Origin: an actinobacterium SCGC AAA028-A23
GTDB lineage: Bacteria; Actinomycetota; Actinomycetes; Nanopelagicales; Nanopelagicaceae
Assembly: GCA_000378905.1 (NCBI GenBank)
Contig: KB900604.1
Coordinates: 1 to 37,940, forward strand
DNA: 37,940 nt
Direction of reading: 5' to 3'
Both the position numbers and the translations under genes were made by a program. The notes under the pieces are model-generated. The model saw only the letters and a program-made list of their open reading frames with translations, ran no database searches and was not told where the DNA came from. Each line of letters begins with the position of its first letter. The first letter of the stretch is position 1. Positions 1-37,940 of the stretch are shown here, piece after piece.

Positions 1-95
1 ATTTCTTACTTGCCGGAATTCTATTCTTCCAAGTATTAATTGGAGTTGATCCACTACCTAGGAAAATTCCACACCTTGTGAAAATAATAATTATC
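1..95. repeat. Left arm of an exact 95-bp inverted repeat (partner 896-990)
   Basis: Bases 1-95 read as the exact reverse complement of 896-990. The match stops at 96, where the two sides diverge (TTTGC against CAGCT). The arm lies inside the copD-ctaG reading frame on both strands, so it is duplicated coding sequence rather than a terminal repeat of a transposon. The left arm begins at base 1, so its outer limit cannot be seen. Confidence 0.97.
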
Positions 96-431
96 TTTGC
101 AGCTATGAGCATTCATGCATTCTTCTCAATCTCAGTCATGTCTGCTTCAACATTGCTAGACAATGGTTACTTTGCATTACTGGAAAGGCCATGGGCAACA
201 GATTTACTTGCTGATCAAAAACTGGGTGGGTCAGTTGGTTGGGCGATGGGTGAGATTCCTATCTTGTTGGCTTTGCTTGCCGTGTTTCTGCAGTGGGTTA
301 AACATGACAAGAATGAGGCCTCACGAATAGACCGTGCGGCAGATCGAGCCGCGGCTATGGGCGAAGATGATGAATTAGCCCAATACAACCAATATCTGGC
401 CCAGTTAAACCGTAGAGATAACCGCGAATAG
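1..431 (+). CDS. C-terminal fragment of CopD/CtaG copper-resistance and cytochrome oxidase assembly protein
   Basis: The frame is open from the left edge and ends at TAG 429-431; it has no genuine start here. The first visible residues (FLLAGILFFQVLIGVDPLP) are identical to the end of the minus-strand gene at 896-2380, after which this copy continues with the proper family C-terminus: further hydrophobic helices and a charged cytosolic tail rich in Asp, Glu and Arg. Joining the minus-strand codons 1-495 to the 111 codons from base 96 onward gives a protein of about 606 residues, normal for the actinobacterial CopD-CtaG_Cox fusion. The ATG at 78 is internal and should not be taken as a gene start. 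The acyl-CoA dehydrogenase starts 3 bases after the stop. Confidence 0.85.
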   Translation, partial: FLLAGILFFQVLIGVDPLPRKIPHLVKIIIIFAAMSIHAFFSISVMSASTLLDNGYFALLERPWATDLLADQKLGGSVGWAMGEIPILLALLAVFLQWVKHDKNEASRIDRAADRAAAMGEDDELAQYNQYLAQLNRRDNRE

Positions 432-434
432 AAT

Positions 435-900
435 ATGGCCATGTCAATGAATTCAGATATGCCGCCATTGTTTGGCCAGGAGTATCAAGCACTTCGTGAA
501 AGTGTTAGCGCACTGGCACAAAAAAAGATTGCACCATTTGCACATGATGTTGATGAAAATTCTAGATACCCACAAGAAGCAGCAGATGCACTGCAAGCAG
601 CAGGTCTTGCTGCAGCACACGTGCCAGTTGAGTTTGGTGGACAAGGTGCTGATGCTTTGGCGGCAGTAATAATCATTGAAGAGGTTGCAAGAGTATGCGG
701 TGCATCATCATTAATTCCTGCTGTAAATAAATTAGGTTCAGTTCCGGTAATGATTGCCGGCAATGATGATCAAAAGAAAAAGTATTTAACTCAACTTGCA
801 GCAGGTAAAGGTTTTTCTTACTGTCTATCTGAATCTGAAGCAGGATCTGATGCAGCGGCGATGAAAACCAAAGCTGTTAAAGATGGAGATAGCTGGATAA
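435..900 (+). CDS. Acyl-CoA dehydrogenase, N-terminal part, cut off by the inverted junction
   Basis: This is an FAD-dependent acyl-CoA dehydrogenase, which oxidises acyl-CoA to enoyl-CoA in fatty-acid or branched-chain catabolism. About 155 residues are genuine: the N-terminal helical domain and the start of the beta domain, including YCLSESEAGSDAAAMKT (about residues 135-151), close to the family LTEPxAGSD signature. The family is usually about 380 residues, so the FAD-contacting middle and the catalytic Glu region are missing. After DGDSWII the frame enters antisense copD-ctaG (901-1019), and that stretch is not dehydrogenase. ATG 435 follows the ctaG stop by 3 bases, so the two were probably co-transcribed. 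Substrate chain length cannot be judged from the fragment. Confidence 0.85.
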
Positions 901-990
901 TTATTATTTTCACAAGGTGTGGAATTTTCCTAGGTAGTGGATCAACTCCAATTAATACTTGGAAGAATAGAATTCCGGCAAGTAAGAAAT
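896..990. repeat. Right arm of the 95-bp inverted repeat and chimeric junction
   Basis: This is the reverse complement of 1-95. The transition near 896-900 joins a plus-strand acyl-CoA dehydrogenase to minus-strand copD-ctaG. Both parental sequences share a short GATAATTA-like stretch at the switch point (GGATAATTA in the dehydrogenase, AGATAATTATT in antisense ctaG). Microhomology of this kind is expected at MDA foldback chimeras or microhomology-mediated inversions. The arms are separated by about 800 bases. Confidence 0.9.
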
Positions 991-2380
991 GTATGGTCAT
1001 GAAAAAGTGCCCGCTATGACCTTGCATTAGATTTCCAAATAATGGAGTGAAATAAAGTGCAAATAAGGATCCATCAAATATTGCTAGTGCCACAACTGGA
1101 TGTGTGTAAAAGCTAGAAACCTTTGAGTGAAGTAGAGCAATGAAGGAACCACGTATTCCGCGCTCTTGTTCATTCCTTCCAACCGGTAAAGTTCTAAGCG
1201 CCAAGGTAATCGGTGCGCCAAGCACAATTCCAATTGGTGCGATCATGCCAAGCACCATGTGCGCAAGCATGTGGTTTGAAAATGCAAAGCGAGAATAAAC
1301 CCCAAGCCCACCACTAGTTGCAAAATCAATTGCAGATATTCCTAAGGCAAATGCAATTGTTCTACCCACCGGCCATTTATCTCCACGTTTACTTAAAATC
1401 ACAACACCTTTTATATACAAAGCAACAGCAAAAATTAGAAGTCCAAGTATTAAGCCATCGGCATCATATGCAAGCAGAACCCGAGTAAAAGTTGGTGGCT
1501 TTGGCATTTCAAGTCCTGTTACAAGAAGTGCTGGTGATGAAACTACTTCACGATCTGGCGGACTTACCGTTGAAAGCCAACTACCTACAAAAATCGTTGA
1601 AAACATCACAATTATTTCACCAGTAATTAATCTAAAAACTGAAGGTAGATCAGATTTTAAGATCCAACGTCGATGCAGTGCGCCAAAGCCAATTAAAGTA
1701 ATTGTCAGGAAAATCTTCAATAAGGTAATCGCACCATATTTACTAGACCAAGCTGATATGGAATCTAATCGTGTCCATGCAGTTGCGGCCCCAGTTGCTG
1801 CAACAGCTATCGCACTCCATAACGCTATTTCACTAAATCTAGGAAGGGCAATTAACTTTTGCGCCTTATCTAATTGAGTTAGACCAAATAAGCCCCCTAC
1901 CCAGAAACTTATTGCAATTACGTGAATAACTAGGGCGCCAATTGCTAAACCATGATGACCTGAGGTGCTGCCATGGCTTTGAAAAACTGGTGCAACTACC
2001 GCCACCAGTGAGATTAGTAGCGCAAGATATGTGGAAAGAATCTTTTTAAATGAAATTGAAAGTATTAGTAAAATGCCAATTATTTGAATCAAGTAACTCT
2101 TGCCGATAGAGGTTTGTGTTAAATAGGAACGAATTACTGTTAAATCAAATGAGGCTGAGATTGGCTGCTCAAGCAAATAAGCAATCTGGACTAAAATGTA
2201 AAATACAGTTGAAAGTAACCATAGAAAGCTTAAATTTTTAGCCTTCTTGATCAAAATATTGTTCGCGACCCTGCCTTTTATATCCGTGTCTAAAAATGCA
2301 ATGGCAATTATCAAGCCGATACTCAGCACAGCCGTAAGCTGCATTAAACCCTTTGAGAGGGGAGAAAGTATTTCTATCAA
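896..2380 (-). CDS. CopD/CtaG fusion: copper-resistance D domain plus cytochrome c oxidase assembly domain (C-terminus displaced)
   Basis: This polytopic membrane protein pairs an N-terminal CopD-type copper-transport domain (HVIAISFWVGGL, near residue 155) with a C-terminal CtaG_Cox domain (HMLAHMVLGMIAPIGIVLGAP, near residue 370), used in copper delivery or assembly of heme-copper oxidase. Codons 1-495 are genuine. The open frame then runs on to 818 through antisense acyl-CoA dehydrogenase, giving a false tail of about 25 residues. The genuine C-terminus is the plus-strand piece ending at 431. The first in-frame start is TTG 2380, 13 bases after the copC stop. An ATG at 2344 with AAAGGG about 4 bases upstream is an alternative start. 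The CopC neighbour supports a copper role. Confidence 0.85.
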
Positions 2381-2393
2381 GCCTTCACCAATT

Positions 2394-2966
2394 TTACTTT
2401 ATAAATTTCTTACTTGTACTAGAAGCTTTCTTCACTCTACGTGGCTTTGCTGGTGTGTTAAAAGTTTGCTTTGCGTAGCGAGATAAGAAAACTAAGATGA
2501 TAAAAGCAAAGATCATTAATCCGACTACAAATAAATCTGTTAGGCGATTTGGAGAATTATTTATTAAAACTTCCTCAGTCGGTGCAGGTGTTGGTAATGT
2601 CATTTCGGCAGGTGCGTTATACAAGAAAGTAAATGTTCCTGAGGTGGCTGGTTGATCAACTGCCATCAATGTGTAGGTGACTGTATACAGGCCGGAAGTT
2701 GTAAGAGGTTTAATCCCAACCATTAAAACTGGACCTTGAATTTGAATAGATCCATCATCAACTCTTTGACCATTTGAATTAGTTACAGTAATTTCATTTG
2801 CATCTTCAACTAGATCTTGACTTGCTTTAATTGTTACCGCAGTAGGTGAGATGCTAAGAACTGAGCCAGCTGTTGGTGAGGTACTTACGATCGAGGTTGC
2901 CAAAGCCTGTGATGGAGAAATCATCGTTAGGAAAATAAAGGTAATGGGTAGCAAAATGCGCCTCAT
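2394..2966 (-). CDS. CopC-domain protein with signal peptide and C-terminal membrane anchor; copper ligands not conserved
   Basis: The protein has 190 residues: a signal peptide (about 1-23, ending SQALA), a CopC-like beta-sandwich (about 24-125; STSPTAGS near the start and SGTFTFLYN at the end), a Thr/Pro-rich linker, one transmembrane helix (about 147-165) and a basic tail. CopC proteins carry copper outside the membrane and pair with CopD. Classical CopC binds Cu(II) with a His at the mature N-terminus and a late Asp-x-His motif. Here the mature start reads TSIVSTSP and the later motif reads VDQPATSG, so neither His is present. ATG 2966 has a GGGGGTG ribosome site upstream. It sits directly upstream of copD-ctaG, and the pair looks like an operon. 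Confidence 0.85.
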   Translation of the reverse strand: MRRILLPITFIFLTMISPSQALATSIVSTSPTAGSVLSISPTAVTIKASQDLVEDANEITVTNSNGQRVDDGSIQIQGPVLMVGIKPLTTSGLYTVTYTLMAVDQPATSGTFTFLYNAPAEMTLPTPAPTEEVLINNSPNRLTDLFVVGLMIFAFIILVFLSRYAKQTFNTPAKPRRVKKASSTSKKFIK

Positions 2967-3012
2967 CTGTTCACCCCCAATTTTCCAGTTAGCCCTAATC
3001 CGGCCACTTGCT

Positions 3013-3018
3013 TAAGAT
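3013..3018 (+). promoter_or_regulatory. -10 element (TAAGAT) of a leaderless promoter for fmdB
   Basis: TAAGAT lies 7 bases before ATG 3026 and no Shine-Dalgarno sequence is present. This spacing puts the transcription start at or next to the start codon. Confidence 0.5.
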
Positions 3019-3025
3019 TACTCCT

Positions 3026-3292
3026 ATGCCAACCTATGAGTATCTGTGTAATCAATGTGAGCATGGCTTTGAGGTTGTTCAGAGTTTTACTGAGGCTGCA
3101 ATCCAGGTTTGCCCAAAATGCAATGGAGATGTTCGTAAGGTTTACAACAACGTTGGCGTGGTTTTTAAAGGTAGTGGCTTTTATAAAACAGATTCAAGGG
3201 GTACGCAAACTTCAAAACCAGATTCTTCTGCCTCAAAAAGTGAAAGTGCGCCAGCTCCAAAAAAAGATTCTAAGCCAACTGCAAATGGGTAA
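3026..3292 (+). CDS. FmdB-family zinc-ribbon protein
   Basis: This 88-residue protein opens with MPTYEYLC, the hallmark of the FmdB/putative regulatory zinc-ribbon family. Two CxxC knuckles (CNQC at about 7-10 and CPKC at about 29-32) should bind one zinc. GSGFYKTDSR (about 49-58) matches the family GxGFYxTD motif. The tail is Ser/Lys/Pro-rich and probably disordered. The family's role is not settled; it is named after a formamidase/amidase regulator. A longer frame from TTG 3008 exists, but ATG 3026 gives the conserved N-terminus and is preceded by a -10 box at leaderless spacing. Confidence 0.88.
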   Translation: MPTYEYLCNQCEHGFEVVQSFTEAAIQVCPKCNGDVRKVYNNVGVVFKGSGFYKTDSRGTQTSKPDSSASKSESAPAPKKDSKPTANG

Positions 3293-3302
3293 TGCTTAAT
3301 TC

Positions 3303-3461
3303 TTAATTGTGATGTGGTGGCTTATCCCTTGCAATTTCATCATCTCGATAGGTATCAATTTCTAAATCAATTTCATCACTAGTTACCTTAGGTAATAGCT
3401 GGTGATCAACTTCACCAGGCTTTTGTTGCTTGCCGTTTTTTAAGTTTTCTGGATTACTCAT
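3303..3461 (-). CDS. Small acidic hypothetical protein (52 aa)
   Basis: An ATG at 3461 opens 52 codons ending at TAA 3303-3305. The product is hydrophilic, with an acidic stretch (SDEIDLEIDTYRDDE, about 28-42) and a His-rich end (PPHHN). I do not recognise a family. Support comes from position: it fills most of an otherwise empty 218-bp spacer, ends 11 bases from convergent fmdB, and a TAGGCT -10-like box lies 9 bases before the ATG (3471-3476). It has no Cys, no signal peptide and no membrane segment. A chance open frame remains possible. Confidence 0.5.
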   Translation of the reverse strand: MSNPENLKNGKQQKPGEVDHQLLPKVTSDEIDLEIDTYRDDEIARDKPPHHN

Positions 3462-3510
3462 TAGAATATAAGCCTACACTCTTTTAACTTAACACTTTGG
3501 ATAGGCGAAC

Positions 3511-5610
3511 ATGTTTGAAAAATTAGGCTCACTCATAGTCAACCGTAAAAAACTAATTTTCACCGTTTTTATCATTTCTATTCTCTCGGCCGGTGTAATT
3601 GGCTCCTCAGTTTTCGGCAAACTAGACAGTGGTGGCTACAGCGATCCAAAGAGTGATTCAGCAAAAGCATTTGAGTATTTAACCGATGTTTTCAAAGTGA
3701 AAGATCCAGCTGTAGTGCTTGTGGTTGAAACACCAACAGAGTTAACAGATCCAGCAGTTGTTGCAACCGCAACAAAACTTGAATCAATTATTAAGACTGA
3801 AGAAGGAGTTGGATCAACACTTTCTTATTGGAGCTCAGGTGGAGCACCATCACTTAAGAGTTCTGATTCAAAGTCTGCCTTTTTATTTGTTTATAGCGAA
3901 GATGTTGAGTGGGACACTGTCCAATCATTAGGAAAACGCATGCAGGCAAAATACGATGGCAAATTTGAGAATTTAACAATCTATGCAAGTGGCACTGGTG
4001 TATTTGCCCATGCGATTAATACCAAGATTGCTGATGATCTAAAGCTTTCTGAATCGATCTCTATCCCGCTTACATTCATACTTTTAGTCTTTGTATTTGG
4101 CGGACTAGTAGCAAGTGCCATGCCATTACTTGTTGGGGTATCAGCCATCCTGGGCTCATTCCTAATTATCTACCTTCTTACTTTATTTACCGGAGTTAGC
4201 GTATTTGCACTTAACTTGATTACTGGACTTGGGCTAGGTCTTGGTATTGATTACTCACTTTTAATTGTGAATCGATTCCGTGAGGAGTTGCATGCAGGTA
4301 AATCAGTTAATGAAGCCATCAAGCGAACTGTTGCAACTGCCGGTAAAACAGTTTTCTACTCAGGCTTAACTATTGTTATTACCTTAGCCTCTTTAATGCT
4401 CTTTCCATTAATGTTCTTAAAATCATTTGGTTATGCAGGAGTAACTGTTGTAATCATGGCTGTTCTGGGTTCATTAGTTGCTCTTCCTGCATTACTTGCA
4501 ATTTTAGGTAATCGAATCGATAAAGCTGTTGTAAGAAAGAGTGCAATTACTCCAAAGGAAGATGGCCGTTGGGCACAGACTGCAAGATTTGTAATGCGCA
4601 AGCCAGTCTCAGTTGTTGTGCTTTGCCTAATTGCACTGGGTGTATTTGCAGCACCAATTACAAATATTGTCTTTTCTCAAGTGGATTCAAGAGTATTGCC
4701 GGCAAGTAATCCTGCTGCCTATGCCTCACAACTGATTACCGAAAGATTTCCTGGTCAAGAGGGAAATCCAATTGAAATTATTATTCCTGGTGGAGCTGCA
4801 AAGTTAGAAGAGATTAAAAACTACACCACAGAGATTTCAAAGATTAAAGGTGTTGTTCGAATCGGAGAGCCACAAGTATTAGGTAATGATGTTCGAGTAA
4901 TTGCAATCCATGACATGGGACCTCGCACTCCCTTAGCAGAGGTCTTAATTAAAGAGATTAGACAAATCCCAGCTCCTGACCAAACATTAGTTGGAGGCGT
5001 GGCTGCAGATTATGCAGATACGCAAATAGGAATTGCTAGGACTATGCCATGGGCACTTACCTGGATTGCAGTTGGAGTATTAGTACTGCTCTTCCTATTT
5101 ACTGGATCAATCATTCTGCCTATCAAAGCGGTAATTCTTAACATCCTCTCCCTTGCTGCAACACTTGGTGTTATCACCTGGATATTTGTTGACGGCCACT
5201 TGAAATGGTTGGTTGGAGATTTCACGGTAACTGGTGCAGTAGATACAGGTTCCATTATTTTGGTAGCTGTTGTCGCCTTTGGTCTATCGATGGATTATGA
5301 GTTATTCCTGCTCTCTCGCATTAAAGAGGAGCATGATGCAGGTAAATCAAATGTTGAAGCTGTTGCAACCGGATTACAAAGATCTGCTCGAATAATCACA
5401 GCTGCTGCTGGTTTACTAGCAATAGTTTTCGCATCATTCATATTGAGTGGTGTTACATCAATTAAAATGCTGGGCTTTGGTGTGGCATTTGCAATTATTT
5501 TAGATGCAACATTAGTGCGCGCACTTTTGGTCCCAGCTTTGATGAGATTATTTGGTGAACGAAATTGGTGGGCACCAAAATCAATGAAGAGATTTACTCT
5601 AGATCACTAA
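3511..5610 (+). CDS. MMPL-family (RND superfamily) membrane transporter
   Basis: The protein has 699 residues with the classic duplicated layout: a first transmembrane helix, an extracytoplasmic porter domain (about 40-180), five clustered helices, a second porter domain (about 380-510) and a second helix cluster. The paired motifs GIDYSLLIVNRFREE (about 245-259) and SMDYELFLLSRIKEE (about 594-608) mark MMPL proteins, with proton-relay Asp-Tyr pairs in the membrane. MMPL proteins export lipids or small hydrophobic compounds using proton flow; the substrate here is unknown. At about 700 residues it is the shorter actinobacterial type, without the long extra domains of mycobacterial MmpL3. It stands alone between a divergent small gene and tRNA-Arg. 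Confidence 0.92.
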   Translation: MFEKLGSLIVNRKKLIFTVFIISILSAGVIGSSVFGKLDSGGYSDPKSDSAKAFEYLTDVFKVKDPAVVLVVETPTELTDPAVVATATKLESIIKTEEGVGSTLSYWSSGGAPSLKSSDSKSAFLFVYSEDVEWDTVQSLGKRMQAKYDGKFENLTIYASGTGVFAHAINTKIADDLKLSESISIPLTFILLVFVFGGLVASAMPLLVGVSAILGSFLIIYLLTLFTGVSVFALNLITGLGLGLGIDYSLLIVNRFREELHAGKSVNEAIKRTVATAGKTVFYSGLTIVITLASLMLFPLMFLKSFGYAGVTVVIMAVLGSLVALPALLAILGNRIDKAVVRKSAITPKEDGRWAQTARFVMRKPVSVVVLCLIALGVFAAPITNIVFSQVDSRVLPASNPAAYASQLITERFPGQEGNPIEIIIPGGAAKLEEIKNYTTEISKIKGVVRIGEPQVLGNDVRVIAIHDMGPRTPLAEVLIKEIRQIPAPDQTLVGGVAADYADTQIGIARTMPWALTWIAVGVLVLLFLFTGSIILPIKAVILNILSLAATLGVITWIFVDGHLKWLVGDFTVTGAVDTGSIILVAVVAFGLSMDYELFLLSRIKEEHDAGKSNVEAVATGLQRSARIITAAAGLLAIVFASFILSGVTSIKMLGFGVAFAIILDATLVRALLVPALMRLFGERNWWAPKSMKRFTLDH

Positions 5611-5617
5611 TTAATTG

Positions 5618-5690
5618 CGTCCCCGGCGGGAGTTGAACCTGCGACCTACCGCTTAGGAGGCGGTTGCTCTATCCACTGAGCTACGGGGAC
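5618..5690 (-). tRNA. tRNA-Arg (anticodon CCT)
   Basis: Read on the minus strand, the acceptor GTCCCCG pairs with CGGGGAC, the D-arm reads GCTCAGTGGATAGAGC, and the anticodon loop CTCCTAA is closed by ACCGC/GCGGT. The T-arm contains GGTTCAACTCC. The discriminator is G and CCA is not encoded (CAA follows). The length is 73 bases. It decodes AGG. Confidence 0.95.
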
Positions 5691-5709
5691 AAATATTTAA
5701 TTTTGCTTA

Positions 5710-5741
5710 AAATTTAATTACAGTGAATTGTAATTTAATTT
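5710..5741. repeat. AT-rich imperfect inverted repeat (13-bp arms, 6-base loop)
   Basis: The arms 5710-5722 and 5729-5741 pair with one mismatch around GTGAAT. A second perfect 5-bp dyad (TTGAT-5-ATCAA) lies at 5750-5764. Both sit upstream of the dehydrogenase promoter. They could be an operator or simply AT-rich sequence; there is no GC stem or U-tract for a terminator. Confidence 0.45.
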
Positions 5742-5779
5742 AATAATAATTGATAACTAATCAATAACTGTGCGTAAAT

Positions 5780-5808
5780 TTGTCTTTAAATGCGCGTTCA
5801 GATAGGCT
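5780..5808 (+). promoter_or_regulatory. Sigma-70-type promoter for the dehydrogenase-SDR pair
   Basis: TTGTCT (5780-5785) and TAGGCT (5803-5808) are separated by 17 bases, and the gene start ATG 5837 follows with GGAG (5824-5827) as its ribosome site. This is a leadered promoter, unlike many others in the window. Confidence 0.5.
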
Positions 5809-5836
5809 TAGTTCAATTCGTTTGGAGTTAAATATC

Positions 5837-7063
5837 ATGAAGGCCCTTGTTATAGGCGCCGGTGGAGTAGGCAGAGCGATAGCAAATATCGCATCACGAC
5901 GTTCATTTATTGAATCTATGGTGATTGCAGACCGCACCCTGGCTCGTGCTGAAGAAGCTGTTGCACGTGTAAAGGATCCAAGATTTTCTGCTGCGATGGT
6001 TAATGCCGCTGAACTTGAAGATATTCGCGAATTAATTCGTAAAGCAGACCCAGATGTTGTGATTAACGCAGTTGATCCACGCTTTGTAATGCCGATCTTT
6101 TTGGCTTGTGAAATTGAAAATACAAATTACATAGATATGGCAATGTCTTTATCTCGTAAGCATCCTCACTACCCATATACCGAAACTGGCGTAAAGCTTG
6201 GCGATGAACAATTTGCTCGTGATTACAACTGGGATGAACGAAAAATCTTTGCATTAATTGGAATGGGTGTTGAGCCTGGTATGAGTGATGTGTTTGCCAA
6301 GTATGCAAGCGAGCATTTATTTAGCCGTATAGATTCATGCACAATTCTAGATGGATCAAACTTAAGAGTTGAAGGTTTTGATTTTGCTCCTTCATTTTCA
6401 ATTTGGACCACAATCGAAGAATGTTTAAATCCACCTCTAGTTTGGGAAGATGGCCGCGGTTGGTATACAACTACTCCATTTTCAGAGCTTGAAATTTTTG
6501 ATTTCCCAGAAGGTATTGGTCCGGTTGAGTGTGTAAATGTTGAGCACGAAGAGGTTGTATTAATTCCGCAAAAGATTGATGCAAAGAAGGTTAACTTTAA
6601 ATATGGTTTGGGTGCTGAGTTCATTACCATTCTAAAAACTATTAACATGCTTGGCATGGATCGTAAAGAAACGGTTGAGGTTCAAGGTGTATCAGTTTCA
6701 CCTCGTGATCTATTAACCGCCTCATTGCCAGATCCTGCAACACTTGGTGAGCGTATGCGCGGTAAAACATGTGCTGGTGCATTAATTAAAGGATTAGATA
6801 AGCAAGGAAATCCAAAAGCGGTTTATATCTACAACGTAGTCGATAATGCCTGGTCAATGAAGGAGTTTGGTGATCAAGCTGTTGTTTGGCAAACTGCAAT
6901 TAACCCAGTTATCGCACTTGAATTAATTCATAAAGGAGCATGGAAGCCGCTTGGAGTTAATGGTCCAGAGTGGTTTGAATCCAAACCATTCTTAGATTTA
7001 TTAGAAGAGTACGGAACCTCTTGGCACATCCGTGATGAGGATGCCTCCGGGATAGTTAAGTAA
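5837..7063 (+). CDS. Saccharopine dehydrogenase-family protein, carboxynorspermidine dehydrogenase-like
   Basis: This NAD(P)-dependent reductive amination enzyme has 408 residues. Its N-terminus MKALVIGAGGVGRAIA is a Rossmann nucleotide-binding motif, followed by the saccharopine dehydrogenase NADP-binding domain (to about 130). The larger C-terminal catalytic domain includes MGVEPGMSDVFAKYA (about 144-158), similar to the GxxPGxxD motif of carboxynorspermidine dehydrogenases. Those enzymes condense a diamine with aspartate semialdehyde to make carboxy-polyamines. ATG 5837 is preferred over the upstream TTG 5780 because GGAG lies 9 bases before it and the Rossmann motif starts at once. Its stop overlaps the next ATG (TAATG). 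Homospermidine synthase lies 2.7 kb downstream, supporting a polyamine role. The matching decarboxylase (NspC) is not in the window, so a lysine-pathway role stays open. Confidence 0.75.
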   Translation: MKALVIGAGGVGRAIANIASRRSFIESMVIADRTLARAEEAVARVKDPRFSAAMVNAAELEDIRELIRKADPDVVINAVDPRFVMPIFLACEIENTNYIDMAMSLSRKHPHYPYTETGVKLGDEQFARDYNWDERKIFALIGMGVEPGMSDVFAKYASEHLFSRIDSCTILDGSNLRVEGFDFAPSFSIWTTIEECLNPPLVWEDGRGWYTTTPFSELEIFDFPEGIGPVECVNVEHEEVVLIPQKIDAKKVNFKYGLGAEFITILKTINMLGMDRKETVEVQGVSVSPRDLLTASLPDPATLGERMRGKTCAGALIKGLDKQGNPKAVYIYNVVDNAWSMKEFGDQAVVWQTAINPVIALELIHKGAWKPLGVNGPEWFESKPFLDLLEEYGTSWHIRDEDASGIVK

Positions 7064-7830
7064 TGGCTACCGCGCTAATTACAGGTGCAACTGCGGGAAT
7101 TGGTGCTTCATACGCAAATTTACTTGCAAAAGAAGGTTTTGATTTAATACTAGTTGCCAGAGATCTACCTCGATTAAATAAGGTTGCAAAAGAGTTAAGT
7201 AAGCGTTTTGGCGTTAAAGCTCAATGCATAAAGGCGGATTTAACTAAGCCTTCCCAGTTAGCAAAAGTTGAAAAAAGAGTTGCTGATTCGAAAAAGCCAA
7301 TAGATATTCTGGTAAACAATGCCGGCTTTGGTATTAAGGATAGTTTTACTGTTAGTAATCTAGATAAAGAACAAGAATTATTAGATGTCTTAGTAACTGC
7401 TCCCATGCGGCTCACTCACGCTGTTTTGCCCGTTATGATCAAGAGAAATACTGGAATTATTGTAAATGTCAGTAGCGTTGCAAGTTTTATTGCAGGTGGC
7501 ACCTATAGCGCAGCAAAATCTTATTTAACAGTTTTCTCTGAATCACTTCACACCGAACTTCGTGGAACAAATGTGAAAATATCAGCTCTTTGCCCAGGAT
7601 TTACTCGTACGGAATTTCATGCCCGTGGCCGAATGAAAATGACCGCATTGCCTAAATTCATGTGGCTTGATAGCGATAAGCTTGTAAGTAAATCTTGGAA
7701 GTATGCAAAAGCAAACCGAGTAATCTGTATTCCAGGCTGGCAATATAAAATTCTAAGCGCAATAGCTAGAAATGCACCACGTCCAATTGTAAGAAAAGTT
7801 GGAATGAATGTTCGTAAAAAGCAAAGATAA
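7063..7830 (+). CDS. Short-chain dehydrogenase/reductase (SDR)
   Basis: The protein has 255 residues with all classical SDR marks: the cofactor motif TGATAGIG (about 7-14), NNAGFG (about 85-90), the catalytic Ser in VSSVASF (about 136-142) and YSAAKSY with the catalytic Tyr and Lys (about 148-154). The C-terminus is strongly basic and resembles SDRs of the DltE/YqjQ type, but the substrate cannot be told. Its ATG overlaps the preceding stop by one base, so it is translationally coupled to the saccharopine-type dehydrogenase and probably works with it or shares its regulation. It ends 5 bases from the convergent Rieske gene. Confidence 0.9.
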   Translation: MATALITGATAGIGASYANLLAKEGFDLILVARDLPRLNKVAKELSKRFGVKAQCIKADLTKPSQLAKVEKRVADSKKPIDILVNNAGFGIKDSFTVSNLDKEQELLDVLVTAPMRLTHAVLPVMIKRNTGIIVNVSSVASFIAGGTYSAAKSYLTVFSESLHTELRGTNVKISALCPGFTRTEFHARGRMKMTALPKFMWLDSDKLVSKSWKYAKANRVICIPGWQYKILSAIARNAPRPIVRKVGMNVRKKQR

Positions 7831-7835
7831 AAACT

Positions 7836-8258
7836 TTAAGAGATAACTACAGCTTTACTATTTGCCGTAAATTTAATTGGCTTTAATCCAGAGTTTGCCG
7901 GGCCAACTTTTAATGCGCCATTCATACCAAACTCAGATCCATGCCCACGAGGTCCAGGGCAAATCCAGCCACCAGCATTTTGTTGAACAATCACTCCAGC
8001 ATGGGGGCAAGATAAGTTAACCACTGCAAATCCCTTTGCAGATTTTGAAGTTCTAATTACTGCAACTTTTCCATACTTCTTAATACTCAACTCAACAATC
8101 CCACCAACAGATCCCAAGGCTTTATTTGCCGCAAGACTCACCTCAGTTTTACCGCCCGGTAAATTCTTGACCCCATTGGCTGCAAGGGCAGGGGTGGTTG
8201 CCAATGCTGCAACAGCTGCGCTACCGCAAATAAATTGGCGTCTTGAGAGTGCGATCAC
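7836..8258 (-). CDS. Tat-exported Rieske [2Fe-2S] protein with unusual ligand spacing
   Basis: This 140-residue protein starts with a twin-arginine signal (SRRQFICG, then AAVAALATTPALA) and continues as one Rieske domain. The first ligand motif is CPHAG (about residue 84). The second reads CPGPRGHGSEF (about 100-110), so Cys and His are five residues apart instead of the usual two (C-P-C-H-G-S). The two non-ligand cysteines that normally form a disulfide are also absent. The fold otherwise continues with GALKVGPANSGLKPI, as in small Rieske ferredoxins. The start is GTG 8258 with GGGGA upstream. No membrane helix beyond the signal and no cytochrome partner are nearby. Electron transfer outside the cytoplasm is likely; the partner is unknown. 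Confidence 0.82.
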   Translation of the reverse strand: MIALSRRQFICGSAAVAALATTPALAANGVKNLPGGKTEVSLAANKALGSVGGIVELSIKKYGKVAVIRTSKSAKGFAVVNLSCPHAGVIVQQNAGGWICPGPRGHGSEFGMNGALKVGPANSGLKPIKFTANSKAVVIS

Positions 8259-8300
8259 TTAAATTTCCCCAGATCTGTTCTATAAAGGTTGATCTCATTT

Positions 8301-8306
8301 TACTAT
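8301..8306 (+). promoter_or_regulatory. -10 element (TACTAT) of a leaderless promoter for the diguanylate cyclase
   Basis: TACTAT lies 5 bases before ATG 8312, supporting that codon as the start over the upstream in-frame codon at 8243. Confidence 0.4.
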
Positions 8307-8311
8307 TGATT

Positions 8312-9715
8312 ATGAGATTAATCCGCCGTATCTCGGGATTTTTATGGCTGACCGGCGCGTTAATTATCACTCACCTGATTGCTAGATCTATTTTTCCTGA
8401 GAATAATGTTGCAGTTGATCTACTTCTGTTTAATTCAATTGGAGTAATGGCCTCGGTAATCGCATTTAATGCACCACTTCATACAGATCGCATCTCAGCT
8501 AACTCCTTTGGCGCAGCAGCTCTGGTTTGGAGTATGGGCTCTTTTTTCTCGACTTGGAACTCTTTTTTTGAGCTACAAATTCCAGCCGCTATTTCCGATA
8601 TTTGTTATGCAATTTTTTATCCACTGGTATTTATCGCAATCACAAGAAGTTTCACCCAAAAGCGATCTATGTCTGCCCTTGAAGTTCTAGACACTGTGAT
8701 CATCGCAGTTGGATTGACTAGTGTCTTAACCGCATTTGTATTAAAGCCAGCGATGGTTGGCTTGGATGGTTCTGCCTGGCAAGTTTTTATCTCAATTCTT
8801 TACCCAGTTGGGGATATCGTTTTACTCTCCATGGTTTTGGTTTATCTCCTACTAAATCCGCTAAGTAGAAGATCAATATTTCTTGGTCTTGGCTTACTTT
8901 CATTTGCAACCTCAGATTTATTCTTTATCTGGGGTTCCTTAAGTGCAACCTATGAGTTTGGTGCGATAACAGATGATGGCTGGATAATTGGTTTGGTCCT
9001 ACTTTCAACCTCGCTTTTATTTTCATCCCCTGAGAATAAAACTTCAGAAAAAGTCTCATCATATGGAGCAACTGTTGCACTTATCGCAAGTGGTTGCTTG
9101 TTAGGAGTTGCAGCACTTAAACCTGGATACTTCCCTAGCTTTATTTTGATCCCTGGCTTTATCACTATCGCACTAGCGTTTATCAGAATGAGTTTTGCAC
9201 TCCAGGAAGCAAACACCGCTAGCAATGAAAGAGTTCTTGCGCGAACAGATGAGTTAACTGGGTTATCTAATCGAAGAAACTTTTTGCTTCATTTAAGTGA
9301 AATAAGAAGTGGATATATCTTTTTGCTTGATTTGGATGAGTTCAAAGAGATAAATGACAATATGGGACATGCGGCCGGTGATGAATTATTAAAGCAGGTC
9401 GCTAATCGATTTAGCAGAGTCACCCCAGCTAGCGGGCAGCTGGCAAGACTTGGTGGAGATGAGTTTGGCTTACTGGCTAAGGTGGATCAGCAAGAGGCAA
9501 CTGAATTAGCTCAAGCCCTGCTTGCCACCTTGAGTTATCCAATCTCATTGTTAACCGGGCAGGTTCGAGTCAAAGTCAGCATTGGTTACGCACCAATTGA
9601 TCAAGATATAGATTCAGTTGATTGCCTTCGTCGAGCAGATTTGGCGATGTATGAGGCCAAGCGAAGTGGAAGTGGTCAGAGGATTTGGGATGGCCAAATT
9701 GAAAATATAGGTTAA
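8312..9715 (+). CDS. Membrane-bound diguanylate cyclase (GGDEF domain)
   Basis: About 467 residues. The first roughly 290 residues form eight or nine hydrophobic helices (a membrane sensor of no family I can name), followed by a cytosolic GGDEF domain. That domain begins RTDELTGLSNRRNF and has LLDLDEFKEINDNMGHAAGDELL and an intact RLGGDEFG signature, so it should make cyclic-di-GMP from GTP. The residues before it (TPASGQLARLGGDEF) lack the RxxD inhibitory site, so product feedback at the I-site is not expected. There is no EAL or HD-GYP domain in this protein or window. ATG 8312 is chosen because a -10 box precedes it and the hydrophobic sequence starts there; the longer frame from 8243 would overlap the Rieske gene. 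Confidence 0.9.
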   Translation: MRLIRRISGFLWLTGALIITHLIARSIFPENNVAVDLLLFNSIGVMASVIAFNAPLHTDRISANSFGAAALVWSMGSFFSTWNSFFELQIPAAISDICYAIFYPLVFIAITRSFTQKRSMSALEVLDTVIIAVGLTSVLTAFVLKPAMVGLDGSAWQVFISILYPVGDIVLLSMVLVYLLLNPLSRRSIFLGLGLLSFATSDLFFIWGSLSATYEFGAITDDGWIIGLVLLSTSLLFSSPENKTSEKVSSYGATVALIASGCLLGVAALKPGYFPSFILIPGFITIALAFIRMSFALQEANTASNERVLARTDELTGLSNRRNFLLHLSEIRSGYIFLLDLDEFKEINDNMGHAAGDELLKQVANRFSRVTPASGQLARLGGDEFGLLAKVDQQEATELAQALLATLSYPISLLTGQVRVKVSIGYAPIDQDIDSVDCLRRADLAMYEAKRSGSGQRIWDGQIENIG

Positions 9716-9759
9716 TCTTCACTGGCTAAATAAATTAGCGCGACAGTTGGAGGTCCTAA

Positions 9760-11193
9760 TTGGCAGCACGCTTTTCTAATCGAGTTCTAGTTTTAGGTGC
9801 GGGTTCAGTTTCACAATGTGTATTACCACTTCTAATCGAACACCTAGTAGATGCAAAACAGATCACGATCGCAGATATGCGTGATAATCGAAGCCGAGTT
9901 TCAGAAGCAATCACAGCGGGCGCTACATATGTACAAGACCAATTAACCCGCGAAAATATGGATCAATTTCTTTCAAAGTATTTATCAGCTGGAGATTTTC
10001 TCTTAGATTTGGCGTGGAATATTGATGCCAACGAAATTATTGGTTGGGCTCATGATCACGGGGTAATTTATTTAAATACCTCGATTGAAGAGTGGGAACC
10101 ATACGCAGCTGGGGCAACTCGTAATCCAACAGAGCGCACACTTTATTGGCGCCATATGAAGTTGCGTAAGTTAACTGATACATGGGGCGGCAAAGGCCCA
10201 ACTGCAATTGTTGAACATGGTGCAAACCCAGGTTTAGTTTCACATCTTACAAAAAAAGCTTTATTTGATATTGCAACTAGCGCGCTTAAGGATGGCAAGG
10301 CAGGTGCAGGAGTTGATCAAGCACTTGCAAGTGAAAATTTTCCAGTCCTAGCTCAAAAACTTGGTGTGAAAGTAATTCACATTGCAGAGCGTGATACGCA
10401 AATATCTGATAAACCAAAGCAGGTTAATGAGTTTGTAAATACCTGGTCGGTTGAAGGTTTTTATGAAGAAGGTATTGCACCAGCTGAAATGGGCTGGGGC
10501 ACACATGAAAAAACATTGCCAGTAAATGCTTATCAACATCCAGATGGGCCAAAAAATCAGATTTGTATTGCCCAACCTGGTGCAACAACTTGGGTTAGAT
10601 CTTGGGTTCCAAATATGGAAACCACTGGAATGGTTATCCGTCATGGCGAAGCATTTACGATCAGCGATCACCTAACTGTTTGGGATAAAGACAAGGCCAT
10701 TTATCGTCCAACTGTTCACTACGCATACTGCCCAACCGATGCAGCTGTTGCATCAATGCATGAATTACAAATGCGACAGTGGGATTTGACCGAGAACCAA
10801 AGAATTATGAATGAAGAGATTATCGATGGTGATGACAGATTAGGTGTTCTACTTATGGGCCATCCATATAAATCTTGGTGGACTGGATCATTACTAAACA
10901 TCCACCAATCTAGAAAATTAGTTCCAAAACAATCTGCAACTACTGTTCAGGTTGCAAGTGCGGTTTATGCAGCCGTTGCTTGGGCAATGGCTAATCCAAA
11001 TGCGGGTTACTTAGTTCCAGATGATCTGCCATGGCGAGAAGTTTTAGCATTTGCAGAAAAGTACTGGGGTGGCTATCACTCTGCTGCTGCAGATTGGGAT
11101 CCGCTAATGCATCGTAATGATTTGTTCAAAGGCTGGAACAATCGTAAGTACGATGAAAGTGATCCTTGGCAATTCTCTAACTTTTTAGTTTAG
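9760..11193 (+). CDS. hss: Homospermidine synthase
   Basis: This 477-residue protein matches the bacterial homospermidine synthase family in length. It has a Rossmann N-terminus (VLVLGAGSVSQCVLP, about 9-23), DLAWNIDANEI (about 83-93), VEHGANPGLVSHL (about 148-160) and a long C-terminal domain with WWTGSLL. The enzyme uses NAD+ to join two putrescines (or putrescine and spermidine) into homospermidine. The start is TTG 9760: GGAGG lies 6 bases upstream (9749-9753) and no ATG fits the conserved N-terminus. It is a distant relative of the carboxynorspermidine dehydrogenase-like gene at 5837, so two polyamine-type enzymes sit within 6 kb. Its end overlaps the convergent oxidoreductase gene by 9 bases. 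Confidence 0.9.
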   Translation: MAARFSNRVLVLGAGSVSQCVLPLLIEHLVDAKQITIADMRDNRSRVSEAITAGATYVQDQLTRENMDQFLSKYLSAGDFLLDLAWNIDANEIIGWAHDHGVIYLNTSIEEWEPYAAGATRNPTERTLYWRHMKLRKLTDTWGGKGPTAIVEHGANPGLVSHLTKKALFDIATSALKDGKAGAGVDQALASENFPVLAQKLGVKVIHIAERDTQISDKPKQVNEFVNTWSVEGFYEEGIAPAEMGWGTHEKTLPVNAYQHPDGPKNQICIAQPGATTWVRSWVPNMETTGMVIRHGEAFTISDHLTVWDKDKAIYRPTVHYAYCPTDAAVASMHELQMRQWDLTENQRIMNEEIIDGDDRLGVLLMGHPYKSWWTGSLLNIHQSRKLVPKQSATTVQVASAVYAAVAWAMANPNAGYLVPDDLPWREVLAFAEKYWGGYHSAAADWDPLMHRNDLFKGWNNRKYDESDPWQFSNFLV

Positions 11194-12717
11194 TTCTAGA
11201 ACTGCCTTTGCAGCGTTATGACCTGCAATCCCACTAACACCACCGCCTCTAATTGCACCTGCTCCACAGAGAAATACTCTTGGGTGGGCAGTTTCAACAC
11301 CCCATTTAATCGAGGAGTTATCCTCTTTAAATGGGAATGATAAGTCTTTGTGAAAGATATTTCCTCTTGGTAAAAAAATGTCTTTTTCTAAATCAACTGG
11401 TGATTTAATCTCAATACATAATTCACCATTTGTATCACTTGCAAGGCAGCTTTCAATTGGTTCTACTAAATATTGATTAAGTGCTGCTAATGCTTTCTGC
11501 TTTGCTTTTTCTTTCATACCTACCGGATCTTTATCAAATAATTTAGCTGGAGTATGAAGCCCAAAGACAGTAAGTGTGTGATAGCCCTTGCTAGTTAATT
11601 CATCTGAAAGTATTGAAGTATCAGAGAGGGAATGGCAATACATTTCAAGTGGTAACTCATCTGGAAGCTCACCAGAACTTGCTTGTTTATATGCTTTTTC
11701 TAGCTGCTTAAAACTCTCATTTATATGAAGGGTGCCAACAAATGCATCCCTTGGATCAACTCCAGATTTAAATTGCGGTAATTTCTTAAGCAGCATATTT
11801 ATCTTAATCTGCGATCCCTCTAAAGATTTAGGCTCTGGTGCATCGGTTAATTTAGCCAGAATTTGTGGCGCAGCATTTGATAGTAGATATGAAGCTTCAA
11901 GGCTTTCACCATTTTCTAATTTAACAATTACCTTCGAATCTTCTGCTTGAATCTTAGCAACTTTGGAATTTAATTTAATTTCAACCCCTAATGAAATCGC
12001 TTTCTTATGAAGTTCACCAACTAGTGCCCCCATGCCACCTTTTGGAACCTTCCATTCTCCAGTGCCATTTCCAATTAAATGATAGAGAAAACAGATATTA
12101 CTTTGAATCTCATAAGCGGAGGAAAAAGTTCCAATTAATCCATCTGTTAAAACCACTCCTTTAATCAAATCATCTGAAAAGTATTTATCTAGAGTTTGGC
12201 CCAACGAGTTCTCAATTAACATATCCCAGATCTGATCGTCAGCTAATTGCTTTTTAATCTCACTCTTTGTTGGAAGAGGTTGAAGTAATGTGGGCGCGAT
12301 TACCTCTGCAAATCGACTGACCTGATCATAGAAATTTTGCCACGCCTTACTTTCATTATTTGATCCGGTTAGCTCTAAGAAGGATTGTGAATTACTTTCA
12401 TCCCAAATTCGCCTAACTAATAAACCAGCATCTTTTTGATCTTGTTTATATGGAGTGTAAGAAGAGATCTTGCGGGATATACATTCAAAATCTAATTCCA
12501 GCTCCTTAATAATTTGATCAGGCAAAAGTGAGACAAGGTAGGAGTATCTAGATAATTTTGCATCTAAACCTTTAAATACATACTCAGAAGTTGAGGCACC
12601 ACCAACCTCATTCTTAGCCTCAAGCATGGTTACCTTCTTGCCAGCCTTTGCTAAGTAACAAGCAGCAACTAATCCATTGTGACCTGCGCCAACAATTATT
12701 ACATCTGTTTTATTCAT
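11185..12717 (-). CDS. FAD-dependent oxidoreductase of the PYROXD2 / phytoene-desaturase-like family
   Basis: The protein has 510 residues. The N-terminus DVIIVGAGHNGLVAACYLAKAG is an FAD-binding GxGxxG motif followed by LEAKNEVGGAS. A C-terminal FAD motif, HPRVFLCGAGAIRGGGVSGIAGHNAA (about 478-503), closes the flavin site. This arrangement is typical of CrtI-superfamily proteins annotated as PYROXD2 or NAD(P)/FAD-dependent oxidoreductases, whose substrates are mostly unknown. A carotenoid or retinal-pathway role is possible but no other crt gene is here. The ATG follows the photolyase stop by one base, so the two are one transcript. Confidence 0.85.
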   Translation of the reverse strand: MNKTDVIIVGAGHNGLVAACYLAKAGKKVTMLEAKNEVGGASTSEYVFKGLDAKLSRYSYLVSLLPDQIIKELELDFECISRKISSYTPYKQDQKDAGLLVRRIWDESNSQSFLELTGSNNESKAWQNFYDQVSRFAEVIAPTLLQPLPTKSEIKKQLADDQIWDMLIENSLGQTLDKYFSDDLIKGVVLTDGLIGTFSSAYEIQSNICFLYHLIGNGTGEWKVPKGGMGALVGELHKKAISLGVEIKLNSKVAKIQAEDSKVIVKLENGESLEASYLLSNAAPQILAKLTDAPEPKSLEGSQIKINMLLKKLPQFKSGVDPRDAFVGTLHINESFKQLEKAYKQASSGELPDELPLEMYCHSLSDTSILSDELTSKGYHTLTVFGLHTPAKLFDKDPVGMKEKAKQKALAALNQYLVEPIESCLASDTNGELCIEIKSPVDLEKDIFLPRGNIFHKDLSFPFKEDNSSIKWGVETAHPRVFLCGAGAIRGGGVSGIAGHNAAKAVLELN

Positions 12718-12718
12718 A

Positions 12719-14083
12719 CTAATCCTTTGGATAAGCCGGCTTATTTACTTTTATCTCTTCAAGTCTTGCCAATGATTCTGCCCGCTCAACTTTATGATCA
12801 ACAATTTGTTTTACATATCCATTTTTATAACCATCGGGTGTCTCCCAAGGTTCATGAATTTCAATTCCTTTAATATGGGCAAGCTCTGGCACATACTTCC
12901 TAACATAATCTCCATTTTCATCAAATCTCTTGCCTTGCTCGACCGGATTAAATATTCGATAGTAAGGAGATGCATCAGTTCCACAACCTGCGGTCCACTG
13001 CCAACCATGGGCATTTGATGCCACGTCATAGTCAACTAAATGTTCCCGGAAAAATCTCTCACCCAATTGCCATTCAAGATGAAGATCTTTAACTAGAAAG
13101 GAGGCAACAACCATTCGAGTTCGATTATGCATCCAGCCTTCAACTAACAACTGGCGCATTGCAGCATCAACAAATGGATAGCCAGTTTTTCCTTCACACC
13201 AAGCTTTAAATTGATCACCTGGTTTGTCATATCTCATGCTTGCAAATTGTGGTGCATAGTAATCAGTTTCAGTGTGCTGGTTGTTAAATAAAACATCTGC
13301 ATAAAACTCCCGCCAAGCAATCTCTTTGCGGTAGACATCATGAGCCTTGCTTTCCCCTAATGGGGCTAGAAGAGTTCGTGGATGTATTTCACCCCATTTT
13401 AAATGTGCACTCATTTTGCTTGTGCCATCAATTCCAGCAAGGTTTCTTGCTTCATCATAATTATCTAGGCCACTTTTTTGAAAGTACCTAAATCTTTCAA
13501 GAGCCGCTAATTCACCTGCTTGAGTAATCTTTGTTCCATCAGGCAACTTCCAATCAGGAAAACTTCTATCCTCTGCACTTGGCTTTACAGAGTTAATTAC
13601 CTTTGGAGTTTCTGCCGGTTTGCGCCAACCATGTAGACACCATGCTTTATAAAAAGGTGTGTAAACCCGGTATGGAGTGTCATCACTTGGTTTTCTAACT
13701 CGTCCTGGCGCAACAGCATATGGTGAGCCGGTTCTAGTTAGTTTAATTCCAGCTTCTTCAATCGCTGCGTCTCGCTTTGCTCCATACGGCTCATACTCTG
13801 CACTGATATGTACTGAGCTCACTTGGTATCTTTTTATCAAATCATTTAAAACTGTTATTTGATCTCCTGCAATAACATGAAGATTATTTCCTAATGATTC
13901 ATCAAGTAGTCGAAGTGATTGGCCTAAATATGCCAATCTTTTACTGCCAGCTGTTTTTATTAATTTAGGATCTAAAATAAATACTGGTACTACTTCATCA
14001 CCTTCTGCAATGGCGCTAAGCAGTGCTGGGTTATCACCTAACCTGAGGTCTCTGCGAAACCAGAAAATTGATCGATTGGCCAT
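12719..14083 (-). CDS. phrB: Deoxyribodipyrimidine photolyase (cryptochrome/photolyase family)
   Basis: This 454-residue flavoprotein repairs UV-induced cyclobutane pyrimidine dimers using light. The N-terminal antenna domain starts SIFWFRRDLRLGDNPAL. The C-terminal FAD domain carries WREFYADVL (about 269-277), GKTGYPFVDAAMRQL (about 305-319), GWMHNRTRMVVASFLVKDL (about 323-341) and DVASNAHGWQWTAGCGTDA, the conserved Asn and Trp-rich flavin/DNA site. These features match class I CPD photolyases more than cryptochromes, though the exact lesion cannot be fixed by eye. It leads a two-gene unit with the PYROXD2-like gene. Photorepair suits a sunlit surface-water organism. Confidence 0.94.
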   Translation of the reverse strand: MANRSIFWFRRDLRLGDNPALLSAIAEGDEVVPVFILDPKLIKTAGSKRLAYLGQSLRLLDESLGNNLHVIAGDQITVLNDLIKRYQVSSVHISAEYEPYGAKRDAAIEEAGIKLTRTGSPYAVAPGRVRKPSDDTPYRVYTPFYKAWCLHGWRKPAETPKVINSVKPSAEDRSFPDWKLPDGTKITQAGELAALERFRYFQKSGLDNYDEARNLAGIDGTSKMSAHLKWGEIHPRTLLAPLGESKAHDVYRKEIAWREFYADVLFNNQHTETDYYAPQFASMRYDKPGDQFKAWCEGKTGYPFVDAAMRQLLVEGWMHNRTRMVVASFLVKDLHLEWQLGERFFREHLVDYDVASNAHGWQWTAGCGTDASPYYRIFNPVEQGKRFDENGDYVRKYVPELAHIKGIEIHEPWETPDGYKNGYVKQIVDHKVERAESLARLEEIKVNKPAYPKD

Positions 14084-14120
14084 AACCCTATGGTGCCAGT
14101 ACTTATCTAGTTAAGACAGA

Positions 14121-15236
14121 TTAAGAGTGCAAAGATTCAACAGATGGATCCCAGCCCTTAACATCTTGTGGCTTACGTGGTCCAGGTCCAACATAACGTG
14201 CTGAAGGTCTGATGATTCTTCCCGTTCGTTTTTGCTCCAAAATATGTGCTGACCAGCCTGCTGTTCGTGCGGCGGTAAACATTGAGGTAAACAAATTCGC
14301 AGGAACTTGTGCAAAATCTAAAACAATTGCAGCCCAGAACTCAACATTGGTTTCCAAAACGCGATCTGGTTGACGTTGTTTTAATTCAGAAAGGGCTGCT
14401 TTTTCAAGTGCTAAGGCAACCTCATATCTTGGCGCATTTAATTCTTTAGCGGTTCGACGTAGTGTGCGAGCGCGTGGATCCTCTGCACGATAAACGCGGT
14501 GACCAAATCCCATTAATCTCTCGCCCTTATCTAAAATTGATTTCACATAACTTTCTGCATTGCCAGATTTTTCAACTGCTTCAATCATGCTTAGTACTCG
14601 AGCAGGGGCTCCACCATGTAATGGACCACTCATCGCGCCAATCGCACCAGATATTGATGCTGCAACATCTGCACCAGTTGATGCAATCACTCGGCCGGTA
14701 AAGGTAGATGCATTCATGCCATGCTCTGCAGCTGATACAAAGTAAGCATCGATCGCGCGAACATGCACTGGATCTGGTTCACCTCGCCAGCGAATCATCA
14801 TCCGTTCTACTACGGTGTGGGCCTTATCAATTTCAGATTGTGGAATTGCTTGTGCAATTGTTCCGCGGGCTGATTGGGCAACATAGGAAAGAACCATTAC
14901 TGAAACCCTGGCTAAATTATTTCTAGCCTCTTCATCTGAAATATCTAAAAGTGGCTTCAATCCCCAAGCTGGCGTAAGCATTGCAATCGCAGATTGCACA
15001 TCAACACGCACATCCCCAGTATGAACTGGAATTAAAAATGGTTCTGCAGGTGGCAGTCCTGGATTGAATTCATCATCTACTAACAATCCCCAAACATTTC
15101 CAAAAGTTACTCGTCCAACTAAATCTTCAATATCAACGCCGCGGTATCTAAGCGCGCTGCCCTCTTTGTCTGGCTCTGCAATCTTGGACTCAAAAGCGAT
15201 TACACCTTCTAAACCGGGTTTGAAATCATCGCTCAC
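14121..15236 (-). CDS. Citrate synthase (citrate synthase 2 type)
   Basis: The protein has 371 residues and condenses oxaloacetate and acetyl-CoA to citrate in the TCA cycle. Active-site regions are clear: AEHGMNASTFTGR (catalytic His, about 171-183), GPLHGGAPARV (about 205-215), MGFGHRVYRAEDPRA (second His, about 242-256) and RPSARYVGP near the end. The short length and the N-terminus (GLEGVIAFESKIAEPD) match the actinobacterial citrate synthase 2 / 2-methylcitrate synthase-like branch; no other methylcitrate-cycle gene is nearby. The start is GTG 15236 with GGAG about 8 bases upstream. It is divergent from pdxH. Confidence 0.93.
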   Translation of the reverse strand: MSDDFKPGLEGVIAFESKIAEPDKEGSALRYRGVDIEDLVGRVTFGNVWGLLVDDEFNPGLPPAEPFLIPVHTGDVRVDVQSAIAMLTPAWGLKPLLDISDEEARNNLARVSVMVLSYVAQSARGTIAQAIPQSEIDKAHTVVERMMIRWRGEPDPVHVRAIDAYFVSAAEHGMNASTFTGRVIASTGADVAASISGAIGAMSGPLHGGAPARVLSMIEAVEKSGNAESYVKSILDKGERLMGFGHRVYRAEDPRARTLRRTAKELNAPRYEVALALEKAALSELKQRQPDRVLETNVEFWAAIVLDFAQVPANLFTSMFTAARTAGWSAHILEQKRTGRIIRPSARYVGPGPRKPQDVKGWDPSVESLHS

Positions 15237-15292
15237 TTGAGTGCTCCTTTTGCTATCTGATTATGTGTCCTATTCTGCTACTTGAGGTGCTA

Positions 15293-15982
15293 ATGCACCA
15301 AACTAGATCTAAAGTGAGGTTGGATACAGCCATGAGCAATCGAGAAGATATCGCTGCAATGCGCCGGCAGTATGGCGAGGTTGGATTAATTGAGTCCAAC
15401 TTACCCAGCAACCCATTAGAACTCTTTGATACCTGGCTAAAGCAGGCAGCTGAAAATGAGATTGTGGTTGAGGCAAATGCGATGGTGCTTTCAACTGTGC
15501 AAGATGAGCAACCAACTAGTCGAACAGTTTTGTTAAAGGATTTAACTAAAGATGGCTTTACCTTCTTTTCAAATTATGGTTCTAGAAAAGCTGAACAGAT
15601 TGAAAAAAATAAAAATGTTTCACTTCTTTTTCCTTGGTATCCAATGGAGCGACAGGTTATTGTCATTGGAAGTGCCAGTAAGATTTCAAAAGCAGAATCT
15701 GAAAAATACTTTGCCTCCCGCCCACGTGGTTCACAAATTGGTGCCTGGGCAAGTGCGCAATCATCTGAATTAAGTTCTCGAGCAGAGCTAGAAAGTAAAT
15801 TTGCTGAGTTTGAAGCTAAATGGCCAGTTGGGCAAATAATCCCGATGCCAGAGTTTTGGGGAGGTTATGTAGTTAATCCCACATCAATTGAGTTTTGGCA
15901 GGGCAGATATTCCCGCCTGCATGATCGAATCCGATATGTGAGAGATAACAATAATAATTGGCAGATTAAACGTCTTAACCCC

Positions 15983-15985
<3 letters not shown>
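15293..15985 (+). CDS. pdxH: Pyridoxamine 5'-phosphate oxidase
   Basis: This FMN enzyme oxidises pyridoxine- or pyridoxamine-5'-phosphate to pyridoxal phosphate in the salvage pathway. Conserved stretches are NAMVLSTV, PTSRTVLLKD (FMN contact), FFSNYGSRKAEQIEKN, FPWYPMERQV, and near the end FWGGYVVNPTSIEFWQGR with the terminal RLHDRIRY and KRLNP. The family's final motif is complete. Two starts are plausible: ATG 15293, with GAGG 5 bases upstream, and ATG 15332, which gives the more usual N-terminus (MSNREDIAAMRRQYG). The former is listed because of its ribosome site. serC follows after 9 bases and is PLP-dependent, so a cofactor enzyme and a user sit together. Confidence 0.9.
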
Positions 15986-17196
<1,211 letters not shown>

Positions 17197-17199
17197 GGC

Positions 17200-17205
17200 T
17201 AGGCT
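17200..17205 (+). promoter_or_regulatory. -10 element (TAGGCT) of a leaderless promoter for the DUF2530-like gene
   Basis: TAGGCT lies 6 bases before ATG 17212 with no ribosome site. It begins 3 bases after the stop of the tiny membrane gene. Confidence 0.45.
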
Positions 17206-17211
17206 TAAAAT

Positions 17212-17388
17212 ATGAAAGAAGCCATATTTGTAATCTCAATGGGAATTGTGCTTTGGATAATTGCACTTGTATTTGCAATTGTGATGAATGCAGATACCAA
17301 TGTCTTGTGGATATGTGTAATTGGTGCAGTGCTAGGTGCAATCGGACTTCGTTACACAATCAAGCGCGGTCGAAAAGGAGTTCTTTAA
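17212..17388 (+). CDS. Small two-helix membrane protein, DUF2530-like
   Basis: This 58-residue protein has two hydrophobic helices (about 5-25 and 31-47) separated by NADTN, and a basic tail (RYTIKRGRKG). The size, the second helix ending LGAIGLRYTIKRG and the position in an actinobacterial genome resemble DUF2530 proteins, which have no known function; this match is from memory and not tested. The final 4 bases overlap the convergent cold-shock gene. Confidence 0.65.
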   Translation: MKEAIFVISMGIVLWIIALVFAIVMNADTNVLWICVIGAVLGAIGLRYTIKRGRKGVL

Positions 17389-17771
17389 TTCCCGTCGATC
17401 TGAGATGCAATACCACGCAACACTTTGGCTAATCTCTCACCATCAGCAGCGGACGAGCTTCGACCACTTCTTAAGCCATTACCGAAGCGATCTAGAATTT
17501 TAATTGTGTCTTCAATCATCGCAGCTAAATCATCATTCTTACCACGTGAGTTTGTTGCCATAGTTGGCGGAGCTTCAACAACTGAAACTGAAAGTGCTTG
17601 TGGACCACGTCGACCATCAGCAATTGAAAACTCTAGTTTTGTACCAGGTTTAACAGTTGTTACACCCTCAGGAAGTGCTGCAGCAGCAAGATAAACATCT
17701 TCGCCCTCATCATTGGAAATAAAACCAAAACCCTTTTCTAAGCTAAACCATTTAACACGACCAGTAGGCAT
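17385..17771 (-). CDS. Cold-shock-domain protein with C-terminal extension
   Basis: The protein has 128 residues. An N-terminal cold-shock domain (about 1-67) begins PTGRVKWFSLEKGFGFISND, with RNP1 (KGFGFI) intact. RNP2, usually DVFVHFSAI, reads DVYLAAAAL, so its His and Phe nucleic-acid-stacking residues are replaced. The remaining 60 residues form a charged, helical-looking C-terminal domain of the kind seen in the longer actinobacterial CspA-like proteins. The start is the second ATG (17771): GGGGAG abuts the first ATG (17777) and is properly spaced only for the second. The next gene on this strand, DUF3027, ends 94 bases upstream. A role in RNA binding is likely but may differ from classical CspA. 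Confidence 0.88.
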   Translation of the reverse strand: MPTGRVKWFSLEKGFGFISNDEGEDVYLAAAALPEGVTTVKPGTKLEFSIADGRRGPQALSVSVVEAPPTMATNSRGKNDDLAAMIEDTIKILDRFGNGLRSGRSSSAADGERLAKVLRGIASQIDGN

Positions 17772-17865
17772 TGGCATCTCCCCTCAATTTTTATTATTCG
17801 TTTAGGCCATCTCTAGATGGGCAGGTGGATAGTTTATCTCAAGTAGTGCAAATGGCGTTAGCCGA

Positions 17866-18741
17866 TTATTCGGCCTTAATAAGCGCCTCTGAGTGCGCAC
17901 CACAGCCATGATCAAAGGAAACCACGCGGGCATCTTCAGGTGAGATTGCATTGGAGCAAACACCAAATGCACCACCTAATGAGCCGGCGATCGGAATAAA
18001 GAAACCACAAGATGAACAAGGCTTAGGAGCTGCCTGGGCAATTGGCGCACGTGGTCCACGATCACCGTCATACCATCTCTTGCTTGCCAAATCTCTACCA
18101 ATAATTGAAATTACTCTTGCACGGGTTAAACCAAATTCAAATATTTGCGTGTTATCTAACTCTTCCTCACCAGGCAGTGCTGCATAAGTTTGAATTAAAC
18201 GTTCATCATCTGCCTCAGTTGGTACAACATCACCAATTCCAAGATCTCCTGGTTGAATTCTTTGTGAGTAAGGCACCCAGTTTGGTGCAAGTAATGCTTT
18301 ATTTCCTGGCAGTAAAACTACATCGCAAATTGTTGCTTCACTTTGGTCATCAATCTTGGCAACAGTTACCGCCCACATCCAACCTACATAGCCAGGTAAT
18401 TTTGCTTGGAATAGATATGTTGCAATTCTTTCTTCATCAGAATCAACAGAGTAAAACTCACCAACATACTCACTCTTACCAGAGTCTTCGATTGCAGCTT
18501 GCTTAGCTTTATTAAGTGCTCCAAATAAATCTGTTTTATTAACTTGCACATCAACCTTTGCTGGATAGGTTTTTGGTGGTGCGATGTATGGTTTTCTAAC
18601 AATTGCCGGCTTTACAACCTCTTCAACCTTTGGTTGTGTGATTGCATCAAGAAGTGCCTCATCAACTGGTGCCTCAGGTTCAGCCACCAGTGAGCTCTCG
18701 TTTTTACGGAGCTTTTTGAATAATGATTTCTTCTTTGCCAT
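17866..18741 (-). CDS. DUF3027-family actinobacterial protein
   Basis: The protein has 291 residues. A basic N-terminus and a Pro/Glu-rich linker (about 1-60) lead into the DUF3027 core, with GYVGWMWAVTVAKI (about 136-149), VVLLPGNKALLAPNWVPYSQR (about 157-177) and PGDLGIGDVVPTE. The C-terminus has CSSCGFFIP with later Cys and His residues (GVCSN, DHGCGAH), which look like a zinc site. The function is unknown; the family is confined to Actinobacteria as far as I know. It lies beside the cold-shock-domain gene on the same strand. Confidence 0.9.
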   Translation of the reverse strand: MAKKKSLFKKLRKNESSLVAEPEAPVDEALLDAITQPKVEEVVKPAIVRKPYIAPPKTYPAKVDVQVNKTDLFGALNKAKQAAIEDSGKSEYVGEFYSVDSDEERIATYLFQAKLPGYVGWMWAVTVAKIDDQSEATICDVVLLPGNKALLAPNWVPYSQRIQPGDLGIGDVVPTEADDERLIQTYAALPGEEELDNTQIFEFGLTRARVISIIGRDLASKRWYDGDRGPRAPIAQAAPKPCSSCGFFIPIAGSLGGAFGVCSNAISPEDARVVSFDHGCGAHSEALIKAE

Positions 18742-18747
18742 GCGTAG

Positions 18748-18753
18748 ATTGTA
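18748..18753 (-). promoter_or_regulatory. -10 element (TACAAT) of a leaderless promoter for the DUF3027 gene
   Basis: On the minus strand TACAAT is followed by 6 bases and then ATG 18741, without a ribosome site. Confidence 0.5.
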
Positions 18754-18773
18754 ATCTGCTAATGATTAAAATG

Positions 18774-18803
18774 AAAAAGCCCCCGTTTTTATGCGGGGGC
18801 TTT
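18774..18803 (-). terminator. Rho-independent terminator of groEL
   Basis: A perfect 10-bp stem (18776-18785 with 18794-18803; AAAGCCCCCG against CGGGGGCTTT) has an 8-base loop and, on the minus strand, runs into a T-tract. It lies 22 bases after the groEL stop and separates it from DUF3027. Confidence 0.92.
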
Positions 18804-18825
18804 CCAAAGCATTAATGGAAATTAT

Positions 18826-20454
<1,629 letters not shown>

Positions 20455-20499
20455 TTATCTCCCTCTTTTTTTCTTGCTTTAATAACCAGATAGGTGTTT

Positions 20500-20526
20500 T
20501 TATCACTCACACCCTAAGAGTGCTAA
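20500..20526 (-). promoter_or_regulatory. CIRCE heat-shock operator (HrcA binding site) upstream of groEL
   Basis: On the minus strand TTAGCACTC is followed by 9 bases and GAGTGATAA. The consensus is TTAGCACTC-N9-GAGTGCTAA, so one of 18 positions differs. Its place just before groEL is the standard one, and it implies heat-induced release from the repressor HrcA. Confidence 0.93.
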
Positions 20527-20531
20527 AGCCA

Positions 20532-20561
20532 AATCTAGAGGATTTATTCCTGATAGGCCAA
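20532..20561 (-). promoter_or_regulatory. Possible groEL promoter
   Basis: On the minus strand TTGGCC (20556-20561) and TAGATT (20532-20537) are 18 bases apart and lead directly into CIRCE, so HrcA would cover the transcription start. The hexamers are imperfect. Confidence 0.35.
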
Positions 20562-20595
20562 ATCAGATCTGGCCGAAGGGGTATTGCTGAGTGAG

Positions 20596-20880
20596 TTAGA
20601 GCGAAAAGCCCAGTCTGGAGCTAGAGCGGGATGAGGTGCGCTGCTCGCGAAGGCGCAGCAACCGCTTAACCAACAATGGCTCTGCCATTAATGCTGCTGG
20701 TCGATCGATTAAGTTATTTAACAATTGGTAATAAGCCGGCGGAGTTAAGTTAAACAACTCTTTAATTGAACTCTCTTTAGCACCTGCATGGCGCCACCAG
20801 GTGCGTTCGAACTCCAACATCTTGATCTCTAACTCAGATAAGCCAGCTGCTGAGTCATTAATCGGTATTAATTCGGACAT
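20596..20880 (-). CDS. DUF3263-family protein
   Basis: This 94-residue protein contains the DUF3263 core: LSELEIKMLEFERTWWRHAG (about 14-33), SIKELFNLTPPAYYQLLNNLI (about 38-58) and LLVKRLLRLREQR (about 69-81). The middle resembles a helix-turn-helix, so DNA binding is suspected, but the family has no established function. It is widespread in Actinobacteria. The C-terminal tail is rich in Ser and Arg. A 16-bp palindrome overlaps its -10 box, which could mean self-regulation. Confidence 0.88.
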   Translation of the reverse strand: MSELIPINDSAAGLSELEIKMLEFERTWWRHAGAKESSIKELFNLTPPAYYQLLNNLIDRPAALMAEPLLVKRLLRLREQRTSSRSSSRLGFSL

Positions 20881-20884
20881 GGCT

Positions 20885-20900
20885 CTATCTTAAAAGATAG
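20885..20900. promoter_or_regulatory. Perfect palindrome overlapping the DUF3263 promoter (-10 TAAGAT at 20887-20892)
   Basis: CTATCTT and AAGATAG flank AA, giving a perfect 7-bp dyad. On the minus strand TAAGAT within it is followed by 6 bases and ATG 20880, so operator and leaderless -10 box coincide. Confidence 0.5.
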
Positions 20901-20924
20901 GACTGACAAAATGGTGTTTTTAAG

Positions 20925-22277
20925 TTAGAGCGTGGCGAGAATTGCTGAAATATCAGACTCTTTAGTCCATGGGTTAACAATTGCAAATCTTAAAATTGGT
21001 TTTCCTTTATGGGCAGAGGGTGTAACAAAGCCAATTTGATCTGCCAATAATTGATCACTCCATTTTTCATAATCAGCTCTCTCCCAACCAACTCTTTCAA
21101 AGGCAACAATTGAAAGTGATGGCTCGATCACAAGCTTTAAGTTTTTATGATTTCTTACCTGTTCAGCAGCATCTCGTGCTACCTCCATGGTTCGCTCCAT
21201 CGCTTTTGCATACTCATCTGTGCCATGGGCAGCCAGTGAGAACCAAAATGGTAATCCTCTAGCTCTTCTTGTTAGATGAATTGCATAATCAGATGGATTC
21301 CACTCATCCTCATCATCTAATGTTTCAAGATAAGCAGCTTTTTGCAGGTGAGCAGCTTTTGCTAATTTTGGATTGCGATAGATAAGTGCGCAGGCATCAA
21401 AGGGTGCAAACAACCATTTGTGTGGATCAACAATTAATGAATCTGCCAATTCAATTCCGTTAAACAATGGTCGGACCGATGGTGCACAAAGTGCGGCTAA
21501 TCCATAAGCACCATCAACATGAAACCAAATATCCCGGCTCTTGGCACATCTCGCTAAACCCTCTAGATCATCAATGATGCCAAGGTTGGTAGTTCCCGCT
21601 GTTGCTACCAAAGCAAAAACTTGGTGCGATGGATTTTCACTATGGTATTTATCAATTGCAGCTGCTGCTGAATCTGCCTGCAACGAACCATCTTGATTAG
21701 GATTAATCAAAAGAATCCCAATATCCATAACATCAGCTGCTGATTTAATTGATGAATGAGCATCAGAACTTGCGGCTATTACCCATCTACTTACATCTTT
21801 TCGTTTTTCTCTAAATGTATTTCGAGCAGTAACCAAAGCTGAAAGATTTCCAATCGTGCCACCTTGCACAAAAACTCCGCCAGATGTTTCTGGCATGCCA
21901 GCTAAATCTGAAATCCACTTTAATGCTTGGTTTTCGGCAAAGACCGCTCCAGCACCTTCTAGCCAGGAGCCGCCATATAAAGCGCTAGCTCCAACTACTA
22001 AATCAAATAAGTTTGCATACTCACTTGGAGCAGATGGAATAAATGCTAAGTATCTTGGATGATCAGTTGAAATACATGCCTTTGCTAAAACATCTTTAAA
22101 TAAATTAAGTGCCTCATGCCCACCTAAACCTTTTGCGGTGATGGTGTTTCCGGCTAATTCATATAACTCTTGCGCAGTTTTTGGACCATCAAGTGGTGGA
22201 TCTGTTCGCAAACGAATTAGCGAGTACTCCAAAACCTCTTTGGCTAATGCTTCAACTTCTGGGGTGAACTCATGCAT
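20925..22277 (-). CDS. PLP-dependent group II amino-acid decarboxylase
   Basis: The protein has 450 residues from ATG 22277. It belongs to the aromatic-amino-acid / glutamate / 2,4-diaminobutyrate decarboxylase family. Visible marks are FVQGGTIGNLSALVTAR (phosphate-binding region), VATAGTTNLGIIDDL, FHVDGAYGLAAL with the cofactor-binding Asp, and IVDPHKWLF with the Schiff-base Lys. The substrate cannot be named with confidence; a diamine-producing activity would connect to the polyamine enzymes at 5.8 and 9.8 kb, but that is speculation. An earlier in-frame GTG (22307) exists; ATG 22277 is preferred because it overlaps the upstream stop by 8 bases (ATGCATGA), which suggests coupling with the SDR-DUF2867 gene. 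Confidence 0.88.
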   Translation of the reverse strand: MHEFTPEVEALAKEVLEYSLIRLRTDPPLDGPKTAQELYELAGNTITAKGLGGHEALNLFKDVLAKACISTDHPRYLAFIPSAPSEYANLFDLVVGASALYGGSWLEGAGAVFAENQALKWISDLAGMPETSGGVFVQGGTIGNLSALVTARNTFREKRKDVSRWVIAASSDAHSSIKSAADVMDIGILLINPNQDGSLQADSAAAAIDKYHSENPSHQVFALVATAGTTNLGIIDDLEGLARCAKSRDIWFHVDGAYGLAALCAPSVRPLFNGIELADSLIVDPHKWLFAPFDACALIYRNPKLAKAAHLQKAAYLETLDDEDEWNPSDYAIHLTRRARGLPFWFSLAAHGTDEYAKAMERTMEVARDAAEQVRNHKNLKLVIEPSLSIVAFERVGWERADYEKWSDQLLADQIGFVTPSAHKGKPILRFAIVNPWTKESDISAILATL

Positions 22278-23760
22278 TGCGGAGTGCGTAATCCTTTCGA
22301 TTGGCACTTCTAATTAAATTTCTAATCATGGTTGGGAAAACTAATGTGTGAAGTGGCAGTACTGCATACCAATACAACTGACCACCTAAACCACGTGGTG
22401 AGAAGGAAGCTTCTTGGGTAACCTCACTTTGACCATTTGGTAACTTCTTAATTCTAAATTCAAGCCAAGCTTTGCCCGGCAAAATCATTTCAGCATAAAG
22501 TTTTAATGATTGACCAGGAATTAAAGATTCAACCCGCCAGAAATCTAATGAGTCTCCAACACGTAAATGAATTGGATCTCTTCTTCCTCTTCTTAGTCCA
22601 ACTCCGCCAATCATTCGATCCATTACGCCACGTAAATACCAAAGGAAATCAGCGCCATACCAACCGTTGTCGCCACCTATTTCTTCAATCGCCTCCCATA
22701 GATGTTCCATGCTGGCATCAGTAACTCTAATTCTGGTGTCTTTATATAAAGCTTCCCCTGCCCAAGCTGGATCACTTTGTGCTTTTTGCCAAGGCGCTGT
22801 CTGAGTTGTTGCATCTGACCATCTTGTTTTAACAGTATTACTTGAAACATGGCTTAGTGCCAAAGTAATAGCACCTTCAACATCAATTAAACCTTCTGTA
22901 GGTTTTGGAATTAAGTGATCAATAGATTTTGCAGGATCTGCTACCACTTCACTAATTAATGAACCAACTAATGGCCTGGCTAATGAGGTTGGCACTGGAG
23001 TAACAAAACCAATCCAAAGGCTAGAAAGTTTTGGTGTTAAAACTGGAACTCTAATAATCAAACGTCTTCGTAATCCAGATAACTTGGCAAATTTTTGCAT
23101 CATATCTGCATAAGAGAGCACCTCAGGTCCACCAATATCAAAAATACCAGCAACAGGTTTTTCAAGCGTGGCTGTTTTGCGTAGGTACCAAAGCACATCT
23201 CGAATTGCAATTGGATGAGTTTTATTCATAACCCACTTTGGTGTGGTCATAACAGGTAAGCGATGGGTTAGGTGGCGCAACATCTCAAATGAGGCAGAGC
23301 CTGAGCCAATAATAATTCCTGCTCTTAATTCAATTACTGGTACAGATGTGGTGGCAAGCTCTTTGCCAGTATTTGCTCTTGAACTTAAATGCTTAGAACT
23401 CTTGGCATCATTATTAATTCCACCTAAGTAAATAATCTGCTTAACACCACACTCTTCGGCAGCTTTTGCAAAGTTTCGCGCCATTTCAGATTCAATCTGA
23501 TCAAAGTTTGGTCCTAAATTAATTGAGTGAAGTAAGTAGAAAGCGGTGTGAACATTTGTTAAAGCTGCAACCGTTGATTGGTAATCAGATGCATTTCCAA
23601 CTGCAATCTCAACCTCACTTGCCCAGGTGTGGCTTTGGGCTTTGTTCTTATCTCGTACAAATACCCGTACCTCTGCACCATCTTGCAAAAGTGCAGTCAC
23701 AAGACGACCACCTACATACCCGGATGCTCCGGTAACTAGAATTTTGCGCACCGCTGTCAT
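22270..23760 (-). CDS. NAD(P)-binding SDR/NmrA-like protein fused to a DUF2867 domain
   Basis: The protein has 496 residues. The N-terminal atypical SDR domain starts KILVTGASGYVGGRLVTALL (TGxxGxxG cofactor motif) and runs to about 300. The C-terminal domain (about 335-490), with GWYGADFLWYLRGVMDRMIGG, LRVGDSLDFWRV and FSPRGLGGQLYWYAVLPLH, is DUF2867. Fusions of this kind are usually annotated as SDR family oxidoreductase or DUF2867 protein and have no defined substrate. The gene is divergent from NDH-2 across only 24 bases and is coupled to the decarboxylase downstream. Confidence 0.9.
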   Translation of the reverse strand: MTAVRKILVTGASGYVGGRLVTALLQDGAEVRVFVRDKNKAQSHTWASEVEIAVGNASDYQSTVAALTNVHTAFYLLHSINLGPNFDQIESEMARNFAKAAEECGVKQIIYLGGINNDAKSSKHLSSRANTGKELATTSVPVIELRAGIIIGSGSASFEMLRHLTHRLPVMTTPKWVMNKTHPIAIRDVLWYLRKTATLEKPVAGIFDIGGPEVLSYADMMQKFAKLSGLRRRLIIRVPVLTPKLSSLWIGFVTPVPTSLARPLVGSLISEVVADPAKSIDHLIPKPTEGLIDVEGAITLALSHVSSNTVKTRWSDATTQTAPWQKAQSDPAWAGEALYKDTRIRVTDASMEHLWEAIEEIGGDNGWYGADFLWYLRGVMDRMIGGVGLRRGRRDPIHLRVGDSLDFWRVESLIPGQSLKLYAEMILPGKAWLEFRIKKLPNGQSEVTQEASFSPRGLGGQLYWYAVLPLHTLVFPTMIRNLIRSANRKDYALRNA

Positions 23761-23767
23761 GGTGAAA

Positions 23768-23777
23768 ACAGTAGACT
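23768..23777. promoter_or_regulatory. Overlapping divergent -10 elements in a 24-bp spacer (SDR-DUF2867 and NDH-2)
   Basis: The plus strand has TAGACT (23772-23777) 7 bases before the NDH-2 ATG 23785. The minus strand has TACTGT (23768-23773) 7 bases before ATG 23760. The two hexamers share bases 23772-23773, so both mRNAs should be leaderless and the polymerases would exclude each other. Confidence 0.5.
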
Positions 23778-23784
23778 TAATTCG

Positions 23785-25005
23785 ATGAATAAACCAAAGG
23801 TAGTTATTTTAGGTGGCGGTTTTGGTGGGCTCGCCGCTGCCCGAGCGCTCTATAAAGACGCGCAGGTCACAGTGGTCGATCGTCATAACTATCAAACCTT
23901 CCTGCCTTTGCTTTATCAGGTTTCCACCGCCGGCCTTGCCGCAGATCATGTGGCCTATCCAATTAGAGGCGCACTTAGAAAAACTAATGTTAAATTTCGA
24001 ATGGCAAGTCCAGTACAAATTAATCACCAAAACAATGAGGTTAATTTAGATAGTGGTGAAATTTTAAAATTTGATCATTTAATTGTTGCCCTTGGATCTG
24101 TTACCTCTGATTTTGGAATCCCTGGAGTTAAAGAGTATGCATTAGGAATGAAAACAGTTGCTGAGGCATTAACTATTAGAGCTGAGGTAATGCGCAGATT
24201 TGAAGAGTTATGTAGATATGAAGATGAAACAAAAATTTCAATAACAGTAATTGGTGGTGGCCCAACTGGAGTTGAGATGGCAGGGGCCATGGCGGAGTTA
24301 ATTCGAGGACCACTAACCTCTGACCAAGCAAAGGTTGCTAAGAATATAAATGTTAGATTAATTGAGGCTGGCCCAAGATTGTTGCCATCTTTTGCACCAT
24401 CTCTTTCTATACGAACTAAGAAAGATTTAGAAAAACTAGGTGTTAAGGTAATGGTTAATACAGCTGTTAAAGAGTTATCTGTAAAGAAGATAACACTTGC
24501 TGATAATTCAACTGTTGATTCTGTAATTACGATTTGGGCAGCAGGTGTTAAGGGCGCGGATGCGATGGTTAATCTAAATCTTCCAGTTGAAGCAAATCGA
24601 GTTGCTGTTGAAACTACGATGCAGGTTAAAAATCACCCAAATATTTGGGCACTAGGTGATATTGCAGGTGCTAAAGGAAAAGATGGCAGAGCACTTCCAA
24701 TGGTGGCACCAGTTGCAATTCAACAAGGAAAATTCATCGCAAAGCAGATCAAAAGATTAGCTTCCAATAAAAAGTTAGAAAACTTTAAGTATTTAGATAA
24801 AGGATCAATGGCAACTATTGGCAGAAACAAAGCGGTTGTGCAGGTTCGCTGGTTTAAATTAGCTGGCCCACTTGCATGGTTGGTTTGGTTATGGCTGCAT
24901 CTTTTCTATCTATTGGGTGGACGTAACAAGATCGGCACAATGGCTGATTGGACCTGGAACTACCTAACATTTGACCGTGGCAATCGCCATATTATGGATT
25001 CGTAA
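23785..25005 (+). CDS. ndh: Type II NADH dehydrogenase (NDH-2)
   Basis: This 406-residue flavoprotein passes electrons from NADH to the quinone pool without pumping protons. It has the FAD motif VVILGGGFGGLAAARAL (about 5-21), a quinone-site-like TFLPLLYQVSTAGL (about 42-55), a second nucleotide motif VIGGGPTGVEMAGAMAEL (about 156-173) and ALGDIAG (about 290-296) followed by PMVAPVAIQQG. The aromatic C-terminus (about 365-380, with WLVWLWLHLFYLL) is a membrane-binding segment. The alpha/beta hydrolase starts 6 bases after its stop. Confidence 0.92.
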   Translation: MNKPKVVILGGGFGGLAAARALYKDAQVTVVDRHNYQTFLPLLYQVSTAGLAADHVAYPIRGALRKTNVKFRMASPVQINHQNNEVNLDSGEILKFDHLIVALGSVTSDFGIPGVKEYALGMKTVAEALTIRAEVMRRFEELCRYEDETKISITVIGGGPTGVEMAGAMAELIRGPLTSDQAKVAKNINVRLIEAGPRLLPSFAPSLSIRTKKDLEKLGVKVMVNTAVKELSVKKITLADNSTVDSVITIWAAGVKGADAMVNLNLPVEANRVAVETTMQVKNHPNIWALGDIAGAKGKDGRALPMVAPVAIQQGKFIAKQIKRLASNKKLENFKYLDKGSMATIGRNKAVVQVRWFKLAGPLAWLVWLWLHLFYLLGGRNKIGTMADWTWNYLTFDRGNRHIMDS

Positions 25006-25011
25006 AAATAA

Positions 25012-25821
25012 ATGGCAAAACCGGTTTATCAGAAATTTATTAAGGTTGGTGGCCACCAGCTTTGGTCACTTAAGTGGGCTAAAAATGGTGAACCAGTTGT
25101 ATTACTGCATGGCGGATTAAGTCACACAGCAAATTGGGCTGATCAAATATTGCCAGCGGTAAGTAAAACTCATGAACCATTTGCATATGACCGCACCGCC
25201 CATGGCTATACCAAGGTGCGCAAGGGATATATGCACTTTGATTTTCAGGTAAATGAATTAGTTGCATACTTAAAAACTGTAGTTAAAAAACCTGCTCATA
25301 TTATTGGTTGGAGTGATGGCGGAAATATTGGATTAATTGCTGCAATTAAATATCCAAAGCTAGTTAAGTCATTAGTTGCAATCGGTGCCAACTACACCTA
25401 CGACGCAGGGCTTTCATTTAATCTAGATCAGGTGGATGCAAGTGAAGAGGAGTATGCAAAATTTGTGAAGATGACTGGCCAAGATCGCGCACTATTGCTT
25501 GAGATCAAAGCAAAGGCTTTTAAAGTTTGGCGAACTGAACCAAAATTAAAACTTTCTCAACTTAAGAAAATTAAGTGTCCAGTTTTGATATTAGCCGGAG
25601 ATGATGAACCATTTAAGAGTGAGATGACTTTTAAGATGTATGAAGCAATCCCTAATGGCAGATTGGCAGTAATACCAGGGGCCTCCCATAATTTAGTCAG
25701 GGAGAAGAGCAAGTTAATGCAGGCAGTAATTAAAGATTTCTATAAATCCCAAGATTTTCCAATAACTAGAATGCCAAATCGCAGAGCTAAGCAACAAGCG
25801 AAAATACTAAGAAACTCTTAA
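25012..25821 (+). CDS. Alpha/beta hydrolase
   Basis: The protein has 269 residues with a complete catalytic set: oxyanion HGG (about 34-36, in VVLLHGGLSHTANW), nucleophile elbow GWSDGG (about 99-104), acid LILAGDDEPF (about 197-206) and base GASHNL (about 224-229). The basic C-terminal tail (RMPNRRAKQQAKI) is unusual. The substrate is unknown; the fold covers esterases, lipases and C-C hydrolases. It follows NDH-2 closely on the same strand and overlaps the convergent GMC-type oxidoreductase by 15 bases. Confidence 0.9.
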   Translation: MAKPVYQKFIKVGGHQLWSLKWAKNGEPVVLLHGGLSHTANWADQILPAVSKTHEPFAYDRTAHGYTKVRKGYMHFDFQVNELVAYLKTVVKKPAHIIGWSDGGNIGLIAAIKYPKLVKSLVAIGANYTYDAGLSFNLDQVDASEEEYAKFVKMTGQDRALLLEIKAKAFKVWRTEPKLKLSQLKKIKCPVLILAGDDEPFKSEMTFKMYEAIPNGRLAVIPGASHNLVREKSKLMQAVIKDFYKSQDFPITRMPNRRAKQQAKILRNS

Positions 25822-27483
25822 CTCACCTACTGCGCCCTTTGGCACAAATGGTTGATTTGGAAAGATTGGCTCAACTCTTTTATAGGTTGTGTTTTGCGCA
25901 GGGCGTAGATCTTGATCACCTTTATTAGGCCACATTGAAAAAGCCCGCTCTGCTTGAGCGGTAATTGTTAATGATGGATTTACTCCAAGATTTGCAGTTA
26001 CCGATGCACCATCAACAACATGCATGGTTGGGTAGTTATATAGGCGGTGGTATGGATCAATTACGCCATTGGTTGGTGAATCCCCAATTACACATCCACC
26101 AACAAAATGTGCAGTAAAGGGTGCGTTAACTAAATCGCCAATATGACCACCAGCAATACCACCATTGTTTTCTGCAATTCTTCTTGCCACCTCATTGGCA
26201 GCGGGTATGTAGGTTGCATTTGGTGTCAGTGAATCATTTTTTGAGGTCAATCTAAAACCTAAGATTCCACGCTTTGCTTTTACCGTAATAGCAGAGTCAA
26301 CATTTTGCATAATTAATGCCACAACTGTGCGCTCACTCCATTTTCTAACATCTAAGATTTTTAATACTAAGGATGGCTTAGTGATAACTTGCTTTAACCA
26401 TTGTTTGCGGCGATCTTTAATATTTGAGCTATCGGTCATAACAGTTTGCAGTAACCCCATAAAGTTGCTGCCTTTGCCATATCTAACTGGCTCAACATGG
26501 GTGTGGTCATCTGGGAAAAAAGATGAGGTGATTGCAGCACCCTTACTAAAATCTGTTCCACCTTTAGGCATGATGCTGCCAGTTAAAGCCTCACTATTTG
26601 TTCTAGATAACTTACCTAATTGATCGCTGATCTTTGGTAGATGATTATCTGATTTCATTTTATGTAATAACTTTTGAGTGTTATATGTGCCAGCTGCTAC
26701 AACAACCTGGGCTGCAGTAAATTCTCGTTTGCCACCAAACCAAGCTGAGCTCTTACGAGCAATTACTTGCCAGCTGCCATCTGGTTTTTGAATTGTTTTA
26801 ACAACTGTGTGCTCTGGGAAAACCTTTGCTCCGGCCTTTTCAGCTAATCCTAAATAATTTTTAGGCAAAGTATTTTTAGCATTGTGTCTGCACCCAGTCA
26901 TACATGCCCCACATTGCTGGCAACCATCTCGCTCTGGTCCTACACCACCAAAAAATGGATCCTTTGATTTAACCGATGCACCATTGCCAAAATAAACTCC
27001 AAGGGGAGCTAATTTAAATGTGTGACCTACTCCCATTTGATCTGCAACCTCTTTCATTGCTTTATCAGATGGTGAAAAATATGGATTCTCAGTAACACCT
27101 AACATTCGAGATGCTTGGTCATACCAAGGAGATAGCTCTGCATCCCAATCAGTAATGTGTTTCCATTGTTTATCTTCAAAGTAAGAAGCAGGTGGCTTAT
27201 ATAAAGTGTTGGCATAAACCAGTGATCCACCGCCAACACCAGCACCTGCTAAAACCAATACATCTGGCAAAACATGAATTCGTTGTATTCCGCGTAGTCC
27301 AAGACGAGGTGCGTATAAAAATCTACTTAACCGCCAAGAGGTTTTTGGGAAATCTTTATCTGAAAATCTTCTACCTGCTTCGAGGACGGCAACTTTGTAA
27401 CCTTTTTCAGTTAAGCGAAGGGCTGCAACTGAACCACCAAAACCTGAACCGATTACAACAACATCAAAATCAGCAGATTTCAT
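25807..27483 (-). CDS. GMC-type FAD oxidoreductase (cholesterol-oxidase-like)
   Basis: The protein has 558 residues. The N-terminal FAD motif DVVVIGSGFGGSVAALRLTEKG is followed by LVLAGAGVGGGSLVYANTL (about 78-96), typical of GMC flavoproteins of the cholesterol oxidase group. Near residue 190 it has CQQCGACMTGCRHNAKNTL, a four-Cys cluster that looks like a ferredoxin-type motif and is shared by a subset of these proteins. C-terminal HVVDGASVTANLGVNPSLTI (about 491-510) closes the flavin site. It could oxidise a sterol, hopanoid or other alcohol; no substrate can be assigned. It has a leaderless-type promoter. Confidence 0.87.
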   Translation of the reverse strand: MKSADFDVVVIGSGFGGSVAALRLTEKGYKVAVLEAGRRFSDKDFPKTSWRLSRFLYAPRLGLRGIQRIHVLPDVLVLAGAGVGGGSLVYANTLYKPPASYFEDKQWKHITDWDAELSPWYDQASRMLGVTENPYFSPSDKAMKEVADQMGVGHTFKLAPLGVYFGNGASVKSKDPFFGGVGPERDGCQQCGACMTGCRHNAKNTLPKNYLGLAEKAGAKVFPEHTVVKTIQKPDGSWQVIARKSSAWFGGKREFTAAQVVVAAGTYNTQKLLHKMKSDNHLPKISDQLGKLSRTNSEALTGSIMPKGGTDFSKGAAITSSFFPDDHTHVEPVRYGKGSNFMGLLQTVMTDSSNIKDRRKQWLKQVITKPSLVLKILDVRKWSERTVVALIMQNVDSAITVKAKRGILGFRLTSKNDSLTPNATYIPAANEVARRIAENNGGIAGGHIGDLVNAPFTAHFVGGCVIGDSPTNGVIDPYHRLYNYPTMHVVDGASVTANLGVNPSLTITAQAERAFSMWPNKGDQDLRPAQNTTYKRVEPIFPNQPFVPKGAVGELRVS

Positions 27484-27489
27484 AATTAA

Positions 27490-27495
27490 ACTCTA
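27490..27495 (-). promoter_or_regulatory. -10 element (TAGAGT) of a leaderless promoter for the GMC-type oxidoreductase
   Basis: On the minus strand TAGAGT is followed by 6 bases and ATG 27483; there is no ribosome site. Confidence 0.45.
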
Positions 27496-27529
27496 CTTTG
27501 ATTGAAGATAAAAAATAAGTAGTTAAAAC

Positions 27530-27604
27530 TGGAGCCCCCCGTCAGGATTGAACTGACGACCTGCCGCTTACAAGGCGGCTGCTCTACCACTGAGCTAGAG
27601 AGGC
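27530..27604 (-). tRNA. tRNA-Thr (anticodon TGT), CCA encoded
   Basis: On the minus strand the acceptor GCCTCTC pairs with GGGGGGC (two G-U pairs), the D-arm reads GCTCAGTGGTAGAGC, and the anticodon loop CTTGTAA is closed by GCCGC/GCGGC. The T-arm contains GTTCAATCC. Discriminator T is followed by an encoded CCA, unlike the tRNA-Arg in this window. The length is 75 bases with CCA. Confidence 0.93.
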
Positions 27605-27648
27605 GTGGTGCGAGGCGTAATTATTGCATAGCCCGGAAGCGGTATTTA

Positions 27649-28428
27649 CTATCTAATTGGCCATTTAACTGGCTCAAGATACTTAGCAACCCTGCCATCT
27701 CCGGAGGATTTACCTCGAATTCGGCGCCAAATCCACGGAATTAAAAAGACTCCCACCCAGATGATATTTACTAGAGTTTTTACTAATTTACTTTTTTCTT
27801 TTGCTTCCGGCAGCAGTATTCGCCAATTTGAATCAAACTCATAATCTAATCCTTCTAAAACAGCATTAGCTAATCTTCGGTGCCCCTCTGGATTCATATG
27901 TAATCGATCAAAGGCAAGAAATCTTCGATCATTTAAGAACTCAGCATTCTTGCCCTCAAATAAAATTGTTGGATACTTTTGAGCAACCATTCTTACATTC
28001 TCATTAAAGGCGCTGAATCTTTGATGCCAAAGAGTTGCAGTCTTTCCTTTTCCTTCAACCTTATCAATTACTGTAAACACAATTACTGTTGCTCCGGCAT
28101 CAGTTAATTGCTTGATTCCTTTTTCATATTCAGGAAGTGATATCTCGGGTTTGTAATTTGGCCTCAGCACATCATTTGCACCGGCGTGAAATGAAACTAA
28201 GGTTTGTTTGCCTTCAATAAATTTAAGAGCGTGTGGTATTTGATCCTCAACAACTTGTTTAAGTAATTTACCTCTCACCGCCAAATTCATATAGGTAAAA
28301 TCAGGATTTGATTTAGCTAAAGTGTCTGCAACTCGATCTGCCCAGCCGCGGTATTTACCGTCAACTACCTCATCACTCATTCCCTCAGTCATTGAATCGC
28401 CAAGGGCGATAAAACGAGAGTACTTCAC
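27649..28428 (-). CDS. SGNH/GDSL hydrolase
   Basis: About 259 residues. Block I is FIALGDSMTEG with the nucleophile Ser, block II includes the Gly of VRGK, block III is HAGANDVL with the Asn, and block V is FDRLHMNPEGH with the Asp-His pair, so the catalytic set is complete. A C-terminal hydrophobic stretch (about 224-238) and basic tail suggest membrane association without a signal peptide. The start GTG 28428 lies one base after the rlmB stop; the longer frame from TTG 28452 would overlap rlmB. It is probably an esterase or lysophospholipase-like enzyme of unknown substrate. Confidence 0.87.
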   Translation of the reverse strand: MKYSRFIALGDSMTEGMSDEVVDGKYRGWADRVADTLAKSNPDFTYMNLAVRGKLLKQVVEDQIPHALKFIEGKQTLVSFHAGANDVLRPNYKPEISLPEYEKGIKQLTDAGATVIVFTVIDKVEGKGKTATLWHQRFSAFNENVRMVAQKYPTILFEGKNAEFLNDRRFLAFDRLHMNPEGHRRLANAVLEGLDYEFDSNWRILLPEAKEKSKLVKTLVNIIWVGVFLIPWIWRRIRGKSSGDGRVAKYLEPVKWPIR

Positions 28429-28429
28429 T

Positions 28430-29461
28430 TTATTTATTTCTTTCTGCCGCAACCTGATACATAACTATTGCTGTTGCCACGCTGGCATTTAAAGATTCAA
28501 CAGATGATTGCATTGGAATTGATACAACTAGATCACATTTTTCTCTTACTAATCTAGATAAGCCTTTTCCTTCACTACCAACAATAATAAAGATAGATTC
28601 AGTAGCTATGTTCATCTTTGCCAAGGTGACATCACCTTCGGCATCTAAACCAATAATGAAACAGCCAGCTTTTTTCGCATCTTCAATAGCGCGAACTAAA
28701 TTTGTAACCTGTGAGATTGGCATACGAGCAGCAGCTCCAGCTGAGGCCTTCCAGGCAGATCCAGTCATAGCTGCATTTCGTCGTTCTGGAATTACCACTC
28801 CATCTGCACCAAATGCTGCTGCAGATCTAACTACCGCACCTAAGTTATGTGGATCGGTAATTGAATCTAAGCCAATTAGCATCATTGGTTTTTTTGCGGA
28901 GGAGATTAATTTAGGAAATTCGGTGTAATTAAAAGGCTTTATTACAAGTGCAATACCTTGGTGATTAGAAAAACCAGTTAGATCATCAAGTGCTCTTCTT
29001 GGTAACTCTTTAATTGGCAGATCTGCATTTTTGGCTAAGCGAATTGCCTCTGAAATTTTCTCATCTATCTCAACCTTTATTGCAACAATTAACTCCTTAG
29101 CTGGAATCTTTGCCCGCAATGCCTCAACTACAGAGTTCTTGCCGGCAACTGCATCTTGGGCAGATTGCCTGCGATCAAATCTTTTCTCAGGACGATCCGG
29201 TCTGCGATCTTCACGTTTTAATTCACGATCATTTACTCGAACTGGTTTCTTAAACCCTTTTCGATCATCACGTTTTTCTACTCTGCGATCATTAACCCGA
29301 GATGCTTTCTTAAATCCTTTACGGTCATCACGTTTTTCTTCTCTGCGGTCTTCTCGTTTTTCAGGGCGCGCAACAGCGCTTCTTTCAACTCGCTTGCTGC
29401 CACCACGAGAAAAAGATTTAGGACCCTTTGGACGATCTTTACGTGATTTACCTGGTTTCAT
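28430..29461 (-). CDS. rlmB: 23S rRNA 2'-O-methyltransferase RlmB (SpoU/TrmH family) with a repetitive basic N-terminal tail
   Basis: About 343 residues. The C-terminal 240 residues form a SpoU methyltransferase: substrate-binding domain from AGKNSVVEALRAKIPAKEL, then knot motifs LIGLDSITDPHNLGAVVRSAAAFG (motif 1), IIVGSEGKGLSRLV (motif 2) and IPMQSSVESLNASVATAIVMYQ (motif 3). It should methylate the ribose of a guanosine in 23S rRNA with S-adenosylmethionine. The first 100 residues are almost all Lys, Arg, Asp and Glu and include a 20-residue tandem repeat (EKRDDRKGFKK... twice), probably a disordered RNA-binding tail. ATG 29461 overlaps the cysS stop by one base (TGATG). Confidence 0.93.
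   Translation of the reverse strand: MKPGKSRKDRPKGPKSFSRGGSKRVERSAVARPEKREDRREEKRDDRKGFKKASRVNDRRVEKRDDRKGFKKPVRVNDRELKREDRRPDRPEKRFDRRQSAQDAVAGKNSVVEALRAKIPAKELIVAIKVEIDEKISEAIRLAKNADLPIKELPRRALDDLTGFSNHQGIALVIKPFNYTEFPKLISSAKKPMMLIGLDSITDPHNLGAVVRSAAAFGADGVVIPERRNAAMTGSAWKASAGAAARMPISQVTNLVRAIEDAKKAGCFIIGLDAEGDVTLAKMNIATESIFIIVGSEGKGLSRLVREKCDLVVSIPMQSSVESLNASVATAIVMYQVAAERNK
29221..29340. repeat. 60-bp tandem repeat in the rlmB N-terminal tail (two copies)
   Basis: Bases 29221-29280 and 29281-29340 align without gaps, encoding EKRDDRKGFKK-x-x-RVNDR twice. A degenerate third, shorter unit follows at about 29341-29366. The period is exactly 20 codons. Confidence 0.85.
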
Positions 29462-30834
29462 CAATAACTCCACCTTGGTCCGTTAGCTGTGTCTTCAACA
29501 GTAATGCCTAGGGCTGCAATCTGATCTCGTATTTGATCCGCAGTTGCAAAATCTTTTCGCAATCGTGCCGCTTCACGCTGATCTAACGCTAATTTAATTA
29601 ATCCATCCATCGCTGCATCATTTGTTTTTCCGCCAGCAAAGGCTGCATCCTTTGGATCACAACCTAGAATGGAAAGCGCTCCTCTTATCTCACCCGCTGT
29701 TTTTGCAATAATTTTCTTATCCTCAGGGGATGAGTTTCCAATTCGCATTGATTCTGCAATAAAAGCTAGTGCTTGAGGAACGGCTAGATCATCATTCATT
29801 GCAGCTGCAAACTCAGGAGCTATTAATATTTCAACCTCTTTACCTAACACACTTTCTGCTCTGCTTAAAAAGGCTTCAACTCGTTTAAATGAGGTTGCAG
29901 ATTCTGCCAAGGCTTCAAATGAGAACTCCAGCATGCTTCGATAATGCGCACTTCCTAAATACCAACGCAATTCAATTCCACGCACCTTCTTTAAAATCTC
30001 TGCAACCTGTAATGAGTTTCCTAGAGATTTACTCATTTTTTCACCACTAGTTGTTACCCAAGCGTTGTGCATCCAAATATTTGAAAACTTATATCCGGCA
30101 GCATTTGATTGGGCAATCTCATTTTCATGGTGTGGAAAAATTAAATCTAATCCGCCGCCATGAATATCAAATGCCTCACCTAAGTAAGCATGCGCCATTG
30201 CCGAGCACTCTAAGTGCCAACCAGGTCGGCCATCGCCCCAAGGAGTTGGCCATGATGGCTCACCCTTCTTTGCAGCTTTCCATAATGCAAAATCTCTAGG
30301 ATCTTTCTTAAACTCTAAATCTGCATCCTCACTAGGGAGCAGGTCATCTAATTTTTGATTAGAAAGAGTTAAGTACTCTTTTAATTTTCTAACCTCTAGA
30401 TAAACATCACCGTTGCCTGGTGCATAGGCTGATCCATTTTCAATTAATTTCTCCATTAACTGGATCATCTGAGTGATGTGACCAGTTGCCCGTGGTTCAT
30501 AGGTTGGCGGCATAACATTTAAAGCGTCATATGCATCGGTAAATGCCCGCTCATACTTCATGGCAACTTGCCACCAAGGAATCTCTTCATGGTTTGCTTT
30601 ATGCAAAATCTTGTCATCAATATCAGTTACATTTCTAACAAATGTGACATCAAAGCCAGATGCAATTAACCAACGACGCAAAATATCAAAGTTCACACCG
30701 CTTCTGATGTGTCCAATATGAGGAGGTGCTTGCACAGTTGCACCGCAAAGATAAATACCAACTTTGCCAGCAGTTAATGGATTAAATGTTGATACGGTGC
30801 GAGATTTTGTGTCATATAGATTCAGCGCGCTCAT
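29461..30834 (-). CDS. cysS: Cysteinyl-tRNA synthetase
   Basis: This 457-residue class I synthetase charges tRNA-Cys. The HIGH motif is in CGATVQAPPHIGHIRSG (about 30-46), the zinc-site Cys in HLECSAMAHAYLG, HHENEIAQS follows, and the KMSKS loop is GEKMSKSLGN (about 267-276). The length and full C-terminal DALR-like part favour CysS over the shorter mycothiol ligase MshC, a paralogue expected elsewhere in a mycothiol producer. The order ispDF-cysS-rlmB is conserved in Actinobacteria. Confidence 0.96.
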   Translation of the reverse strand: MSALNLYDTKSRTVSTFNPLTAGKVGIYLCGATVQAPPHIGHIRSGVNFDILRRWLIASGFDVTFVRNVTDIDDKILHKANHEEIPWWQVAMKYERAFTDAYDALNVMPPTYEPRATGHITQMIQLMEKLIENGSAYAPGNGDVYLEVRKLKEYLTLSNQKLDDLLPSEDADLEFKKDPRDFALWKAAKKGEPSWPTPWGDGRPGWHLECSAMAHAYLGEAFDIHGGGLDLIFPHHENEIAQSNAAGYKFSNIWMHNAWVTTSGEKMSKSLGNSLQVAEILKKVRGIELRWYLGSAHYRSMLEFSFEALAESATSFKRVEAFLSRAESVLGKEVEILIAPEFAAAMNDDLAVPQALAFIAESMRIGNSSPEDKKIIAKTAGEIRGALSILGCDPKDAAFAGGKTNDAAMDGLIKLALDQREAARLRKDFATADQIRDQIAALGITVEDTANGPRWSY

Positions 30835-30849
30835 CAGAGGATTTTACCT

Positions 30850-31992
30850 TTACGCGCTAACTAATAATGCAGTTGCAATCGCAGATAAGCCTTTGCCCTC
30901 GCCAGTAAAGCCCAAACCATCTGTTGATGTGGCAGATACTGAGACAGCAGCACCAGATAAGGCAGCTGAGATTGCAGCAATCGCCTCAGCTCTGCGGGGT
31001 GCAATCTTGGGTCTGTTTCCGACAATTTGAACTGAAACATTTTCAATGTTAAAACCAGCAGCTTTAACTTTTGCCAAGCTTTCAGCCAACATCTGTGCAC
31101 CACTTGCGCCAGCATATTTCGCATCTGCAACGCCAAAATTACTGCCAAGATCACCAAGATTTGCAGCGGCAAGCAGAGCATCACAGATTGCATGGGATGC
31201 AACATCACCATCTGAATGGCCATCTAAACCAATTTCATCACTCCAGGTAAGGCAAGCAAGTGAAAGCTTTCTATTTTTATCAGTTGAAAATGCATGAGCA
31301 TCTGTGCCAATACCAACTCTTAATTTTACTTTGCTATCAGGATGCAATATTTCAAGTGCTCTAGATAAATCAGATTTATTTGTTATCTTAAGTGCGCGCT
31401 CATCTCCTGCAATTGTTTTAACCTTAACGCCTAAGGCCTCAACCAATGCTGCATCATCTGTTGCATCATCACTTGCTTGATGAGCTCGCTCTAATACTGA
31501 TTTGGTAAATCCTTGTGGGGTTTGAACTGCGCGAAGTGATGATCTATCTGGGGTATTTCTAACATAACCAGATGCATCAACCTCTTTGATGGTGTCAACT
31601 AAATCTAAGACTGGCACAACCGCTTGCTCACCATTGACTAACTGATCAATAACTGATTTTGCTAAAGCAGTTGGTGCAAGTGATCTTGCTGCATCATGAA
31701 CTAACACATACTCATATTGATTTGGAATACTAGCTAGAGCAATTCGAATACTGTCACTGCGCAAAACACCGCCAGTAATTACCGTTACCTGATCTCCTAA
31801 TACTTTCTTAAACTCATCTTCAAAGCCGCTAGGTGCGGTAACAACAATATGTTGGGCGATGGGTGCAAGATTTGCCACAGCATGTTCGACCAAAGTTTTA
31901 TCAAGTAATTTAACTAATGCTTTTGGAAGGTTTGCACCTAAGCGATTTCCAGCACCAGCTGCAGCAATAATTGCGGCAGTTTTGTTAATCAT
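30850..31992 (-). CDS. ispDF: Bifunctional IspD-IspF (MEP pathway) fusion enzyme
   Basis: The protein has 380 residues. Residues 1-215 are IspD, the CTP:2-C-methyl-D-erythritol-4-phosphate cytidylyltransferase ([14 protein letters not shown] at 6-19, [10 protein letters not shown] near 100, RAVQTPQGF near 158). From about 224 it is IspF, the 2,4-cyclodiphosphate synthase ([11 protein letters not shown] with zinc ligands, [20 protein letters not shown], and [13 protein letters not shown]). The fusion catalyses two non-consecutive steps of isoprenoid precursor synthesis. Mycobacteria and Streptomyces keep ispD and ispF as separate neighbours; here they are one open frame, with no stop or frameshift visible. 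carD lies upstream by 19 bases, cysS downstream by 15. Confidence 0.95.
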
Positions 31993-32011
31993 GACAGTTA
32001 ATTACTGCCAA

Positions 32012-32494
32012 TTAAGAGGCGAGAACCTCATCTAGCAAGGTTGCAGCTTTAACTTCATCGGTGCGCTCAGCGAGTGCCAACTCTGAAACTAAAATTTGCT
32101 TTGCTTTAGACAACATACGTTTTTCACCAGCTGATAATCCACGATCTAAATCACGACGGTATAAATCACGAACAACCTCGGCTACCTTAATTACATCACC
32201 AGATGCTAATTTTTCAACATTTGCTTTGTAACGACGAGACCAGTTAGTTGGCTCCTCTGTATATGGTTGACGTAAAACATTAAATACTCGATCAAGTCCT
32301 GCGCTATCAACAACATCTCTTACGCCGACTAGATCAATATTTTCGGCTGGGACGCGCACTGTTAGATCGCCTTGGGCAACCTTTAAAACTAGATAGATCT
32401 TCTCTTCACCTTTGATTGTGCGCTTTTCGATCGCTTCAATCTGTGCTGCTCCGTGGTGTGGATAAACAACGGTTTCGCCGACTTTAAATGTCAT
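32012..32494 (-). CDS. carD: CarD-family RNA polymerase-binding regulator
   Basis: This 160-residue protein nearly equals mycobacterial CarD in length. The N-terminal RNA polymerase-interacting domain starts [23 protein letters not shown]. The C-terminal helical DNA-binding domain contains [17 protein letters not shown] and [22 protein letters not shown], including the Trp (in TNWSRR) that wedges into the -10 upstream edge in mycobacterial CarD. It stabilises open complexes at rRNA and other promoters. ATG 32494 is chosen over an upstream start at 32548 because it gives the conserved N-terminus. The sense strand has only a weak AAAGG. Confidence 0.96.
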
Positions 32495-32597
32495 AGGAGG
32501 AAAAGGCCTTTCGCTAGGAGCTAATAATACCAGCAATTTGCGACCCATTTCACCCTCATAAATTGCCCCTAATTTTCAAGATATTTACCACCCAAGA

Positions 32598-32603
32598 TAA
32601 CCT
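32598..32603 (+). promoter_or_regulatory. -10 element (TAACCT) of a leaderless promoter for the LpqE-like lipoprotein
   Basis: TAACCT lies 6 bases before ATG 32610 with no ribosome site. Confidence 0.4.
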
Positions 32604-32609
32604 TTAGCC

Positions 32610-33122
32610 ATGGCATCTACCATCAAAAAAATAGCAGTACTAACAGTTGCTGCCATCTTGCTAACAAGTTGTGGATCTGGTCAAACAGCTGAAACTCGAA
32701 CCATTAAACAAGTAACTGATGGTGTTGAGGCCCAAAGCAATGAAATCAGATTGCGAAACATCAAGATTATTAAAAACAATTTATCTCAAGGTATTTTAAT
32801 TGGAACATTAGTTAATTGGTCAGATTCATCAGATGCTTTGGTTGGGATCAGTATTGATGGAGCACCAGCCCAACTTTCTGCGCCTTCATTTGATCTATTA
32901 AGAAATAAGCCAATTACCTTTGTTGGAGAGTCTGCGAATGCTGATGCCTTTGCTTTAATTACAAAAAATGCTGGTGAGCGATTACCAATTACCTTCACAT
33001 TTGCCACCGCATCCCCAGTAACAGTTGATGCTTTGGTTGTGCAACAAGAGGGTATTTATGAATCCCTGCAAAGAGTTATCCAAACTCAAACTCCAGTTGT
33101 GACTGAAGAGGTTAAGCCTTAA
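32610..33122 (+). CDS. LpqE-like lipoprotein
   Basis: The protein has 170 residues. A signal peptide ends in the lipobox LTSC (Cys at about 21), so the mature protein is lipid-anchored outside the membrane. The mature part looks like one beta-rich domain (IRLRNIKII, ILIGTLVNWSDSSD, LPITFTFATASPV) similar to the copper-chaperone-like fold of LpqE/PCuAC-type proteins, but the Met/His copper ligands are not obvious. M. tuberculosis lpqE (Rv3584) is also divergent from carD, so synteny supports the name. Its function is unknown. It overlaps the convergent regX3 by 4 bases. Confidence 0.75.
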   Translation: MASTIKKIAVLTVAAILLTSCGSGQTAETRTIKQVTDGVEAQSNEIRLRNIKIIKNNLSQGILIGTLVNWSDSSDALVGISIDGAPAQLSAPSFDLLRNKPITFVGESANADAFALITKNAGERLPITFTFATASPVTVDALVVQQEGIYESLQRVIQTQTPVVTEEVKP

Positions 33123-33802
33123 CTTTCAAACTTATATCCAAGACCTCTAATGGTCTGGATATAAACTGGATTTGCTGGATCTTTTTCAATCTTTGCTCTT
33201 AATCTTTTAACATGAACATCTAAAGTTTTAGTATCCCCAAAATAATCAGATCCCCAGACGCGATCAATTAACTGGGTTCTAGTTAACACCCGGCCACTAT
33301 TTCTAACTAAGAACTCAAGTAATTCAAACTCCTTTAAAGGAAGTGCAATATTTTCACCATTAATACTCACCTGGTGACGTTCAACATCAATTACAACTGG
33401 GCCTGCTGAGATTGATCCACCTTGATTAACAAATGCATCAGCATTATTTCTTCTAAGAACTGCTTTAATTCTGGCAACTAGCTCTGCCTTTGAATACGGT
33501 TTAACAACATAATCATCTGCGCCAAGCTCTAATCCAACAACCTTATCCACCTCAGTATCTTTAGCGGTAAGCATAATTATTGGCACCTGCGACTTTGCTC
33601 TGATCTGCCGGCAAACTTCTGTGCCAGAGACCTCAGGCAGCATTAGATCTAACAAGATTAAATCTGGGTTGGTTTTAGCAAACTTTTCCAGTGCTTCCCG
33701 GCCATCCCTTGCGGTTTCAATTGTGAAACCCTCTTTGCTTAGCAATAACTCAAGTGGATCAAGAACTGATTCTTCATCTTCAACAATTAAAATTCGAGTC
33801 AT
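33119..33802 (-). CDS. regX3: Response regulator RegX3/PhoP-type (OmpR family)
   Basis: The protein has 227 residues. The receiver domain has the acidic pocket VEDEE (about 7-11), phospho-acceptor Asp in LILLDLMLPE (about 53) and the conserved Lys in VVKPYSKAE (about 101). The winged-helix domain (about 130-227) ends RGLGYKFES, with the recognition region DTKTLDVHVKRLRAKIE. As in other Actinobacteria it should control phosphate-starvation genes. The start overlaps the senX3 end by 4 bases (ATGA). Confidence 0.94.
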   Translation of the reverse strand: MTRILIVEDEESVLDPLELLLSKEGFTIETARDGREALEKFAKTNPDLILLDLMLPEVSGTEVCRQIRAKSQVPIIMLTAKDTEVDKVVGLELGADDYVVKPYSKAELVARIKAVLRRNNADAFVNQGGSISAGPVVIDVERHQVSINGENIALPLKEFELLEFLVRNSGRVLTRTQLIDRVWGSDYFGDTKTLDVHVKRLRAKIEKDPANPVYIQTIRGLGYKFES

Positions 33803-34860
33803 TGTTCAACCTTCTCTTTGACAATCGGAAGCCTAATGGCAAATGTGCTTCCCACCCCTAATGAGCTCCACACCTTCACCTCACCACCATGATTCTTACA
33901 AACATGCTTCACAATTGATAAGCCAAGACCAGTTCCACCGGTTGCTCTAGATCTTGCTGGATCAACCCGATAGAAGCGTTCAAATATTCGATCTAAGTTC
34001 TCCTCCACAATTCCAATTCCTTGATCCTTCACCAAGATTTCAACAATATTATCTTCAACCCTGGTACTAACACTGACATGTGTTCCATCAGCGCTGTAGT
34101 TGATCGCATTCTCAACTAAATTGTGAACTGCCATTACCAACTGCTCACGATTGCCAACAACTGCGCAATCACTCATCTCACCTAACTCAACCTCAATCTT
34201 TCTAATCTCAGCCATCGCCTCACATTGATTGATCGCCTCTTTAATCACATCGGTAATGTCAACCTGATCAGCCATATCAAGAGGATCTGAGTCTTGCAAC
34301 TTGGAGAGGTTAATAATCTCTCGCACTAAATCATTTAATCTTGTTGTTTGTAATTTAATCTTGTTGGCAAATGCCACCACCCGCTCTGGCTCATTTTTAA
34401 TCTCAAGCAACGCATCTGAGTTAAGTGAGAGTGCTTGAATTGGAGTTTTAAGTTCATGAGAGATATTGGTAATAAAATCTCTTCTAATTGCATCAATCCG
34501 CTGCTTCTCACCTTCATCATCAATAATCACCAGCACCAAGCCATCTGGTGAGATTAAAGCTGCGGTGATTTGTAACTCTCGTTTACCTGAACCAATTGGA
34601 CCACGGGCAACCTCAATTGATCCCTCTTGAGTTTGGCCAGTTCTTCTAACCACTCGAACTAAAGCAAGCAACTCTTCACTACTAATTTTTCCTTCATTTA
34701 TTAAATTTAATAACTGAATCTTTTCAGTTGCAAATAAAACTTTTCCACTGGTATTAACAATTATTGATTCACGATCTAATGAATTTAATGTTGAAACTAA
34801 GACAGCGGGAATAAGATTTTGTTCAACCTGATCATCTGGTTTTTTATTTAGCCAGCCCAT
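33799..34860 (-). CDS. senX3: Sensor histidine kinase SenX3/PhoR-type, without membrane helices
   Basis: The protein has 353 residues from ATG 34860 (the earlier in-frame start at 34887 is less likely). The N-terminal 115 residues look like a PAS-type domain, followed by the phospho-acceptor helix ITNISHELKTP (His at about 135), N box HNLVENAINYS, G1 VKDQGIGI, F box FERFYRVDPARSRATGG and G2 GGTGLGLSI. Mycobacterial SenX3 is about 410 residues with two N-terminal membrane helices; none is present here, so this kinase should be cytosolic. It pairs with RegX3 and faces phoU across a shared promoter region. A -10 box sits 6 bases before the ATG. Confidence 0.93.
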   Translation of the reverse strand: MGWLNKKPDDQVEQNLIPAVLVSTLNSLDRESIIVNTSGKVLFATEKIQLLNLINEGKISSEELLALVRVVRRTGQTQEGSIEVARGPIGSGKRELQITAALISPDGLVLVIIDDEGEKQRIDAIRRDFITNISHELKTPIQALSLNSDALLEIKNEPERVVAFANKIKLQTTRLNDLVREIINLSKLQDSDPLDMADQVDITDVIKEAINQCEAMAEIRKIEVELGEMSDCAVVGNREQLVMAVHNLVENAINYSADGTHVSVSTRVEDNIVEILVKDQGIGIVEENLDRIFERFYRVDPARSRATGGTGLGLSIVKHVCKNHGGEVKVWSSLGVGSTFAIRLPIVKEKVEQ

Positions 34861-34866
34861 GAGTGA

Positions 34867-34872
34867 ATGGTA
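34867..34872 (-). promoter_or_regulatory. -10 element (TACCAT) of a leaderless promoter for senX3-regX3
   Basis: On the minus strand TACCAT is followed by 6 bases and ATG 34860. The PHO-box-like repeats lie upstream of it at 34918-34946. Confidence 0.45.
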
Positions 34873-34917
34873 TGGGCAAGGATGCATTTATTTAAATGTG
34901 GTGCTCACCCAGCCGTT

Positions 34918-34946
34918 GTTTGCCCCCTGTTAACGCTCTATTTACC
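34918..34946 (+). promoter_or_regulatory. PHO-box-like direct repeats (three heptamers, 11-bp period) between senX3 and phoU
   Basis: GTTTGCC (34918), GTTAACG (34929) and ATTTACC (34940) are spaced exactly 11 bases, each matching 5 of 7 positions of the actinobacterial PHO-box core GTTCACC. A related GCTCACC lies at 34903, out of phase. RegX3/PhoP dimers bind such tandem units, and the divergent phoU / phoR-phoP promoter of Streptomyces is a known PhoP target. Both genes could be auto-regulated from here. Confidence 0.5.
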
Positions 34947-34976
34947 CCTGAGTGTGAATAAAAGATTAATTAATAG

Positions 34977-34982
34977 TATCTT
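34977..34982 (+). promoter_or_regulatory. -10 element (TATCTT) of a leaderless promoter for phoU
   Basis: TATCTT lies 7 bases before ATG 34990. An overlapping alternative, TAGTAT (34974-34979), lies 10 bases before it. No ribosome site is visible. Confidence 0.4.
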
Positions 34983-34989
34983 TAAGCCT

Positions 34990-35643
34990 ATGCGCGACGC
35001 CTTTCATGATGAATTAGATGCCATCACCCAGAGTTTGGTTGATATGGCGATGCTGGTTAAGAAGGCGACCGCCGATGCCACAACCGCATTACTAACTGCA
35101 GATCTATCTTTAGCTGAGAAGGTAATTGCTCAAGATGATGTGATTGATTCAATGCAACATGAGTTAGATGCAAAGACAATGAAATTACTTGCAACCCAAC
35201 AACCAGTTGCCTCTGATTTAAGAGTTTTAGTTACCTCACTTCGCATGAGTGCTGATTTAGAGCGAATGGGAGATATGGCCCATCACATCTCAAAGTTGGC
35301 AAGAATGCGCCACCCAGGAACCGCAGTTCCATCTGAGGCAAGTTTGACCATTGAAGAGATGGGCAGAGTTGCCGGATTAATTATTGAAAAAACTGCAAAG
35401 ATTATTGCCAGCCGAAATCTTGATGATGCTAAGCAATTAGCAATTGATGATGATGAGATGGATAAGCTGCATCGTAAATTGATCCAATCTTTAATCACCA
35501 AAGATTGGCCGCATGGAGCTGAGTCTGCAATTGATTTAACCTTACTTGGCCGTTACTACGAAAGATCTGCAGACCATGCAGTTTCAATCTCAAGAAGAGT
35601 TCACTTCTTAGTAACAGGTACTTATCTAGAGGATAAGTCTTAA
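34990..35643 (+). CDS. phoU: Phosphate signalling regulator PhoU
   Basis: This 217-residue protein is built of two three-helix PhoU domains. Each has the metal-binding helix motif: DLERMGDMAHHI (about 88-99) and YYERSADHAVSI (about 191-202). PhoU restrains phosphate-starvation signalling by linking the Pst transporter to the sensor kinase. ATG 34990 gives the family N-terminus MRDAFHDELD; the open frame extends upstream to 34867 across the promoter, which I reject. Divergence from senX3-regX3 matches the Streptomyces arrangement. No pst genes are in the window. Confidence 0.95.
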   Translation: MRDAFHDELDAITQSLVDMAMLVKKATADATTALLTADLSLAEKVIAQDDVIDSMQHELDAKTMKLLATQQPVASDLRVLVTSLRMSADLERMGDMAHHISKLARMRHPGTAVPSEASLTIEEMGRVAGLIIEKTAKIIASRNLDDAKQLAIDDDEMDKLHRKLIQSLITKDWPHGAESAIDLTLLGRYYERSADHAVSISRRVHFLVTGTYLEDKS

Positions 35644-35649
35644 GAAAAT

Positions 35650-36396
35650 TTACTTCTTGCCCTGGTTTGCAACCTCGGCGATTGCAGCTTGCGCAGCCAC
35701 CGGATCTAAATAACGACCACCTTTTGTAATTGGTTTAAAATCATTTTCAAACTCATATAACAGTGGAATACCGGTTGGGATATTAACCCCGGCAATATCA
35801 GCATCTGAAATCTGATCAATATATTTAACAATTGCTCTAATTGAATTGCCATGAGCGGTGATTAAAACCAATTTGCCAGCATTTAAATCATCAGCAATTT
35901 CACCAGTTAGGTATGGCACAGCCCGCGCCACAACATCCTTTAAGCACTCTGTCTTTGGTAGATCACTTCCTAAATCTGCATACTTTGGCTCACTTGCTTG
36001 GGAGTATTGATCATCATCTGCAATTGCAGGAGGTGGCACATCAAAACTCCTGCGCCATAATTGAAATTGCTCTGCACCAAACTCCTTTAGGGTCTGCGCC
36101 TTATCTTTTCCTTGAAGTGCGCCATAGTGGCGCTCATTCAAACGCCAGCTTCGCTTAGTTGGAATATTTGTGATCCCAGCACTTTTCATTGCAATATCTG
36201 CAGTATTAATCGCCCGCTTTAGCAAAGATGTATATAAAACATCAGGAATTAACCCTGCCTCTTTTAATAAAACTCCAGCTCTTGCAGCCTCTGCCTCGCC
36301 CTTTTGCGATAACTCAACATCAACCCAGCCGGTAAAAAGATTTTTAGCATTCCAAGCACTCTCACCATGACGGAGCAAAATTAATTTCCGGCTCAT
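35650..36396 (-). CDS. gpmA: 2,3-bisphosphoglycerate-dependent phosphoglycerate mutase
   Basis: This 248-residue glycolytic enzyme interconverts 3- and 2-phosphoglycerate. The phosphohistidine motif [22 protein letters not shown] (about 8-29), the catalytic Glu/His region [15 protein letters not shown] (about 85-99) and [15 protein letters not shown] (second His, about 179-193) are complete. A GAAAGGA ribosome site precedes ATG 36396. The order mshA, ybjN, gpmA, then senX3-regX3 follows the M. tuberculosis Rv0486-Rv0491 region, with phoU inserted here. Confidence 0.96.
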
Positions 36397-36415
36397 ACAA
36401 GTAATCCTTTCACAA

Positions 36416-36895
36416 TTATGAGATTAAATGTTCAAAAGCTTTTAAGTTGGCTAGTGATTCACCACGAGATACCCGCCAAGCCCACTCACGTCTGATCGCT
36501 GTTGAAAAACCTAACTCAAGTAATGGATTAAAGGCAGAGTCGGCATACTGCAATACCGCACCTAAAATCCGATCAATCTCCTGCTCCGTAACTGCATTAA
36601 GAGGTAATCTGCCAACTAAGTAAATATCACCTAACTCATTAACGGCAAAGGCCACTGAATACATGCTTGCATTCTTCTTTAACAAGTACTCATAGACCCC
36701 TGCTTTATTCTCATCAGGTTTTCTAATCACAAAGGCGTTAATACTTAAGGAGTGATCGCCAACCATCAATGCGCAGTGGGTTTGTTGTTTAGCCTCACCG
36801 GGTAAGGTAATTAAATAAGTGTTCTCATCTTTTTGTTCAAAATCTAAATCATGGGATGCTAAAAACTCATCAATTACTGCATTTGGATCAAGCAT
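36416..36895 (-). CDS. YbjN-domain protein
   Basis: This 159-residue protein belongs to the YbjN / type III secretion chaperone-like fold family. It has a compact alpha-beta domain with [31 protein letters not shown] (split over the N-terminal third), [18 protein letters not shown] and a terminal [17 protein letters not shown]. The role is unknown, but it sits between mshA and gpmA as in mycobacteria (Rv0487) and Streptomyces. ATG 36895 overlaps the mshA stop by 8 bases (ATGCTTGA); the upstream in-frame start at 36952 would overlap mshA much further. Confidence 0.88.
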
Positions 36896-37940
36896 CGCCT
36901 GCCAACCGTAATTTGGAGTTAGCCTTCTTTGAAAGCGCCCAGTCATAAACATCTAATGTTTTTCTAGCAGTTGCTTCCCAACCAAAGTGGCTGGCATGTT
37001 CAACCGCATTCATGCCAAGTAATAATCTGCGTTGTGGCTCCATAATTAATCTAGAGATAACTGCAGACCATGCCTTTGGATCATGTCCATCTACTAATGA
37101 GCCTGAGATTCCATCTGAGACCGCAGTTCGAAGTCCTCCAATTGCAGTTGCAACAACTGGTGTGCCACAAGCTTGTGCTTCAAGGGCAACTAATCCAAAT
37201 GATTCACTATAACTTGGCACACACACCAAATCACTTGCCCGATACCAATCAGGTAAAACTTCACGAGATGCTGGCTCAATAAAATGAGTAATATCTTCAA
37301 TCTTTAAAAATCTAGCAAGGGATTTAATCTTTTCTAACTCATTCACACTTCCTGAGGCACCGCCAATAATTACCACCGCAAGCTTTGCCCGTAGATGTGG
37401 TGTGTGCATAACCATTTCAGCTGCAGCCTTTAACAAAACGTCAGGGCCCTTATGTGGTTGAACTCTGCCAACAAAGGTCAGCATTATGGCATCCGGTGCA
37501 ATATTTAATCTTTTCCGAGCAGCAGCCTTTCCATCGGCGGGTGAGAAGGTTTGCAGATCAACACCAGGGGCAACAACAAATACTCGATCAGGACATGCCT
37601 CATATAGTGAAACCAAAGATGCCGCCTCAGCATCGGTATTTGCAATTAATCCAGTTGCCGCCTTAACAACCTGTTCTTCACCAATTGCTCTGGTGTGTGG
37701 CTCTGGTTTTTCACCGACTGCTAAATTTAAATTTTTCACCTTTGCAGTTGTGTGCATGGTGTGAATTAATGGAATAGATGTTGCCTCAGAGACCATCCAA
37801 CCTAATTGACCTGAGATCCAGTAATGAGAGTGAAGCAGGCTGTAGTAATTACCTGGTAATTGTTTTTGGTGATTCATAAATGCACTAGTTAGTGCGCCTA
37901 ACTGGCTTGGTAACTCCTCTTTAGATAAACCTTCAAAGGG
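36888..37940 (-). CDS. mshA: MshA, D-inositol-3-phosphate glycosyltransferase of mycothiol synthesis (5' end beyond the window)
   Basis: The frame is open to the right edge (PFEGLSKEELPSQLGALTS before the internal ATG 37877), so only the C-terminal 350 residues are visible; the family is about 420-480. It is a GT-B, GT4-family enzyme joining N-acetylglucosamine to inositol-3-phosphate, the first step of mycothiol synthesis. Marks include LHSHYWISGQLGW, LIHTMHTTAKVKN, FVGRVQPHKGPDVLL and the nucleotide-sugar site VPSYSESFGLVALEAQACGTPVVAT (E-x7-E). It leads the mshA-ybjN-gpmA unit. Confidence 0.95.
   Translation of the reverse strand, partial: PFEGLSKEELPSQLGALTSAFMNHQKQLPGNYYSLLHSHYWISGQLGWMVSEATSIPLIHTMHTTAKVKNLNLAVGEKPEPHTRAIGEEQVVKAATGLIANTDAEAASLVSLYEACPDRVFVVAPGVDLQTFSPADGKAAARKRLNIAPDAIMLTFVGRVQPHKGPDVLLKAAAEMVMHTPHLRAKLAVVIIGGASGSVNELEKIKSLARFLKIEDITHFIEPASREVLPDWYRASDLVCVPSYSESFGLVALEAQACGTPVVATAIGGLRTAVSDGISGSLVDGHDPKAWSAVISRLIMEPQRRLLLGMNAVEHASHFGWEATARKTLDVYDWALSKKANSKLRLAGDA

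Follow-up and report, generated by a model that had tools for sequence, protein, structure and literature searches.

A 95-bp inverted repeat at one end of a genome contig, very probably an artefact of amplification and assembly

Lasken and Stockwell (2007, PMC1855051) sequenced 475 chimeras of a single-cell MDA reaction and found 85% of them to be inversions. Of these inversions, 83% joined segments less than 10 kb apart, and a complementarity of 2-21 nt was present at most junctions. Such chimeras arise when the 3' end of a displaced strand finds a priming site on another displaced strand close by, which it then copies backwards (PMC1855051). The stretch of DNA analyzed here, in its full length of 37,940 bp (the window), resembles these inverted chimeras (PMC1855051) in that segments less than 10 kb apart are joined in inverted orientation, with the intervening sequence skipped. 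The segments belong to one locus, lie 800 nt apart and have 7 nt of complementarity at the junction, a microhomology alike in size and kind to those of MDA chimeras. While the published chimeras were seen in reads (PMC1855051), the one in the window is known via a de Bruijn assembly, which would add a terminal repeat of the size of k.

De Bruijn assemblers such as SPAdes leave k-mer overlaps at contig ends, and the k-mer series 25, 55 and 95 is a SPAdes setting in use for single-cell genomes. The window is similar to such overlaps, since its overlap is exact, has the constant length of 95 bp and lies with one copy at a contig terminus. Unlike in the usual contig-end overlaps, however, the partner is the contig's own reverse complement, as would follow from a branch created by a foldback molecule.

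The window comprises the entire contig C64 (contig KB900604.1), so that base 1 is a contig end and the first arm of the repeat is terminal. A sequence-only reading of the window had described bases 1-95 as the reverse complement of 896-990, and this holds exactly, the two arms, separated by 800 nt, being 100% reverse-complementary along all 95 nt. A chance origin is excluded, as the second-longest inverted pair within the first 4 kb measures merely 26 nt at 73%. What that reading termed an inverted duplication is itself best understood as an assembly product, the length of 95 bp being neither biological nor determined by the chimera but that of an assembler k-mer overlap. The features of the contig end, together with the other contigs that have comparable repeats, are listed in Table 1.

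Table 1. Features at the start of the window, and contigs of the same assembly with terminal inverted repeats.
Feature	Location	Strand	Remarks
Terminal repeat arm	1..95	+	Native copD-ctaG coding sequence; probable assembler k-mer overlap
copD-ctaG C-terminal part, residues 465-606	3..431	+	Bases 3-95 repeat the internal arm
Foldback loop	96..895	+	Flipped relative to the contig body, judging from contiguity in L039 and colinear complete relatives
Acyl-CoA dehydrogenase, N-terminal part	435..902	+	Middle and C-terminal domains missing
Internal repeat arm	896..990	-	Identical copD-ctaG stretch on the opposite strand
Microhomology GATAATT, 7 nt	896..902	+	Common to native acyl-CoA dehydrogenase and copD-ctaG; contains the chimeric junction
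copD-ctaG codons 1-495	896..2380	-	Encodes CopD and the larger part of the Caa3_CtaG domain
False C-terminal tail of the acyl-CoA dehydrogenase ORF	903..1019	+	Antisense of copD-ctaG
95-bp terminal inverted repeats	C64, C62 (L127), C61 (L126), C22 (L065), C14 (L120), C9 (L049), C8 (L048), C3 (L043)
94-bp terminal inverted repeats	C17 (L057), C13 (L053)
53-bp terminal inverted repeat	C10 (L050)

The repeat interrupts a copD-ctaG gene. On the minus strand, the native sequence of the ORF 818-2380 ends at 896 and is followed by a false tail (818-895); the domains found in this ORF are CopD and Caa3_CtaG, the latter broken off at profile position 181 out of 237. The missing C-terminus had been placed on the plus strand, and the frame ending at 431 indeed supplies it, covering Caa3_CtaG profile positions 164-236. 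When the 495 codons at 2380-896 and the 111 codons at 96-428 are joined at 896/96, a product of 606 aa is obtained. This is the family length, as had been claimed for the joined gene, with uninterrupted homologues in the genus having open frames of 606-613 aa. The ctaG gene is a single unbroken frame in most genus genomes, three complete ones among them, and several of the remaining genomes have ctaG fragments that end at contig ends.

The metagenome-derived contig CALPKA020000021.1 (L039), with approximately 97% DNA identity, served as the native reference for the window. In this contig, the reverse complement of window bases 896-1183 leads without a break into the sequence at 96-902 and further into an intact acyl-CoA dehydrogenase gene, and the arm sequence is single-copy. 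The same gene order was found at the DNA level in the complete, single-contig genomes G002 and G003 and in the drafts G007 and G011. Because L039 and these four genomes are all colinear across the break, the inverted junction is not native, and none of the relatives in which it was sought has it. Comparing the gene order with relatives, a check named in the sequence-only reading, hence shows both genes to be colinear and the inversion to be absent. L039 and another contig, CAMCXX010000001.1 (L037), both metagenome-derived, are titled Bifidobacterium breve, yet cluster by sequence with this genus, beside lake-sample records titled Actinobacteria bacterium; their organism label looks wrong.

The acyl-CoA dehydrogenase gene is affected at the same point. 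Its ORF (435-1019) agrees with L039 up to base 902, where the agreement stops, and contains only the N-terminal acyl-CoA dehydrogenase domain, compared to all three domains in the L039 protein of 387 aa. The rest of the gene and its downstream neighbors were sought across the assembly and are absent, as only this contig matched. Relative to L039, the dehydrogenase side is native to 902 and the ctaG side native from 896, in accordance with the earlier proposal that both genes are cut at one break with short microhomology at the switch. The extent of the microhomology depends on the native continuation at the junction as read from the 97%-identical L039, i.e. another strain. The junction microhomology in contig C14 is 3 nt.

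Exact inverted repeats around approximately 0.8 kb look at first like an invertible segment, and a biological element with inverted ends, e.g. an invertible switch, an insertion-sequence remnant or a hairpin end, could be proposed on these grounds. The arms are, however, ordinary ctaG coding sequence, the loop consists of pieces of two conserved genes, and L039 has a single copy and no repeat. With other contig ends bearing 95-bp repeats of different sequence, we regard such an element as vanishingly improbable.

The assembly of this genome (G000) has 833 kb in 64 contigs and an estimated completeness of 69%, figures that are compatible with a single-cell genome without proving it. Up to 6 kb at each contig end were scanned for exact matches of at least 31 bp, skipping stretches of N, and termini were counted for contigs of at least 3 kb, leaving out shorter ones (mostly N). 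By this approach, an exact inverted repeat within the contig was found at 11 out of 58 readable termini, with a length of 95 bp in eight cases, 94 bp in two and 53 bp in one. In two metagenome-derived relatives, which constitute a small control, none of 23 termini had such a repeat. The arms are 0.9-4.1 kb apart in the other contigs with repeats of 94-95 bp, and a 95-bp exact match also links the end of C9 with C17. A repeat length that is constant regardless of the sequence points to a k-mer overlap rather than biology, and from it an assembler k of 95 can be deduced. Direct 95-bp repeats were observed as well, inside C63 (3655-3749 and 5122-5216) and C16 (2082-2176 and 2954-3048) and, reaching the terminus, in C8 (2563-2657 and 14090-14184). 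These are probably other k-mer overlaps, derived from direct chimeras or resolved branches.

Native order was lost exactly at the repeat in all seven contigs for which matching sequence of relatives was compared, namely C64, C62, C61, C3, C8, C9 and C14 (C17, C10, C22 and C13 are outside this count). In C62, C61, C3 and C8, the two sides of the repeat adjoin in opposite orientation in complete relatives, and for C9 they do so both in complete relatives and in one with 98% identity. C14 follows the native order until its last 95 bp, the tail alone being inverted. The ends of C22 and C13 had no colinear DNA match in the complete relatives. Almost no DNA match to two complete genus genomes was seen over C22:1-6000 and C13:1-3700, which suggests that these ends are strain-variable regions.

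A real inversion or inverted duplication in the chromosome of this cell, produced by template switching in vivo at microhomology, would be expected to give an identical assembly graph, and the GATAATT motif fits it as well. It would nevertheless need about ten independent events within a single 0.8-Mb assembly, each of them located at a contig end and almost every one with a repeat of 94-95 bp, and it would ruin a ctaG gene that is intact in relatives. Instead of being confined to this locus or common to relatives, the arrangement is found in no relative and has counterparts at ten other ends of the assembly. We therefore consider a real inversion very unlikely, and the sequence-only reading, which had already placed it second to an MDA foldback chimera, is supported by the assembly-wide repeat pattern. 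That many short-range inverted duplications arose by in vivo template switching in this lineage or cell, with amplification merely revealing them, is extremely improbable.

The inverted repeat at the start of the window is very probably a laboratory and assembly artefact, i.e. a phi29 MDA foldback followed by de Bruijn assembly at k = 95, and not biology. Native colinearity, the 7-nt microhomology, the short spacing and the ten additional contig ends all speak for the foldback chimera that had been suggested. Amplification by phi29/MDA, a SPAdes-type assembler and a single-cell source are what we infer for this genome. During phi29 MDA of the DNA of one cell, a nascent strand copying copD-ctaG would be displaced, and its 3' end (...AATTATC) could anneal at the GATAATT approximately 800 bp further on, within the acyl-CoA dehydrogenase gene. 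Backward extension of the annealed end would yield a long inverted molecule of the form flank-v-loop-v'-flank', the reverse complement of which carries the loop in the other direction. At k = 95, this molecule would appear in a de Bruijn graph as a single 95-bp vertex v, whose two exits would be the two strands of a single loop edge. The path of the assembler would then lead from the contig body to v', through the loop in an arbitrary orientation (here the non-native one) and to v, where it would halt, the next edge being the contig itself. The outcome would be an inverted repeat of exactly 95 bp that has one of its arms at base 1, and the apparent duplication would be the same k-mer counted on either side of a flipped 800-bp loop. 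Such a graph model would account for the exact length of the repeat, for its position at the terminus and for the flipping of the loop. As the loop may be entered either way, it could also explain C14, in which the loop is native and only a 95-bp false tail is present.

A pure assembler error, in which graph edges were falsely joined by read pairs with no chimeric molecule present, could be argued for, since the repeat is as long as an assembler k and the ends of contigs correspond to graph vertices. The native sequences have just 7 nt in common at the junction, however, which is too short for merging at k = 95 without reads crossing the junction and hence argues against such an error. The excess of inversions within 1-4 kb is moreover the spectrum of MDA chimeras, and we hold an assembler error to be highly unlikely.

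The repeat in the window is an ordinary artefact, of use mainly in quality control. Three false proteins stem from this contig end, as had been foreseen for automatic annotation, and ten more ends of the assembly share the flaw, so that the genes there, too, are probably cut short or wrongly inverted. Amplified single-cell assemblies can be screened for it without reads, by asking whether the reverse complement of the terminal k bases of a contig is found again within a few kb. Where this is the case, truncated genes and apparent inversions at the contig end should be excluded from studies of gene content, synteny and gene loss.
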